A DNA stretch of 64,000 nucleotides from an uncultured Dehalococcoidia bacterium. Lineage in GTDB: Bacteria > Chloroflexota > Dehalococcoidia > Lucifugimonadales > CATOSD01. Location of the stretch: assembly GCA_951812395.1 (NCBI GenBank), contig CATOSD010000001.1, forward strand, positions 806,001 to 870,000, written 5' to 3'. Below, piece by piece: positions 1 to 64,000 of this stretch; within the stretch, counting starts at the first letter, position 1, and each line of letters starts with the position of its first letter. Under the pieces are notes generated by a model, which ran no database searches, was not told the DNA's origin, and was given only the letters and a program-made list of their open reading frames with translations. Made by a program: the position numbers and the translations under genes.

Positions 1-70
1 TGGCCCACTCGTCCCAGGTGACGTGTATCGGGTCGGACTGCGCGGATGCGGCCGTGGCGTGGCTCACCAC
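1..70 (-). pseudogene. Start of a third orphan surface-protein cassette (cut by window edge)
   Basis: These 70 bases are identical to positions 2026-2095 inside the conserved linker of the 506-residue orphan protein (frame reads ...VVSHATAASAQSDP...). Similarity stops abruptly at position 71. On the minus strand this marks the first homologous base of another partial copy, which continues beyond the left edge. The copy lies 58 bp downstream of the membrane-protein gene at 129-659, the same spacing style as the other cassettes. No start codon is evident at the junction, so it is unlikely to be expressed alone. Confidence 0.7.
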
Positions 71-128
71 CGCGCCGTATAGACCTCTTATCACTTCAGG
101 CTTAGATGTGTCAGACCGGCTTGGCAAA

Positions 129-659
129 CTAAGTTGAGACGAAAGTTACTATTGCGGTCGCAACGAGCCAGAACAACAACAACACGAACGGCTGGATGTA
201 CTTGATATCAGGCAGCAGGTCTGCTGGCGCCTGGTTGAGATTGTCGCAGACTGCGGGACGGCTTTGGACTTTCCCTCTAAGTGCCAATATCGAGAGCAAC
301 ATTGTTACGGCGTTGATGGGTAACACTACGGCAAATGCGAAATCTTCCACAATGATCCACTCGGTAAGAGCAAATGCCAATGGTCCGATTGCCCATGCCC
401 CGTAAACCGCCACATAAGCCTGGCGAATGACCAACGTTGAAGGCGAACGCCCAAGCACCCGCAACAAGAGGTACATCCATGGCAGAAACAACAGCACCGA
501 ATAGATAGCTCCCGCTACGGCGTACCGACGGGCCGGGAGGGCCACCTTACGAGCGGCAAGCGCACAGATTGTCGCCCCAATCGGCGCCCAAACCAAGCCG
601 AACAGCGCTATGAGCATCTGAATGAGAGTAATGAAGAATGGTCCAAATGCAATCAGCAA
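129..659 (-). CDS. Small polytopic membrane protein, putative immunity protein of PLA2-like cassette 2
   Basis: The product has 176 residues with about five hydrophobic segments (near 2-36, 46-68, 82-102, 104-126 and 153-174), so it is an integral membrane protein. No enzyme family is recognised. It is a clear paralogue of the protein at 2216-2812: both share a (V/L)WAP(V/I)G...IC stretch after the first helix and a GP(I/L) motif in the third. It starts 5 bp after the stop of the orphan PLA2-like gene at 665-2185, so the two are probably co-translated. By analogy with polymorphic toxin loci, it may protect the cell against the lipase-like domain encoded just upstream. That role is an inference; the membrane topology and the paralogy are read from the sequence. 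Confidence 0.75.
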   Translation of the reverse strand: MLIAFGPFFITLIQMLIALFGLVWAPIGATICALAARKVALPARRYAVAGAIYSVLLFLPWMYLLLRVLGRSPSTLVIRQAYVAVYGAWAIGPLAFALTEWIIVEDFAFAVVLPINAVTMLLSILALRGKVQSRPAVCDNLNQAPADLLPDIKYIQPFVLLLFWLVATAIVTFVST

Positions 660-664
660 GCCGT

Positions 665-2185
665 TCAGTACCCAATCCTGAGAGTTGTCGAATGACCGTA
701 ACTGGGGGCTCCATAGAGAACATTTTGCGGGAATAAGTAAGCAGTCAGAACAAAAGTTGCAGTCGTAGGGTCGCCATATGGGTTTAAGGTGAAGTTTGCG
801 GACCGGGCCTCTCCGGAAACGTTCAACAAACAGTCCTCGTCTTGTCCAAACGGAATGTTTGCGGGCCTTACACTCATACAGAGGTGGTATTTGTCAATAG
901 CTATGCCTGGGACGCATCCGTCCAGAAGTTGCCAACTCACGGTAAACGACCCATCCGCTTCCTGAGCAAGACCATCCTGTTCAACCTTCATCCTTGGAAT
1001 GGTGCTACACTCTATGAACTCATTCTTCAAATAGAAATGCCATGCATCTTCCTCCGTTACCGGCCAGCCCTTTGTATTGAACTTTGCGACCCCCCAGAAG
1101 TATATCCTGGCCAATTCAACAGGGGTCCGAGTTCCACACAGTATCCATGCATCAAATCCTGACTGTTGGTCGCAACCGTTAAACGTTACATCGCTAAAGT
1201 ACTCTGCATCCGCGAGCGCCTTGTTCCTCGGGTTCCATGCCTTGTCTAGTTCATTACCTTGTTCGTCACTTGAGGCGTTGCCAGCAAAAGTCTGGAGACT
1301 TTCGTATGCCACATCGTGCTTCCTGCATGACGGAACGGGACCCTGCGGCGCGGGAAAAGTACACTTCCAATCTCCGAATCCGAGCCAGGTGTGGAATCGA
1401 GGATCGGCCTTCACCGCGTCAGAGTTAATGGCCCAGAATTCGTACGGTGTGTCCATTATGAGGCAGCTTAGCACCTTCAACTTGATACTGAGCGTCAGGC
1501 TCGGTCCGTGGACGTCGGCGGGTAGGCAATCAAATCCGGTTCCAAGTAGCCACCCCTCTTCGGGTGTGTCTGCCACTGATAGGTCGGATTCATACAGTGG
1601 AGTGGCCAGTTGAATGGGATCCGCGATGAGATCTGAAGCAATCAGATGGGCGGACAGCTTGACTAAGCTAGCGTTCCCAACATTTGCCTCGAACTGCCGC
1701 CCGTGCGGCGTGTCCAGCAGCCCCGCGTACTCGGCGCTGCCAGACTTCAGCCTCGCCAGCTCGGCGCGGGCTACTCTCTGGTTGGTGTTGAACATCGTGT
1801 TGGACGGCGCGGCGCAGGCGCCGCCGTCTTCCATCAGTTCTTTGGTGGTGGAGGCGTACATTGACAGGATCTGGTCGAACGAGGTGTACGTGGGTGCTGG
1901 CGTCGGCACCCGGCTTTTGCCGCCCAAGCCGCTATTCATGCAGTTTAGCAGGGGTTCCTCAGCCCTGCTGTAGTCGCGCGAGCTCGCCACCGCCGTCGAC
2001 AGCTCCCCTATCATGTCTCCGACGATGGCCCACTCGTCCCAGGTGACGTGTATCGGGTCGGACTGCGCGGATGCGGCCGTGGCGTGGCTCACCACCACCC
2101 TGAACTTGCGCGTGCCCCGCGCCGCAGACGACACTTCTTTGGTGGCCCAAGTGCTGGTAGCGCCCAGGTAAATCATGCCGCTCAA
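665..2185 (-). CDS. Orphan (N-truncated) surface protein with PLA2-like C-terminal domain
   Basis: The ORF has 506 residues. Residues about 25-168 are nearly identical to the linker of the full-length 1704-residue protein (ends GRQFEANVG). After that, identity drops to family level. The C-terminal part keeps LDCLP-like, TPYEFW, GDWKC, CRKHDVAY (H290, D291), AWNPRNKALAD and FxxD...C motifs. The C-x-(R/K)-HD, then N...AD..F..D...C, pattern fits prokaryotic/fungal phospholipase A2 (Pfam Phospholip_A2_3), where this His-Asp is catalytic and Ca-binding. There is no signal peptide and the start is a weak TTG. Homology to the other copies begins within the RGTRKFR stretch, about 2116, so this looks like a donor or silent cassette. 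The membrane gene at 129-659 follows by 5 bp. Confidence 0.75.
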   Translation of the reverse strand: MSGMIYLGATSTWATKEVSSAARGTRKFRVVVSHATAASAQSDPIHVTWDEWAIVGDMIGELSTAVASSRDYSRAEEPLLNCMNSGLGGKSRVPTPAPTYTSFDQILSMYASTTKELMEDGGACAAPSNTMFNTNQRVARAELARLKSGSAEYAGLLDTPHGRQFEANVGNASLVKLSAHLIASDLIADPIQLATPLYESDLSVADTPEEGWLLGTGFDCLPADVHGPSLTLSIKLKVLSCLIMDTPYEFWAINSDAVKADPRFHTWLGFGDWKCTFPAPQGPVPSCRKHDVAYESLQTFAGNASSDEQGNELDKAWNPRNKALADAEYFSDVTFNGCDQQSGFDAWILCGTRTPVELARIYFWGVAKFNTKGWPVTEEDAWHFYLKNEFIECSTIPRMKVEQDGLAQEADGSFTVSWQLLDGCVPGIAIDKYHLCMSVRPANIPFGQDEDCLLNVSGEARSANFTLNPYGDPTTATFVLTAYLFPQNVLYGAPSYGHSTTLRIGY

Positions 2186-2215
2186 GAGACCACAGCTGTA
2201 GACGCCGACGCCTCT

Positions 2216-2812
2216 CTACGGTTCGGATTCCAACCCCCTCTGCCATTCTACAACTTCGATTGTGCCGTAGATGAACAAGAGGACTAGAAGCACGATCCAC
2301 CACGCTATCACCGCGAGCCATTGCCGGTAGAACGATACGTCGAACTCGGGAGAGCGCTCACGCAGTTTCCACGCCCACGTCCTCAGTGACATGTACCAGG
2401 TATAGACGTTGGCAATGGTCACGGCAATCACGACAGTGTAAAAGACGGGATTGTCCGAAAAGGCATCTCGGGATCCTTGCCACTCAGCCTTAAGGGAACT
2501 CATGAATAGGGAACTCATGAGGCCAATTGGCCCGAACAGCCACGCCAAGTATACCAAAGCGTACTCGGCCCTCTTCAAAGGGTTTGAGACCTGCAACCCG
2601 CTCACACTCGCAACTACGTAAAACCACGGATACAAGAAGAGTACCGAACCCACCAATCCTCGGCCCATCCACAGTTTGACATCCAGCCCCCTACTGGACG
2701 CTATCAGTCCGCAGATCAGCGAGCCGACTGGCGCCCACAATACACCAATAGCGGCCGCGCCAAATGTCAGAGCTACAGTTGTCCAGAGATATAGGGCAGT
2801 CAAGTATTCCAT
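2216..2812 (-). CDS. Small polytopic membrane protein, putative immunity protein of PLA2-like cassette 1
   Basis: The product has 198 residues and about five transmembrane segments (near 3-38, 50-72, 82-106, 122-142 and 166-190). It is paralogous to the protein at 129-659, sharing the WAP(V/I)G..IC and FGPIG elements but diverging elsewhere. The start lies 52 bp after the stop of the 1057-residue orphan protein, and the stop lies 30 bp before the next cassette, so the genes form a compact array. The membrane location would suit protection against a phospholipase acting on the envelope. No known immunity family is recognised, so the function is inferred only from position and paralogy. Confidence 0.75.
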   Translation of the reverse strand: MEYLTALYLWTTVALTFGAAAIGVLWAPVGSLICGLIASSRGLDVKLWMGRGLVGSVLFLYPWFYVVASVSGLQVSNPLKRAEYALVYLAWLFGPIGLMSSLFMSSLKAEWQGSRDAFSDNPVFYTVVIAVTIANVYTWYMSLRTWAWKLRERSPEFDVSFYRQWLAVIAWWIVLLVLLFIYGTIEVVEWQRGLESEP

Positions 2813-2864
2813 GACATTAACATTGGCACGTCCCTGATTGCTCCCACTGGCGGTTCGGACCGGA

Positions 2865-5800
2865 CTAATTCAGCGTTCCTCCTGACGATCCAGTGGGCAA
2901 TGTGTATGTGTGATCCATCGCCAACCCAAGATACGGTCCACCGAAATTGACCGCGTTGTCAGGCTTGAGCGCCGCGTGCCACATTTCGACGCTGGACAAG
3001 GGCTGTTGCCAACCTATCCAGCTGCTAGGCGAGTCGAATCGACTGGAGGAAGTAGTATGGGAGTATAGCTCTATGTTGTCATAGACGTCCACTGGGGGGT
3101 CTCCATAGTTCGCGCGCCATGTAATCGAATCAATCGAGTAAGTTTCGCCGGTGCAACTGTTGTCCGTGCTCAGAGCCAGCTCACCAATGAAGAAGCCACT
3201 ATCCTCCCTTCGAACCTCGATGACATCGATTGAAGGGACATGGCACATTACGAACCGAGGAGTTGCCCTGGCGTGGGCGATGTCCAGGTCAGTAACGGGT
3301 ACCTTCACGCCGAAGAACTTGTCCGAGAATAGTTTGAACCCGCCGCTGACGACGCGGGAGAAGGCCCATACGACATTGAACTCCGCTTCCCGCCACGAAC
3401 GCTCTGAACGGCCCAATTGCACACAGCGTCTCCAGTCGTCCCGGTCTTGTCTCCCACAAGCCAGATCGATCGCGAAGAGTTCATCCGCCAAGTACCTGTT
3501 CCTGGGGTTCCATGCCCAATCGTTGTCATCAAATTCATACGATGAGCCGGCAAACTTGACGAGGCTGTTTACCGCGACGTCGTGTCTGAGGCATGATTCA
3601 CTGTTGGGAATGACGTCGGGGATCAGAGTACACCCCCAGTCGCCATCACTGAGCCACCCGTAATTCTCGCTCCTTAAGGCTTCCAGCAGCAAGCTGATCT
3701 CCGTTTCGCCAAACCAAAAGTAGTAAGGCGTCCCAAATACAAGGCAGTTCAGTACGTTCAGCTTGCCCTGCAGAGTCGAAGGTTCGGTCCCACCGGGCGG
3801 CAGACAGTCCAGCCCTGTGCCAGGGGGCGACGGTCTGTCCCTCCCGGCCATGCCATTTGACCCCGACCCTCCACTGCTGGAAGACTCAAGGAATCCAGGC
3901 CCCAATAGATTCGCATGCAGCTTCAACTTGTCATGTTCCCCCACGTTCGCCTCGAACTGTCTGCCGTGCGGCGTATCTAGGAGCCCTGCGTACACCGCGC
4001 TGCCAGACTTCAGCCTCGCCAGCTCGGCGCGGGCTACTCTCCGGTTGGTGTTGAACATCGTATTGGACGGCGCGGCGCAGGCGCCGCCGTCTTCCATCAG
4101 CTCTTTGGTGGTGGAGGCGTACATCGACAGGATCTGGTCGAACGAGGTGTACGTGGGTGCTGGCGTCGGCACCCGGCTTTTGCCGCCCAAGCCGCCATTC
4201 ATGCAGTTTAGCAGAGATGCCTCAGCCCTCCTGTAGTCGAGCGAGCTCGCCACCGCCGTCGACAGCTCCCCTATCATGTCTCCGACGATGGCCCACTCGT
4301 CCCAGGTGACGTGTATCGGGTCGGACTGCGCGGATGCGGCCGTGGCGTGGCTCACCACCACCCTGAACTTGCGCGTGCCTCTCGTGTAAGACGACACGTC
4401 CCTTTGGGCTGACGAGGAACTTACCCCAAGGCTGATCCAACGGTTGCTGGCCCTCTGCTGCCACTGGTAGGTGGCGTCCGACGGAGCGTCCGCGGTGGCT
4501 GTCAGCGTAACCGTGCTCGTGTCGGGATCCCCGGACTGGGGAAAATCGGGAGATGCCGCGACGGTGACAGTGATGGGCCTCCACTCGATCGATTCCGGAT
4601 TAGACTCCGACGTTACCCCCGACGTGTACTCGACCACGACCCTGAAGATTCTAAACCCGGCGTCATCGGACGAGACGCTGTTGGTGGCGTCATTGGACGC
4701 CCCCTCCAGGTCGCTCCAGCTTCCGGCGCTCCTCTCCTGCCACTGATAAGACGATACGGGTCCCTGGGACTGCGGAGTCGACGCTGTGAGCGTCACCGCC
4801 TGCCCAACGAACGGGCTTGACGTAGAAAACTCCAGTGTCGGCGGCCCGGGAGCACTGGCGGTGACCGTCACCTCATGGCTGTGCAAGGTTGTCTGACTGC
4901 CACCAGGTGGGTCATGCAACAGGTGCGCGATCACTGACGCGGTGGAAGCGCCGCAGGCGCGGATAGTTGCCTGGCGCTGGACCGATGTTCCTGTGCCGGG
5001 GTTCAAGTCGAGAAGCTCCTTATCCTTATCGGAGCAATCCTGGTTGAAACCGAAATCGCCACTCAGCACCGTCAACGTGACTTTGTACCTTTCGGCCGGA
5101 GTCAAACCAAAGGCGTCGACAGTGAAAGAGACATTCTGTCCGACCTGCGGTGTGAGCCCGGAAAGGTCCGCGATGGAGATCATGCCTGCCGGCGCTGACC
5201 CAAGCGTTACACCCGTCACGACTGGCGACCACGGACCTTGCCACGCGACGTATCTGGCTCCGTCTCCCCGGAACCGAGCTCTGAATTCGTACATGGTCCT
5301 TGCCAGAAGTCCGGACACGGTGTGCGTAATCGTACTGCTGCCCGACACATTCTCTTCAGGCAGAGTGGTCCAAGTCGAGTGTTGGGAAACCCTGAACTCA
5401 ACCTGGTACGTGGCCGCACCGTCTATCCCGGGCCACACGAGAGTCACACTGTCAGTCGTAACTTGCTGCACGGTCGGTCGCGTCGGTTTTGGAGGTGGTC
5501 CGGTCCTGGCCACGAGCGTGTTCGACCACGCGCCCCAGGTGGAGGCGCGCTCCGTTCCGTCACCATGGGCCTGGACCTGGAAATCGTACGTCCTGTAGGC
5601 GGTGAGACTCACGGTGTGTTCGGTGTCGGTCGTCTCAGTAGGCGTGTTCCAGCCTCCGCCGGACTCGCGGTGGCGCACCCGGTACTTGTCGGCGCCGCTA
5701 ATGGAAGACCACGAGAGCCGGATTGACGTGGACTGGACCGTACCGGTGATAGACGGGGCGCCAACAGTGGGCAGAGTGGGTGAGCCGACCGTGATGTCGA

Positions 5801-6038
5801 CGCTGTCCAACACATGGTCGAAGCCATAGGCGTACAGCTCCACGGTCCACACGCCCTCTTCACATCCAACGAACGTGGTCGTGAATGGGGCAAGGAGTCG
5901 TGCGGCGATAAGCGCGTGATCCCCGTCGCCGCCATCACAGTACTGCCCTATCCTGAGTCCCCGCGGCGGCTCCGGCATGTATACCTGCTGGTCATCAGGG
6001 ACGACGTCGTATGCCGTGACGCTTGTGGTGCGGCCCAC
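2865..6038 (-). CDS. Orphan surface protein, Ig/Fn3 domains with PLA2-like C-terminal domain
   Basis: The ORF has 1057 residues, starting at a GTG inside the conserved region; the frame stays open upstream to the duplication junction near 6222. Residues 1-698 are almost identical to the full-length gene at 8674-13788: an Ig-like domain, two Fn3 domains, further Ig-like domains and the linker ending GRQFEANVG. Residues 699-1057 are a diverged variant of the C-terminal domain: LDCLP, TPYYFW, GDWGC, CLRHDV (H819, D820), AWNPRNRYLAD, F..D..C. No secretion signal precedes it, because homology to the full-length gene breaks off in the Pro/Thr-rich part. It is best read as an unexpressed or recombination-donor cassette, paired with the membrane gene at 2216-2812. 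Confidence 0.75.
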   Translation of the reverse strand: MGRTTSVTAYDVVPDDQQVYMPEPPRGLRIGQYCDGGDGDHALIAARLLAPFTTTFVGCEEGVWTVELYAYGFDHVLDSVDITVGSPTLPTVGAPSITGTVQSTSIRLSWSSISGADKYRVRHRESGGGWNTPTETTDTEHTVSLTAYRTYDFQVQAHGDGTERASTWGAWSNTLVARTGPPPKPTRPTVQQVTTDSVTLVWPGIDGAATYQVEFRVSQHSTWTTLPEENVSGSSTITHTVSGLLARTMYEFRARFRGDGARYVAWQGPWSPVVTGVTLGSAPAGMISIADLSGLTPQVGQNVSFTVDAFGLTPAERYKVTLTVLSGDFGFNQDCSDKDKELLDLNPGTGTSVQRQATIRACGASTASVIAHLLHDPPGGSQTTLHSHEVTVTASAPGPPTLEFSTSSPFVGQAVTLTASTPQSQGPVSSYQWQERSAGSWSDLEGASNDATNSVSSDDAGFRIFRVVVEYTSGVTSESNPESIEWRPITVTVAASPDFPQSGDPDTSTVTLTATADAPSDATYQWQQRASNRWISLGVSSSSAQRDVSSYTRGTRKFRVVVSHATAASAQSDPIHVTWDEWAIVGDMIGELSTAVASSLDYRRAEASLLNCMNGGLGGKSRVPTPAPTYTSFDQILSMYASTTKELMEDGGACAAPSNTMFNTNRRVARAELARLKSGSAVYAGLLDTPHGRQFEANVGEHDKLKLHANLLGPGFLESSSSGGSGSNGMAGRDRPSPPGTGLDCLPPGGTEPSTLQGKLNVLNCLVFGTPYYFWFGETEISLLLEALRSENYGWLSDGDWGCTLIPDVIPNSESCLRHDVAVNSLVKFAGSSYEFDDNDWAWNPRNRYLADELFAIDLACGRQDRDDWRRCVQLGRSERSWREAEFNVVWAFSRVVSGGFKLFSDKFFGVKVPVTDLDIAHARATPRFVMCHVPSIDVIEVRREDSGFFIGELALSTDNSCTGETYSIDSITWRANYGDPPVDVYDNIELYSHTTSSSRFDSPSSWIGWQQPLSSVEMWHAALKPDNAVNFGGPYLGLAMDHTYTLPTGSSGGTLN

Positions 6039-6222
6039 TTTAATGTTCGTTGTCGTCGCGTGGAGATTACCGGTGGGCGTGGGTGCTGGCGTGTCCGTCG
6101 GCGTGGGGCACGGAGAAGTCGATACAGAGACTTGATTAATGTCTCCGCCGCCGCCTCCTCCGCCGCATGGTGTTGGAGAAAGTATAGGTGTCGAAGTGGC
6201 AACCGGCGTGGGCGAAGGGCAC

Positions 6223-7037
6223 TGATAACTGGTCCGCCCCGGACACCGCGCTCCAACCGATGGTGAACACCCCCTCGGCCAGCGACACGCTCACATCCTG
6301 CGGCGGCGCGGGCGACCCCTACGCCACGTTCGTCACGCTGATAACCACCGCCGCCCGCCGCGTGCCGCCCTTCTTCCGGTCACGCGACTCCACCATCAGC
6401 GTGTACGAAGATGTAGTCTCGTAGCCCAGTGCGCCCCACTCCTCGGAGTATGGTTATACGGGTCGCCGTCTCCGCGCGCGCTCACCCGGAAGTGGTGCGT
6501 CGTGCCGCACGACAGGCCCGTGACCCGCCGCGTCGTCGCCGAGAGCTCGTCCGCCTCCACGCTCCACGGCCCGCTGGTGGACGTCGCGAGCTCCAGCCTG
6601 TAGCGATGCGCTTTCGCCACCGCCTCCCACGACACCCGCTCCGACCCGGCCGAAACCGTGGTCGCCGCCAGGCCCGTGGGCACCGGGGCCGTCGTCGTCG
6701 CAGAGGCCGTCGTCGGCGTCTGCCCCACCTGCACACCGACCCTGGCGAGCTCCGTTCCGTCTGCCGTCAGCAGCCTGAAGGTGTGGGACCGGATGGCGCA
6801 CCCGTTGATGGCGCATCCGTTGAAGGTAAATGTGCGAGAGCCCGTAAACGAGGTGTTGGTCGACACTCCCAGCGCCGAGCCGTGCGCTCCTCCGGGCTCG
6901 TTGCACGCCTCGTTTAGCTTGAAGGCGTCGGAGTACTCTATCTTCACGCTCAGCCCCCAAAGTGCGCATTTGTTGCGTTCACCACCACTGCGAGCCCGTT
7001 CATGGCGCCGTTCCGGGAGTACCGTTCGGATCCACAA
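6223..7037 (-). pseudogene. Frameshifted Fn3/cadherin-like surface protein remnant
   Basis: An ORF of 213 residues (6396-7037) encodes an Fn3 module (TVSAGSERVSWEAV..., ending RVSARGDGDPY). Near 6440 the reading switches frame: a +1 shift restores a typical ending (EEWGALGYETTSSYTL), then an in-frame stop precedes another Fn3 start (DVSVSLAEGVFTIGW, about 6240-6300). At 6222/6223 this sequence is fused out of frame to a copy of the Pro/Thr/Cys-Gly region of the full-length surface gene. It is therefore a remnant of a different secreted Fn3 protein, cut by the cassette duplication. Its 5' end overlaps the 3' end of the Kelch gene by 38 bp. No start site or signal peptide can be identified. Confidence 0.65.
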
Positions 7038-8628
7038 TCTCGGATGTGCTCAATGGATATGGGTTAATCTCATCTACTTCCTGGTTTATGCTGAATCCCC
7101 CTGCAAGCAGCACCCTGCCGTCAGCCAGCACTGTTCCCGTGGAATGGTAACGCGCCTCTTTGAGGTCAGGGCCAAGCGACCAGGAATTCGTTTCAGGATC
7201 GTAAATCTCGGATGTTGAGTGCGGTAGTTCGAGCCGCGCTCCGCCAGTATCCCCGGCCCAGTCTCGAAGGTACCGGTTCATCTGCTCAGATAACCACCTT
7301 TTCTCTCCACCTGCCACCAGGACACGGCCATTCGGCAGCAACGACAGAGTGGGGAAGATCGGCCGCGAATAGATCGGCTCTCCCGTCGGCGTCCAAGTAT
7401 CGTTGGAAGGGTTGTAGATCCTGTATGGGCCGAACAGCTCCCCATTGGAAGCGGTCTCGTACTGGGCGGGCCCTGAGACACGACCGTGCAATAGCAGCCG
7501 CCCATCTGACAATGCGACGCCTCCGTGGATTGCGAAGTAGGGATCCAACCCGCTAATTGGTGTCCACGTGTCACTCGCTGAATCGTAAACCTCGGCATGT
7601 GGCACGTACTCCCGCCGATCCGACACCTCACTGCCAAAGGCAACCACCCGTCCGTCGACCAACTGCAAGAATACAGGTTGTGCTCGGTTGAATTCAGGTT
7701 CGAAAGACTTGGACGGATTGGCCGCACGCTGCCATTGTCCTGTCGCGGGATCGAAAATCTCGAACGCCTCCAAGTACGCGGGTGAATAGCCTGCCGACGG
7801 GTCGGAGAACAAGTTAAGGCCGCCGGCGACCAGAACCCTGCCGTCGTCCAGCAGGAAGACAGCAGGGGAGCCCCGGATTACATCTGGGGAACCGGGTAGC
7901 TCACTCCACAAACCCGTGGCAGAGTGGAATACGGCTGCCATACTCTTGAGTTCATCCTTTGACGCCGCCACGCCAAGAGCCAGCAGTCTGCCGTCCGGCA
8001 GCCTGAAGAGGGAGTACATGGCCCCGGGGCCTTGCACCGGGTCGATAACAGTCCACACGTCCGACTCGGGGTCATAGATCTCTACCAGTCCCAGCGGAGT
8101 CGGGTTTATAACGTAGTAGTCACCGATGGCGGTGTGCCCTCCCCCAAGCAGTACTCGCCCGTCGTCCAGCAGCGCGGCATCATGGTCGAAGCGCGGGTAC
8201 AACAGTTCCCGTGAGTTCTCCCGGTGCTGTTCCAACAGCGCCGCTGTGATGGTCGGCTCGGGAGCCGGAGTGGATGAAGGGGACGTTCCCGCATCGTTCT
8301 CAGTCTGCACAGCCTGGGTAGGAGTCGGAGCGACCGTCGGCAGTGGCGTGTTTGACGCCTGTGGCGGAGCCATTGTCGGCGTCGGAGCCTGCGTTGGACT
8401 CGCAGCGGGTGTCGGAAACGGGATGTTTGACGCCGGAGCCGGCGCCATAGTCGGTCGAGGAGTCGGCGTGGCAGGGACCAGCGTGGGCGTAATGACTGGC
8501 GCCGCCACAGTCGGTGTCGGTGCCAGAGAAGAAGTGCTGTCGCCGTCGCACGCGGCGACGAGGGCGATGGCCAGTAGGCATGCCAAGCCGACCCAGAGCA
8601 TTCGCGCAGTTGGCTTGAGAGTTTGCAT
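7000..8628 (-). CDS. Kelch-repeat lipoprotein
   Basis: The protein has 542 residues. Residues 1-26 form a lipoprotein signal peptide with lipobox LVAAC (Cys27). Residues about 30-130 are a Pro/Thr/Ala-rich extracellular linker. Residues 140-530 carry Kelch-type blades: repeated (A/V)LLDDGRVL(L/V)(A/G)GG followed by EIYDP.(T/S)..W, at least six times. The expected fold is an extracellular beta-propeller anchored to the membrane by lipid, usually a binding or scaffold module. It starts 45 bp after the stop of the full-length PLA2-like surface protein, in the place where the orphan cassettes have their membrane gene, so the two may be co-expressed. No catalytic galactose-oxidase residues were assigned, and the function is unknown. 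Confidence 0.85.
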   Translation of the reverse strand: MQTLKPTARMLWVGLACLLAIALVAACDGDSTSSLAPTPTVAAPVITPTLVPATPTPRPTMAPAPASNIPFPTPAASPTQAPTPTMAPPQASNTPLPTVAPTPTQAVQTENDAGTSPSSTPAPEPTITAALLEQHRENSRELLYPRFDHDAALLDDGRVLLGGGHTAIGDYYVINPTPLGLVEIYDPESDVWTVIDPVQGPGAMYSLFRLPDGRLLALGVAASKDELKSMAAVFHSATGLWSELPGSPDVIRGSPAVFLLDDGRVLVAGGLNLFSDPSAGYSPAYLEAFEIFDPATGQWQRAANPSKSFEPEFNRAQPVFLQLVDGRVVAFGSEVSDRREYVPHAEVYDSASDTWTPISGLDPYFAIHGGVALSDGRLLLHGRVSGPAQYETASNGELFGPYRIYNPSNDTWTPTGEPIYSRPIFPTLSLLPNGRVLVAGGEKRWLSEQMNRYLRDWAGDTGGARLELPHSTSEIYDPETNSWSLGPDLKEARYHSTGTVLADGRVLLAGGFSINQEVDEINPYPLSTSEIVDPNGTPGTAP

Positions 8629-8673
8629 GTAGCTACCCCATGTTATGTAAGGAACGACTGAGAAGACACAGTT

Positions 8674-11600
8674 TTAATAGGGCAGATCGAAGCGCTGCTC
8701 AGGATAGAAGATTCCTGTCAAGGGGAACGGCGAGAGTTCGAGCAGCCACTTGAATGCCTCAACCGTGTCGTCCCTCTCTCTCAGCAGGAGACTTGCCAAC
8801 GCCCCGCCATATTCGATTTCGTCCGGTCTGATTGCGATGGAGGCGAGAGACTTGACTGAACGGAACGAAAGTATTGATGGCTGCGAATAGCTGCTCTCCG
8901 TCGATTCCCCGCCTGGGTACTTGCAAACACTGTCGCTAAGGCGAATTATTGTCGTGTCCCAACATATCCTGTATCGGTTGACGGTAATGTCGCTTACACA
9001 ACCGGATTGATAAGTCCAACTGACTTCAAACACCTGGGCAAAAAGGCCATAGTCCCTCTCCACTAGGACGTCGGATACCTGCGGAACACTGCACGCAACG
9101 TATCTTTGGTTCGCCACTGTGTGCTGAACATCATGCGTGGTGACGGGCCACCCCTTGCTGTTCATTCTGTTAACCGCCCAATGCATCAGATGCGCCTGCT
9201 CAATCATCCTTATTGCATCCAGGATACAAATGGCTTCGCTAATGTAACCGCTCTCAAGTTGACATCCATGTTCGATAATGTCTACCAGAAACACGGAGTC
9301 GGCAAGGTGCTTGTTCCTTGGATTCCATGCCAGATCCAAGCTGCTGGAGTCCTCTGTTCCACTGTTGTCACCCGCAAACTTCTGCAAGCTGGAAAAAACG
9401 ACATCGTGCTTTAAGCATGCTGGGACCGGTCCTTGCCATGCTGGTGGAGTACACTTCCAGTCTCCATATCCCAGCCATCGATTAGGAGAATCGATTCTGA
9501 CCTTCAAACTCTCTGCGTTGTTGATCCAGAAGTCGTAAGGTGTGTCGAACGCGAGACAATTCAACACATCAAGCTTGGCATCAAGAGTTGTCGGCTCATT
9601 GCCCCCACTGGGAAGACAGTCCAACCCTGTCAACGAGGTGTCTCTCGAAGCTCCTGAACTGGGCACCGTAGACGGTTGAAAGGCCTTCAGGTGTGAGAAC
9701 TGCTTGATCGTGTGGTTGGCCCCCACGTTTGCCTCGAACTGCCGCCCGTGCGGCGTGTCCAGCAGCCCCGCGTACTCGGCGCTGCCAGACTTCAGGCTGG
9801 AGAGTTCTGTGCGGGCTACTCTCTGGTTGGTGTTGAACATCGTGCTGGACGGCGCGGCGCAGGCGCCGCCGTCTTCCATCAGTTCTTTGGTGGTGGAAAC
9901 GTACATTGACAGGATCTGGTCGAACGAGGTGTACGTGGGTGCTGGCGTCGGCACGCGGCTTTTGCCGCCCAGGCCGCCATTCATGCAGTTTAGAAGAGCA
10001 GCCTCAGCCCTCCTGTAGTCGCGCGAGCTCGCCACCGCCGTCGACAGCTCCCCTATCATGTCTCCGACGATGGCCCACTCGTTCCAGGTGACATAGATCG
10101 GAGCCGATTCCGCCAGCGAAACGTCGTCGTGGCTCATCACCACCACCCTGAACTTACGCGTGCCTCTCTTGTAGGACGACACGTCCCTTTGGGCTGACGA
10201 GGAACTTACCCCAAGGCTGACCCAACGGTTGCTGGCCCTCTGCTGCCACTGGTAGGTGGCGTCCGACGGAGCGTCCGCGGTGGCTGTCAGCGTAACCGTG
10301 CTCGTGTCGGGATCCCCGGACTGGGGAAAATCGGGAGACGCCGCGACGGTGACAGTGATGGGCCTCCACTCGATCGATACCGGATGAGACTCCGACGTTA
10401 CCCCCGACGTGTACTCGACCACGACCCTGAAGATTCTAAACCCGGCGTCATCGGACGAGACGCTGTTGGTGGCGTCATTGGACGCCCCCTCCAGGTCGCT
10501 CCAGCTTCCGGCGCTCCACTCCTGCCACTGATAAGACGATACGGGTCCCTGGGACTGCGGAGTCGACGCCGTGAGCGTCACCGCCTGCCCAACGAACGGG
10601 CTTGACGTAGAAAACTCCAGTGTCGGCGGCCCGGGAGCACTGGCGGTGACCGTCACCTCATGGCTGTGCAAGGTTGTCTGACTGCCACCAGGTGGGTCAT
10701 GCAACAGGTGCGCGATCACCGACGCGGTGGAAGCGCCGCAGGCGCGGATAGTTGCCTGGCGCTGGACCGATGTTCCTGTGCCGGGGTTCAAGTCGAGAAG
10801 CTCCTTATCCTTATCGGAGCAATCCTGGTTGAAACCGAAATCGCCACTCAGCACCGTCAACGTGACTTTGTACCTTTCGGCCGGAGTCAAACCAAAGGCG
10901 TCGACAGTGAAAGAGACATTCTGTCCGACCTGCGGTGTGAGCCCGGAAAGGTCCGCGATGGAGATCATGCCTGCCGGCGCTGACCCAAGCGTTACACCCG
11001 TCACGACTGGCGACCACGGACCTTGCCACGCAACGTATCTGGCTCCGTCTCCCCGGAACCGAGCTCTGAATTCGTACATGGTCCTTGGCAGAAGTCCGGA
11101 CACGGTGTGCGTAATCGTACCGCTGCCCGACACATTCTCTTCAGGCAGAGTGGTCCAAGTCGAGTGTTGGGAAACCCTGAACTCAACCTGGTACGTGGCC
11201 GCACCGTCTATCCCGGGCCACACGAGAGTCACACTGTCAGTCGTAACTTGCTGCACGGTCGGTCGCGTCGGTTTTGGAGGTGGTCCGGTCCTGGCCACGA
11301 GCGTGTTCGACCACGCGCCCCAGGTGGAGGCGCGCTCCGTTCCGTCACCATGGGCCTGGACCTGGAAATCGTACGTCCTGTAGGCGGTGAGACTCACGGT
11401 GTGTTCGGTGTCGGTCGTCTCAGTAGGCGTGTTCCAGCCTCCCCCGGACTCGCGGTGGCGCACCCGGTACTTGTCGGCGCCGCTTATGGAAGACCACGAG
11501 AGCCGGATTGACGTGGACTGGACCGTACCGGTGATAGACGGGGCGCCAACAGTGGGCAATGTGGGTGTGCCGACCGTGATGTCGACGCTGTCCAACACAT

Positions 11601-13788
11601 GGTCGAAGCCATAGGCGTACAGCTCCACGGTCCACACGCCCTCTTCACATCCAACGAACGTGGTCGTGAATGGGGCAAGGAGTCGTGCGGCGATAAGCGG
11701 GTGGTCCCCGTCGCCGCCATCACAGTACTGCCCTATCCTGAGTCCCCGCGGCGGCTCCGGCATGTATACCTGCTGGTCATCAGGGACGACGTCGTATGCC
11801 GTGACGCTTGTGGTGTGGCCCACTTTAATGCTCGTTGTCGTCGCGTGGAGATTACCGGTGGGCGTGGGTGTTGGCGCGGGTGCTGGCGTGTCCGTCGGTG
11901 TGGGGCACGGAGAAGTCGATACAGAGACTTGATTAATGTCTCCGCCGCCTCCTCCTCCTCCGCCGCATGGTGTTGGAGAAAGTATAGGTGTCGAAGTGGC
12001 AACCGGCGTGGGCGAAGGGCACGGAGAAGTCCATTCAGAGTCTTTTTCCCCTCCGCCGCCGCCTCCGCCGCAGGGCGTTGGCGTAAGTGTTGGCGTAGGT
12101 GTCGGAGTGTGAACCGGCGTGGACGTAGGGCACCTAGTAGTCAATAGAGAGTCTTGACCAATATCGCCTCCACCGCCTCCGCCGCAGGGCGTTGGCGTAA
12201 GTGTTGGCGTAGGTGTCGGAGTGTGAACCGGCGTGGACGTAGGGCACCTAGTAGTCAATAGAGAGTCTTGACCAATATCGCCTCCACCGCCTCCGCCGCA
12301 GGGCGTTGGCGTAAGTGTTGGCGTCGGCGTCAGAGTGGGAAGCGGCGTAGACGTAGGGCACCTAGTAGTCAATAGAGAGTCTTGATCAATATCGCCTCCA
12401 CCGCCTCCGCCGCAGGGCGTTGGCGTAAGTGTTGGCGTCGGCGTCAGAGTGGGAAGCGGCGTAGACGTAGGGCACCTAGTAGTCAATAGAGAGTCTTGAT
12501 CAATATCGCCTCCACCGCCTCCGCCGCAGGGCGTTGGCGTAAGTGTTGGCGTAGGTGTCGAAGTGGGAACCGGCGTGGACGTAGGGCACCTAGTAGTCAA
12601 TAGAGAGTCTTGACCAATATCGCCTCCACCGCCTCCGCCGCAGGGCGTTGGCGTAAGTGTTGGCGTAGGCGTCAGAGTGGGAAGCGGCGTAGACGTAGGG
12701 CACCTAGTAGTCAATAGAGAGTCCTGACCAATATCGCCTCCGCCGCCTCCGCCGCAGGGCGTTGGCGTAGGTGTTGGTGTCGGCGTCGAAGTGGGTATCG
12801 ACGTAGGCGTGTTTGTTGGCGCGCGTGTTGGTGTCGGCGTCAAAGTGGGAAGCGGCGTGGACGTGGGACACTTAGCAGTCAATACAGAGTCTTGATCAAT
12901 ATCGCCTCCACCGCCTCCGCCGCAGGGCGTTGGCGTAAGTGTTGGTGTTGGAGTCGAAGTGGGAACCGGCGTGGGTGTGTTTGTTGGCGCGCGTGTTGGT
13001 GTTGGCGTCGAAGTGGGTATCGACGTAGGCGTGTTTGTTGGCGCGCGTGTTGGTGTCGGCGTCAAAGTGGGAAGCGGCGTGGACGTGGGACACTTAGCAG
13101 TCAATACAGAGTCTTGATCAATATCGCCTCCACCGCCTCCGCCGCAGGGCGTAGGGGTCGAAGTGGGAACTGGAGTGGGCGTGTAGGTTGGTGTACGTGT
13201 TGGTGTTGGTGTCGAAGTGGGAACCGGCGTGGGCGTGTAGGTTGGTGTACGTGTTGGTGTTGGTGTCGAAGTGGGAATCGGCGTGGACGTGGGGCACTTA
13301 GCAGTCAATAGAGAGTCTTGATCAATATCGCCTCCACCGCCTCCGCCGCAGGGCGTTGGCGTCGAAGTGGGTCTCGGCGTAGGCGTGTTTGTTGGCGTAC
13401 GTGTCGGGGTGTCCGTTGGCGTACGTGTTGGCGTATCCGTTGGCGTACGTGTCGGGGTGTCGGTTGGCGTACGTGTCGGCGTGGGCGTGTCCGCTGGCGT
13501 GGAAGTTGGCACGGGCGTGGATGTCGGCACGGGCGTGGACGTTGGCACGGGCGTGGGCGTGGATGTTGGCGCGGGCGTGGGCGTGGGTGTGTTGTACCCG
13601 TCGCATTCCGGGTAGCCCCAGTTCCCCGGATCAGTGCAGTCGGGAGGTTCTTCTCTGGTCTCTTCGGGATCTGGGGTGGGTTCTCCGCCCCCGGCAATGC
13701 CGGCGCTTGGGAGGGACAGCCACAGTACCGACACGAACGCAGTTGCGACCACAAGCGCGAACACTAGTGTCTGTCTGTCGACGAGCAT
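8674..13788 (-). CDS. Full-length secreted repeat surface protein with PLA2-like C-terminal domain
   Basis: The protein has 1704 residues. Residues 8-32 are a signal peptide or N-terminal anchor. Residues about 60-640 are Pro/Thr-rich with eleven Cys-Gly6 units. They are followed by an Ig-like domain, two Fn3 domains (to about residue 960), further Ig-like domains, and a linker ending GRQFEANVG near 1355. The C-terminal about 350 residues are the variable domain, with LDCLP, TPYDFW, GDWKC, CLKHDV (H1461, D1462), [13 protein letters not shown]...C. This agrees with the prokaryotic phospholipase A2 signature. The start is supported by GGAGA 8 nt upstream. It is the only copy with an export signal, so it is the likely expressed member of the array. 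A role as an envelope-acting toxin or surface lipase is inferred; PLA2 activity would need Ca2+. Confidence 0.8.
11930..13350 (-). repeat. Coding tandem repeat, 114-bp units (Cys-Gly6 / Pro-Thr)
   Basis: Within the 1704-residue gene, a unit reading C-G6-DI(D/G)QDS(L/V)LT(T/A)(R/K)C followed by a Pro/Thr-rich spacer occurs about eleven times. Between 12060 and 12720 the units recur every 114 bp (38 residues) with very few differences, indicating recent expansion. Toward 13350 the spacers lengthen and vary. Each unit places two Cys 18 residues apart, with an acidic DIDQDS loop between them. The two units nearest the domains (about 11930-12060) are more diverged. The array is translated throughout, with no stops. 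Confidence 0.9.
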
Positions 13789-14169
13789 GTCGGATGTTCT
13801 CCAAGCCTCTTATCGACCACAGATCCGCAGAAGACATACACGCTTCGTCAGGGCGTGGCATAGCTACTCTGCGAAACCGTCGTGCGATTGCCAAGGGCTA
13901 CCGCCGCCCATTGACGGTCCGGTAGTCTCAAGGAGCTTGTTCCCAAAGTCCGTTCAAACCACTCTTGGCGGCGGAGGCAGACACTGTTTCCAGGTTCAGC
14001 CAGCTTGCGCAAGTGTACTCCAGCCGTCGACAGACTGCAAACTGGGACGTGAGGGCCAGATTCACCGCCTAGTTGCAGAAGAGGGCCTCGTTGGAGCCGC
14101 CAACAGGCCGGAGTGGCGAGCGCCGCAGCGGCGACCGTGAACAGTATCCCCTCGCCGGAATCCGACCCC
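13789..14169. other. Intergenic region between divergent genes
   Basis: These roughly 380 bp separate the leftward surface-protein gene from the rightward membrane-protein gene. Only the GGAGA ribosome site of the leftward gene (about 13797) was recognised here. No convincing promoter for the large gene and no RNA gene or repeat was seen. Confidence 0.5.
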
Positions 14170-14213
14170 TTGACAGATGCTCGGCCCTAGTTTACAGTGC
14201 AAACCACTTTGCA
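14170..14213 (+). promoter_or_regulatory. Sigma-70-type promoter with overlapping dyad operator
   Basis: TTGACA (14170-14175) and TACAGT (14193-14198) are separated by exactly 17 bp. A perfect dyad, TGCAAA-CCAC-TTTGCA (14198-14213), begins on the last base of the -10 element and covers the expected transcription start. A Shine-Dalgarno GGAGG follows at about 14223, and the ATG is at 14234. The downstream operon ends with a winged-helix regulator, so autoregulation through this dyad is the simplest reading (inference). Confidence 0.6.
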
Positions 14214-14233
14214 TAGTGAACTGGAGGATTGGC

Positions 14234-14869
14234 ATGAGAGACCGAGAGAGCGAAGGGCAGCATATCACCGCGAACCAGGGATGGGCCTCGATACACGCGA
14301 CGCTGGACAGGTCGCACAGCTCAATGTACATGGCGGGCTGGAACAGCATTATGCTGTTGTGGGGAGCCATCGTTGCGGTGGGCTACATCTCGATGTACGC
14401 CATAGGAACATGGGCGACCGACTTTGCCGCCGAGTACCCGTGGTATCCGGGGCCGCTGTGGTTCGGCCTGGGAATCCCGGGCATGATCGGTAGCTCGGTC
14501 ATCGGCTACCGAGCCGGCAAGAGGAACGCGACCGGACCGTCGGCCACGGTGGCGGGGTTGCGCGTGTTCGGCTTCTGGATGGCGGTGGTCGCGGCGGCAT
14601 TCGTCATTCCCGCGGCGTCCGGCCTGTGGAGCGCCGAGTTCGACCCGGTCGCAATCGCCGGAATAGGCGTGGGAGTCGTAGCGCTGGGGTACGTGCTGTT
14701 CGGCATACTTCACCACCCGGCCATCGCCCTCGTGGGGCTTGGCATCGCCACTTCATTCTACCTGCCCACCCACTTCGCCGGCGACGTCGCGCCGGTACTG
14801 TCGGCGGTGCTCATCGTTGCCGTCGTGGCCGCCGCGTGGGCGTGGACCCGGAAGAGCAGCGCAGCATGA
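14234..14869 (+). CDS. Polytopic membrane protein paired with a winged-helix regulator
   Basis: The protein has 211 residues. The chosen start (MRDRESEG) has GGAGG 6-8 nt upstream; an in-frame upstream ATG at 14177 would lie inside the promoter. After a soluble N-terminus of about 35 residues there are roughly five to six hydrophobic segments (near 38-60, 72-95, 108-128, 134-160 and 165-205). No transporter or enzyme motif is recognised. Its stop codon overlaps the start of the next gene (ATGA), so expression is translationally coupled to the regulator. Pairs of a small membrane protein and a one-domain winged-helix protein are common in bacteria, usually without known function. Confidence 0.75.
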   Translation: MRDRESEGQHITANQGWASIHATLDRSHSSMYMAGWNSIMLLWGAIVAVGYISMYAIGTWATDFAAEYPWYPGPLWFGLGIPGMIGSSVIGYRAGKRNATGPSATVAGLRVFGFWMAVVAAAFVIPAASGLWSAEFDPVAIAGIGVGVVALGYVLFGILHHPAIALVGLGIATSFYLPTHFAGDVAPVLSAVLIVAVVAAAWAWTRKSSAA

Positions 14870-15177
14870 TCGACGGGGAAGTCGTTCTCAACGAGACGAT
14901 TCACCAGTCCACGCGGCTGCGAATAATGACGCTGCTGGTGTCGCGGTCGGAGTCGGACCGGGTTGCCTATGGCTTCATCCAGAAGACGCTGGGGCTGACG
15001 GGAGGGAACCTCACCATACACTTGCGCAAGCTCGTGGACGCGGGATACGTGAGCACGGCCAAGGAGTTTGTCGACTCCAAGCCCCGGACGTGGGTGGAGG
15101 CGACACTGGACGGGCGGCGGGCCTTCGGCGAGTATCTCGGCAACCTGGAGCGGGCGCTGGACGTGACGTTTCGGTAG
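14866..15177 (+). CDS. Winged-helix transcriptional regulator (MarR/ArsR-like, HTH_34 type)
   Basis: The protein has 103 residues. The layout is typical of one-domain winged-helix regulators: an N-terminal helix with IHQSTRLRIMTLL, a helix-turn-helix (YGFIQKTLGLTGGNLTIHLRKL), a wing (DAGYVSTAKEFVDSKPRTWVEAT) and a C-terminal dimerisation helix (LDGRRAFGEYLGNLERAL). It resembles the HTH_34 group found next to small membrane proteins. The start ATG overlaps the TGA of the membrane gene (ATGA). The dyad in the operon promoter at 14198-14213 is a plausible binding site. Ligand and regulon are unknown. Confidence 0.85.
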   Translation: MIDGEVVLNETIHQSTRLRIMTLLVSRSESDRVAYGFIQKTLGLTGGNLTIHLRKLVDAGYVSTAKEFVDSKPRTWVEATLDGRRAFGEYLGNLERALDVTFR

Positions 15178-15219
15178 CGGAGGCGGTATCTCCCGGACGC
15201 CCCAAACCCACACACAGGG

Positions 15220-15482
15220 CGCACACCCTTGCCCACACCAGGCCTGTTCGCGCCCCCGCAACCCGAAAATCGTGTCACTTTCCCGCGCCATCCGTGCCCC
15301 GGCGCTGACCCACACACGCCCCGCGCACGCTCTACCTCGTCCCCGCGTCTGCGCTATTTCTCCCCACCAATCCGCCTCGATCCCGCAATTTCGACACCGG
15401 TCTTGAAACACACGCACATCCGTGCTACCCTCGCCCAGGCGAGGGACCGACCCCGCGGCCCGCGAACCCTACCCCCAAGCGG
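15220..15482 (-). repeat. Dispersed non-coding repeat, about 260 bp (copy 1)
   Basis: The reverse complement of this stretch aligns over about 260 bp with 31669-31932. Shared landmarks are a GGGGGTAGGGTT.CGGGCC start, GTAGCACGGATGTGCGTGT with its GCAC-GGAT-GTGC dyad, GCGGATTGGTGGGGAGAAAT, and a GGCGCGGGA.AGTGAC block. Neither copy has a conserved reading frame, so it is a non-coding interspersed element. The rest of the gene-free stretch 15178-15796 shows nothing else recognisable. Confidence 0.7.
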
Positions 15483-15796
15483 GATTTGCCCTCAGGCATC
15501 CGCAGAAGCGTCGAAAACTGGCCACCGGTCACTGTCCCACTCTGACACGCGGAGTCACTCATTTGTCCAGTAAAGGACGCGCGTGCATTACGGATTGGCG
15601 CGGGAACGCCGGCGCTCCCAGCTACGAAACGGCCAGAATGGCGCAGAATCGAGCAGAATTTGCGGTAGCGACGGTGTTTGGGGCGCCAGGCAGTGTGAAA
15701 CAGGCTCGGTGTCGAATCCAGGCTGGGGTTGTGCGGACTCTGGGTGATAGGATGAACGCCATGTTGTACCGGAGAGCTGTCGATTAGGAGGCGGAT

Positions 15797-16297
15797 ATGG
15801 AACCTGTGGCGACGCGCCCGCGACTTCCGGAGGAGTACGGCGTTCCCACCGATACGGAGAGGCTTCTGCCCTGGTCGTACGTCAACGGACGACTGGCAGA
15901 AGCAAAGCACTACTGGCTGTCCACGGTCACGCCGCGCGGCGCGCCGCACACGCGGCCCATAGACGGCTTCTGGCTCGACGGCCGGCTGTACTTCGGGGGT
16001 GGAGCGGAAGTGGGCTGGCGGCGCAATCTGGAACGGAACCCCAGGGCCTGTGTGAATCTGGAGGACGGCGAACAGGCGGTCATATTGCACGGCACGGTCT
16101 CGGTCGAGCGCTCCGACCGGGCGCTTGCGGAGCGTCTGTTCGAGATGTCGCGCGCCAAGTACGACGAAAGCCACGGCCAGTCTGCCGATGACTACGAGGG
16201 CCAGGACGTGCTGGTGTTCGAGCCGTCGGTCGCGTTCGGTTGGAAGGTGTTTTTCGAGGACGCGACGCGCTGGCGGTTTGGGGCGGCGAGTGGTTAG
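15797..16297 (+). CDS. Pyridoxamine 5'-phosphate oxidase (PPOX)-fold family protein
   Basis: The protein has 166 residues. The start ATG follows AGGAGG by 5 nt. The fold is recognised from the split beta-barrel pattern: AEAKHYWLSTVTPRGAPHTRPIDGFWLDGRLYFGGG, then LERNPRACVNLEDGEQAVILHGTVS, and a C-terminal VFEPSVAFGWKVF..DATRWRF. Family members bind FMN or F420 (some bind haem) and act on small molecules in the cytoplasm. The N-terminal (Y/H)WLST and HTRP residues fit cofactor-binding positions, but the actual cofactor cannot be read from sequence alone. It stands alone, upstream of an EEP-family hydrolase. Confidence 0.85.
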   Translation: MEPVATRPRLPEEYGVPTDTERLLPWSYVNGRLAEAKHYWLSTVTPRGAPHTRPIDGFWLDGRLYFGGGAEVGWRRNLERNPRACVNLEDGEQAVILHGTVSVERSDRALAERLFEMSRAKYDESHGQSADDYEGQDVLVFEPSVAFGWKVFFEDATRWRFGAASG

Positions 16298-16382
16298 AGC
16301 GTTGGTCGCAGTCTGCCACGAGCACTGGCGGTCCGGTTTTGGCGCGCTGAATGTGGCTACGCATGGATGACGGGGAGATGGC

Positions 16383-17159
16383 GTGAGGGTGGTGAACTGG
16401 AACGTGGAGTGGGCTACGCCGCGGTCGCGGCGTAGCGGGGAAATCCTGCGGCGCATCGATTCACTCGCCCCTGAGGTGGTGTGTCTCACCGAAACCGACG
16501 ACAGCCTGTTGTCGCGGGACGGCTACACCATCTGCTCCAGGGCGGACTACGGGTATCCGCTCAAGAGGAGCCGACGGAAGATCATGCTCTGGTCGAAGGA
16601 ACCCTGGGGGGATGTCGACGACTTGGGAATCGAGTCGATGCCGCCGGGGCGGTTCGTGTCCGGGGTAACCTACACGGCCCTTGGCGCGGTCACTGTCGTT
16701 GGCATCTGCATCCCCTGGTTCGGCTGTCGAACAGAGGCGTGGCGCAGTCAGGAACGAAAGGCGCGGTGGGAGGACCATGAGTCGTACATAACCGGCCTTG
16801 CCGAGGTGTTGCCGGGGTACGCGGCGGAGCGATTGGTGGTGATGGGAGACTTCAATCAGATCATCGGGAAGGGCTGCCGGGCGCCGGTCAGACTCCGGGC
16901 GGCGTTGCAGTCGGCCTTCCCTCCCGGCATGACCATCGTCACGTCCGAGCTGGCCTACCAGGGACGGAAGAGCATCGACCACGTGGTGCTGAGCAACGAC
17001 CTGGCGGCGGAGGGCGTGCAGGCCATCAGCAACTTCGACGGCGAGAGTCGTCTGTCCGACCACTTCGGGGTAAGTGTCGATGTGGGGCTTAATCTCGATA
17101 GTTCCGCCCAAGATACAACCCAACACAAGTGTTTACAGCAACACTACCGTTGCGCATGA
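16383..17159 (+). CDS. Endonuclease/exonuclease/phosphatase (EEP) family hydrolase
   Basis: The protein has 258 residues, starting at a GTG with GGGGAG a few bases upstream. It has the EEP hallmarks in order: NWNVEWA at the N-terminus, LTETD (metal ligand Glu), GDFNQI near residue 157, IDHVVLS, and SDHFGVSVDV close to the end. These residues form the metal-dependent phosphodiesterase site shared by ExoIII/APE, DNase I and inositol phosphatases. The substrate is not clear; there is no signal peptide, so a cytoplasmic role is likely. The protein runs about 25 residues past the last core motif. Confidence 0.85.
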   Translation: MRVVNWNVEWATPRSRRSGEILRRIDSLAPEVVCLTETDDSLLSRDGYTICSRADYGYPLKRSRRKIMLWSKEPWGDVDDLGIESMPPGRFVSGVTYTALGAVTVVGICIPWFGCRTEAWRSQERKARWEDHESYITGLAEVLPGYAAERLVVMGDFNQIIGKGCRAPVRLRAALQSAFPPGMTIVTSELAYQGRKSIDHVVLSNDLAAEGVQAISNFDGESRLSDHFGVSVDVGLNLDSSAQDTTQHKCLQQHYRCA

Positions 17160-17168
17160 TGTGAAAGA

Positions 17169-17356
17169 ATGAACGCACGGGAACTCCGACAATGGCTAGG
17201 AAGGCAGGGTTGTACTTTTCACACACACATGGGCGGCGGCGGGCATCTCACCGTCAGGCTAAAGGGCCGCACCAGTCAACAACCCTGCATGGCGGTAGGA
17301 AGGAACTCGGACGGGGACTCGTGACTAAGGTCGAGAGAGACTTGGGGTTGGAATAA
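17169..17356 (+). pseudogene. hicA: HicA-type mRNA interferase toxin gene, frameshifted
   Basis: Frame 1 from ATG 17169 reads MNARELRQWLGRQGCTF...GGGGHLTVRLKGRTSQ. A different frame then gives LHGGRKELGRGLVTKVERDLGLE and a TAA that overlaps the next ATG (TAATG at 17354-17358). Joined, this is a complete HicA: N-terminal dsRBD-like helix, the catalytic GGHLTV histidine, and the HGGRKELG...LV..I.(R/K)DLG end. The distance is 188 nt; adding one base in the C run near 17284 gives exactly 63 codons. It is thus a single-base-deleted hicA, or a sequencing or assembly error. It sits directly upstream of a damaged hicB. Confidence 0.8.
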
Positions 17357-17826
17357 TGCTCGCGTACCCTACAACGCTTGAAGAAGATGATGGCGCCGTG
17401 CTGGCGACCTCAGCCGACTTTCCATAGATGACGACGTTCGGAGCCGACCGCGATGAGGCCATTGCCCGCGCCGCCCACGCGCTGGAAGAAGCGATTGCGG
17501 CCCGTATCCACGACCGCAAGGACGTGCCGTCGCCTTCCTGGGGTGAGAACAATGCCGTGCTGCCAACGCAAACTTCGGTGAAGGTATTGCTGTATCAGGG
17601 GATGAGAGAACAGGGCGTGGGCAAGGCCGAGTTGGCCCGCCGCCTGGGGTGGCACATGCCGCAAGTGGACCGCGTTCTGGATATACAGCACCGGTCGCGT
17701 CTCGACATGATGGACGCCGCGCTGGGGGCCATTGGGCGGAGGTTGCATGTGACGGCGGAAGTGTTGCAGGATACGGCTGCGGTATCAGTTAGTGAAGATT
17801 CGGGCGACTACCGGGCGCAGACCTGA
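17356..17826 (+). pseudogene. hicB: HicB-type antitoxin gene with in-frame TAG
   Basis: From ATG 17356 the frame reads MLAYPTTLEEDDGAVLATSADFP, then TAG (17425-17427), then MTTFGADRDEAIARAAHALEEAIAARI. This is the HicB partial RNase H-like fold with one sense codon (usually Glu/Gly) changed to amber. The open remainder (17428-17826, 132 residues) keeps most of this fold and a C-terminal HTH (KAELARRLGWHMPQVDRVLD). Re-initiation at ATG 17428 would yield a protein lacking the first strand. With the frameshifted hicA upstream, the whole module looks inactivated, unless both lesions are assembly errors. Confidence 0.8.
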
Positions 17827-17867
17827 CAGGGATCTACGGCGCCCTACCACAGCCGAGGAGGCACACC

Positions 17868-19460
17868 ATGTACGATCTGCTAATCCAGAACGGGCGGGTT
17901 ATCGACGGGACCGGGAGCGCCGCATACCAGGCGGATGTCGGCGTAGTCGGGGACGAGATTGCGGCGATAGGCAGCCTGGATGGCGAGGCGGCCAAACGCG
18001 TCGATGCGTCGGGCCTGGTGGTCACGCCCGGTTTCATCGACCTGCACACCCACAGCGACATGTCGTTTCTGCTGGACAACAACGCTCAAAGCAAGGTGCG
18101 CCAGGGCGTGACGCTGGAGCTTGCGGGCAACTGCGGCTCCAGCTTCTGCGCGCCGCTGCTGGGCGCGGCCAGGGAGCTGTTCGAGTCCCGATCGTCGCAG
18201 TACGAGAACGATCTCGATCTGGGCTGGGACGACTTTGGCGGCTACCTGGACGCGCTGCAGAGGGCGCGGCCGGCGCTGAACATCGCGGTGCAGGTGGGGC
18301 ACGCCACGCTGCGCTCGTGCGTGCTGGGCCTGGATTCCAGGGCGCCCGCCGGCGACGAGCTCGACCGCATGAAGGCGCTCGCCGGCGAGTGTCTGGACGC
18401 CGGTGCGATGGGATTTTCGACGGGGTTGTTCTACGCCCCAGGCAACTACGCCAGGCTCGACGAGGTGATCGAGGTTGCGAGCGAGGCGGCCAGCCGGGGC
18501 AAGGTGTACTCCACGCACATGCGCGACGAGGGCAACCACAGCGTGGGCCTGTTCGTCGCCATCAACGAGGCCATCGAGGTTGGGCGCAGGACCGGCGTTC
18601 GCGTCGAGATTTCGCACGTCAAGTGCATGGGGCCGTCCGTCTGGGGCCGCGCCGCCGACGCGCTGGCGCTGTTCGAACGCGCAAACGACGAGGGACTGGA
18701 CGTAGCGGGGGATCAGTACCCTTACACCGCCGGCAGCACCGGACTGACGGGCGCGCTGTTCCCCCGCTGGTCGCTGGACGGCGGACGCGAGGCGACGCTG
18801 CAGCACATGTCTGACCCCGCGTCCAGGGCGCGGCTGATGGCGGACATGGACGTTATCTATTCCAAGACAGGCAACCCTGAGGGCGTGGTGATAGCGAGGT
18901 TCACGCCGGAGCCGCGGTACGAGGGGATGAGTATGGCGGAGATCGCGGCGGACATGGGACTTTCGGCAACGGAGGCGGCGCTCAAGATGTACGAGGAGGG
19001 TGACGGGCAGGTGATCATCCACGCGATGCGCGACCCGGACATGGAGACGATAGCTAGCCACCCACTCATTTCGGTCGGCTCTGACGGCACGTCGCTTTCC
19101 ACCGAGGGAGTGTTGTCGGTGGGTCAGCCGCACCCGCGCAGCTACGGCACGAACCCGCGGTTCCTGGCGCAGTTCGTGAGGGAGCGCGGGCTGGTGTCGC
19201 TGGAAGAGGCGATACGCAAGATGACGATGCTGCCGGCGCAGCGCATGGGGCTCAGCCGCAGAGGCCGCATCGCGCCCGGGTTCGTCGCGGACCTGGTGGC
19301 GCTGGACCCGGACACAGTCGCCGACACCGCGACGTTCGAGGCGCCGCACAGCTACCCCGTGGGTGTGCCGCACGTGGCGGTGAACGGCAAGCTGGTGATC
19401 GAGAACGGCGAGTTCACGGGCGAGACGCCGGGGAAGGTGGTGCGGGGGTTCGGGGACTAG
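17868..19460 (+). CDS. N-acyl-D-amino-acid deacylase / D-aminoacylase family amidohydrolase
   Basis: The protein has 530 residues, with start ATG 6 nt after GAGGAGG. Amidohydrolase landmarks appear in order: MYDLLIQNGRVIDGTG at the N-terminus, GLVVTPGFIDLHTHSD (metal HxH), ELAGNCGSS, MGFSTGLFYAPG, STHMRDEG (metal His), EISHVKCMG (metal His), and SVGSDGTSLS (Asp). A C-terminal LSRRGRIAPGFVADLVALDPD beta-sandwich follows. The spacing and the GNCG motif are those of zinc-dependent N-acyl-D-amino-acid deacylases, which release D-amino acids from N-acyl forms. Substrate range is not readable from sequence. There is no signal peptide, so it is cytoplasmic. Confidence 0.88.
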   Translation: MYDLLIQNGRVIDGTGSAAYQADVGVVGDEIAAIGSLDGEAAKRVDASGLVVTPGFIDLHTHSDMSFLLDNNAQSKVRQGVTLELAGNCGSSFCAPLLGAARELFESRSSQYENDLDLGWDDFGGYLDALQRARPALNIAVQVGHATLRSCVLGLDSRAPAGDELDRMKALAGECLDAGAMGFSTGLFYAPGNYARLDEVIEVASEAASRGKVYSTHMRDEGNHSVGLFVAINEAIEVGRRTGVRVEISHVKCMGPSVWGRAADALALFERANDEGLDVAGDQYPYTAGSTGLTGALFPRWSLDGGREATLQHMSDPASRARLMADMDVIYSKTGNPEGVVIARFTPEPRYEGMSMAEIAADMGLSATEAALKMYEEGDGQVIIHAMRDPDMETIASHPLISVGSDGTSLSTEGVLSVGQPHPRSYGTNPRFLAQFVRERGLVSLEEAIRKMTMLPAQRMGLSRRGRIAPGFVADLVALDPDTVADTATFEAPHSYPVGVPHVAVNGKLVIENGEFTGETPGKVVRGFGD

Positions 19461-19465
19461 CTTCC

Positions 19466-20266
19466 CTAGAACCTCATGGCGTCGTTGTACATGCGGCGCT
19501 CGATGCCGTCGGCTACGGACTCGACCAGCGAGTCGGCCATGGCGCCGAACAGCTTCGCTCGCAGCGAGCGGCTGGGGCGCATGTACATCGGCTTGCGCGG
19601 CGCGCCGGATAGCTCGGCCGCTATGTCTATGGCCCGCTGAAGGTCGCCCAGCTCGTCGACGAGGCCAAGCTCTCTCGCCTGTGGCGCCCAGTAGACTTCG
19701 CCGGTCGCCAAGCCGCGCACGGCGTCTTCGTCCAGGCTGCGCGCGTTCGCTACGATTGATACGAACATATCATAGGAGTGGTCCACCATCTCCTGCATCT
19801 TCTCGGTTTCTTCGGGGGTGGCGTCGCGCCAGACGGCGCCCATGTCCTTGAGGCGTCCGCTCTTGGTCACGCTCACGCGCACGCCGGCCTTCTGGAGCAG
19901 TTCGCGCAGCGCGGGGCGGACGGACAGCACGCCGATGGAGCCAATCAAGGCCGCCGGAGAGGCGACGATGATCTGCGCGGCGCAGCTTATGTAGTATGCG
20001 CCGGACGCGCCCAGGCCGCGTATGCTGGCGACGACGGGCTTCTTCTGGGCTATCCTGGCGACGCTGTGGTACAGGTAGTCCGACGCCGAGACTCCGCCGC
20101 CAGGGGAGTCGACGTCCAGGACGAGCGCGCGAATCTTGTCGTCCTTCTCGATGGCGGTGAACACGCGCTCGTGTCCGGCCGAGTTGACGCTGCCGCCGAT
20201 GGTGCCGAACACCTCGACGACGGCGATCCTCTGCATGAAAGAGGGGCTGGCTTTGAGTACAAGCAT
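19466..20266 (-). CDS. sppA: Signal peptide peptidase SppA-type serine protease (S49)
   Basis: The protein has 266 residues from the ATG at 20266, which has GGAGA 6 nt upstream; an in-frame ATG at 20398 would add 44 weakly hydrophobic residues. S49 motifs are present: DVDSPGGGVSASDYLYHSVARIA, VVASIRGLGASGAYYISCAA with the nucleophilic Ser, IGSIGVLSVRPALRELLQKAGV, then TKSGRLKDMGAVWRDAT with the candidate general-base Lys, and GEVYWAPQARELGLVDELG. It is shorter than E. coli SppA, like the single-domain bacterial SppA that degrades leftover signal peptides. No clear transmembrane anchor is visible with this start. It converges on the deacylase gene with a 5-bp gap. Confidence 0.85.
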   Translation of the reverse strand: MLVLKASPSFMQRIAVVEVFGTIGGSVNSAGHERVFTAIEKDDKIRALVLDVDSPGGGVSASDYLYHSVARIAQKKPVVASIRGLGASGAYYISCAAQIIVASPAALIGSIGVLSVRPALRELLQKAGVRVSVTKSGRLKDMGAVWRDATPEETEKMQEMVDHSYDMFVSIVANARSLDEDAVRGLATGEVYWAPQARELGLVDELGDLQRAIDIAAELSGAPRKPMYMRPSRSLRAKLFGAMADSLVESVADGIERRMYNDAMRF

Positions 20267-20406
20267 GGTTGGTTCTCCATTTGGGATTGAGAACAGTATA
20301 CAGCCTTCGCCCCTCCACCTGCCCGGTGTCACGCCGAGCGACGCGCCCACCTGTGCTTTCTCGATCTCGACCTTGCGATTTGGCCGCGAAAATGGCATAA
20401 TCTATT

Positions 20407-20425
20407 CTTGACCGAATTCATCAAG
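20407..20425. promoter_or_regulatory. Possible regulatory dyad upstream of sufB
   Basis: CTTGA-CCGAATTCA-TCAAG is an inverted repeat with 5-bp arms centred on GAATTC, in the 139-bp gap before sufB. It lies about 112 bp upstream of the start codon, next to a TTGACC. The operon encodes an Rrf2 regulator with an IscR-like Cys triad, and Rrf2 sites are often imperfect palindromes of this size. No -10 element with good spacing was found, so this is a weak candidate. Confidence 0.25.
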
Positions 20426-20537
20426 AACTTAATCCAAACACGAAAGTTTACGCAGCGACCGAGGGAGCGTCCGCCACTTTCCGGCACGGCGGACCGGCTC
20501 AACCGGCAAACCGGAACAGACAGGAGACACGACTAGC

Positions 20538-21998
<1,461 letters not shown>

Positions 21999-22013
21999 AG
22001 GATGACCTACTTA

Positions 22014-22943
22014 GAAACTATCTCAGAATCCTGACCCACAAATACATTGGCTGGTTTCTGGTCTGATTCATATAGTTTCTCCAAAAGCGTCGGGAGGAAT
22101 CGTATGGGGAATCAGGAGACGTTAGGAACCATCTGGGAAGTACCGGACGAGCTTTGGGAACGCATCGAGCCTATCATTCTGGAGCGAGACCCACCCAAGG
22201 CAAGGGGCCGCAAGCGCGCCAATCCTCGACAGATGCTCAACGGCATCATCTTCCGGATGCGCAGCGGGTGTCAATGGAACCGATTGCCGAGAGAGCTTGG
22301 GGACGACAGCACGATCCATCGCACCTTTCAGAGGTGGGTGGAACGGGGAGTCTTGCGCCGAATGTGGGGAGCGTTGGTGGAGGGGTGCGAAGAGTTGGGC
22401 GGCGTGGACTGGGAATGGCAGGCTGCGGACGGCGCCATGGGCAAGGCACGTTTTGGGGGGACCTGATTGGGCCCAACCCGACGGACCGTGGCAAGGCTGG
22501 TAGCAAGCGGAGTCTCCTTGTGGATGGAGAGGGCGGCCCTTTGAGCATTGCGGTTGCGGGAGCAAACGTCCATGACGCCAAGTTGTTGGAGGCGACCCTT
22601 TCCGCCATTGTGGTCAAGCGGCCGCAGCCCAGCGAGGAGGAACCCCAACACCTGTGTCTGGACAAAGGGTATGACAATCCTTCGGGGCGTCGGGCTGCCG
22701 CCGGACACGGCTATCGGGAGCACATCCGACGCATCGGAGAGGAGAAGCTGGACGGCTCTGGACAGAAGCGGTATCCGGCGCGTCGGTGGGTTGTGGAACG
22801 GACGCTGGCATGGCTCTCAAAGTGTCGTGCGGTTCTGGTTCGCTACGATAAGAAGGCGTCGAACTACCTCGGAGTACTGCAACTCGCTTGCACGCTTCTG
22901 TGGTTCCGTCGTCAGTGGCGTCTGACTGTTTTGAGATAGTTTC
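22014..22943 (+). mobile_element. IS5-family insertion sequence (930 bp)
   Basis: The element is bounded by inverted ends GAAACTATCTCAGAA (left) and TTTTGAGATAGTTTC (right), with one mismatch. It is flanked by a 3-bp direct repeat TTA (22011-22013 and 22944-22946). It carries one transposase in two overlapping frames, as in the IS427-like group of IS5. Both ends and the target duplication are intact, pointing to a recent insertion. It lies between sufB and sufC, inside the fourth codon of a small ORF. Confidence 0.93.
22104..22939 (+). CDS. IS5-family transposase, two frames joined by -1 frameshift
   Basis: Frame A (22104-22466) starts after GGGAGG and encodes the N-terminal domain (WEVPDELWERIEPIIL..., GIIFRMRSGCQWNRLP). 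It ends soon after AADGAMGKARF. Frame B, one base back, runs to 22939 and starts in register with GDLIGPNPTDRGKAG. The overlap contains TTTTGGGGGG at 22451-22460, a plausible slippery run for programmed -1 frameshifting. The DDE residues are present: Asp in AADGA, Asp in GANVHDAKLL, Glu in VVERTLAWL. The enzyme would cut and join the 15-bp ends of this element. It appears functional if frameshifting works. Confidence 0.88.
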
Positions 22944-23262
22944 TTAGACGTCACCGAGTTCGTGAAGGAGTTCCGGGTGACCGGGGACTGGCCGCTGCAA
23001 GAGGCCGAGGCTGAGTTCGAGAAGGGCGACTTCGTGCAGGCTTCGGAAAAGTCGTGGGGCGCCGCGGCCCAGCACAGGAGCGAGGCCGCCGTCAGAGCCG
23101 GCATGGATGATGTGAGAAGATTCGTGAGCATACTCGCGGCCATGCCGCCGCAGGCGCAGCCACCCCTTCGGAATCGCGCGCGGGCGAGACCATTCCTCGG
23201 GACGCGGGACGGCAACCCCTAGACAGATACAAACACCAACCGAAAGGGACTTTCTAATAGCG

Positions 23263-24042
<780 letters not shown>

Positions 24043-24054
24043 GGGGCGCTTTCG

Positions 24055-24411
24055 ATGGGGACTTTCAACATCGAACTGGAGATCGCGGGACAGGACAGGG
24101 GATCGTGGCGGAAGATGGATGCGCCCGTCGATACGGGGGCGTCGATAACCGCCGCGCCCGCGTCTGTTCTCAGGGAACTGGGAGTGGATCCCGAATCGAG
24201 ACAGCTCTTTAGATTCGCACAGGGCGAGACCCGAGCCATGGGAATCGGCTATGCCTGGGTGCGGTTCGAATCACGAGAGGTCCTCACTCAAGTGCTGTTC
24301 GACGACGAGGGGACCCTGCCGCTGCTGGGCGCGAGGGCACTCGAAGGCGCCTACATGGGCGTTGACCATGTCGCCAAGCGTCTGTTACCCGTGCCGGGTT
24401 TGATGGGTTAG
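24055..24411 (+). CDS. Retropepsin-like (clan AA) aspartic protease-fold protein
   Basis: The protein has 118 residues. The active-site motif is in APVDTGASITAAPASVLRELGV, the DTGA(S/T) of single-domain retropepsin-like proteases. A second conserved element, LPLLGARALEGAYMGVD (the I-L-G motif), follows about 70 residues later. Such proteins work as homodimers, each giving one Asp; small bacterial ones usually have no known substrate. It starts 12 bp after sufC and belongs to the suf operon by spacing, although it is not a standard Suf component. The predicted protein is cytoplasmic, with no signal peptide. Confidence 0.8.
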   Translation: MGTFNIELEIAGQDRGSWRKMDAPVDTGASITAAPASVLRELGVDPESRQLFRFAQGETRAMGIGYAWVRFESREVLTQVLFDDEGTLPLLGARALEGAYMGVDHVAKRLLPVPGLMG

Positions 24412-24506
24412 CGGAAGGGGAGACATGCTGACGATGGCCTAGCGCGGTCAAGGACTGACACTCCGACACGTCGCCAATTTCTGACCAGGAGCAATCGTAC
24501 ACTAGA

Positions 24507-25853
24507 ATGACAAGCACACTGACACAGTTCGACCAGTACGCCGCCGACTACGCCGCCCTGAGCGGCGAGAGCCAGCACCAACGCGTCCGCGATCTGCGCG
24601 CCAACGCCTGGCGTCGCTTCCTCGACGAGGGGTTGCCCACGGCGCGCAGGGGCAACGAGAAGTGGAAGTACACGAACGTCGGCCCCATCGCGTCGGCGAA
24701 CTTCCGCCACGGCGGTGACGCGGAGGACACGGCGGCCGCCACCGAGCGGGCGCGCGAGCAGCTACGCGGCACGGCGCTCCTGACGGATGGCTGGACGAAC
24801 CTGGTGTTCGTGGACGGCCGCTTCTCCGCGGCGCTCTCCTCGCCGCTCGCGTTGGCGAACGGCGTGCGCGCCATGAGCCTTGAGGACGCCATCGCTGCCG
24901 GCGAACCGGACGTCGAGCGACGGCTGGCGGAGTACGCCCGACCAGAGGACGACGGGTTCGTGGCGCTCAACACCGCTTTCGTCCGCGACGGCGCGTATGT
25001 GCGAGTCGGAGAGGGCGTGAAGGCAGACTCACCGATTCACTTAGTTTTTTGTTCGACGGCGTCGGACGAGCCTGTTGCAACGCATCCCCGCACGCTCGTG
25101 GTGGCTGAGGAGGGCAGCGCGGCGACCATCGTGGAGAGCTACGTCGGCCCGGCGGACGCGCGATACTTCACCAACTCGGTGACTGAGATGGCGCTGGAGC
25201 GCGGCGCAGGCGTCGACCACCACCGCCTGCTGCTGGAGAGCGAGCAGGCCTACCACGTGGGAGTCGCCCGTGTGCGCCAGGCCGAGGATAGCGTGTACAC
25301 GTCCAAGTCGTTCGAGAAGGGACCCGCGATAGGCCGCTACGACCTCGCCGTGACTCTCGACGGCCCGGGCAGCTACTGCGACCTGGGCGGGCTGTACATG
25401 ACGTCGGGTCGCCAGCACATGGACAACTTCATCAATATCGACCACGCCGAGCCGTACGGCACCAGCCGCCTGTACTACAAGGGCATCCTCAGCGGCAGGT
25501 CGAGGGCCGTGTTCGGCGGCACCGTCTGGGTGCGTGAGGGAGCCATCAAGACGGACTCTCTGCAGTCGGACAAGAACCTCGTGCTCTCGCCGCAGGCGGA
25601 GGTGGACAGCAAGCCGGCGCTTTACATATACGCGGACGACGTGAAGTGCGGCCACGGCGCCACGGCGGGCAACATAAGCGAGGACACGGTTTTCTACATG
25701 CGCAGCCGCGGCGTGGACCTGGAAACGGCGAGCCGGCTGCTCATCTACGGCTTCGCAAGCGAGATCATCGACACGGTGCAGCTTGACGAGCTGAGAGACT
25801 TCCTGGAGGGGATCTTTCTGGAGTCGCTGCCGAGCTACAAGTTTGAGTTTTAG
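24507..25853 (+). CDS. sufD: Fe-S cluster assembly protein SufD
   Basis: The protein has 448 residues and a SufD-type architecture: a helical N-terminus with RGNEKWKYTNVGPIASANF, then a beta-helix core and the C-terminal signature VDSKPALYIYADDVKCGHGATAGNISEDTVFYMRSRGV. This signature includes the His residue used at the SufB-SufD interface (CGHG). SufD is the paralogue of SufB and completes the SufBC2D scaffold, with a role in iron acquisition. A 95-bp gap precedes it. The next gene, sufU, follows after 61 bp. Confidence 0.96.
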   Translation: MTSTLTQFDQYAADYAALSGESQHQRVRDLRANAWRRFLDEGLPTARRGNEKWKYTNVGPIASANFRHGGDAEDTAAATERAREQLRGTALLTDGWTNLVFVDGRFSAALSSPLALANGVRAMSLEDAIAAGEPDVERRLAEYARPEDDGFVALNTAFVRDGAYVRVGEGVKADSPIHLVFCSTASDEPVATHPRTLVVAEEGSAATIVESYVGPADARYFTNSVTEMALERGAGVDHHRLLLESEQAYHVGVARVRQAEDSVYTSKSFEKGPAIGRYDLAVTLDGPGSYCDLGGLYMTSGRQHMDNFINIDHAEPYGTSRLYYKGILSGRSRAVFGGTVWVREGAIKTDSLQSDKNLVLSPQAEVDSKPALYIYADDVKCGHGATAGNISEDTVFYMRSRGVDLETASRLLIYGFASEIIDTVQLDELRDFLEGIFLESLPSYKFEF

Positions 25854-25914
25854 CCTTGGGGGAACACCCCGGGCGATCCGCAAGTTGGAGGATTAGCGCT
25901 AGAGAAAGGCCCAA

Positions 25915-26367
25915 ATGTACGACCTTCGCGAACTGTACCAAGAGGTTGTGATGGACCACAACCGGCGGCCGCGCAACTTCCGCAAGCTGGACGACGCCAA
26001 CCGCAGCGCGGAGGGCTTCAACCCGCTGTGCGGCGACCGTGTTTCGGTGTACCTGAACGTCGACGGCGAGACTATCAGCGACATCGGCTTCATCGCCGAG
26101 GGATGCGCCATCTCCAAGGCGACGTCGTCCATGATGACCGAGCGCATCAAGGGCGAGCCTGTGGAGGAGGCCGAGCGCGTTTTCGACGCCTTTCGCCACA
26201 TGGTCACCCGCAAGCCCGAGGAGGATTACGACGCCGAGTTGCTGGGCGACCTCGAAATCCTGTCCGGCGTGTCCGAGTACCCGGCCCGCATCAAGTGCGC
26301 TACACTCTCCTGGCACACGCTGCACTCGGCACTGAACGACCAAGACAAGCGAGTTACGACGGAGTAG
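25915..26367 (+). CDS. sufU: SUF-type Fe-S assembly sulfurtransferase/scaffold SufU (copy 1)
   Basis: The protein has 150 residues. It begins YDLRELYQEVVMDHNRRPRNFRKL, typical of SufU. Three Cys and an Asp ligand are in place: NPLCGD, AEGCAISKA and IKCATLSW. In SufU these bind Zn and accept sulfur from SufS, passing it to SufB. The insertion between the second and third Cys, characteristic of SufU versus IscU, is present. A second, diverged SufU lies at 28564-29055 in the same operon. Confidence 0.94.
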   Translation: MYDLRELYQEVVMDHNRRPRNFRKLDDANRSAEGFNPLCGDRVSVYLNVDGETISDIGFIAEGCAISKATSSMMTERIKGEPVEEAERVFDAFRHMVTRKPEEDYDAELLGDLEILSGVSEYPARIKCATLSWHTLHSALNDQDKRVTTE

Positions 26368-26408
26368 GCGGGACACCACAGTCCCGCAAGTGGCGGAAGG
26401 CAGACACT

Positions 26409-26858
26409 ATGCACATTCCGATCAAGGTCGATTACGGCGTGCGCGCGCTGGTGGACATCGCGCTGCACTCAGACGGCGGCCCAGTACAGGCCGCACAGAT
26501 CGCCAGGCGCATGGCCATACCGGAGCCTTATCTCGCCCAGGTGCTCCGCGCGCTGCGCAAGCAGAACATACTGCACAGCCAGCGCGGGCCGCAGGGCGGT
26601 CACTCGCTCGCCATGGAGCCGTCGGAGATACGCCTCAGCGACGTCATGTCGTGCCTGGCCGGCGCCGAGACGCTGGTCGCATGCCTGGACGACGTCGAGA
26701 TCTGCGTTCACGCCCCGGCGTGCGCCCAGAGGGAGGTGTGGCGCGACGTGGCCAGGGCCGTGTACGACATACTTGGCTCCACCAGCATCGCAGATCTCGT
26801 GGCGCGCACACGCGAGATAGATGCTGTCCGCGAAATGACATTCGCGGGCGTGCGCTGA
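26409..26858 (+). CDS. Rrf2-family Fe-S-sensing transcriptional regulator (IscR/SufR-like)
   Basis: The protein has 149 residues; the ATG has GGAAGG 8 nt upstream. The Rrf2 fold is recognised: VDYGVRALVDIALH, a winged helix (QAAQIARRMAIPEPYLAQVLRALRKQNILHSQRGPQGGHSLA), and the ligand loop. Cys92, Cys99 and Cys105 (C-x6-C-x5-C) match the [2Fe-2S] cysteines of IscR-type proteins. Its place between sufU and the Rieske gene suggests feedback control of this suf operon by cluster status (inference). The dyad at 20407-20425 is a possible target. Confidence 0.92.
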   Translation: MHIPIKVDYGVRALVDIALHSDGGPVQAAQIARRMAIPEPYLAQVLRALRKQNILHSQRGPQGGHSLAMEPSEIRLSDVMSCLAGAETLVACLDDVEICVHAPACAQREVWRDVARAVYDILGSTSIADLVARTREIDAVREMTFAGVR

Positions 26859-26924
26859 ACAAACTAACAGCACCGACAACTGCCCGGCTTGGGCATCCCA
26901 ATACCAGGGAAAGGAGTCTGGAAC

Positions 26925-27239
26925 ATGGCATTCGTTAAGGTTGGCAAGGCGAGCGACGTTCCGCCGGGGACCGCCAAGGTATTCGAGGTGGCGGACCGCT
27001 ACGTCGCGGTGTGCAACGTGGACGGCAATCTGTTCGCGGTGGACGACGTTTGTCCGCACGACGAAGGTTCACTCGACCAGGGCGACCTGGACGGCTTCGA
27101 GATCGAGTGCCCCCGGCATGGAGCGCGATTCGACGTTCGTACCGGCGCGGTCACGGCGCTCCCTGCAGTCGTTCCCATCGACACGTTCGGCGTTCGAGTC
27201 GAGGGCGACGACATCGAAATCGACGTGCGGGAGGCGTAA
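26925..27239 (+). CDS. Rieske [2Fe-2S] ferredoxin
   Basis: The protein has 104 residues from the ATG preceded by AAGGAG. The Rieske ligands are CPHDEG (C-x-H, about residues 44-46) and CPRHGARFD (C-x2-H). The size and the FEVADRYVAVCNVDGNLFAVDD lead fit small soluble Rieske ferredoxins of the BphF/NirD-like type. These pass electrons to oxygenases or reductases; here it sits within the suf operon before sufS, as in several Gram-positive and Chloroflexota operons. It may deliver electrons for cluster assembly (inference). Confidence 0.93.
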   Translation: MAFVKVGKASDVPPGTAKVFEVADRYVAVCNVDGNLFAVDDVCPHDEGSLDQGDLDGFEIECPRHGARFDVRTGAVTALPAVVPIDTFGVRVEGDDIEIDVREA

Positions 27240-27341
27240 GGGAATGGGGGGCCGCCGGAACCACCTTGGCCCTCAACTCGATCTCCCCCCACCTAAGGGA
27301 GAGGAGGGATATCGGGATCGCCCCCACCCGAAGGGAGAATG

Positions 27342-28577
27342 ATGTTCGACGTTAAGAAGGTCCGACAGGACTTCCCGGTGCTCCAGAGACAGGTATACGG
27401 CAAGCCGCTTGTGTACCTGGACAACGCCGCCACGTCCCAGAAGCCCAACTCGGTGATTCAGGCGCTAGTAGAGTACTACGAGGGCTACAACGCCAACGTC
27501 CACCGGGGTGTGCACGCGCTCAGCATGGAGGCCACCGACCGGTACGAGGAGGCGCGCGCCAAGGTCGCCCGCTTCATCGGTGCGCCGGAGCCGGAGACTA
27601 TCATCTGGACGCGCAACACGACCGAGGGCATGAACCTTATCGCCAACGCGTGGGCGCCCGACAACATCGGTCCGGGCGACGAAATCGTGGTGACCCGCAT
27701 GGAGCATCACAGCAACCTGGTGCCCTGGCAGAAGCTGGTGCAAGAACGCGGCGCGGTGCTGCGCTTTCTGCCCCTCGCCGCGGATGGCGACCTGGACCTA
27801 GAGGACGTCGATACCATCATCAACCCCCGCACCAAGCTGCTTTCCATCGTGCACATGTCGAACTCGATTGGCACGATTACGCCGGTCAAGGAACTCGCGG
27901 CCAAGGCGCGGGCGGTGGGCGCCGCCGTGGCGGTGGACGGCGCACAGAGTGTGCCCCACATGCCCGTGAACGTGACAGACCTTGACTGCGATTTCCTGGC
28001 CTTCTCAGGGCACAAGATGCTGGGTCCCACGGGCATCGGCGCCCTGTACGTCAAGCGCGACGTGCTGGAGCGCATGGAGCCCTTCCTGCGGGGCGGCGAG
28101 ATGGTGCTCGAGGTTACGTACGAGAGCGCGTCGTGGAACGACCTGCCGATGCGCTTCGAGGCGGGCACTCCGAACATCGCAGACAGCATTGCCCTGGGCG
28201 CCGCGGTGGACTACTTGGAGGGCCTGGGCATGGAAAACGTGCGCCAGCACGAGCGGCAGATGACACGGTACGCCCTCGACGCCTTCAAGGAACTGGAAGA
28301 GGTTGACGTGTTCGGCCCGGACGACGCCGACCGGCGCGGCGGTATAATCCCGTTCCACCACCCGGAGGTGCACCCGCACGATCTGGGCACGGCGCTGGAC
28401 AGGCAGGGCATCGCGATACGCACGGGCCACCACTGCACCATGCCGCTGATGGGCGAGCTTGGGGTGACAGCAACGGGCCGGGCGAGCTTTTACGTGTACA
28501 ACTCCGAGGACGAGATCGACCTGCTGGTGGACGGGGTGAGGGAGGCGCTGAGGTACTTCACGCATGGCCCTGGATGA
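27342..28577 (+). CDS. sufS: Cysteine desulfurase SufS
   Basis: The protein has 411 residues from the second of two adjacent ATGs, chosen for spacing to GGGAG (27331-27335). It is a group II cysteine desulfurase: YLDNAATSQKP near the N-terminus, VDGAQSVPHMPVNV, the PLP lysine in AFSGHKMLGPTG, and the catalytic Cys in GHHCTMPLM. It removes sulfur from cysteine as a persulfide and hands it to SufU. It overlaps the next gene, a second sufU, by 14 bp, so the two are translationally coupled. Confidence 0.96.
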   Translation: MFDVKKVRQDFPVLQRQVYGKPLVYLDNAATSQKPNSVIQALVEYYEGYNANVHRGVHALSMEATDRYEEARAKVARFIGAPEPETIIWTRNTTEGMNLIANAWAPDNIGPGDEIVVTRMEHHSNLVPWQKLVQERGAVLRFLPLAADGDLDLEDVDTIINPRTKLLSIVHMSNSIGTITPVKELAAKARAVGAAVAVDGAQSVPHMPVNVTDLDCDFLAFSGHKMLGPTGIGALYVKRDVLERMEPFLRGGEMVLEVTYESASWNDLPMRFEAGTPNIADSIALGAAVDYLEGLGMENVRQHERQMTRYALDAFKELEEVDVFGPDDADRRGGIIPFHHPEVHPHDLGTALDRQGIAIRTGHHCTMPLMGELGVTATGRASFYVYNSEDEIDLLVDGVREALRYFTHGPG

Positions 28578-29055
28578 GCTGGACGAGCTGTACCGAGAAG
28601 CGATACTCTCCCACGTCCGCGATCCCCGCAACCACTGCGTGGTGCCGGACGCTCAAGTGACGGGGGAGAGCGTGAACCCCTTTTGCGGCGACGAGATCAG
28701 CCTGCAGCTCCGCTTGGACGAATCGGGCCGCGTGGCGCGCATCGGTCTACAGGGCAAGGGATGTTCCATCAACCGAGCCGCAGGGTCGATTATGAGCGAG
28801 GCCATTCGCGGCAGGAGCCTGGATGAGATCGAGGAGCTGTCGGACCTGTTCCGTGGGATGATGCGCAGCACCGAGGCTGCGCCCGACGAGTGGGCGCGGC
28901 TTGGCGAGCTGGAGGTTCTCTCCGGCGTCACGCGGTTTCCCGTGCGCATCAAGTGTGCGCTGCTGCCGTGGTCGGCGCTCGACGACGGCATCGACGAGTA
29001 CCGGCGCGGGCGGGACCGTGAGGCGTTGCCTGGTGAGCCGTCACCCCCATCCTAA
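28564..29055 (+). CDS. sufU: SufU-like Fe-S assembly protein (copy 2)
   Basis: The protein has 163 residues. It keeps the three Cys and Asp of the family (NPFCGD, GKGCSINRA, IKCALLPW) and the SufU-type insertion, but is clearly diverged from the copy at 25915-26367. It starts inside the end of sufS (14-bp overlap), the usual sufS-sufU coupling, so this copy may be the main SufS partner. The C-terminus ends in a short Pro-rich tail that runs into the dispersed repeat sequence. The reason for two SufU proteins is not evident. Confidence 0.9.
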   Translation: MALDELDELYREAILSHVRDPRNHCVVPDAQVTGESVNPFCGDEISLQLRLDESGRVARIGLQGKGCSINRAAGSIMSEAIRGRSLDEIEELSDLFRGMMRSTEAAPDEWARLGELEVLSGVTRFPVRIKCALLPWSALDDGIDEYRRGRDREALPGEPSPPS

Positions 29056-29200
29056 CCTTCCCCCTGCGAGGGGGAAGGGACTCTTGGAAGGCTCACTCCC
29101 GCTCCCTACCCTATCGGCCCTGCGAGGGGGAAGGGACTCTTGGAAGGCTCACTCCCGCTCCCTACCCTTATCGGCCCTGCGAGAGGGAAGGGACTTCAAG
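29041..29200. repeat. Cluster of REP-like palindromes (three units)
   Basis: CACCCCCATCCTAACC is followed by TTCCCCC-TGCGA-GGGGGAA, a 7-bp stem hairpin, and AAGGGACTC. A block of about 58 bp containing the hairpin core and GGAAGGCTCACTCCCGC is repeated in tandem, giving cores at about 29055-29080, 29117-29138 and 29172-29193. The same palindrome occurs between genes elsewhere in the window (29467-29508, 32396-32458, 61204-61247). It may work as a transcription attenuator between convergent genes. Confidence 0.8.
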
Positions 29201-29219
29201 GGTTACCATGCCCTGGTTG

Positions 29220-29423
29220 CTAGCCGGCCGTCGTGTCCGCCTCGAAACCGCAGGAGCGGTGGGCGCCGTCGCAGAAGGGCTTGTTCTCGGACTCTCCGCA
29301 GCGGCAAAGGAAGATGATGTCCTCTTCGACCGTGAATTCGTTGCCAGCGGGGTCTATCAGCTTCAGGGGGCCCTGCACCATGTAGGGTCCGTTCTTCCTC
29401 GGTGTGATGGTAACGTCTGCCAT
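29220..29423 (-). CDS. CDGSH iron-sulfur domain protein
   Basis: The protein has 67 residues. The CDGSH motif is complete: Cys40, Cys42, Cys51 and His55 in CRCGESENKPFCDGAH. These bind one redox-active [2Fe-2S] cluster through three Cys and one His. The N-terminal part (NGPYMVQGPLKLIDPAGNEF) is the beta-strand region seen in bacterial mitoNEET-like proteins. It lies convergent to the suf operon, so it may be a client of that pathway. Confidence 0.94.
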   Translation of the reverse strand: MADVTITPRKNGPYMVQGPLKLIDPAGNEFTVEEDIIFLCRCGESENKPFCDGAHRSCGFEADTTAG

Positions 29424-29466
29424 GCGTGTCCTCCGTTTTGATCGATGTGCGCGGGGTGCGAACCTT

Positions 29467-29508
29467 CACCCCCATCCTAGCCTCCCCCCTGCGAGGGGGA
29501 AGGGACTA
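29467..29508. repeat. REP-like palindrome
   Basis: This is another copy of CACCCCCATCCTAGCC-TCCCCCC-TGCGA-GGGGGAAGGGACT, ending about 10 bp before the etfBA stop codon on the opposite strand. Confidence 0.75.
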
Positions 29509-29517
29509 TTGTGAGCT

Positions 29518-31344
29518 TCAGCGCCCACGGACGGCCACTGTCAGCGCGGGTACGACGTCGGCGTAGTCTCCCACTATGCCGAAATCTGCGGCCCTGAAGA
29601 TAGGCGCCCGCGGGCTATTGTTTATGGCGATTACGGTGCCCGCCTTGCGAATGCCTACAGTATGATTGAGCGGGCCTCGGAGTGCAATCGCCACGTACAA
29701 CCGCGGCGAGACGGCTTTGCCGGACAGGCCCACCTGGTGTTGGCGGGGCATCCAGCCCGCGTCCACCAGGTCACGGGTTGCGCCGAGCGAGCCGCCGAGA
29801 GCGTCGGCCAACTCCCGCGCCACGCCGATGTTTTCGGGGCCGCCAATGCCCATGCCGACGCTAACCACCACGCGGGCGTGCTCCAGTTCCGCGCCCTCCG
29901 CGGTCGCGGCTGGCACGCTGCCGAGCAGCCGGACCCGCGGATCCGCAAGATTGCCGACGTCGAGCGTGCGCACGTCCGGAGGCACGGCGAAGTCGGGGGC
30001 CGCGGGCGTGAGAATGCCCGGCCTCACCGTCGCCATCTGGGGGCGTGTCCGGGACAGGATGGGCGCGACCACGCTGCCGCCGAACGCGGGCTTGAGCTGC
30101 ACGAGCCGGCCGTGGTCGTCCAAGTCCAGGCCGATGCAGTCGCCGGTCAGGCCCAGATCGAGGCGGGCGGCAAGCCGGGCGGCGAGGTCCAGGCCGTTCG
30201 CGGTGGCGCCCAGCAGCACGGCGTATGGGGCGTGGTCCGCCACGGCGCGGGCGAGTATCGCGGTGTGGGTCTCCGTGTCGTAGCGGCCGAGCCGGGCGTC
30301 GTCGGCCAGCCACACCGCGTCCGCGCCGTGGGCCGTCAACAGCGCGGCGTGGCGTTCCACGCCGTCGACAAGTAGGACGGCCTCCACGTTCGTTCCCAGC
30401 CGCGTCGCAAGCTCCGACGCCCTGCCCAGCAGCTCCAGCGTAACCGGGCGCACGTCCCCGCCCAGCAGTTCGGCGACCACCCAGATCGAGCCCATCTCGC
30501 CGTGCTCGCGCAGCGGCCCGCGGGAGGTGCCGCCGCCCTCCGCGTTTTCGGCGTCGTCGAACACGCCGCGCTCTTCCAAGTACTGCATCAGCCGGGCGAC
30601 CGAGGCGTCCACATGCTCGTTGCGTACGACTATGGCGTCCCTGTCGGACTGCTCAGAGTAGACTTCGCCGACCCAGGTTGGCGAGCCTTCCGTGCCGAAC
30701 AGCGAGGCGTCGTCCGAGAGTTCCGCGGCGGTGAGCTGCTCGATGGGCGTGGAGCGCGCGGCCTCCACGTCGTCCGGCCGGGGGAACGCCTCGGGAGCGA
30801 CGCCCTCGGTGACGGTGACGAGGGCGGGCAGCGGGCACGACAGGCGCTCGTGGCCCTCGTCAGTTTCGCGCTCGACGATGACCCGAGCGGCCTGCGCGTC
30901 CAGCTCCAGCCGGCGCACGCCGGTGACCTGCGGAAGCCCCAGCATCTCGGCGACTTCGGGACCTACCTGGCCGGTCTCGGCGTCCACACTGTTGCGACCG
31001 CAGAGGATTAGGTCGAACGACTCGCGGCGCAGCGCCAGGGCGAGCGCCCGCGCGGTTGCCAGGGTGTCGGAGCCGGCGAACGCCCTGTCGACGAGATGGA
31101 CGGCGCGGTCCATGCCCATGGCGAGGCACTGCACCAACGAGTCGGCAGCCTGGGGTGGGCCCATGGTGTAGACGACGGCCTCGACGTCGGCGTGCTGTTT
31201 TAGCTCGGCGACCGCCGACACCGCGAGCACGTCGAAGGGGTTGACCTCGTTGGGGACGCCCTCGCGCACGACGCGGCGGCTCTCGTTGTCGAACCGGAGC
31301 ATCGAGACGACGGGGACTTGCTTTATGCAGATGGCGATTTTCAT
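29518..31344 (-). CDS. etfBA: Fused electron transfer flavoprotein, beta + alpha subunits
   Basis: The protein has 608 residues in one uninterrupted frame. Residues about 1-260 are EtfB: MKIAICIKQVP, VNPFDVLAV, CGRNSVDAETGQVGPEVAEMLG. Residues about 285-608 are EtfA: IWVVAEL, then the FAD-binding end GLSGKAVSPRLYVAIALRGPLNHTVGIRKAGTVIAINNS followed by AADFGIVGDYADVVPAL. The linker is a short Gly/Glu-rich stretch. ETF takes electrons from acyl-CoA and related dehydrogenases and passes them to ETF:quinone oxidoreductase. Fusion of the two subunits is uncommon. No dehydrogenase or FixC gene is adjacent. Confidence 0.93.
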   Translation of the reverse strand: MKIAICIKQVPVVSMLRFDNESRRVVREGVPNEVNPFDVLAVSAVAELKQHADVEAVVYTMGPPQAADSLVQCLAMGMDRAVHLVDRAFAGSDTLATARALALALRRESFDLILCGRNSVDAETGQVGPEVAEMLGLPQVTGVRRLELDAQAARVIVERETDEGHERLSCPLPALVTVTEGVAPEAFPRPDDVEAARSTPIEQLTAAELSDDASLFGTEGSPTWVGEVYSEQSDRDAIVVRNEHVDASVARLMQYLEERGVFDDAENAEGGGTSRGPLREHGEMGSIWVVAELLGGDVRPVTLELLGRASELATRLGTNVEAVLLVDGVERHAALLTAHGADAVWLADDARLGRYDTETHTAILARAVADHAPYAVLLGATANGLDLAARLAARLDLGLTGDCIGLDLDDHGRLVQLKPAFGGSVVAPILSRTRPQMATVRPGILTPAAPDFAVPPDVRTLDVGNLADPRVRLLGSVPAATAEGAELEHARVVVSVGMGIGGPENIGVARELADALGGSLGATRDLVDAGWMPRQHQVGLSGKAVSPRLYVAIALRGPLNHTVGIRKAGTVIAINNSPRAPIFRAADFGIVGDYADVVPALTVAVRGR

Positions 31345-31668
31345 GGTGGCGAATGGTCGGTGGTCAGTTGTCAGTGGTCAGTTTTCAGGCATTACCCTAG
31401 CCCATCAATTTCCGACGTGCAAGGTCAGGCGAATGGGGCGGAGGCAGCGGCCGGCTTTGCCGGAAAGCGAAATCTGTTAGATTCTGCGACATTCTGTGAA
31501 ACTCCTAGCTGAGGGTGTCGGTGGTCGCGCCCAATTCTGTAATGCTGGCGTGGGCAATTCGGGGCACAAGTGTCGCGTCGCGTGGCAGATTAGGACAGGG
31601 GCACGGTGCTGCCTCAGGGCGCCCACAAGGGACGCAGGGCACCCACAAGGGATGCCCCTACGGTCCTT
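31345..31668. other. Intergenic region with short direct repeats
   Basis: This gene-free stretch of about 320 bp contains GTGGTCAGTTGTCAGTGGTCAGTTTTCAG-like short direct repeats (31358-31388) and a duplicated (CC)CACAAGGGA(C/T)GC block (31621-31655). No promoter or RNA gene was recognised. Confidence 0.5.
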
Positions 31669-31932
31669 ACCCGTTGGGGGTAGGGTTTCCGGGCCGCGGG
31701 GTCTGTCCCGCGCGTAAGCGAGGATAGCACGGATGTGCGTGTATTTCAAGAGCCGTGGGGAAATTGCGGGACCAGGGCGGATTGGTGGGGAGAAATTGCG
31801 CATACACGGGACGGAGGCGGGTCGTGTACTGGGCGCGCGGGTGGCAGGGCCGAGGCACGGGTGGCGCGGGAGAGTGACGGTTTTTTCGGGGTGCGGGGGC
31901 GGGAATTGGGCCTGTGTGGGCGAGGAGATGCG
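31669..31932 (+). repeat. Dispersed non-coding repeat, about 260 bp (copy 2)
   Basis: This copy aligns, in opposite orientation, with 15220-15482. It carries the same landmarks, including the TAGCACGGATGTGC dyad and GCGGATTGGTGGGGAGAAAT. A short fragment with the same dyad is also seen at 61552-61566. Identity is high in blocks and lower between them. It ends shortly before the higA stop codon on the minus strand. Confidence 0.7.
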
Positions 31933-31965
31933 ACCAGGGGTGCGCGCTGGGGCAGGTTAAGGGCA

Positions 31966-32244
31966 CTACACCAGGGGCTCGATCGTGCTGAGGTCTGTTT
32001 TGGCGCGTGCGACGCCAAGGTCGTACATGCGTTGAAGGTTCAGCCAGAACTCGGGAGTCATGGTCAGGGCACGCCCAAGGCGCAGGGCGGTGTCCGCAGT
32101 GATCGACCAGCGGCGGTGAACGATGTCGTGGATGCGCACCTGGGGGACGCCTATCGTCTTGGCCAGGCGGTACTGGGTGATACCCAGCTCCTCCAAGAAC
32201 TCGGCCAGGTGTTCTCCGGGGTGTATGTGTTCACGGGCTGTCAT
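31966..32244 (-). CDS. higA: HigA-family antitoxin (XRE helix-turn-helix), orphan
   Basis: The protein has 92 residues. It begins REHIHPGEHLAEFLEELGITQYRLAKTIGVPQVRIHDIVHRRW, the HTH of HigA/VapA-type antidotes, and ends LTMTPEFWLNLQRMYDL, also diagnostic of this family. HigA neutralises a HigB ribonuclease and represses its own operon. In the host-inhibition module higB normally lies directly upstream, but the 212 bp upstream (32245-32456) contain only repeats and no HigB-like frame. It is therefore an orphan, perhaps a remnant or a trans-acting antidote. Confidence 0.88.
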   Translation of the reverse strand: MTAREHIHPGEHLAEFLEELGITQYRLAKTIGVPQVRIHDIVHRRWSITADTALRLGRALTMTPEFWLNLQRMYDLGVARAKTDLSTIEPLV

Positions 32245-32279
32245 GGTTGCTTCTTGTCCTTTGAGACTGTTGTTGCGTA

Positions 32280-32458
32280 GCGGACGCCTTCACGCCCATC
32301 CCCGTATCAAGTATGGGGCAAGCTCTAACTTTCCCCCTGTGAGGGCTGACAAGGGTAGGTGTTTGGGAACAATGGGGGTTGCATCGCGTTCGGTACCCCC
32401 ATCCTAACCCTTCGGCAGGCTCAGGGCAGGCTCTTCCCCCTGCGAGGGGGAAGGGACT
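32280..32458. repeat. Two REP elements carrying nested short insertions
   Basis: The right copy (32396-32458) reads CCCCCATCCTAACC, then the 24-nt segment CTTCGGCAGGCTCAGGGCAG+GCTC, then the hairpin TTCCCCC-TGCGA-GGGGGAA. Compared with the intact element at 29041-29080, the 24-nt segment is a clean insertion. The left copy (about 32285-32340) has CCCCGTATCAAGTATGGGG plus CAAGCTC at the same site, followed by a degenerate TTTCCCCCTGTGAGG. Both insert types are short dispersed repeats in their own right. Confidence 0.7.
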
Positions 32459-33815
32459 AGATTGTAACAGGCGGCGCCGCATGGAAGGCGAGGATGCGCT
32501 CGCACCAGGCCGCGGCGGAGAGGAGGCGCTCTTCGGCGAAGGGGGCGGCGATTAGCTGGACGCCGAGGGGGAGGCCGTTTGCGGCGAGACCGGACGGGAG
32601 GGTGACGGCGGGGAATCCGCAGGTGGTCCAGGGGCTCTGGAAGATCATGTCGCCGGTGGTTGTGAGATCGCGGGGCGCGGGCGCGGGCGTGGATGGAGTG
32701 AGCAGGACATCGACGTCGGCCATGTCGTGGAGGATGGCGCGGCGGAATTTTTCCCTCGTGCGCTGGGCGCGGACGTAGGCGACGGCGGGCGTGAGATGGC
32801 CGCGCTCGATGGAGGCGCGTATGCGTGGGCCGAAGTCGTCGGGCCGCACGGAGAAGTCGGCCTCGTGAATGCCGGCCGCCTCGACGGCTATGATGATGGA
32901 GTGCGCCGCCGCGAGTTCTTCGAAGTCGGCGACGGTTGTGAAGTCCACGACGTCGGCGTCGGACTCGGCAAGACGCTCCAGGGCGGCGCGGGTGTGGGCC
33001 CGGGTCTCGTCGTCGCTGTTGGCGTCGAAGAACTGGGACACGTAGCCGACGCGCGGGGGGCGGGCGTTCCCGGCGGCGGCGCGGCGGTAGTTTCCCACGG
33101 GCCGCGTGGACGACGACGGGTCCTTGGGGTCGTGGCCGGCGAGGGCGTCCAGCACGATGGCGGCGTCTTCGACGCTGCGGGTGATGGGGCCAACCGTGTC
33201 CAGGGACCAGGCGAGCGGGAACACGCCGTGCTTGCTGACGCGGCCGTAGGTGGGCTTGAGGCCGACGACGCCGTTGTAGGACGCGGGGCGCAGGATGGAG
33301 CCGCCGGTCTGCGATCCCATGGCGGCGGGGAAGATGCGCGCGGCGACGCCCGCGGCCGAGCCGCTGCTGGAGCCGCCGGGGGTGTGGGCGGTGTTCCAGG
33401 GGTTGCGGGTGGGCGAGGGGTCGCCGCTGGCGAACTGGGTGGTGACGGCCTTGCCCATGATGACGGTGCCTGCGCGGCGCAGCAGGGCGACTGAGTGGGC
33501 GTCGTGGTCGGGGACGTAGTCGGCGTAGATGGGGGAGCAGGCGGTGGTGAGCACGCCTTTGGTGTTGTAGATGTCCTTGAGGGCGATGGGGATGCCGTGG
33601 AGGGGGCCGCGGGACTTGCCGGACTCGAGCTCTCGTTCGCTGCGGCGGGCGCCCTCGAGGGCGGCGTCGGGGTCGAGGGTGACCCAGACGTGGAGGGCGG
33701 GCTCGAGGGCGTCAGCGCGGGTGAGCAGCGCCTCCATGAGCGAGACGGGGGAGAGCGAGCGGTCGGCGATGAGGGCGGAGGCCTGGGTGACGGTGAGTTG
33801 GTGGAGGTTGGTCAT
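32457..33815 (-). CDS. Amidase (amidase signature family)
   Basis: The protein has 452 residues. The Ser-cisSer-Lys triad regions are present: IPIALKDIYNTKGVLTTACS (Lys), GGSSSGSAAGVAARIFPAAMGSQTGGSILRPASYNGVVGLKPTYG (cis-Ser and nucleophilic Ser), then GRVSKHGVFPLAWSLDTVGPITRSVEDAA. Family members hydrolyse amides or transfer ammonia (GatA). The absence of gatB/gatC neighbours and the short C-terminus argue for a stand-alone amidase. Substrate is unknown. Confidence 0.9.
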   Translation of the reverse strand: MTNLHQLTVTQASALIADRSLSPVSLMEALLTRADALEPALHVWVTLDPDAALEGARRSERELESGKSRGPLHGIPIALKDIYNTKGVLTTACSPIYADYVPDHDAHSVALLRRAGTVIMGKAVTTQFASGDPSPTRNPWNTAHTPGGSSSGSAAGVAARIFPAAMGSQTGGSILRPASYNGVVGLKPTYGRVSKHGVFPLAWSLDTVGPITRSVEDAAIVLDALAGHDPKDPSSSTRPVGNYRRAAAGNARPPRVGYVSQFFDANSDDETRAHTRAALERLAESDADVVDFTTVADFEELAAAHSIIIAVEAAGIHEADFSVRPDDFGPRIRASIERGHLTPAVAYVRAQRTREKFRRAILHDMADVDVLLTPSTPAPAPRDLTTTGDMIFQSPWTTCGFPAVTLPSGLAANGLPLGVQLIAAPFAEERLLSAAAWCERILAFHAAPPVTI

Positions 33816-33847
33816 TGGGAATGCTCCGTTTATGTGATGCCGGTTTG

Positions 33848-34162
33848 CTAGAAGAGTGCGCGGGTGGCGGTTAGGATTTCGGTCAGCTTAGCGTTGGTGA
33901 GGCGGCCGACGGTACGCCCAAGTACGCTCTCGTGCAGTGTGAAAAACCTATCCGTCCGCGCGTAACTTCGTCGCCTCAGGCGGCCTCTTGCAAGATCATT
34001 ATTCGAGATACGCACTTCTCGCCCCCGTAGCTGGTCACTACTGGTCACTTCGCAGACAATCCAATCGGACATTCCCACATCGGCCAGAACCACGGCTGGT
34101 CGGCGTTTGGCTGCCCTCAGATACGTATATGGATATCTGGCCATTACTACGTCGCCTATCAA
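33848..34162 (-). CDS. PemK/MazF-like type II toxin
   Basis: The protein has 104 residues from a TTG that overlaps the TGA of the restriction-modification gene (TTGA at 34159-34162). An in-frame ATG further upstream (34219) would overlap that gene by 61 bp. The MazF/PemK fold is recognised from IGDVVMARYPYTYLRAAKRRPAVVLAD at the N-terminus, followed by VCEVTSS and the C-terminal SYARTDRFFTLHESVLGRTVGRLT(N)AKL. These ribonucleases cut mRNA and are usually neutralised by a small antitoxin directly upstream. No antitoxin-like ORF is present here; instead the large R-M gene takes that place, so the pairing is unusual. Confidence 0.8.
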   Translation of the reverse strand: MIGDVVMARYPYTYLRAAKRRPAVVLADVGMSDWIVCEVTSSDQLRGREVRISNNDLARGRLRRRSYARTDRFFTLHESVLGRTVGRLTNAKLTEILTATRALF

Positions 34163-37100
34163 TCGGCTTGTTGCTCCTGTTGATAGATGTCTGGCATCGA
34201 GGCCCACTCGGCAAGCCACTCCTCGTCTTCTGGCCTGCTAAACATTGATTGCAGGCCCATCATCGTCCACTCGTGTTTGTCGCGGTCTCCAAAGACGATG
34301 AGTTCACCTTCATCCCAGTAAGCCATGTCGTCCACGACGTGCATCGTCTTGACGCTGACGGTGCAGACGCGCTTGAGCAGGTCTATGACGCGCTCCTTGT
34401 GGTCGGCGAAGCGGTAGGTATTGAACTTCTCGCGTATCGTCGGGTCGCGGGGTTTCTTCTCCTTGTATTGGTCCAGCACCCACTCAAGGGCGGAGCGGTT
34501 GCCGAGTTCGTATCGCCAGGCGTCGGGCGGGACGCCCGCGAGCGTGGTGTGCTCGTCCAGGATGAGCAGGCCTCTTTCCTTGTCGGGTTTGAGGATGACC
34601 TTGGGAGACTTATCGCCCGGCAACCGGCTCTCGCGGCGTTCGAGCTCGAACGGCTCGGCGGACTCGAAGCCTATGTGCAGGTCTAGCAGTTCGCGGCCCA
34701 TCTTCGCCCACACGTCGAAATCGTCGTTGTACAGGGGTAGCCGGGGGAACTCGCGCAGCAGGTCGTTGGCGTAGTCGTAGCGGTACACCGGGTCGTGGAG
34801 CACAGCGTATGTGTAGGCGAATATCTCCTCGGCGGAAATGCCGTCCGGGTAGACTTGATCAAATCTGCCGCGCCATTCCTTGCGGAAGTGGTCATTGATG
34901 CGCTCGATTCCCCAGTCGGTGATGTTGGAGACGCGCTCGCCGTCGGGGGTGTAGCGGTAGAGGGGGAGGCACTGGGCGCCGTCGAAGAACAGGTGCAGGT
35001 CAGTTAGCTTGTCAGATGCAAGCGCGGCAAACGGCCTTCGCCCGCTCGTCGCCTGAAAGCAGATGACCTTGTTAGGTTGTTTCAGGTCCTCCCCAAACAT
35101 CGCGTAGTGATTTCTAGTGAGAACATCGTTCATCGTGAAGTCAGCGAAATATTCCTTCGTTACGAAGGGACGATAAAGCGTCTGATTGCAGCTAGCCTCT
35201 GTATAGACAATGCGCCGCCCGCGCAAGAACTCGTTGCGTAGGTCTCGACTCCACTTGATAACTGGGGGATACGACTTGTCGTTCCGGTCAAGAAGTTCGT
35301 TGAAGGTGTCCACGAAGTACAGTGCTTTGTTCCGCAGATTGCGGGCGTCGAAATCGTATACCCATTCATCTCGGTTGGTGCGGACACCTACCGAGTAATG
35401 ACCGAATATCGCTCGCCTTGGGCCGGCCGTCTTGGTAGACCTAGTCTTTCTATCGGCAAGCAGTATCAGGTTCTCGAAATCGGGGTTGCCCCTATTGAGC
35501 CAATTGTGCTTTCTGTCAGGGTCGATGTCGTCAAAAGCAATGTCGGCAACGCTAGACTTTCGCAATTCATCCAACTTTGCAGGCCCGGAAAGCTCGTCGT
35601 CAAGGGTGAAGTAGTGAATCTCCCCGTCGCCTTGCCGAGCGGATTCCCGCACTAAGAAGGCGATTGCCACGCCCGTCACTATACCGAACACGTTGCCGGC
35701 GCCGGCGGTCTTTCGCACGTCGCCGCCGAGGTCTACGATGTAGGCGTGGCTGAACTCCTGTGGGAGCAGCTTTCGGAATCCGTCGTCCTGTTGGGCGTCG
35801 AGATACTTGCGGCTGGTGATGAATGCGATGATTCCGTCGTCGGAAAGGCGGTCTGAGGCCCATCGGATGAATCGCTTGTACATGTCGTACTGCTTGGTCT
35901 TCTGGGCGGTGCTCTCGGCGATGTAGGTCTCGCGGATTCGGCGGTCGATTTCGGGGTATTCGCGGTTCTTGTTGTTGTCGTTCTCGTTCTGCTGGTTGGC
36001 GTTGTAGGGCGGGTTGCCGATTATGACGCTGATGGGTTTTTCGTTCTGGAGCTGGACGCGCATCCAGTTCTCGGTCGAGAGGCCGCCGAGGTTGAAGGCG
36101 CCCTGGCGCGTGACGGAGCCGCTGGTCGCACCCGCGGTCTGCCAGTCCGTGTTGTCCAGGGTGTCGACGAACACGAGGTTGGGGAACTCCAGGTAGCGGC
36201 CGGTCTTTTCCTTGTAGGCGTACTCGATGTTGAGGTTGGCGATGTAGTAGGGCAGGATCGCGACCTCGTTGGCGTGAATCTCGTTGCGGTACTTGTACTC
36301 CAGGCGGTCGGCGGGCAGGTAGTCGATGAGACTGGTGATGAAGGTGCCGGTGCCAGTTGCGGGGTCCAGTATCTGGACGTTGTCGTCGGCGAGGGTGCGG
36401 CCGAAGTGTTTCTGGAGCAGGTGGTCTGCGCCGCGGATGATGAAGTCCACGACCTCGTTGGGGGTGTAGACGACGCCGAGCCTGTCGGCGGCGGCGGGGT
36501 TGTAGGCCTTGTAGAAGTCCTCGTAGACGGCCTTGAGAAAGCGCTGCTTTTCGGCGTAGTCGGCTATCTCGTCCGCGGCGCGTCCGATTGCGCCGTAGTA
36601 GGCGCGGAGGCGGTCGATGGCCTGGCGGCGGACGTCGCCGGTGAAGAAGGTGCGCTCGAGGTGGTCGAGCTGGCGGGCGACGTTGTTTTCGCGGTGGAAC
36701 TGGTCCTCGGCGAACACGCGCAGGAAGATGTCCTTGGTGAGGATGTGCTGTAGCAGCATCTCGCGCACGTCGGGGGCGGAGACGTCGGGGCCGATGGAGC
36801 GGCGGCACAGCTCGAGGAATGCGGCGGCGGAGGACTGGTATTCGGGGTTGTCCGTCTCGGCTGCCTCGACGGCCTCGCGCAGGTTGGCGATGACGGTGGG
36901 AAGGTCGGCCTTGAACTGGGCCTGTGCGCCGCGGAACTCCTCTATCTGCGGCAGCTCGTAGTCGAGGAAGCGGCGGATGAGGCGGTGGAGCGCGCCGGGC
37001 TGGTTCATGTCCACGCGCATGGCCACTTCGCGGTTCTGGACCAGGACGGCGGTGCGGGAGTCCTCGAAGATGATGTTGTCGCGGGGGTAGCCGGTGTCGA

Positions 37101-37377
37101 ACTTGCGCTGGATCTCCTGGTCGAGGTTGTCGCGGGAGTCCTTGGCTTCCCAGTAGCCGCGGGCCATGCGCAGGGTGTCCTTCACGGTGCCGTCGGGCCG
37201 GACGCCGCCGACGCTCAGCTCGGGGACGAGGGTGAGCTTTTCCTTGTGGGCGTCGCAGTAGGCGGCGAGGCAGTTTTGGAAGGCGGGGCGGATGTTGAGC
37301 TCACTGTCGGAGCCGCCGGCCTCGATGAGGCGGGCGAGCTCTTCGCGGTAGCGCTGTATGTGGGGGTAGGTTGGCAT
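34159..37377 (-). CDS. Single-chain restriction-modification enzyme (type IIG / ISP-like)
   Basis: The protein has 1072 residues. The N-terminal nuclease domain has a PD-(D/E)xK pattern: P61-D62 and E77-A-K79 (WEAKD). A helical part leads to the N6-adenine methyltransferase: VYTPNEVVDFII (304-315), SAM motif DPATGTGTF (338-346) and catalytic NPPY (455-458). Residues about 640-1072 resemble the target-recognition and specificity end of type ISP enzymes such as LlaBIII. No helicase motifs separate nuclease and methyltransferase, so it fits type IIG better than true ISP. One polypeptide should methylate and cut. The stop overlaps the start of a MazF-like toxin. Confidence 0.87.
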   Translation of the reverse strand: MPTYPHIQRYREELARLIEAGGSDSELNIRPAFQNCLAAYCDAHKEKLTLVPELSVGGVRPDGTVKDTLRMARGYWEAKDSRDNLDQEIQRKFDTGYPRDNIIFEDSRTAVLVQNREVAMRVDMNQPGALHRLIRRFLDYELPQIEEFRGAQAQFKADLPTVIANLREAVEAAETDNPEYQSSAAAFLELCRRSIGPDVSAPDVREMLLQHILTKDIFLRVFAEDQFHRENNVARQLDHLERTFFTGDVRRQAIDRLRAYYGAIGRAADEIADYAEKQRFLKAVYEDFYKAYNPAAADRLGVVYTPNEVVDFIIRGADHLLQKHFGRTLADDNVQILDPATGTGTFITSLIDYLPADRLEYKYRNEIHANEVAILPYYIANLNIEYAYKEKTGRYLEFPNLVFVDTLDNTDWQTAGATSGSVTRQGAFNLGGLSTENWMRVQLQNEKPISVIIGNPPYNANQQNENDNNKNREYPEIDRRIRETYIAESTAQKTKQYDMYKRFIRWASDRLSDDGIIAFITSRKYLDAQQDDGFRKLLPQEFSHAYIVDLGGDVRKTAGAGNVFGIVTGVAIAFLVRESARQGDGEIHYFTLDDELSGPAKLDELRKSSVADIAFDDIDPDRKHNWLNRGNPDFENLILLADRKTRSTKTAGPRRAIFGHYSVGVRTNRDEWVYDFDARNLRNKALYFVDTFNELLDRNDKSYPPVIKWSRDLRNEFLRGRRIVYTEASCNQTLYRPFVTKEYFADFTMNDVLTRNHYAMFGEDLKQPNKVICFQATSGRRPFAALASDKLTDLHLFFDGAQCLPLYRYTPDGERVSNITDWGIERINDHFRKEWRGRFDQVYPDGISAEEIFAYTYAVLHDPVYRYDYANDLLREFPRLPLYNDDFDVWAKMGRELLDLHIGFESAEPFELERRESRLPGDKSPKVILKPDKERGLLILDEHTTLAGVPPDAWRYELGNRSALEWVLDQYKEKKPRDPTIREKFNTYRFADHKERVIDLLKRVCTVSVKTMHVVDDMAYWDEGELIVFGDRDKHEWTMMGLQSMFSRPEDEEWLAEWASMPDIYQQEQQAD

Positions 37378-37429
37378 TGTATGGCCTAAGCGGAATCAGG
37401 TACGCCCTTAGACCCCGACACTTTCCTTA

Positions 37430-37756
37430 CTACTGGAGCGGCGAGAAGTCCGTGGGCGCCCACAGCGCGTTGGTGATGCGCGTGGTAAGCGGCCCGTCCA
37501 CCTCGGACGCGGCCCGCACCTGCTGCCACTCCGGGTCGTCCCGGAACGACGCCCAGGCCTTCTCGCGCTGCCCCTCGTCCTCGAACGCGACGATGTATAT
37601 CAGCTTGTCGTTCCAGTCCCCAACGCTGGCCGTCCAGTAGCCCACGTTCTTGATGCCGTGTCGCTCGAATATCTCCAGCGTGTGGTCTCGGAACCGCGCC
37701 TGTAGCGCCGCCATCTTCCCCGGGGCCGCTTCGTAAATCCTCAGTTCGTATATCAT
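37430..37756 (-). CDS. NIPSNAP family protein
   Basis: The protein has 108 residues and an alpha-beta barrel of the NIPSNAP type: MIYELRIYEAAPGKMAALQARFRDHTLEIFERHGIKNVGYWTASVGD, then LIYIVAFEDEGQREKAWASFRDDPEWQQV. Members form dimers with a ferredoxin-like fold. Biochemical function is generally unknown, although some occur in metabolic operons. It lies between the restriction enzyme and surE on the same strand, separated from surE by 21 bp, so it may be co-transcribed with surE. Confidence 0.9.
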   Translation of the reverse strand: MIYELRIYEAAPGKMAALQARFRDHTLEIFERHGIKNVGYWTASVGDWNDKLIYIVAFEDEGQREKAWASFRDDPEWQQVRAASEVDGPLTTRITNALWAPTDFSPLQ

Positions 37757-37777
37757 CGTGTCCTCCCGTTGGTCACA

Positions 37778-38563
37778 CTATTCTCTCGACTTGAGTTGCT
37801 CGGTAAGTCCCTGCGCAATCGATTCGAACGCGGCGTCCGGGGTCCCATTGGAGAACACCAGGTCCACCGGCGTAATCGAGATGCGCTTGTTGCGCACCGC
37901 CCATCTGTCCGTGCCCTCGGCGGGCTGGTTGTTTATCGATCGGTTGTGGCGAATCCAGAAGAACTCGCGTCGCCCGTCGCCGCCGCGCTCCACGTTTTCC
38001 AGGAATGCCTTCGGACCCAGCCGCGTGAGCTGCACCCTTTCGATCTCATCGAGGCCGACGGACGGCAGATTCACGTTCAGCAGCAGCGGCACGGGCAAGG
38101 GATTGGCGAGCACCGCCTGTCCCAGCGCGCCGGTGACCCAGGCGGCGGCGTCGTAGCGCGGGTTCGTGAGCGAGGCGACCGAGACGGCGATGGAGGGTAT
38201 GTCGCGGAAGTAGCCGTGGAACGCGCCGCCGACGGTGCCGGAGTTTATGACGTCCAGCCCGAAGTTCGCCCCCTGGTTGATGCCGGACACCACCAGGTCG
38301 AAAGGCTGTTTCACTAGATGTTCCGTCGCCAGAATCACGCAGTCGCCCGGGGTGCCCTGCACCGAGTAGGCCTTGACGCCTTCGATGGGCGAGGTGACCT
38401 CTGAGACCCTAAGTATGGTGCTCAACGTCATGGCCGCGCTGATTCCGCTCAGGTCGCGGTCCGGCGCGACCACCGTGAGCTCGCCGAGGTCGGCGAGAGC
38501 CTCGGCGGCGCTCCACAGGCCCTGCGCGTTTATGCCGTCGTCGTTGGTAAGCAGTATTCTCAA
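37778..38563 (-). CDS. surE: 5'/3'-nucleotidase SurE
   Basis: The protein has 261 residues. The family opening MRILLTNDDGINAQGLWSAAEAL contains the paired metal-binding Asp residues. VVAPDRDLSGISAAMTL has the Ser ligand, and VSGINQGANFGLDVINSGTVGGAFHG has the conserved Asn ligand region and the SGTVGA-like motif. SurE removes phosphate from nucleoside monophosphates and helps stationary-phase survival. Its start overlaps the stop of the DUF2520 gene by 4 bp. Confidence 0.95.
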   Translation of the reverse strand: MRILLTNDDGINAQGLWSAAEALADLGELTVVAPDRDLSGISAAMTLSTILRVSEVTSPIEGVKAYSVQGTPGDCVILATEHLVKQPFDLVVSGINQGANFGLDVINSGTVGGAFHGYFRDIPSIAVSVASLTNPRYDAAAWVTGALGQAVLANPLPVPLLLNVNLPSVGLDEIERVQLTRLGPKAFLENVERGGDGRREFFWIRHNRSINNQPAEGTDRWAVRNKRISITPVDLVFSNGTPDAAFESIAQGLTEQLKSRE

Positions 38564-39456
38564 TCTGCGGTTCCTCTCATGTATCGCTCCACCAGCACTC
38601 GTATCTCCTCGGCTCTGTCCTCACTCAGCGTACCCTTCTCCACCGAGAACGGCAGACCCACCAGCGCGAGCTCGCAGTACAGCGGCAGCACGTGCGGCGC
38701 TCGCTCGCTGAGCGCCTCCAAGTGCTTTCGCACCGTGCCCACGTCGCCGCGGGCGTAGGGGCCCGCCACCGCGCCGGGCAGACCGGACGAAGACAGGTTG
38801 ACGGACACCTGTCGCATCATCGGCATCAGCGCGCGTATGCCCTCCTCGCGCGTGTAGCCCAGCTCCTCCCACAGGGTGGCGGTCGCCGCGCCCAGCGTGG
38901 TGAGCAGTCCGCCCATCATGACACCCGTGAGATGGTACAGCGGCTTGTCCTCCGACCGGACGAATATGGGGTACGCGCCCAGGTCGGCCGCCATGGTGCT
39001 GAGAAACGCGCGCATGTTCTCGCCGCCCTCGATGCCGAAGGTTATGCCGCGAATGCTCTTGGAGCCGTTTTCGATCGAAGACACCGCCTGCAGCGGGTGG
39101 AAGGCGCCTGGGACCGCACCTTGGGCGGCGGCCGCGTCGAGGGCGTCCAGCGACGCCGCGCCAGAGCAGTGGGCCACGCCCTGGCCGGCGCGCCAGGTCA
39201 TGGAGGCGGCCACCAACGGTATCGCGTCGTCGGGCGTGGTCAGAAACACGAAGTCGGCGGCGTCCGCGGCCTGCTGGGGCGTTTCGTAGGCCACGCAGCC
39301 GTCGGCCCAGCGCGCCAGTTCCACGGCCGACGCGAAAGACCGGCTGGCGGACGCCACGACGCTGTAGCCGGCCCGGCTGAGCGCCGCCGCCAGCGAGCCA
39401 CCGACCACGCCGGCGCCAACGAATGCCAGCCGCGTGTTGTGCTTAGACCACGCCAC
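38560..39456 (-). CDS. Rossmann-fold oxidoreductase with DUF2520 C-terminal domain
   Basis: The protein has 298 residues from GTG 39456, which overlaps the preceding peptidase gene by 14 bp. The dinucleotide-binding motif is LAFVGAGVVGGSLAAALSRAGYSV, followed by VFLTTPDDAIPLVA. The DUF2520 part has HPLQAVSS, GITFGIEGG and YHLTGVMMGGLLTTLGAATATL. The architecture matches the Rossmann-like plus DUF2520 family, related to 6-phosphogluconate and ketopantoate reductases, with unknown substrate. It lies in a run P1 peptidase - DUF2520 - surE with overlapping ends. Confidence 0.85.
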   Translation of the reverse strand: MAWSKHNTRLAFVGAGVVGGSLAAALSRAGYSVVASASRSFASAVELARWADGCVAYETPQQAADAADFVFLTTPDDAIPLVAASMTWRAGQGVAHCSGAASLDALDAAAAQGAVPGAFHPLQAVSSIENGSKSIRGITFGIEGGENMRAFLSTMAADLGAYPIFVRSEDKPLYHLTGVMMGGLLTTLGAATATLWEELGYTREEGIRALMPMMRQVSVNLSSSGLPGAVAGPYARGDVGTVRKHLEALSERAPHVLPLYCELALVGLPFSVEKGTLSEDRAEEIRVLVERYMRGTAD

Positions 39457-40429
39457 CGTCGCCCAACTCCCCAACTCCCGGCACGCCGCCCAGACCGCTC
39501 GCGGCGGACACTCCGTTGGCGATGGCTCTTGCCGTGCACAGCGCAACCGCCGCGCAGAGCCGGTACATGTCCGGCGCGCCCTCCGCGGTACCGGTGGCAA
39601 GCGCGAACAGGGTGTCGCCGTCGCTCATCGTGTGCGCGGGCCGGATCGCCAGGGCCAGACCGTCGTGCGCGACGGACGCGAGCTTGTTGGCCTGCTCCTT
39701 GGTTATCCGCGCGTTGGTAGCCACCACGCCTATGGTGGTGTTGGTGGCGGCAGGCGGCGGCTGGCGGGTGTAGCCGGGCGTAGTCACCAGCGATATCGAC
39801 TCTAGCATGGTAACACCGTCTTCGGCCCGTGGGCCGGCCACGAGGCCGCCGGTGTCGACGTCGTAGACTCCGCCGACGGCGTTCACCGCTACGATGGCGC
39901 CGACGATCACGCCGCCACCCAGGTCCAGGCTGGATGTGCCGATGCCGCCCTTGATGGAGCGCGCTGGCCCTAGCACCTTCGCCACGGTCGCTCCGGTGCC
40001 CGCGCCAACGCTGCCCTCGGCCACGCGCCCGGACGTGGCGCGCAGGCAGGCCGCGTAGCCGTCGTCCGGGCCGGGGCGGGTGCGATGGGTGACCAGGCGC
40101 AGGTCGAAGAGGATGGCCGCCGGCACGATCGGCACCACGATGCCGTCGCCCGCAGGGTAGCCGACGCCTCGCTCTTCCAGGTAGCGCACCACGCCCGCGG
40201 CGGCGTTGAGGCCGAACGCGCTGCCGCCGCTCAGAAGCACGGCCTGCGCCTCGCTCACGCTATTCGTGGGACGCAGCAGGTCCGTCTCGCGTGTGCCAGG
40301 GGACGAGCCGCGAACGTCCACGCCGCCCACGGCGCCGTCCTCGCACAGCACCACCGTGCAGCCGGTGGCGGCTTCCGCGTTGGTATAGTGCCCCACGCGA
40401 ATGCCGGGCACGTCGGTTATGTCGTCCAT
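39443..40429 (-). CDS. P1 family peptidase (DmpA/L-aminopeptidase type)
   Basis: The protein has 328 residues from MDDITDVPGIRVGHY, the typical start of this family; a GTG at 40501 would add 24 unlikely residues. Family landmarks are LRPTNSVSEAQAVLLSGGSAFGLNAAAGV, GRVAEGSVGAGTGATVAKV, and KGGIGTSSLDLGGG, which holds the Ser nucleophile at the self-cleavage site. Such enzymes are Ntn-fold aminopeptidases, activated by autoproteolysis, that act on short or beta-/D-amino acid peptides. The stop overlaps the start of the DUF2520 gene. Confidence 0.92.
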   Translation of the reverse strand: MDDITDVPGIRVGHYTNAEAATGCTVVLCEDGAVGGVDVRGSSPGTRETDLLRPTNSVSEAQAVLLSGGSAFGLNAAAGVVRYLEERGVGYPAGDGIVVPIVPAAILFDLRLVTHRTRPGPDDGYAACLRATSGRVAEGSVGAGTGATVAKVLGPARSIKGGIGTSSLDLGGGVIVGAIVAVNAVGGVYDVDTGGLVAGPRAEDGVTMLESISLVTTPGYTRQPPPAATNTTIGVVATNARITKEQANKLASVAHDGLALAIRPAHTMSDGDTLFALATGTAEGAPDMYRLCAAVALCTARAIANGVSAASGLGGVPGVGELGDGGVV

Positions 40430-40514
40430 ATCTGGTTGAGTCTCCCTCGTGATCGGTCGACGTGGCAACCCTAAAGTACCAGCCTGGCACACGCCTTTCA
40501 ATGCGACCGCCCGG

Positions 40515-41681
40515 CTACAGCGGTTCAGTTCCCTCGCTTAGAACGTCGAGGTAGCGGTCGTAGGCAAACAGCCGGTTGCGACGCCGGCCCGTAATCTCGC
40601 GCGCAATGCCAAGCTCGACCAGCAGGTTCATTCCTGACGAGGTGCCCGGGAACGCCAACCCTGACCGCTCCTGCGCGTCGGACAGCGAGAGTATCGGGTC
40701 CGAGGACAGCGCCTGGTGTACTCGCAATGCGGAACTTGCTCTACGCGCTCCACGTTGCGTGATGTTCGTGCGGTCTTCCTCGAACACCTCCAACAGTTGA
40801 CGTGTGGTTGCGACAGCGCCTTGGGCCGTCTCCAGCACGCCCTCGAAGAAGAAGGCGAGCCACCTCTCCCAGTCGCCGGTACGCCGCACGCTGTCGAGCA
40901 TGTCATAGTAAGTTGAACGATGCCGCTTGAGGTAGAGGCTCAGGTACAGAAGCGGCTCGTCCAGCACTCCCGCCTCGCAAAGCAGGAAGGTGATGAGAAG
41001 CCGACCCACGCGCCCGTTGCCGTCCAGGAACGGATGAATGGTCTCGAACTGGACGTGCGCCATCCCCGCGCGGGCGAGCATGGGAAGGCCATCATCCCTG
41101 GCGTGCAGAAAACTCTCCAACGCACCCATGCAATTCATCAACTCAGTGTGTGGAGGCGGCACGTAGGCGGCATTGCCGGGGCGTGTGCCGCCGATCCAGT
41201 TCTGAGACGTGCGAAACTCGCCCGGAGACTTGTCACTGCCTCGTCCGTGCGATAGCAGCACTGAATGAATCTCCCGGATGAGCCGGTTGGAGAGTGGGAA
41301 GCCGCCGTGCAGCCGCTCCAACCCGTGATAGAGGGCGGCCGCGTAGTTGGACACTTCCACGACGTCAACCGTGGGCGCGCCGGGAGCCTGGCCCCGCTCG
41401 AACAACAGCAAGTCGGAGAGCGAGGACTGCGTCCCTTCTATCTGCGAAGATAGCACGGCTTCCTTGCGAACGTAGTTGTAGATGAACAGGGTCGGATTCG
41501 GCAGCAACTGCGTAACGCTGTCCAGTCTGCCCAGGGCGAGGAGCGCCTCTTCCAAAAGCTGTTGCAGCGCACCGTCCAATACTGTAGGAGGATCCGGCGG
41601 CAGCGGCGCGGGAATGAAGGCGCGCACCTCCTCGCCACCAAATCTGGTAACTTGGTAGCGACCAGTCTCTCCACGCTCCAT
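40515..41681 (-). CDS. Fic-domain protein (probable AMP transferase)
   Basis: The protein has 388 residues. The Fic core motif HPFLDGNGRVGR is complete, with catalytic His. The N-terminal part contains SSQIEGT, which fits the (S/T)xxxE(G/N) inhibitory helix of class II Fic proteins, so activity is probably self-inhibited. The C-terminal 80 residues look like a winged-helix domain (SDAQERSGLAFPGTSSGMNLLVELGIAREITGRRRN), as in the Fic/DOC-HTH group. These proteins transfer AMP to Ser/Thr/Tyr of target proteins. It starts beside an AT-richer spacer (41690-41780) with inverted TTAATA/TATTAA-like sequence. Confidence 0.93.
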   Translation of the reverse strand: MERGETGRYQVTRFGGEEVRAFIPAPLPPDPPTVLDGALQQLLEEALLALGRLDSVTQLLPNPTLFIYNYVRKEAVLSSQIEGTQSSLSDLLLFERGQAPGAPTVDVVEVSNYAAALYHGLERLHGGFPLSNRLIREIHSVLLSHGRGSDKSPGEFRTSQNWIGGTRPGNAAYVPPPHTELMNCMGALESFLHARDDGLPMLARAGMAHVQFETIHPFLDGNGRVGRLLITFLLCEAGVLDEPLLYLSLYLKRHRSTYYDMLDSVRRTGDWERWLAFFFEGVLETAQGAVATTRQLLEVFEEDRTNITQRGARRASSALRVHQALSSDPILSLSDAQERSGLAFPGTSSGMNLLVELGIAREITGRRRNRLFAYDRYLDVLSEGTEPL

Positions 41682-41815
41682 GGCGGATTACCCCTAAGAG
41701 TGCACTTGTCAGGCTCATTTACCAAACCTTAATAGCGCAATCTGTTATTAAGGTTTAGCGCTTAAAGCTTAATAAGGGCGCCATGAGAAGTCAAACGCGG
41801 AGCATTCATCCCCCG

Positions 41816-42208
41816 CTAGATGATGCTGTCGGGGTCGACCAACGACTCGGCCTTGGCGCGGTCGTCGGTGGAAACGGCGATGGTGGTGTGGCCGTCGCGT
41901 CGGTCGAGAATGTGCAGGGTCTGGATGTTGACTCCGGCGTCTTTGAATCGCTCGGCGACCTTCGCCAGTGCGCCAGGCTCGTCGCGCAGGCTCAGCATCA
42001 GCGAGTCGTCCGCCGAAGCCTTGAAGTCGGCGTCGGTCAGCACTCGCAGCGCGCCGTCGTCGTCGTCCGTGGTGAGCGTGATGATGCCCTTGTCGCCCAG
42101 GGCCTTCGCGCTGATGGTCTCGATGTTGATGTCGGCGTCGGCCAGGGCCCGGCTGATGTCCGCGATGACGCCGACTTCGTTACTTGCCATTATCACAATC
42201 CTGGTCAT
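41816..42208 (-). CDS. ACT-domain protein
   Basis: The protein has 130 residues with two ACT-like halves: MTRIVIMASNEVGVIADISRALADADINIETISAKA and SLRDEPGALAKVAERFKDAGVNIQTLHIL. ACT domains bind amino acids and often form ligand-sensing dimers; free-standing double-ACT proteins of this size are usually regulators without a known partner. It lies 33 bp after the histidine decarboxylase-like gene, suggesting a link to amino-acid metabolism (inference). Confidence 0.9.
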   Translation of the reverse strand: MTRIVIMASNEVGVIADISRALADADINIETISAKALGDKGIITLTTDDDDGALRVLTDADFKASADDSLMLSLRDEPGALAKVAERFKDAGVNIQTLHILDRRDGHTTIAVSTDDRAKAESLVDPDSII

Positions 42209-42241
42209 TCGGGTTCTCCTACCGTGCGCGGGCCGTCCGCG

Positions 42242-43336
42242 CTATCTGAGGCAGTCGTCCACGACCGCGTCTATCTGCTCGCGACTGACGTTAGGCATCG
42301 CGATGAGATGGGCTATGTCCTCGTAAGGGGCGATCGACCACCTGTGGACGACCTCCTCGGAAGGGCGTGGGAACACCACTGTCACGGAGTTCCTGTTGCG
42401 CCAGGCAGGGATGCCGCTGTCGTTGAACCGCGTCACCGCGTACTCTGCGGTCTCCAGGCACCTGGCTACGATGCGCCCGTAGCCGTCCAGGCCGTGTTTC
42501 CGCAGGGCGTACCAGACGATCAGCGGGGCCAGGGCGCTTCGCGAGCCGGTGAGCGTGGTGTCGAGCACGCCGACGTACTCCACCGAGCGGGAGACGCGAG
42601 CCACGTACTCGCGCTTCGTGAGCGCTACGCCGCACGGCACTGGCGAGCCGATCATCTTGTGGCCGCTCACGGCTATGCTGTCGATGCCGGAGTCGAAGCC
42701 GTAGGCCTGTGGTTCGTCCACGAAGGGCAGGATCATGCCGCTGAGAGCCGCGTCGGCGTGGATGTAGAGCCGGTTGACCGCGAGGTCGTCCAGGATGTCC
42801 CGCACCTTGTGCACATCGTCCACGGCCCCTTTCATGGTGGTGCCGATGTTCGTGACGACAATGGCGGGCGCGTCTCGGTTCACTCGCACCGCCTCGTACA
42901 GATCGTCGTAGTCCACCTCGCCGTTGTTCTGGCTCTTCACCATAATGTTGCGGGCGTTGATCAGGCTCATGATTTTTACGACGCTGTAGTGAGTGTCCTC
43001 TGAGTAGTAGACGATGCCGTCGGGAAAGAGAGCACGCGCCAGGTAGAGGCCGTACATGTTGCCCTCGGTGCCGCCGGACGTGACGTAGCCCCAGGAGTCG
43101 TCGCGCGGAATGCGCATCAGGTCCGAGAAGGTCCCTACGACTTCGCGCTCGAACTCGTGCGTGTTCATTCTGAAGTTGCTCTCGTGGAAGGGGTCGCCCA
43201 CGTTGTTGATGCTGAACTTCATGAAGGGCAGCAACTCGGAATAGTCGAAGTCTTGGTTGACAGGGTAGCCCACGCTGCGGGTCGACAGTTCTTCCATCTT
43301 GGCGTACAGGGCCTGCAGTCGTTCCTCAGTGGTCAT
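42242..43336 (-). CDS. hdc: PLP-dependent group II decarboxylase, histidine decarboxylase-like
   Basis: The protein has 364 residues from the ATG at 43336, with GGAGG 6 nt upstream. PLP fold type I landmarks are GYVTSGGTEGNMYGLYLARALFP, YSEDTHYSVVKI, ADAALSGMI, and the Schiff-base lysine in IAVSGHKMIGSPVPCG. The length (about 360-380) and the SGHKMIG.P.PCG motif match bacterial PLP-dependent histidine decarboxylases rather than the larger glutamate or aromatic enzymes. It would convert histidine to histamine and CO2, though related siderophore-type or other amino-acid decarboxylases cannot be excluded. Confidence 0.85.
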   Translation of the reverse strand: MTTEERLQALYAKMEELSTRSVGYPVNQDFDYSELLPFMKFSINNVGDPFHESNFRMNTHEFEREVVGTFSDLMRIPRDDSWGYVTSGGTEGNMYGLYLARALFPDGIVYYSEDTHYSVVKIMSLINARNIMVKSQNNGEVDYDDLYEAVRVNRDAPAIVVTNIGTTMKGAVDDVHKVRDILDDLAVNRLYIHADAALSGMILPFVDEPQAYGFDSGIDSIAVSGHKMIGSPVPCGVALTKREYVARVSRSVEYVGVLDTTLTGSRSALAPLIVWYALRKHGLDGYGRIVARCLETAEYAVTRFNDSGIPAWRNRNSVTVVFPRPSEEVVHRWSIAPYEDIAHLIAMPNVSREQIDAVVDDCLR

Positions 43337-43443
43337 GTGCGCCTCCGTTCGGAAGCTAAACGGCTTGGCTTGAGCACAGATCATACCACAGTCCGCTCGA
43401 ATCTCACCCACCGGCCCGGCGCCGGCCTGTGCCGCCCCGGTGT

Positions 43444-43481
43444 GGTTGCCTACGTTCCAACAAACCGAATTGGCGCGATAC
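43444..43481. repeat. Imperfect direct repeat A flanking the nuclease remnant / CD-NTase segment
   Basis: GGTTGCCTACGTTCCA (43444-43459) is followed, after a short variable part, by AATTG..GCGATAC. The same series occurs in the same orientation at 45981-46022. The two lie 2.5 kb apart and bracket the nuclease-helicase remnant and the CD-NTase/SLOG pair. Confidence 0.5.
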
Positions 43482-43587
43482 GGCCACGACGCCGCAATGG
43501 GGAGTCCGCGCCCCGCCCACATGGTGTAGATTTGCCCCAACATCGCCACAGGAACGCCCCACCCCATGTACGCCGCCAAGAATGCCC

Positions 43588-44019
43588 TGCAAGCTCGGCG
43601 ATTGGTCTTACGCGGTCACGGACACCAAGCTGGCCCGCGAAACCAAGAGCGGCACAATCCTTCAGCTATACCTGTACTCCGACCGGGCGGCGCGAGTGCA
43701 GGGCGAGCCGCCGGAAAATATGCACGTCGTCCCGCCCTGGACGGAGTTCAAGCCGCAAACGTATCGCGTCGATGACTACTCCGCCTACTATTGGCTGGTG
43801 CGAGACTGGCTCGAAAAGGCCGACGCCGACGATGACGCCACGCACGGCATGGAGTTCTTGTACAGCCTGAACCGTCTGAACGTGGCGACGTCGCGGGCCC
43901 GTTACGTCAGCGTGCTGATGGGGTCGCCGGCGCCGTTCGCGCCGGAGTGCCGCACGCCGCGGCAGATGCGGCTGGCGAACGGGTCTTGCCGGTACCGTGA
44001 GTTGGCGGGGGTGGTGTAG
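43588..44019 (+). pseudogene. Internally deleted TM0106-type RecB-like nuclease/helicase
   Basis: The frame reads LGDWSYAVTDTKLARETKSGTILQLYLYSD...EPPENMHVVPPWTEF...YRVDDYSAYYWLVRDWLE. This is the RNase H/RecB-like nuclease part of large TM0106-family proteins. It then jumps directly to FLYSLNRLNVATSRARYVSVLMGSPAPFAPECRTPRQMRLANGSCRYREL, the extreme C-terminus of the fused superfamily 1 helicase in the same proteins. Several hundred residues in between and the N-terminus are missing, so the gene is an in-frame internal deletion remnant. No start codon with a ribosome site is seen. Loss of a nuclease-helicase next to a defence-like pair suggests a turnover-prone locus. Confidence 0.7.
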
Positions 44020-44205
44020 GGGGCGGCGGTCATTGGAATCTAGGGTCGCCTGTGCAGTCAGCACATGGGGCGGCTGCTGTTCAGAGAACTTAGCGATGCC
44101 GTCACTTGCTTGACCGCACGGCGCGGGGTATGTGAAGGTTTGCGGCGCGCAAGTGCGGACAGCGATGTAATGAGACGGAAGCGTCAGTTTCGATAATAGG
44201 GGCGT

Positions 44206-45048
44206 ATGATGTCTACCGACAACTTCAACAGGTACTGCGAGTCTCTTCTCGTGAACTACAACCAAAGGAACACCCAGGCAACCAGAAGGCATGTAGAGGC
44301 GCTGTGTAACATCCTCAGGCGGGATGGCGGCCACACGGTGCAGCCCATGTTCGGCGGCTCCGTAAGTAGGGGCACGGACGTGAACGGGCTCAGCGACGTC
44401 GATGTCCTTCTGATAGTGAACGAGTCTTCGTATGTGAGCCAGCAGCCGGCGACGGTCATCGCCTCCGTGCGGGACACAATCAGGCAGCGGCTGCCAGATA
44501 ACTCGGTACGCAGCGGCAACCTTGCGGTGACGGTAGAATACTCAGATGGCACCGAGATTCAGATACTGCCTGCCATACGCAGGGATAGCGGCGGCGTTCG
44601 GATTGCCCAACCCGGAAGCACCAGGTGGAGCGACACTGTACAACTTGAACGTTTTGCCGAAAAGCTAGAGAATGTTAATCAGGCCAAAGGCAGCAGAGTA
44701 GTCCCTGTTATCATGCTGGCCAAGGCGTTGGCGGACTGCTACATCACGCGACGAGACAGGAAGATCAGCGGCTACCATATGGAGGCTCTCGCCATAGACG
44801 CCTTCAGGAGCTACCAAGGCGACCGCGGTTCCAAGTCCATGCTCGTTCACTTTCTAGGACATTCCATTACGGCGGTGATGAATCAAATATCCGATCCTAC
44901 CGGGCAGTCGCTACACGTGGACGAATACCTGGGCCAGTCGGGTTCCCCTGAACGCAGACGTGCGTCAACCTACTTCGGGCAGATGCGCGGCGAGGTCAGG
45001 CGTTGCGTCTCAAGAACGCAGTTCAACGAGCTATTTTGCGTCAACTGA
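44206..45048 (+). CDS. CD-NTase-like nucleotidyltransferase (CBASS-type cyclic oligonucleotide synthase)
   Basis: The protein has 280 residues; two adjacent ATGs (44206, 44209) are possible starts. The pol-beta-like active site is complete: G50-G-S52 in FGGSVSRGTDV, metal-binding Asp64 and Asp66 in LSDVDVLLIV, and the third acidic residue Glu117 in GTEIQILPA. The C-terminal helical half contains KISGYHMEALAIDAF, typical of SMODS/CD-NTase enzymes. In CBASS such enzymes make cyclic di- or trinucleotides on phage infection. The next gene, 14 bp downstream, encodes a SLOG-fold protein that could be the receptor/effector. No Cap2/Cap3 genes are present, so it would be a minimal system. Confidence 0.85.
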   Translation: MMSTDNFNRYCESLLVNYNQRNTQATRRHVEALCNILRRDGGHTVQPMFGGSVSRGTDVNGLSDVDVLLIVNESSYVSQQPATVIASVRDTIRQRLPDNSVRSGNLAVTVEYSDGTEIQILPAIRRDSGGVRIAQPGSTRWSDTVQLERFAEKLENVNQAKGSRVVPVIMLAKALADCYITRRDRKISGYHMEALAIDAFRSYQGDRGSKSMLVHFLGHSITAVMNQISDPTGQSLHVDEYLGQSGSPERRRASTYFGQMRGEVRRCVSRTQFNELFCVN

Positions 45049-45062
45049 GCCTGTGAACACCC

Positions 45063-45914
45063 ATGAACGGCAGGTACATCTTCATCTCAGGCAGCGCAAG
45101 CCCTTCGTGCCCACAGCGCAAGCTGGACGCCGCCCAAGAATTCGTTACGCGCTTCACCGGTGAGGTCTTGCGGCGCGGGGGAGGAGTGGTGGTGCTGGCC
45201 GGCGCCGAGCCGTCCACTAGCGACGACCGCGATGCGCCCATCATATTCGATTGGGTCGCGCTGCGTAAGGTGGCGCGATACGCTGCCACTACTACCGAAG
45301 GCCCTCGGCAGTACGCGCGAATCGCCATGTCCGACGCGGCGCGAGACTCCAAGATAGACGACAACAACCTGAAGCTTCTGAGAGACCTGCAACAGAGAGG
45401 CGTCGTCAAGCTCTTGAACATAGAGCGAGAACTCTACACCGGCGGCAAGTATCGGGAAGTGATGACCGACAACGCAGACGCCATGCTTGCGATTGGCGGC
45501 GGCAAAGGGACCTATTCAGCGGGCGATGCGATGACAGAGCGGGGTAAACCCATATTGCCGCTCGATCTGCAACTCGGCTCCTCCGCTGACGACGGTGATA
45601 GGGCCCTGGCCCTGTATTGGGACTTGACAGCGGAACCGCTCCGTTTCTTTCCCAACACCGGCCAGGACGTGGCGAACAGGATTGACCTGCTGTCTCTGGA
45701 GCGAGGAATCAACGACATTCCAAGCGTAGCTCGGACGGCGGCGGAGATGCTCACCAGAGAGCTAAAATCCGCACCGCGACAGGAACGACCCGAGGGCGCA
45801 AAGGTACGACTGGGGCGGTTGTGGGAGTCCGCAAAAGAGATAAGTGTTGTCGCGTCGCTAGTCAGGTTTGCCGTTTGGATGAAGGATCTTCTCCCTTTCC
45901 TGACGACGAATTGA
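45063..45914 (+). CDS. SLOG-domain protein, probable effector/receptor of the CD-NTase
   Basis: The protein has 283 residues. The N-terminal Rossmannoid begins MNGRYIFISGSAS, followed by FTGEVLRRGGGVVVLAGAEPS. The nucleotide-binding loop is AIGGGKGTYSAGDAMTERGKPILPLDL (GGGKGT at 145-150), as in SLOG/LOG-family proteins. After residue 180 it is helical, and the last 25 residues (ISVVASLVRFAVWMKDLLPFL) form a hydrophobic or amphipathic helix that might touch the membrane. SLOG domains bind or process nucleotide signals in several prokaryotic conflict systems. Its tight linkage to a CD-NTase supports a role in sensing the cyclic nucleotide; the killing mechanism is unknown. Confidence 0.75.
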   Translation: MNGRYIFISGSASPSCPQRKLDAAQEFVTRFTGEVLRRGGGVVVLAGAEPSTSDDRDAPIIFDWVALRKVARYAATTTEGPRQYARIAMSDAARDSKIDDNNLKLLRDLQQRGVVKLLNIERELYTGGKYREVMTDNADAMLAIGGGKGTYSAGDAMTERGKPILPLDLQLGSSADDGDRALALYWDLTAEPLRFFPNTGQDVANRIDLLSLERGINDIPSVARTAAEMLTRELKSAPRQERPEGAKVRLGRLWESAKEISVVASLVRFAVWMKDLLPFLTTN

Positions 45915-45980
45915 CAGCTCGGGCGCGGCTGGTCTATGGCATCTGCTAATCGGCAAACACCAATCGTCGCCTGGCGTCGC

Positions 45981-46022
45981 GGTTGCCTACGTTCCACCGA
46001 GCAAGTACAATTGCGGCGATAC
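45981..46022. repeat. Imperfect direct repeat B flanking the CD-NTase segment
   Basis: GGTTGCCTACGTTCCA, a variable part, then AATTG..GCGATAC, in direct orientation with repeat A (43444-43481). The first 16 bases are identical. It lies between the SLOG gene and rex. Confidence 0.5.
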
Positions 46023-46097
46023 ACTCTCTCGCTGCCGCGCGGGCGCGGAATTGGCGGAGGGGTGGAGGACGGCGTTGGCCTCCCGTAGACTTTTCGC

Positions 46098-46727
46098 ATG
46101 AATTCAGCCGAAGCCCCTGAAGTAGTCGTTATCAGGCTGCCCATGTACGTGCGAGCCTTGACGCAGCTTCTCAGCGAGGGCATTTCCGTCGTAAGTTCGC
46201 GGCAGCTAGGCCACAGATTGCAGATGACTCCCGCCCAGATAAGGAAGGACCTCAGCTATTTCGGCAGGTTCGGCAAGCAGGGCAGGGGCTACGACGTGCA
46301 CTTTCTGCTGGAGGAGCTGCGGCAGATTCTCGGCCTGAACCAGGAGTGGGACGCCTGCCTCGTTGGCGTTGGCAGGCTGGGACGGGCCATCATAAACTAC
46401 CCGGGATTCGCGCCGGAAGGGTTCAGAATGCGCGCGGTGTTCGACAGCGACTCGCGCCAGGTGGGCGGAGTGGTGGGCGGCCTGCGGGTTCAGCCCATGT
46501 CGGCGCTCAGCGAGGCGGTCGAGCGCGACAACATTACCATCGGCATCGTGGCGGTGCCCGCCGCCGAAGCCCAGTCGGTGATCGACCAGCTCATCGACAG
46601 CGGCGTCCAGGGCATTCTCAACTACGCGCCCATAGCCCCGCAGGTGTCGATGCACGTGGTGATTCGCAACATAGATCCCGTGCTGGCGCTACAGTCGATG
46701 ACGTTCTACTTGCGCGAGCTTGACTGA
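46098..46727 (+). CDS. rex: Redox-sensing transcriptional repressor Rex
   Basis: The protein has 209 residues. The N-terminal winged helix has VSSRQLGHRLQMTPAQIRKDLSYFGRFGKQGRGYDV, a Rex hallmark. The NAD(H)-binding Rossmann domain follows: ACLVGVGRLGRAIINYPGF, then VFDSDSRQVG, and IVAVPAAEAQSVIDQLIDSGVQGILNYAPI. Rex senses the NADH/NAD+ ratio and controls fermentative and respiratory genes. It is convergent with the ATP synthase operon, separated by 48 bp. Confidence 0.96.
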   Translation: MNSAEAPEVVVIRLPMYVRALTQLLSEGISVVSSRQLGHRLQMTPAQIRKDLSYFGRFGKQGRGYDVHFLLEELRQILGLNQEWDACLVGVGRLGRAIINYPGFAPEGFRMRAVFDSDSRQVGGVVGGLRVQPMSALSEAVERDNITIGIVAVPAAEAQSVIDQLIDSGVQGILNYAPIAPQVSMHVVIRNIDPVLALQSMTFYLRELD

Positions 46728-46775
46728 ATCACCCTCACGCTAGCCCTCTGCCATCAAGGGAGAAGGGAGTGCCTG

Positions 46776-47201
46776 TTACGCCGGCGGCGTCGCGCGGCGA
46801 GGCCGCCTTCTTCTCGCCACCTTGATCCGCGCCTGCGAGCGGCGTATGGACGCCAGGGCGCGCTCGAGGTCGACGTCCGACACCGCGGATGACACGCGCT
46901 CTTCGGCGCGCTTCAGAGCCTCCTCGGCGCGTTCGATGTCGATCTCATCGGCGCGCTCGGCAGTATCGGCCAGCACGATCACCCTGTCGCCCAGCACCTC
47001 GAGGAAGCCGCCGCTAACAGCGATTATGCTCTCCTCGCCGTCCTGCCTGACCATGATCTCCCCGGGTCTCAGCACCGTGAGGAGGGGCGCGTGGCGCGGC
47101 AGTATCCCCAGCTCGCCGTCGATGCCGGGTGCGACCACAATGTCCACGTCTTCGGCGTAGACCTGACGTTCCACTGTAACTATCTCAAGTCGAATTGGCA
47201 T
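46776..47201 (-). CDS. atpC: ATP synthase epsilon subunit
   Basis: The protein has 141 residues. The beta-sandwich N-terminus reads [44 protein letters not shown], diagnostic for AtpC. The C-terminal helical hairpin ([15 protein letters not shown]...[11 protein letters not shown]) is present, so an inhibitory epsilon conformation is possible. The end is Arg-rich (RRRRPRR). It is the last gene of the atp operon, 38 bp after atpD. Confidence 0.95.
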
Positions 47202-47239
47202 AAGCCGGGCCTCGCCTTCTTCCAGTCTAGCGCCGTCCG

Positions 47240-48720
<1,481 letters not shown>

Positions 48721-48773
48721 GGCGTCATTCGGCAACTTCTGACCTGCTGGCTGACTGAAACACTGACAAACTT

Positions 48774-49631
48774 CTACTCCACCGCGGCCGCGCCTCCGAC
48801 TATGTCCAGCAGCTCGCGTGTGATGGTCTCCTGTCGCACCTTGTTCATGACCAGGGTCAGGTCCTCGGCCATGCTCAGGGCGTTATCGGTGGCGCTTCTC
48901 ATCGCCACCATTCGCGCCGACTGCTCGCTGGCTATGCCCTCGAGCACGGCGTGGTATGTCTGCATTTCCACGAAACGGGGCAGCAGCGCCGACAGCACCG
49001 TAAGGTCGAAAGGCTCGAATATGTAGCCCACGGCGTCCTGTGGCCGCAGGTCGGCCGGCTCCACGGGCAGCAGCGGCTGCACCACCGGGCGCTGCGTTGT
49101 GGTGTTCACGAAGTCGGCGTAAACCAGGTGTACCGCGTCCGCTTCCTCCCTCGTGTAGGCATCGATGACGAGGCGCGTTATGGGCGTGACGTCGGTTAAC
49201 TGGGGCCTGTCGGGCATATCGGTGAACACGGCGCGCACGTCCTGGCCGGACCGCACCATGAAGTCCCGGCCCTTGCGGCCCACACATATCACGCTCACAT
49301 TCGCCGACTGCCCCACGATGAACTGGGCGGCGGCCCTGTTGATGTTGGAGTTGAGGCCGCCGGTAAGCCCCCGGTCCGGGGTGATCACTACGACCTGCAC
49401 GTTGTTGACCTGCCGTCGCCTCAACAGCGGCGGCAGCCGCTCCTCGTCGTGGGGCTGCGCCGCCAGGTGCGAGAGCAGGCTCTGTATCCTTTCGGAGTAG
49501 GGACGGCCGCTGAGGGCCGATTCCTGGGCGCGGCGCATCTTCGACGCGGCTATCATCGACATGGCCTTGGTAATTTTGGCCGTGTTCTCCACGCTTCTAA
49601 TGCGCCGTCGTATCTGCCTTACGCTTGGCAT
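48774..49631 (-). CDS. atpG: ATP synthase F1 gamma subunit
   Basis: The protein has 285 residues. The N-terminal helix MPSVRQIRRRIRSVENTAKITKAMSMIAASKMRRAQ and the C-terminal helix ASEQSARMVAMRSATDNALSMAEDLTLVMNKVRQETITRELLDIVGGAAAV form the rotor coiled coil and are characteristic. The middle Rossmann-like part contains VITPDRGLTGGLNSNI. It is the central stalk linking c-ring rotation to the alpha/beta head. A HEPN-like gene separates it from atpA. Confidence 0.97.
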   Translation of the reverse strand: MPSVRQIRRRIRSVENTAKITKAMSMIAASKMRRAQESALSGRPYSERIQSLLSHLAAQPHDEERLPPLLRRRQVNNVQVVVITPDRGLTGGLNSNINRAAAQFIVGQSANVSVICVGRKGRDFMVRSGQDVRAVFTDMPDRPQLTDVTPITRLVIDAYTREEADAVHLVYADFVNTTTQRPVVQPLLPVEPADLRPQDAVGYIFEPFDLTVLSALLPRFVEMQTYHAVLEGIASEQSARMVAMRSATDNALSMAEDLTLVMNKVRQETITRELLDIVGGAAAVE

Positions 49632-49650
49632 AGTCTAGACCTCGTCATCC

Positions 49651-50037
49651 TTACGTCCTGGCCAGCCGCTCGGCGTCTTGGATATAATTTGCGGTCTCGC
49701 GGATCAGGCGCTCGATGTCTTCAATGGGATCGCAAAATCCGGTGTAGAAACACTCGCCGTGAAGGAAGCCCTGCCTCGTAAAGTAACGGTCTTGCAGGCT
49801 GTTAAACTCAGGATTCTCCCGTGCGAGTCTCAACAGGCCTCTCGTGGTGTCGGGTGACTTGGGCGGCAGCCGGCCGGTTTGCGCAAGTATGAGACCGTCC
49901 GCGGCCCTCTTGGTAGCGCACCACGCCTTCTCCGCCGCGTCGCGGATGTCGCCTGCCGCCAAACGCTCCAGGGCGGACTCGTGCATCCGCCGAGCGTCGG
50001 TGAATATGCTTGCGAAGTTCACTCCCGCGGTGGTCAT
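49651..50037 (-). CDS. HEPN-domain protein inserted in the ATP synthase operon
   Basis: The protein has 128 residues and is all-helical. DARRMHESALERLAAGDIRDAAEKAWCATKRAADGLILAQTG resembles HEPN/PaREP1-type helices. RYFTRQGFLHGE contains R88-x4-H93, the RxxxxH motif of HEPN ribonucleases. It lies 30 bp after atpA and 19 bp before atpG, on the same strand, so it must be co-transcribed with ATP synthase. It is related to the IS-split ORF in the suf operon (shared GD...A.EK.W.A). No nucleotidyltransferase (MNT) partner is adjacent. Its role, toxin or accessory, is unknown. Confidence 0.75.
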   Translation of the reverse strand: MTTAGVNFASIFTDARRMHESALERLAAGDIRDAAEKAWCATKRAADGLILAQTGRLPPKSPDTTRGLLRLARENPEFNSLQDRYFTRQGFLHGECFYTGFCDPIEDIERLIRETANYIQDAERLART

Positions 50038-50067
50038 TGCTCAATGTCCTTTAGGAGACCGCTACCC

Positions 50068-51579
<1,512 letters not shown>

Positions 51580-51602
51580 TTGCGGGCCTCCCTGGTGAGT
51601 GG

Positions 51603-52145
51603 CTAAGCCACTCTTTCGACGATTCTGCGTCGCATCTGGTTCAGGCGCGTCCGGGCGCTGCCGTCTATCACGCGGTCGCCGACCCGGGCGACGAATCCGC
51701 CGAGTATCGAAGGCTCGACACGCGAAACGAGGCGTACCTGCTTGCCCACCATGCCCTCAAGCAGGCCGGACACGCGACGCCGCTGCTCGTCGTCGAGCGG
51801 CACGGAAGAGACTACTTCGGCGCGCTCGATGCCCCGGTGGTCGTCCAGCATCGACTGGTAGCTCTCCACTACGCCGGTCAGTATCGACGCGATGCCGCGG
51901 GACGCGAGCAGCGCCAGCAGATTCGCGGCGAGAGGGCTTACGCTGTCGCCGAGGGCGTCGCTGATGACCTCAACCTTGCGCTCCACGCTGACCTGCGGCG
52001 CATCAAGAAACACGCCAAGCTCGCTTTCATCGACAGCGGTTGCCATCGTCGAGAGGTCGTCGTACCACTGATCGAGGCTGTCGTGCTCCAGCCCGATCTG
52101 GAACACGGCCTGGGCGTAGCGCCTTGCGGATGCGGGTTTTGGCAT
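51603..52145 (-). CDS. atpH: ATP synthase delta subunit
   Basis: The protein has 180 residues: [32 protein letters not shown] at the N-terminus, and the C-terminal [30 protein letters not shown], the diagnostic delta/OSCP ending. It joins the peripheral stalk to the top of F1. It starts 29 bp after atpF. Confidence 0.96.
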
Positions 52146-52174
52146 TCGATATTACCTACTGAAACACTGAAACA

Positions 52175-52675
52175 TTAATTCTGGTTGACCCGCGCCCCCT
52201 GCTCCAGCACACTGTCTATGAGCGTCTTGTGATCGTCTTGGTTCAGCGAGCGTTCGATAACCCGCTCAGCGGCGGAAATGGCGAGTCCGGCGAACTCGCG
52301 GCGCAGGTCCTCGATGGCGGCGTCGCGCTCGCGCTGGATGTTGGCCTCGGCCCTCACCCGCTCGGCCTCGATATCCTGCCGTGCCTTGGCGATCTCCTCT
52401 TCCCGGAACCGGTCGGCCACCTCGCGTGCCTGCGCGATGAGCCGCTGGCCTTCTTCACGGGCTTCGGCGTTCTGCTGCTCCATCACAGCCTGGGACTCCG
52501 CGGCTTCGCTGCGTACGCGGTCCGCCGTCTCCAGGCTTTCCTTTATGCGCCGCGAACGCTCGTCCAGCGCGCGGGTAACCGGCTTGTACAGCAGCACCCA
52601 CAGCACCACCACCAGCACCGTAAAGCTAACTAACTGGGTCAGCAGGCCGGCTAGGTTTATGCCCAAGGCCTCCAT
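52175..52675 (-). CDS. atpF: ATP synthase Fo b subunit
   Basis: The protein has 166 residues from ATG 52675. It has one N-terminal transmembrane helix (LAGLLTQLVSFTVLVVVLWVLLYKPV) followed by a long charged coiled coil (RSRRIKESLETADRVRSEAAESQAVME...), the standard b-subunit design of the peripheral stalk. The start overlaps the stop of a 34-codon ORF (TGATG) that repeats its N-terminal segment. Confidence 0.95.
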   Translation of the reverse strand: MEALGINLAGLLTQLVSFTVLVVVLWVLLYKPVTRALDERSRRIKESLETADRVRSEAAESQAVMEQQNAEAREEGQRLIAQAREVADRFREEEIAKARQDIEAERVRAEANIQRERDAAIEDLRREFAGLAISAAERVIERSLNQDDHKTLIDSVLEQGARVNQN

Positions 52676-52779
52676 CAATTTCTCCTTTTGTACAGCAGCG
52701 CCCTCAGCACTAGGGCCAGCATGGTAAGGCTGGTCAACTGGGTTAGCAGGCCGCGTTGGCTCATGCCCAGAATCTCCAT
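52675..52779 (-). CDS. 34-residue atpF N-terminal duplicate (remnant or micro-b subunit)
   Basis: A very short frame, MEILGMSQRGLLTQLTSL... to YKRRN, aligns with the first 32 residues of AtpF (MEALGINLAGLLTQLVSF... to LLYKPV): start, GLLTQL core, transmembrane helix and LLYK end. It stops right after the membrane segment, so it has no stalk helix. Its TGA overlaps the ATG of atpF (TGATG), so it could couple translation of atpF to atpE. It is probably the remains of a tandem duplication (b/b' type), but a single-helix peptide could still be made. Confidence 0.7.
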   Translation of the reverse strand: MEILGMSQRGLLTQLTSLTMLALVLRALLYKRRN

Positions 52780-52894
52780 GGTCTATTGCTCATCCGCGCG
52801 CTGGTGCAAAATGCCGGCATGCGGCCGCCGGCCGTTGCGTAGCTGGCGCGCGCACTGCTTGCTCGTAAGTCACCCCAACCGGGCGCGCGCAGGG

Positions 52895-53188
<294 letters not shown>

Positions 53189-53300
53189 TCATTCTGAGCT
53201 TGCCGAAGAATCCAAACTGCCCGCCCAAATCGGCGAGGTCCGATCCCGGCCTGGCAGCCGCGGCGAGCGCGGCATGGTTTGCGCGTCGCTAAAGATGCCG

Positions 53301-54368
53301 CTAATGTGCCTCGCCTCCGTGGCTGATGGTGGCGAGCGAAGCGAACACGAGCGTCAGCATGGCGAAAATGAACGCCTGGATGACGCCGACGAAGAGCTCC
53401 AGGCCCAGGAAGGGTATAATGCCGATGATGGGCATGAGGAACGCCATTGCGATGAGCAACACCTCGCCGGCAAAGATGTTGCCGAACAGACGAAAGGTGA
53501 AGCTGATCAGCCGGGCTATCTCGCCGATGCCCTCCAGTATGCCCACGAAGAAGCCTATCGGCCCCTTGGTGAAGTCCAGGTACTTGCCCATGTGTCCGAA
53601 CACGCCCAGGGTGCTGAAGCCCCAGAAGTGCACCATAACCATCGCCACTATCGCGATTGCGAGTGTGGTGTTTACCTCGGTGTTGGCGCTGCGCAGGAAC
53701 GGCACCAGCAGGCCCGCCTGCTTGCCCTCGCCCGCGCCGTGGTCCTCTTCGTACTGCTCGGCGCTGATAACGGCGTCGTAAGAGCCGAGCGGCAGCACGC
53801 CGAACGAGCCGTCTCCATCGAACACCTGCAGCTCTATCTCCTTGAGATTGACGTGCTCGCCCGCCTTGTCAGCCTTTACCTCTGCGTGGTGAATGACCTC
53901 CTCGGCAGACTCGATGCGTCCGATGGTGCCATAGCCGGGCAGAATGCCCATCCAGTTGGCGGTCATTATGAACAGGAAGATGGCGAGGACGAGCGGCAGA
54001 AAGCGCCGCGCCCTCTCGGGTCCGGCGATCGACTCGCTCAGGGTAATGAAGAACTCCACGAGTACCTCAACCAGGTTCTGGAGTCCGGAGGGCACCTCGC
54101 GCATTTTGCGGGTGGCGAGCAGGGAAATGACCACGAGCACGATGATGGTGAGCCACGTGGTGACCATGGTGTTGGTGAGGTGGAAGCCGGGGAAGATCTC
54201 GTCGGCGAGCACAGGCTCAGCAGGTAGCTGGATGTGGGCTATGGGCGACCCGAGGAAGCCGCCTCCGAAATCGTTGCCGAGCGCTCCGCCAACGAGGCTG
54301 ACTATGAGCACGGCAACGACAACGAGCAGAATAGTCAGCGCCTTGGGATTCCTGAGTATCCTCGACAC
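53301..54368 (-). CDS. atpB: ATP synthase Fo a subunit
   Basis: The protein has 355 residues, longer than usual (about 240-290). It has five to six membrane helices; the essential Arg is in GEIARLISFTFRLFGNIFAGEVLL. The extra length comes from an outside loop of about 75 residues (EEVIHHAEVKADKAGEHV...FDGDGSFGVLPLGS...), rich in charged residues, between the second and third helices. It channels protons to the c-ring. It follows atpZ/I after 4 bp. Confidence 0.95.
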   Translation of the reverse strand: MSRILRNPKALTILLVVVAVLIVSLVGGALGNDFGGGFLGSPIAHIQLPAEPVLADEIFPGFHLTNTMVTTWLTIIVLVVISLLATRKMREVPSGLQNLVEVLVEFFITLSESIAGPERARRFLPLVLAIFLFIMTANWMGILPGYGTIGRIESAEEVIHHAEVKADKAGEHVNLKEIELQVFDGDGSFGVLPLGSYDAVISAEQYEEDHGAGEGKQAGLLVPFLRSANTEVNTTLAIAIVAMVMVHFWGFSTLGVFGHMGKYLDFTKGPIGFFVGILEGIGEIARLISFTFRLFGNIFAGEVLLIAMAFLMPIIGIIPFLGLELFVGVIQAFIFAMLTLVFASLATISHGGEAH

Positions 54369-54372
54369 CTCG

Positions 54373-54603
54373 TTAGTTCTCCTCGCTGTCAGGTCTGGTC
54401 GAAAGCACCGCCATCAGCATGCGGTACATGCCCACCACCGCGGCAACGATGCCTACTCCAATCCCAGCCATGGTCAGGATGGGGCCGCTGCTCAACCTGC
54501 CGTCGAGCCAGAACCCCGCCAACGCGCCCCCGCCTATGCATATGGCTACGTACCATCCAATGCCGATAAGCCGGAGCGCCGTAGCCATGAAACCGGCCCT
54601 CAA
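54373..54603 (-). CDS. ATP synthase-associated small membrane protein (AtpZ/AtpI family)
   Basis: The protein has about 76 residues with two transmembrane helices: LRLIGIGWYVAICIGGGALAGFWLDGRL and PILTMAGIGVGIVAAVVGMYRML, the typical AtpZ/AtpI (F0F1-ATPase_I_2) pattern. A TTG start is chosen because a perfect AGGAGG (54610-54615) stands 6 nt upstream; the ATG at 54588 is the alternative. It is the first gene of the atp operon. AtpI/AtpZ assist c-ring assembly or act as a Ca/Mg channel. Confidence 0.8.
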   Translation of the reverse strand: MRAGFMATALRLIGIGWYVAICIGGGALAGFWLDGRLSSGPILTMAGIGVGIVAAVVGMYRMLMAVLSTRPDSEEN

Positions 54604-54609
54604 GTAGGC

Positions 54610-54659
54610 CCTCCTAAAATCGCTTGTGTAGTGTATCACAATCGAAAACCGCGGGCCAA
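54610..54659 (-). promoter_or_regulatory. Candidate promoter and ribosome site of the atp operon
   Basis: On the minus strand TTGGCC (54654-54659) and TACACT (54630-54635) are 18 bp apart; TG one base upstream of the hexamer gives an extended -10 (TG-A-TACACT). AGGAGG at 54610-54615 follows, leaving a leader of roughly 20 nt to the TTG start at 54603. The match to consensus is four of six for each box, so this is a moderate candidate. Confidence 0.4.
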
Positions 54660-54802
54660 CCCTCGGTGTTCGCGGAGCCTGTTTCAGGTTACTGGGTGCG
54701 CGAGCCGTCGTCATTCCGGCCCGCGAGCCGGAACTCAGAAGGTAGGGGCCTTCGTGTGTTGGCCGCCTGGTAACCTGACACAGGTTCGTATTCGCGGTAG
54801 CA

Positions 54803-55387
54803 TAGCGGCGCAAAGATGATGCCGTATTCCTGTTGTTGGTCTACGGTTATGTCACCTGCGCATAGCCTCAACTACTCCTTCTGGCAGCCTGCCGAGTCAG
54901 ACCTTATCATCACCTTGCTCACCCCGGTGGTCAACTGCTCGTAGCCCGAATTCACGTTGCCATCTCTGAACTCGGAGTGGAACACAAGGTCCGCCAGATG
55001 CCAATAGGTGGTCGGCGGCTGGTACGCCTTGTGTTTCTTGCAACAGTATCTCGCCTGCCGCTTGTGCGTCCCTATCAGCGTGGCGTCCATGTCCAATGTC
55101 GCCTCGGTGTGACCGGAATGGCCTCCCGCGAACCCGACAAGGTTTGCGTTGACCCCCAGAAGCCCTCTCGGAGCGTCGTTGGCCACAGGTTTGAACGCTC
55201 TGGCCGGTCTCCTCACGGCCTCCTCTGCCACGTCGCGGAAACGGTCCAGATACGCCGGCAGACCCGACCCGTTGGCAGGCTCAGGGCAGGCCAGGCCGTC
55301 ATCCTTGTGGACTAGGGAACCTCTTGCGACTAGACGGTGGATCTGGGACGTGGAGTGCAGGATCGTTCGATCGTCCCATCCAGCCAC
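54803..55387 (-). pseudogene. IS1380-family transposase remnant
   Basis: The open part (54872-55387, 171 codons) contains TLDMDATLIGTHKRQARYCCKKHKAYQP, FREGN-like FRDGNVNSGYEQL and IRSDSAGCQKE, the first two DDE blocks of IS1380 transposases. A TAG follows, and the frame then continues LRLCAGDITVDQQQEYGIIFA, the next family block, before homology ends near 54803. Both ends are missing and no terminal repeats were found. The segment DDGLACPEPANGSGLP interrupts normal family sequence: it is an in-frame copy of a 24-nt dispersed repeat. The remnant sits directly upstream of the atp operon. Confidence 0.8.
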
Positions 55388-55407
55388 CCTGAGCGTAGCC
55401 GAAGGGT
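55270..55407. repeat. Short dispersed repeats of the CTTCGGCAGGCTCAGGGCAG type
   Basis: GTTGGCAGGCTCAGGGCAGG (55270-55290) and its inverted relative CCCTGAGCGTAGCCGAAGGG (55387-55406) flank the start of the IS1380 remnant. Other members are at 32408-32432 (inside a REP) and 53185-53213 (CATTCTGAGCTTGCCGAAGA). In coding frames they give A-C-P-E-P-A-(E/N)-G. Confidence 0.65.
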
Positions 55408-55498
55408 CTGAGGCGCCTCGCCAGGCTCGGCATTACATGGCGGGAAAATGACGCAAGTGGCATGATGTTCGAAAGGCTCTGCCTTAGAGCGCCGCCCC

Positions 55499-56308
55499 CT
55501 AGATTGCGGGCTGGGCCGTGGGCAGGTACTTCGTCACCGTTTGCCAGCCTCGGCCGAGGAGGGCGCGGATGTTGGCGCTGGTCGCCTCCTCCACTTCCTC
55601 CGGAGCGCGGCCCTGGAGCGCGGCGAGCTTGTCGGCGATTACCCGCAGGTGGCGCGGCTCGGTCCAGTTTTCGCGCTTCGGCTTGAACGGCTGGGGCGCG
55701 GCGTCGGTCTCGAGCACGATGTCGTCCAGCGACAGATTGGCCACCGCCCGCTGCAGGTGGGGCAGCCGTAGCAGCGGCCTGGCGAGCGAGACGTAGAAGC
55801 CCAGCTCGATTGCCTTGCGGGCTGTGTTCTCGTCGTCCTGGAAGTAATGCATCACGCCGCCCACCTCGTAGGCGCGTTCCTCCCTGAGCACGCGGAACAC
55901 CTCGTCGTGCGCCTCGCGGCTGTGGAACACCACCGGCAGGCGCAGTTCGCGGGCGAGCCTTATTTGCTCACGGAACGCCTGGTACTGGATGGCCCTGTCC
56001 GGGGCGCCCTCCATGAAATCTAACCCTATTTCGCTTATCACCACGACCTTCTCGGTCGAAAGGGCCATTGCGCGCAGTTGCTCGTACGTGGCGTCGTCCA
56101 CCGGCCCCGTCACGTTCATGGGGTGGATGCCCACGCCCGAGAAGAAATCGTCGTAAGTATGCGCAAGCTCGATGGACCGGTAGGAGGTCTTCAGCGTGGC
56201 GCCGGCGGACATGACGAACCCGACGCCGACCCGTCGCCCGCGCTCCAGGATTTCGCCGACCTCGGCGTCGGAATAGGAGTCCAGGTGTGCGTGGCAGTCT
56301 ATCAGCAT
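55499..56308 (-). CDS. TatD-family metal-dependent hydrolase (DNase)
   Basis: The protein has 269 residues from the ATG preceded by AAGGAGA. Family features are MLIDCHAHLDSY (HxH metal site), GIHPMNV, ISEIGLDF (Glu), LPVVFHSREAHDEVFRVL (His), VMHYFQDD (His) and DIVLETDAAPQPFKP (Asp). TatD proteins are Mg-dependent 3'-5' exonucleases or related hydrolases of the amidohydrolase fold. It is divergent from the flippase-like gene downstream. Confidence 0.92.
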   Translation of the reverse strand: MLIDCHAHLDSYSDAEVGEILERGRRVGVGFVMSAGATLKTSYRSIELAHTYDDFFSGVGIHPMNVTGPVDDATYEQLRAMALSTEKVVVISEIGLDFMEGAPDRAIQYQAFREQIRLARELRLPVVFHSREAHDEVFRVLREERAYEVGGVMHYFQDDENTARKAIELGFYVSLARPLLRLPHLQRAVANLSLDDIVLETDAAPQPFKPKRENWTEPRHLRVIADKLAALQGRAPEEVEEATSANIRALLGRGWQTVTKYLPTAQPAI

Positions 56309-56504
56309 GGCCAATCTCCTTCTCTTCCCCTCCCCCGCTATCCCGGCTGCGTGAGAAGCTCGGCATGGTTCTGATACACGGTTCTGGTGCGAGGATGCGG
56401 TCTCCGCTGCTGGCGGTGGCGGGTCAAACTGAATTATACTACAGCGTCGTGTGCTGCCCCTTTAGCCGGCTGACTGCGTGCAAGGATTCTATGGTTCACA
56501 TTGT

Positions 56505-57548
56505 ATGAAAAGAGCGTTGCAAAGCTTCGGCACCTCGGCGCTTGGCATCGCGGCCAGTATCGTTCTGGGCTGGCTGGTCATACGCGGCCTGGACTGGGGG
56601 GACGTGGTCGACTCGTTTCAGGGCGTATCCGTGCCCCTGGTCGCGCTTGCGTTCGTCGTGTTTCTTCTGGCCAGCGCTCTCAGGGCGATCCGCTGGCAGA
56701 TGCTCTTCACCGAAAAGCGCGTCTCTACGATGCGACTATTCATCGTCCAGAACGAGGGCATCGGGTTGAACAACCTGGTGCCGGTGCGCATCGCCAGCGA
56801 GTTGGCGCAGCTGACGGTGCTCTCGTTGCGGGACGGCGTGCGGGTCTCGACGGCTGTGGCCACGCTCGGCATGGAGCGCGTGCTCGACCTGGTGGCAAGC
56901 GCCAGCATCCTGGCCGTAGCATTTTTCGGCATAGCCTTCTTCTTCGAGGAGCCGGATATGGAGGTGTTCACGCCCGTCATCGTCGGCCTGCTGATAATCT
57001 CAGTGGTGGCGGTAGTGGTAGTGCCCGTGGTGGCCTGGGGAGGCAGCGGCGCGGCCGTCGTCCTCAAGCGGATGCCCTTCCTGGCGGAGATGCTCACAAG
57101 TCTGTCGCAGGCCCTCAGGGACTTGGGCAGGAGTCCCGGGCGGTTGGCGTCGGCGTCGGCTCTTACCCTCTTGTACTGGATACTGGTAGGGATAACGGCA
57201 TGGCTGGTGGCCCAAGCAGTGGACGTGCAGATTTCGCCCATCGTCGCGACGCTCGTCATACTCGGCTCCATTTTCTTCGCTACCAGCGTGCCTGGGGCTC
57301 CCAGCGCCATAGGCACCTTTGAGTTCGCAGTCGTCGGCGTCCTGCGCGTTCTGGGCTTGGTGAATGAGGACAACGAGGCCGCCGCGTTCGGGTTCGCTGT
57401 GATAACTCACGCCGTATTCTTCCTGCCGTCTACCATCATAGCCGCCGTGTTCCTGCCCCGGGAGGGTCTTGGTTCCATTCGCACCGCGCGCCAGACGCTC
57501 TTCAAGAACGCGAAGTGCGCGAGGGCCGGCAATGAGACTCCCGTCTAG
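56505..57548 (+). CDS. Flippase-like membrane protein (UPF0104 / LPG synthase TM domain family)
   Basis: The protein has 347 residues and about eight transmembrane helices. The family pattern is clear: ALRAIRWQMLFTEKR, the NEGIGLNNLVPVRIASELAQLTVL segment (N..P.R.GE-like), GMERVLDLVASASILAV, and SVPGAPSAIGTFEFAVVGVLRVLGL. The family (lysylphosphatidylglycerol synthase TM region, AglD-like) moves or handles lipid-linked substrates in the membrane. The LPG synthase catalytic domain is absent. Its stop overlaps the next start by 17 bp. Confidence 0.88.
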   Translation: MKRALQSFGTSALGIAASIVLGWLVIRGLDWGDVVDSFQGVSVPLVALAFVVFLLASALRAIRWQMLFTEKRVSTMRLFIVQNEGIGLNNLVPVRIASELAQLTVLSLRDGVRVSTAVATLGMERVLDLVASASILAVAFFGIAFFFEEPDMEVFTPVIVGLLIISVVAVVVVPVVAWGGSGAAVVLKRMPFLAEMLTSLSQALRDLGRSPGRLASASALTLLYWILVGITAWLVAQAVDVQISPIVATLVILGSIFFATSVPGAPSAIGTFEFAVVGVLRVLGLVNEDNEAAAFGFAVITHAVFFLPSTIIAAVFLPREGLGSIRTARQTLFKNAKCARAGNETPV

Positions 57549-59337
57549 CTATTTCCGGCGGCAGCGCGCCTGGCCGTTCGTCCTCGCGCTAATCTGTGTG
57601 ATTGCCGTGGCGTGCTCGGACGATCCGGGCAGTCCGCCGACCGCCGTCGCTCCCAAGTCCGTCCCCGCCACAGCCACCCCGGCCGCCACGGCCACTGTCG
57701 CTGCGACGCCCTTGCCGACCGCACAGTCGGACGCGGGCGCGGCGCCCACCGCGGCTGCCGCCACGCCTTCCCCCACACCTGCCGCGACGCCCACCGCGCC
57801 TCAGCCGACGGTCGCTCCTTCGCCTTCACCGAGGCCGATACCGGAGCCGAGCGGAGGGGTGCTGAACCTTGCCGCGCGGCACGCCGCGCCCCACCTGGAC
57901 GTGCACCAGGAAGTCTCGCCCGCGCTCTCCACCTGGGGTCCGGGAATCGTCTACAGCCGGCTGTTGCGACTGCAGTCGGGGCCGGACGTCGAGCTGCCCA
58001 CACTGGCCGTGGAGTGCGAACTCTGCGAGTCGTGGCATATGGAGGATCCCACGACTCTGGTGTTCACCATGCGTCGAGACGTGCGCTGGCAGGACGCCGA
58101 GCCGGTAGACGGGAGGCCGCTCACGGCCGACGACCTCGCGTTCAGCTACGACCGCCAGCGCCAACCGGGCTGGCCCAACGCCGGTCTGCTGGCGATGGTC
58201 GACGGCGTCGAGGCGACCGGCGTGGACACGCTGAGGCTCTCGCTCCTCGCTCCGGACGCCGACATCCTGGTGGCGCTTGCCGACGGGCACTCCAAGATCG
58301 TATCGCGGGAGGCCGTCGAACTCGGCGGGGACCTTAAGGCCGGGCCTGCGGTTGGTTCCGGCCCGTGGTCGCTCGCCAAGAGCGGACTGGCGGAGGGCTA
58401 CGTGTTCGAGCGCAATCAGATGTACTTCGAGGAGGGCCTTCCGCTGCTGGACTCTATCAGGATACACGTGCTGGAGGACGAGGCCACTCGAAGCGCCGCG
58501 TTCGGTGTGGGGCGCATCGACCTTCACCAGGTGGAGCCGGCCGAGTGGCCGGCGATGCGGGAGCGGCTTCCGAACGCGCCGCTGCTGCGCAGCATGGACG
58601 CTGGCGCGGGCCTGGAGGTGGCGCTGAACACGAGAGCGGCGCCTTTCGACGACCCAAGCGCGCGGGCCGCCGCCTTCCTTGCCATGGACCCGTGGCGCGC
58701 CGTCGAGGAAGTGTGGCTCGGCGCGGCCTTCGTCGGGCTTGGAATGCCCCCGGCCCGAGCCGACTGGCTGCTCGAAGATGCGATGCTGCGCCCGTACTTC
58801 GCGGACCCTGAGGCGGCCCGCGACAGGTTTGGGCGACTGCCGGAGGGTCCGCCGAGGACGGCTCGGATTACAGTGGGCGACTTCGGCGAGAGCTACGATA
58901 GCCACGCCCGGCTGATAGCCGAGGAATTGGAGGCGGTGGGATTCGAGGTATCCATCGGCAAGGTGAACCGCCGGGTGTTCGCGGAGCGGGTGTGGATTGG
59001 AGGAGAGTACCAGATGTTCGTGGGCCCGATAGCCCCGATGGTGACGCCCAACGCGTACCTGCTGACGCTGCTGCACAGCCAGGGGCGTTGGAATACGACG
59101 GGACACCGCGACGACACCTTGGACGCGCTGATCGAAGCGCAGGCGCAGACGTTCGACGAGGCGGAGCGGCGGGAGCTGGTGCGGGAGATACAGGCCAGGG
59201 CGCTCCAGGGGGCCTACCGCCACATGCCGGCGGCCAGCGTCTCGCTGTGGTCGTGGTGGCCCAGGGTACGCGGGTTCCACCCGAACTTCGCCGCGTCGGA
59301 GTACGCCCACTGGCGCTTGGTGTGGCTTCAGGGCTAG
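57532..59337 (+). CDS. Family 5 extracellular solute-binding lipoprotein (peptide/opine ABC transporter)
   Basis: The protein has 601 residues from ATG 57532. Residues 1-25 are a lipoprotein signal with lipobox VIAVAC. An Ala/Pro/Thr-rich linker of about 75 residues follows. The SBP_bac_5 domain is recognised from GPGIVYSRLLRLQSGPDVE..P.LA..CE, the DPTTLVFTMRRDVRWQDAEPVDGRPLTADDLAFSYDR box, GSGPWSLAKS and the C-terminal NTTGHRDDTLDALIEAQAQTFDEAERRELVREIQARALQGAYRHMP. It would deliver peptides or similar ligands to an ABC permease; no permease gene is adjacent. It overlaps the flippase-like gene. Confidence 0.9.
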   Translation: MRLPSSYFRRQRAWPFVLALICVIAVACSDDPGSPPTAVAPKSVPATATPAATATVAATPLPTAQSDAGAAPTAAAATPSPTPAATPTAPQPTVAPSPSPRPIPEPSGGVLNLAARHAAPHLDVHQEVSPALSTWGPGIVYSRLLRLQSGPDVELPTLAVECELCESWHMEDPTTLVFTMRRDVRWQDAEPVDGRPLTADDLAFSYDRQRQPGWPNAGLLAMVDGVEATGVDTLRLSLLAPDADILVALADGHSKIVSREAVELGGDLKAGPAVGSGPWSLAKSGLAEGYVFERNQMYFEEGLPLLDSIRIHVLEDEATRSAAFGVGRIDLHQVEPAEWPAMRERLPNAPLLRSMDAGAGLEVALNTRAAPFDDPSARAAAFLAMDPWRAVEEVWLGAAFVGLGMPPARADWLLEDAMLRPYFADPEAARDRFGRLPEGPPRTARITVGDFGESYDSHARLIAEELEAVGFEVSIGKVNRRVFAERVWIGGEYQMFVGPIAPMVTPNAYLLTLLHSQGRWNTTGHRDDTLDALIEAQAQTFDEAERRELVREIQARALQGAYRHMPAASVSLWSWWPRVRGFHPNFAASEYAHWRLVWLQG

Positions 59338-59358
59338 CGCCCTGACAGGGCCGGAACG

Positions 59359-59823
59359 CTAGCCGGCTTCTTCCTCCATCGCCGCGTACTTGGATGGGCA
59401 CTTGACGATGACCCGCTCGCTCACGAATGGCTCTCCGGGCACGTGAGCGCCCTCCAGTATGATCTCGGAGTGTTCGTTGAAGAAAAGGTCGGGCAGAATG
59501 CCATTGTGGATTGCGGCAAGGGTTTCGGTGCCGTCGGTGAGAGCGAAGTTGGCGAGGGTGGAGCCGTCCGCGCGATGAAACGACTCCGGGACGAGCTTCC
59601 CACCGACCCGGACCGTCCTGCCATCCGGAGTAGCCTCCTGTTCACTGATCTCACCCACGGTGTAGAAGTACACCGTGGCGCTCTGGAAGGCCAGGAAGGC
59701 GAAATAGCCCAGCGCCCCCGCGAGCACGGCCAACCCGACAAGCAGCCTCCACCGGCCGGCAAAGCCCTCGGCGGGCGTGCCCAGGTTCTGCGGTTTTATG
59801 GCCGGGCTAAGTTCCTTGGACAT
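59359..59823 (-). CDS. ccmE: Cytochrome c maturation haem chaperone CcmE (C-x3-Y type)
   Basis: The protein has 154 residues. One N-terminal membrane anchor (about 26-48) is followed by the CcmE OB-fold: ATVYFYTVGEIS, GRTVRVGGKLVPESFHR, NFALTDGTETLAAIHNGILPDLFFNEHSEIILEGA. The haem-binding position normally reads HxxxY; here it is C142-P-S-K-Y146, the Cys variant known from Desulfovibrio and archaeal CcmE. CcmE carries haem outside the membrane between CcmC and the ligase. It lies downstream of ccmC and ccmD on the same strand. Confidence 0.88.
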   Translation of the reverse strand: MSKELSPAIKPQNLGTPAEGFAGRWRLLVGLAVLAGALGYFAFLAFQSATVYFYTVGEISEQEATPDGRTVRVGGKLVPESFHRADGSTLANFALTDGTETLAAIHNGILPDLFFNEHSEIILEGAHVPGEPFVSERVIVKCPSKYAAMEEEAG

Positions 59824-59883
59824 TTCGGCTCCTCGATTTCGCCGCGAGCGCCCGTTTCCTGCTGGGTGGCGAACGCTACGGGG

Positions 59884-60228
59884 TTAACCCCACGTGTTGC
59901 CTCGCGACTCTCTTTCCGAAATCGCTCGTTTCAGTTCGTCGATCTCCCGCTGCATTTCCCGCTGGCGTCTGGACATGAAGAACACGTACGCGAAGAAGGC
60001 GAGCCACGTGATGATGTACACGGCGAACAGGTAGGGCAGGTTAGCCTCAGGCTCCGCGCTCTGGCCCGATTCCTGGGCCGCCGCCGCGGGTGGCGCCTGA
60101 AGCGGCCCGGCCTCGCTCGCGAGTGCGGGCGCTCCGGGCGCCAGCAACGCGAGCAACAGGGCCGCCGCGAACAGGGCAAGTCCCAGGCGCCGCCTACGCG
60201 GTCTGTCTGTAAAGCTCGTCCAGATCAT
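59884..60228 (-). CDS. ccmD: CcmD-like small membrane protein with signal-like N-terminus
   Basis: The protein has 114 residues. The CcmD core is near the C-terminus: NLPYLFAVYIITWLAFFAYVFFMSRRQREMQREIDELKRAI, one helix plus a charged tail. Ahead of it are an Arg-rich start, a hydrophobic segment (GLALFAAALLLALLAPGAPALA) and an Ala/Pro-rich linker, so this CcmD is longer than the usual 45-70 residues. CcmD binds CcmC and CcmE and helps release haem-loaded CcmE. The start overlaps the end of ccmC by 35 bp. Confidence 0.82.
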   Translation of the reverse strand: MIWTSFTDRPRRRRLGLALFAAALLLALLAPGAPALASEAGPLQAPPAAAAQESGQSAEPEANLPYLFAVYIITWLAFFAYVFFMSRRQREMQREIDELKRAISERESRGNTWG

Positions 60229-60916
60229 TTGCCGATTGTCTCAGTGCGTACCTCTCGGACAGCAGGTACACATACAGCGCCGTGAACGTGAGCAGCGACA
60301 CCAGGAACGTCAGCGCCATCCTGGAGTCGAGGCCGCCGGACTCGGCGAGCGGGCCGATGTTCAGCTCTGGGTGGGCCGTTCGCCACCAGAGCGTGGCGAA
60401 GTAGATGATTGGGGCGTCGATAGCGCCAATGAGCGCCACAACCGAAGCAAAACGCTGGCCCTGGGACCCCACGGGAGCGTAGGACTTGACCATGAGATAG
60501 CCCACGTAGATGAACCACAGTATCAGGGTGGTGGTTAGCTTGGCGTCCCACGTCCACCACACGCCCCAGACGGGCTTTGCCCAGATGCTACCCGTAACGA
60601 GGATGAGCGTGGCGGCGATCAGCCCCAGTTCGGCAGTGGAGTGAGCCAGGCTGTCCCAGCGCTCGCGGCCTGTGACCAGGTGCATGACGCTGGCGAAGGC
60701 GACTATCACAATGGAGACCATGCCGAGCCAGCCCAACGGCACGTGGAAGTAGAAGATGCGCTGGGACACGCCCAGGTTCTGCTCAGTCGGCACCCACAAG
60801 AAGACCATATACAGGGTAAGCGCCATGAGCAGAGCGCTCAGCACCATCAAACCGTCGCGCGCGGGAGACCACCCGCGGACGGCACTCGCTGAGGCGGCTG
60901 ATGTAAGTCCGACCAT
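60194..60916 (-). CDS. ccmC: Haem exporter/handling protein CcmC
   Basis: The protein has 240 residues and six membrane helices. The tryptophan-rich motif reads VWGVWWTWDAKLTTTLILWFIYVGYL, and the conserved histidines are in YFHVPLGW and MHLVTG. It presents haem to CcmE outside the membrane in system I cytochrome c maturation. ccmA/ccmB and ccmF/H are not in this window. It is the first gene of a leftward ccmC-ccmD-ccmE cluster. Confidence 0.93.
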   Translation of the reverse strand: MVGLTSAASASAVRGWSPARDGLMVLSALLMALTLYMVFLWVPTEQNLGVSQRIFYFHVPLGWLGMVSIVIVAFASVMHLVTGRERWDSLAHSTAELGLIAATLILVTGSIWAKPVWGVWWTWDAKLTTTLILWFIYVGYLMVKSYAPVGSQGQRFASVVALIGAIDAPIIYFATLWWRTAHPELNIGPLAESGGLDSRMALTFLVSLLTFTALYVYLLSERYALRQSANDLDELYRQTA

Positions 60917-61793
60917 GTGTGCAATGTATCACAAAGTCGGTGTATTCGCCAGTCGAGAGAGGCGCAGTCGGCGCAGGCGCGGCTTCATCTTAAGCTGAGG
61001 GCGGGTAGGGCGAATGGGTGGGCGGCAGGGCCGGGACTGGCTTGCGCGGCGGCCATGAAGACAGGCCGCGCAGCACCTCCTGGCCTGCTACCGCTTGTTT
61101 GGGCCGGGGATCGCGGTCGGCAAGGCTGGGCAGAGCCTCGACCGGAACTCCGCGCCGGCCAGGTGGCGTGCGCGGTACGGGTCGGGGCTGGTTTTGCGCC
61201 TCGGTCACCCCCATCCCAGCCTTCCCCTTGCGAGGGGGAAGGGACAATAGGTCGGGGCGGGGTGGATGGGTGACGGGCTACCAAGCGGAGTCGCATCCGG
61301 GCTAAAGCAGGGGCTACCTGCCGGGTGGGACAATACGCCTAGAAAATAGTGTCCCGTTTCGTTTCTTTTGTTTTATCTCCTCGGATTTCGTAGCTGGGCG
61401 GGCTGGGTTTCTGGTTATGGATGAAACAGATTGCGATTGGATGGGAAAATGTTTGACGGTTAACTTACAAGGGTGATACGGGGTGTGCCGGTAGGTCGGT
61501 GGCCGGTCTTCGGTTGTTAAGTGGCCGGTTGGTTGTTATGAAGGGGATGTTAGCACGGATGTGCTGGCGTGTCAAGGGGGGTTGGAATGACGAAGCGGTA
61601 CTAGTTTGGTTGGTTGTAGGCATGTAGGGGCGATCCCCTGGAGGATGCCGAGTGGGGCACCGACGAAGATGCTGCGCATCGCCGGCTGGAACAGCGTTCG
61701 CGACTCGCGGCCTACTAGTTTCGCTTTGGTGGAAAATGCGGATAAAATGTTGAGGTGTGGACTCATACGAAACCAGGCACTGAACGCGAACGC
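60917..61793. other. Long intergenic region with REP and dyad fragments
   Basis: This region of almost 880 bp contains one REP palindrome (CACCCCCATCCCAGCCTTCC...GGGGGAAGGGAC, 61204-61247). It also has a fragment of the dispersed 260-bp element around the AGCAC-GGAT-GTGCT dyad (61552-61566). Between 61320 and 61560 it is clearly AT-richer than its surroundings. A frame of 85 codons at 60990-61247 (minus) runs into the REP and has no recognisable relatives; it is not called. No promoter for the protease gene could be fixed. Confidence 0.5.
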
Positions 61794-63641
61794 ATGGAGT
61801 CTCCAAGATGCGAAACGCGGATTGGGCGATGGCGCCCAGCGTTTCTCATCCCGTTCCTCGCTCCGGCGCTGCTGTGGCTGGCCGGCTGCGGGGTCTTGGC
61901 GCCTGCCCCCGAACCGACGCCAGACATCGCCGCGACGGTTGAGGCGGCCGTCGCCATGGCGATGCCGAGCGAGACGCCGACGCCTGAGCGGGACATCGCG
62001 GCTACGGTGGAGGCCGGCGTGCAGGCGACGGTCGAGGCGATGCGGCCCACGCCTACGTCAACCCCGGAGCCGACCGCCACGCCCACCATTACGCCGACGC
62101 CGACCCGCACACCCACACCAGCGCCAGCGCCGACCGCGACGCCCACGCCTACACCCACACCCACACCAACGCTCACGCCTACACCAACGCCCACTCACAC
62201 CAGTACGCCCACGCCGGAGCCTACGCCCACTTTCACGTCCACGCCGGACACGCGCCTCTCGGTGGCCGACCTGGTAGACGAGACGCGGCCCAGCGTGGTG
62301 CGAATCGTTTCCGGCGACGGCTCAGGCACGGGGTTCGTGGTCGACGCGGACGGCTACATACTCACAAACAAGCACGTCATCGAAGGGCGTAATCAAGTGA
62401 CGGTCGTGCTCCACGATGGCGCAAGCCTGGTGGCGCGCGTCGTCTCCGTGGACGCCGGACGGGACATCGCGCTGCTGAAAGTGGAGTCCATCCGCAATCT
62501 CTCGCCGCTTCCCTTCGCTGCGAGGGTGCGGGAGGGCGAGGGCGTAATCGCGCTGGGCTTCCCTCTCGGCCTGGAAGAAAGCATGAGTGTCACCAGGGGA
62601 ATCGTGTCGGCCATCAGGACGATAGGTGGAGTCAAGGTCGTCCAGACCGACGCCGCCATCAACCCGGGAAACAGCGGAGGCCCACTTCTCAACGACCAGG
62701 GCGAAGTCTTGGGCATGAACACCTTTGTCCGGCGCGAGATTGAGGGCCGAGAATACGATGCGCAAGGGATAGGGTTCGCTGTCTCGTTCGACGTGCTGGA
62801 GGACCGGTATACCGCCATGAAGGCCAACCCGTCCCCGCCGACTGCCGCTGCGACTCCCACGGCCATCATCCGGGCCACCGCCACACCCGCTCCGGCCCTT
62901 GGCTTCGGCCCGGTGAGCGGTGAGTTGGAGCACGATGACGATAACTACGTTCCGTCGCGCAACGCCCGTATCAACCTGGCCAATTCAGCGATGGAGGCCA
63001 CCTTCGTCGACACTCACTCGGCGCAAGGCAGAAGTTGGAGCCACGGTTTTCTCTTTCGGACGGTGGAGCAGCGGTACTACATACTCGTAATCTCCAGCCG
63101 CGGCAACTGGCACCTAATGCGTCGGAACAACGTGCCGCCATACGACGCGATAGACGTTCAGGACGGACTCTCGCCAAACATCAGAACGGGCCGCAATGCT
63201 GAAAATCACGTGCGCGTTGTAGCACTGGACGACAGGGGCTGGCTGTTCATCAACGGAGCCTTCGAAGCAGAGTTGGACTTAAGGGAGATTAGCGGCACCG
63301 GCTCCGTCAGCCTGATAGGCGTGTGGTTCAATGGCGACGAATACCCGGGCAAGTCCACCGTATTCAAAGACTTCAGCGTGCGCCCGATAGAACTGGAGCA
63401 CGGTCCGGAGGACGGCACTATCGAGCAATCGGGCGACGATAGCCTGGTTGACAGGCGCCGAACTCGCGTGTGGATGGCGGACGGGATAATCGAGGCGCGC
63501 TTCTTCAACCCATTTTTCGTGCCCGAGGGCGAGTGGAGCAGCGGGTTCATGTTCAGGTCAAGTCGAGAGGATGGTCCGTTTGTAGTGGCTATCGACGGAA
63601 GCTCTGCCTGGTATCACACACTATGGAACGGAGATGAATGA
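61794..63641 (+). CDS. HtrA/Deg-like trypsin-fold serine protease, lipoprotein, ended by an early TGA
   Basis: The protein has 615 residues up to the TGA at 63639-63641. Lipoprotein signal: FLIPFLAPALLWLAGC. A Thr/Pro-rich linker of about 100 residues follows. The S1C protease domain has the His in YILTNKHVIEG, the Asp in DAGRDIALLKVE and the Ser in NPGNSGGPLLN. No PDZ domain follows; instead there are two related beta-rich modules (LamG/concanavalin-like: FGPVSGELEHDDD..., W.FIN..., and again from LVDRRRTRVWMADG). The second module is cut in the middle. The same frame stays open after the stop to 63896. It is anchored outside the membrane, with a likely quality-control role. Confidence 0.87.
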   Translation: MESPRCETRIGRWRPAFLIPFLAPALLWLAGCGVLAPAPEPTPDIAATVEAAVAMAMPSETPTPERDIAATVEAGVQATVEAMRPTPTSTPEPTATPTITPTPTRTPTPAPAPTATPTPTPTPTPTLTPTPTPTHTSTPTPEPTPTFTSTPDTRLSVADLVDETRPSVVRIVSGDGSGTGFVVDADGYILTNKHVIEGRNQVTVVLHDGASLVARVVSVDAGRDIALLKVESIRNLSPLPFAARVREGEGVIALGFPLGLEESMSVTRGIVSAIRTIGGVKVVQTDAAINPGNSGGPLLNDQGEVLGMNTFVRREIEGREYDAQGIGFAVSFDVLEDRYTAMKANPSPPTAAATPTAIIRATATPAPALGFGPVSGELEHDDDNYVPSRNARINLANSAMEATFVDTHSAQGRSWSHGFLFRTVEQRYYILVISSRGNWHLMRRNNVPPYDAIDVQDGLSPNIRTGRNAENHVRVVALDDRGWLFINGAFEAELDLREISGTGSVSLIGVWFNGDEYPGKSTVFKDFSVRPIELEHGPEDGTIEQSGDDSLVDRRRTRVWMADGIIEARFFNPFFVPEGEWSSGFMFRSSREDGPFVVAIDGSSAWYHTLWNGDE

Positions 63642-63896
63642 GAAGACCTGGCTTCCGAGCGGCACGATAGAATCGCCTTGACGCGCGGCCAAGCCAACCT
63701 GTTGCTCGTTATCGCTGTCGGCGACACCGGCTACCTGTTTATCAACAGCACTTACGTGAAAGCCCTCGACCTACAAGGCTGGACGGGGGCGGGAACCGTT
63801 CACGCTGTGGCCTCGTACATCAGGGGCCACTCCGTATCCGGCGTTGCCACACAGTTCGAGCGGTTCGCGGTGTGGTCGATCGGCGAGTTGCCGTGA
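63642..63896 (+). pseudogene. Continuation of the HtrA-like protein beyond the in-frame TGA
   Basis: Directly after the TGA, in the same frame, the text reads EDLASERHDRIALTRGQANLLLVIAVGDTGYLFINSTYVKALDL...YIRGHSVSGVATQFERFAVWSIGELP, then a stop. This is the second half of the second C-terminal module, matching the first module (VRVVALDDRGWLFINGAFEAELDL...FKDFSVRPIEL). A single base change could create the stop. Confidence 0.75.
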
Positions 63897-63922
63897 GGGG
63901 GGCGCAGTGGCAAACTTAGCGC

Positions 63923-64000
63923 ATGTACGATGGCGAACGGAATTACTACGACGTCCTGGAGGCACGCCGTAACTGCTCGATAGACGAAGTCCGGGCGGCC
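63923..64000 (+). CDS. J-domain (DnaJ-like) protein, N-terminal 26 codons only
   Basis: From ATG 63923 the frame reads MYDGERNYYDVLEARRNCSIDEVRAA up to the window edge. YYDVL...(R/C)S.DE(V/I)(R/K)AA is the start of helix I-II of a J domain. The HPD motif would lie beyond the edge. It starts 27 bp after the end of the broken protease frame. Confidence 0.7.
   Translation, partial: MYDGERNYYDVLEARRNCSIDEVRAA

What the first reader, a model, noticed from the sequence alone, without database searches (positions are those of the whole stretch)
33848..37377. Single-chain restriction-modification enzyme translationally coupled to a MazF-like toxin
The R-M stop and the toxin start overlap as TTGA, the place where an antitoxin gene would usually stand. 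No antitoxin-like ORF is visible on either side. The pair may form a combined defence: restriction plus a ribonuclease released when R-M expression fails. It could equally be a chance neighbour whose antitoxin was lost.
Basis: partly seen in the sequence, partly recalled or inferred. Interest (0 to 1): 0.5.

Follow-up and report, generated by a model that had tools for sequence, protein, structure and literature searches.

The report
DNA-cutting enzyme carrying a toxin's antidote
A bacterial anti-virus enzyme that cuts and marks DNA carries an extra tail that appears to be the antidote to a growth-stopping toxin encoded right behind it, so that losing or disabling the enzyme would be expected to set the toxin free.

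Summary
In detail: a 1072-aa single-chain restriction-modification (R-M) enzyme overlaps a PemK/MazF-like toxin gene by TTGA, with no antitoxin gene nearby. The missing antitoxin is most likely the last 54 residues of the R-M protein. Of 85 homologues outside the clade, 84 end with 0-23 extra residues, and none of the 85 has PemK or ParE behind it. Across the 250 genomes held for the order, 21 of 23 intact tails have a full-length toxin behind them, against 0 of 18 R-M ends with broken, different or absent tails (Fisher p 9e-10; 7 tree-independent pairs, p 0.016). Tail and toxin co-diverge independently of the R-M core. In two loci the nuclease and methylase are gone, yet a tail-bearing remnant and the toxin remain. 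Five sister genes carry a ParE-antitoxin tail instead, three of them followed by ParE; one keeps the displaced PemK-type tail. One SNF2 helicase shows the same design. Binding, neutralisation and trigger are inferred; the PemK-type tail has no significant similarity to standalone PemK antitoxins, and co-folding did not show docking. It works like PrrC/EcoprrI, with type II toxin-antitoxin parts.

The parts
34159..37377 (-). Single-chain type IIG/IIL-like restriction-modification enzyme, 1072 aa, with a fused C-terminal tail
   Evidence: PADLOC PDLC03621 E 7.7e-274; Pfam Type_ISP_C, N6_Mtase, Eco57I, ISP_coupler; the A2 profile (window and five relatives) matches PDB 7lo5 with 1400 bits
37138..37200 (-). 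N-terminal PD-(D/E)XK nuclease motif (RPDG...YWEAKD; D62, E77, K79)
   Evidence: D62, E77 and K79 invariant in 14 aligned sequences; assignment as nuclease motif is by pattern (recalled)
36340..36366 (-). Methyltransferase motif I, DPATGTGTF (residues 338-346)
   Evidence: motif name recalled
36001..36015 (-). Methyltransferase motif IV, NPPYN (residues 455-459)
   Evidence: motif name recalled
34378..35409 (-). Target-recognition region, Type_ISP_C (residues 657-1000)
   Evidence: 279 bits
34162..34323 (-). Extra C-terminal tail, residues 1019-1072 (type A), proposed antitoxin domain
   Evidence: 84 of 85 non-clade homologues end with 0-23 residues here and the other with an ATPase; linked to the toxin in 21 of 23 intact cases; conserved as protein, pooled pN/pS 0.19 over 11 pairs
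34162..34257 (-). Distal half of the tail, acidic/Trp-rich (...MFSRPEDEEWLAEWASMPDI...), proposed toxin-binding segment
   Evidence: Its divergence tracks the toxin (r 0.68) more than the proximal half (0.38) or the four nearest core segments (0.32-0.38)
34174..34178 (-). AGGAG, Shine-Dalgarno-like, 11 nt before the toxin TTG, inside the R-M coding sequence
   Evidence: Read by eye
34159..34162 (-). TTGA overlap of R-M stop and toxin start
33848..34162 (-). PemK/MazF-like toxin, 104 aa
   Evidence: PF02452 42.7 bits; the Arg of RRP and the Thr of VTSS each kept in 20 of 21 clade toxins; fold of a relative's toxin matches MazF, Z 14.1

Best explanation
The R-M enzyme is itself the antitoxin. 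Its extra C-terminal tail binds and silences a PemK/MazF-type RNase encoded by the overlapping next gene, and coupling makes the toxin beside its inhibitor and only after a complete R-M chain. While the enzyme is present the toxin is harmless. If the enzyme is lost, degraded or blocked (gene loss, or a phage anti-restriction factor), free toxin cleaves RNA and arrests the cell, giving a second line of defence and/or addiction to the R-M gene. Shown by sequence: the added tail, its exclusive link to the toxin in the order, joint loss, co-divergence, retention of tail and toxin after the catalytic parts are lost, and replacement by a ParE-antitoxin tail with ParE behind it in sister enzymes. Inferred: binding, neutralisation, RNase activity and the trigger.
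For: Tail present only in the toxin-bearing clade. Order-wide: 28 tail hits, of which 23 are intact tails, 21 with the toxin; all 21 full-length toxins of this subfamily (132-162 bits; the next best is 86) lie behind an intact tail. Four broken tails and one displaced tail have no full-length toxin. Fisher p 9e-10; 7 independent pairs on the tree, none opposite, p 0.016. Mantel: tail-toxin r 0.675, partial given core 0.65 (0 of 10,000 permutations), core-toxin given tail 0.05; signal strongest in the distal tail. In G442 and G616 only C-terminal R-M remnants survive (residues 805-1057; 601-806 plus 932-1064), yet tail and toxin are still open. Two type B tails are 53% and 65% identical to a standalone ParE antitoxin (BLASTP 1e-15 and 8e-16), all five match its profile, and 3 of 5 are followed directly by ParE. 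Module swap in L082. Independent case: SNF2 helicase with a ParE-antitoxin-like tail and ParE.
Against: No experiment. The type A tail matches no Pfam family and, with a profile of standalone PemK antitoxin C-termini, 328 of 500 shuffles of the window's tail score as well as the tail itself. Two intact type A tails (L074, L077) and two type B tails (L165, L170) have no toxin; in L071 the toxin lies 433 nt away. Active-site-type residues are changed in two toxins, L194 (G616) and L092. The second co-folding model gives the distal tail only moderate confidence and contacts could not be read. Tail and toxin are adjacent, so linkage explains part of the correlation. Of the 23 tail-bearing R-M frames 13 are complete; 6 are cut by a contig end, 2 begin within 51 nt of one, and 2 are remnants. 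Genomes are mostly MAGs with up to about 9% estimated contamination.
Confidence: 0.78

Rival explanations
1. A small free antitoxin is made from the R-M 3' end by internal initiation at the ATG of residue 1018 (MAYW...); the full enzyme is only its vehicle.
For: The tail begins right after a Met kept in the type A tails listed, free small antitoxins are the norm for related toxins, and in G442 and G616 a 290- or 370-codon frame with the C-terminal end seems to suffice.
Against: That Met also stands in tail-less homologues, so the core keeps it (e.g. L006, L065, L066); no uniform Shine-Dalgarno is visible before it (by eye). In one locus (L082) a separate tail ORF exists, but its toxin is truncated.
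Confidence: 0.1
2. The tail is a tether, not an inhibitor: it holds the PemK RNase on the R-M enzyme so that both act together at invading DNA and its transcripts.
For: Co-divergence shows interaction or linkage, not its sign.
Against: The type B tail is homologous to standalone antitoxin C-termini; full-length toxin without intact tail is not seen (0 of 18) while tail without toxin is; and tail and toxin persist where the catalytic R-M parts are gone.
Confidence: 0.06
3. Chance or hitchhiking neighbour: a toxin gene carried with R-M genes that has lost its own antitoxin.
For: Defence genes cluster (recalled); standalone PemK and ParE modules occur in these genomes.
Against: 21 loci; none of 24 related loci shares the amidase, NIPSNAP or SurE neighbours in the flanks held, though several contigs are short; joint loss on the tree; and the tail itself.
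Confidence: 0.03
4. The tail neutralises the toxin, but the purpose is addiction (keeping the R-M gene) rather than sensing of phage anti-restriction.
For: R and M on one chain decay together, so such an enzyme cannot kill cells that lose it in the way two-gene type II systems do (established logic, recalled); a toxin would restore that.
Against: Nothing tested separates it from the guard model; both may hold.
Confidence: 0.35

Closest known systems
PrrC / EcoprrI (type IC R-M with latent anticodon nuclease)
   Same: An RNase encoded in the R-M locus, latent in association with the R-M enzyme and activated by a phage anti-restriction peptide (passages read: PMC3506569, PMC12707154, PMC3874165)
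   Different: There the toxin is an ABC-ATPase/anticodon nuclease and the R-M is multi-subunit type I; here the toxin is PemK or ParE and the R-M is one chain with an added antitoxin-like tail
Type IIG/IIL single-chain R-M enzymes (PDB 7lo5/7lvv; name DrdV recalled)
   Same: Nuclease, N6-adenine methylase and recognition domain in one chain, matched over the whole profile
   Different: The solved relative has 1029 residues and is matched to residue 1025; no room for such a tail
PemIK / MazEF / Kis-Kid type II toxin-antitoxin modules
   Same: Toxin family and fold; proposed inhibitor encoded directly upstream with overlapping genes
   Different: The proposed inhibitor is the tail of a 1072-aa R-M enzyme; no separate antitoxin gene; tail similarity to PemK antitoxins not significant
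ParDE / RelBE modules
   Same: Type B tails and their toxins belong here
   Different: The antitoxin segment is fused to an R-M enzyme or, once, to an SNF2 helicase
Hypothesis of coupled immunity and suicide (2012, PMC3506569, abstract and passages read)
   Different: Offers PrrC as the demonstrated case; 'MazF' does not occur in its main text
PARIS (AriA/AriB), another R-M guardian (named in passages of PMC12707154)
   Same: Back-up that responds when restriction is blocked
   Different: A separate system, not an R-M fusion (its make-up recalled)

Membership tests
Type IIG/IIL single-chain R-M | Nuclease motif, N6-methylase motifs and recognition domain in one polypeptide | tested here: met
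Type IIG/IIL single-chain R-M | Full-length similarity to a solved member | tested here: met
   profile 1-1009 against 7lo5 1-1025, 1400 bits
Type IIG/IIL single-chain R-M | Methylates and cleaves DNA | not testable with these tools
   Biochemistry needed
Type ISP R-M (LlaGI, LlaBIII) | DNA-translocase (helicase) domain between nuclease and methylase | tested here: not met
   No helicase domain among Pfam hits; LlaGI and LlaBIII match only from profile position 151 on
PemK/MazF toxins | Family profile above curated cut-off | tested here: met
   42.7 bits, cut-off 23.1
PemK/MazF toxins | MazF fold | tested here: met
   model of relative L153 (not the window's own toxin), Z 14.1, rmsd 2.6 over 103 residues with 5hk0_A
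PemK/MazF toxins | Conserved Arg and Thr of the active site (roles recalled) | tested here: met
   each in 20 of 21, present in the window's toxin
PemK/MazF toxins | RNA cleavage and growth arrest | not testable with these tools
   Experiment needed
Canonical type II toxin-antitoxin module | Separate small antitoxin gene beside the toxin | tested here: not met
Canonical type II toxin-antitoxin module | Protein inhibitor that binds the toxin | not testable with these tools
   Co-divergence only; model inconclusive
PemI/MazE-type PemK antitoxins (for the window's tail) | Sequence similarity of the tail to standalone PemK antitoxin C-termini | tested here: not met
   window tail -1.8 bits, 328 of 500 shuffles as good; of 22 tails tested the best (L085, L153) had 15 of 500
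ParE antitoxins (for the type B tails of sister enzymes) | Significant similarity to standalone ParE antitoxins | tested here: met
   two tails by BLASTP; all five by profile; L082 and L170, which were not in the profile, at E 1.8e-8 and 4.2e-10
PrrC/EcoprrI-type R-M guardian | Toxin in the R-M operon | tested here: met
   Overlapping co-directional genes; transcription not tested
PrrC/EcoprrI-type R-M guardian | PrrC-type ABC-ATPase anticodon nuclease | tested here: not met
   The toxin is PemK
PrrC/EcoprrI-type R-M guardian | Toxin silenced by R-M and released by anti-restriction | not testable with these tools
   Experiment needed

The most novel reading that the evidence does not exclude
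DNA-surveillance enzymes of this bacterial order acquire interchangeable antitoxin tails at their C-terminus together with the matching toxin gene: R-M with a PemK-type tail, R-M with a ParE-type tail, and a BrxH/DrmD-like SNF2 helicase with a ParE-type tail. The immune enzyme becomes the antitoxin, and any virus that removes or blocks it fires the toxin. This would be a modular class of self-guarding immune enzymes, built by tail exchange.
Probability: 0.55. Interest if true: 0.9.

Novelty: new variant of a known kind. Interest (0 to 1): 0.78.

Why it matters
Why immunity loci carry toxins without antitoxins is a question raised in 2012, with the proposal that the immunity proteins themselves do the inhibiting and PrrC as the demonstrated case (PMC3506569, abstract and passages read). 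Here an antitoxin-like segment is physically grafted onto an R-M enzyme, with two toxin families exchanged at the same spot, so the idea becomes testable with one deletion of about 50 codons. It also suggests how a one-chain R-M enzyme, whose two activities decay together, could become addictive, and it warns that annotation by gene misses antitoxins hidden in large proteins.

Tried and rejected
Chance neighbour: rejected. Similarity of the type A tail to standalone PemK antitoxins looked good by eye (RPEDEEW against RPEEDxAW) but failed the shuffle test; a look-alike with the L248 antitoxin gave no BLASTP alignment. No Pfam family for the tails. Plasmids: no match to the tail and one distant toxin relative; of 292 records with an R-M relative five regions were read, with no PemK or ParE behind the R-M, though L066 has a Fic gene behind it and L069 a Phd/VapC pair in front. 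Viral contigs: one toxin relative; of 16 R-M relatives six 3' ends were found, with tails of 4-34 aa unlike types A and B by eye, and the PemK profile found nothing beside them among ORFs of 100 codons or more. First co-fold: mean pLDDT 48.6, discarded. Rfam (gathering scores) and tRNA scans of the window: nothing. A shared chromosomal site was not found, and the amidase search gave no further use.

Rows dropped: 25 duplicate loci of the same genomes, the distant L177, the second copy of a pseudogene (L176), and six loci without an R-M 3' end (L149, L175, L178, L179, L198, L199) before the tree and counts; L075 (45 nt downstream) left out of the toxin counts. The tail shuffle test used 22 of the 23 intact tails (L212 came later).
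Full report
WHAT IS THERE. On the minus strand the window holds an R-M gene (34159-37377, 1072 aa) and a toxin gene (33848-34162, 104 aa) whose TTG start overlaps the R-M TGA stop as TTGA. The R-M protein has an N-terminal PD-(D/E)XK pattern, N6-methylase motifs and a Type_ISP_C recognition region. It matches a type IIG model over residues 7-1018, and its family profile matches the solved one-chain enzyme 7lo5 over its whole length. It lacks the translocase domain of true type ISP enzymes. The toxin passes the PemK cut-off. The neighbours are a NIPSNAP protein and an amidase; no antitoxin gene was recognised.

WHERE THE ANTITOXIN WOULD BE. Relatives of the toxin in the phylum sit behind a small antitoxin gene: 28 of the 29 loci L036-L064 have an ORF of at least 45 codons ending within -60 to +40 nt of the toxin start, and 20 of these 28 (L036-L055) end in a motif of the kind DWxxxEEDxAW. 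In the window that place is taken by the end of the R-M gene. The R-M core ends near residue 1018. Of 85 homologues outside the clade, 84 carry 0-23 further residues and one a 380-aa ATPase; none has PemK or ParE within 1.2 kb (four had under 300 nt of downstream sequence). The window's R-M has 54 more residues.

CO-OCCURRENCE. The 250 genomes held for the window's order were then searched with the R-M, the tail and the toxin. The tail gives 28 hits: 23 intact tails on R-M frames, four broken, and one displaced ORF. Of the 23, 21 have a full-length toxin behind them, 20 directly and one (L071) 433 nt on. The 21 toxins score 132-162 bits; the next best in the order is 86 bits, and the nearest of those examined have their own small antitoxin. 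Among 18 other R-M ends of the clade (4 broken tails, 5 of another type, 9 without) none has a full-length PemK behind it; Fisher p 9e-10. On the R-M core tree, 7 pairs independent on well-supported branches differ in the tail; the toxin goes the same way in 6.6 on average and never the opposite way (p 0.016, range 0.016-0.063). Full-length toxin of this subfamily without tail is not seen; tail without toxin is seen twice (L074, and L077 with the first residues of a decayed toxin).

REMNANTS. Of the 23 tail-bearing R-M frames, 13 are complete (1070 codons or more between stops), 6 are cut by a contig end, 2 begin within 51 nt of one, and 2 are remnants inside longer sequence. In G442 only R-M residues 805-1057 are left, in a 290-codon frame, and in G616 only 601-806 and 932-1064, in a 370-codon frame; nuclease and methylase are gone from the locus, and neither genome showed another close copy. 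Both keep tail and toxin. The toxin of G442 has its active-site-type residues; that of G616 has lost one. Keeping the tail when the enzyme is gone is what an antitoxin would require.

CO-DIVERGENCE. Over 21 tail-toxin pairs, tail and toxin distances correlate at 0.675, and at 0.65 with the R-M core held constant (0 of 10,000 permutations). Core and toxin correlate at 0.24, and at 0.05 given the tail. The distal half of the tail gives 0.68, the proximal half 0.38, the four nearest 60-column core segments 0.32-0.38, and segments further in 0.18 to -0.04. Tail and toxin are both under purifying selection (pooled pN/pS 0.19 over 11 pairs and 0.24 over 10). Linkage of adjacent DNA must contribute, and the last core segment is too conserved to be a strong control, but the drop at the proximal half fits a binding segment.

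EXCHANGE OF TAILS. Five R-M genes of the clade have another tail (type B: DPDEGLE...). Two of these tails were compared with a standalone ParE antitoxin of the same group: 29 of 55 and 28 of 43 residues are identical (E 1e-15 and 8e-16). Three of the five (L081, L082, L086) are followed, overlapping by 1-4 nt, by a ParE toxin (PF05016 for two of them; profile match for the three); two (L165, L170) have none. In L082 the order is R-M core, type B tail, ParE, then a separate ORF with the type A tail, then a PemK fragment: the new pair appears to have displaced the old one at the R-M 3' end. A search of the order with the type B profile gave 21 hits: five R-M tails, 15 in short frames of 70-266 codons, and one other large protein. 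That one is an SNF2 helicase of 1130 aa resembling BrxHI/DrmD with a ParE toxin overlapping its end by 7 nt; its two closest homologues in that family of genomes (65% and 62%) end without the tail, and no ParE follows among the ORFs listed.

LIMITS. The type A tail itself could not be tied to a known antitoxin family: no Pfam hit, and its score with a profile of PemK antitoxin C-termini is no better than that of shuffles. The argument for type A therefore rests on position, exclusive linkage, co-loss, retention in remnants, co-divergence and the parallel with type B. AlphaFold on a natural read-through of tail and toxin of a relative gave a MazF fold (toxin blocks 71-97 pLDDT, most 86 or more; Z 14.1 to MazF-mt3) and moderate confidence (about 70) for the distal tail; contacts could not be inspected, so docking is not claimed. 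Two toxins (L194, L092) have changed an active-site-type residue. The related loci are mostly MAGs.

MECHANISM. Most likely each toxin is made from the R-M message by coupling, captured by the tail, and held inactive; loss, degradation or blocking of the R-M frees it. Whether this serves phage defence (guard) or maintenance of the R-M gene (addiction) is open; both follow from the same wiring. A published experiment shows that an antitoxin's C-terminal element fused to an unrelated stable carrier (SUMO) still neutralises its toxin (PMC10440598, passages read), so a tail on an R-M enzyme is mechanically plausible.

KNOWN OR NEW. It works like PrrC/EcoprrI, in which a type IC R-M enzyme keeps an RNase latent until a phage peptide disturbs it (PMC3506569, PMC12707154 and PMC3874165, passages read), but is not a member: toxin and R-M types differ and silencing is untested. 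The passages seen of two surveys of toxin contexts mention no R-M fusion (PMC11980606; PMC10865869). Ten literature searches of the open PMC library listed no paper whose title or shown abstract reports an R-M enzyme carrying an antitoxin domain; subscription papers and preprints were not covered. I file it as a new variant of a known kind.

Noticed in passing
L303/L304 (G571:C52, 1545-4934 minus strand): SNF2 helicase of BrxHI/DrmD type with a C-terminal ParE-antitoxin-like tail and an overlapping ParE toxin; its two closest homologues found lack both.
   Followed up: partly
L329 (G442:C1:3237500-3243500) and L330 (G616:C222): R-M remnants without nuclease and methylase that still carry the tail, with the toxin behind.
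   Followed up: partly
L100, 1071-5264 (+): R-M core of the same family fused in one frame to a 379-aa AAA ATPase (PADLOC PDC-M31A, also AriA-like), followed by a PDC-M31B-like gene: an R-M enzyme joined to a candidate guardian-type ATPase.
   Followed up: partly
L082, about 300-880 nt behind the R-M stop: Displaced PemK-type tail as a 75-codon ORF plus a PemK fragment behind a ParE-type module: a frozen step of tail exchange.
   Followed up: yes
window 31966-32244 (-): HigA-family antitoxin (TIGR02607, 97.8 bits) with no HigB-like ORF recognised by eye beside it among the ORFs.
   Followed up: no
window 40515-41681 (-): Fic/DOC family protein with Fic_N domain.
   Followed up: no
L066, 4425-5510 (+): A plasmid R-M of the same family (Geminocystis) is followed about 110 nt on by a gene annotated as Fic family protein.
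   Followed up: no
L170, +12 to +519 behind the R-M stop: Type B R-M tail followed by a complete standalone ParE-type antitoxin whose own toxin seems decayed.
   Followed up: no
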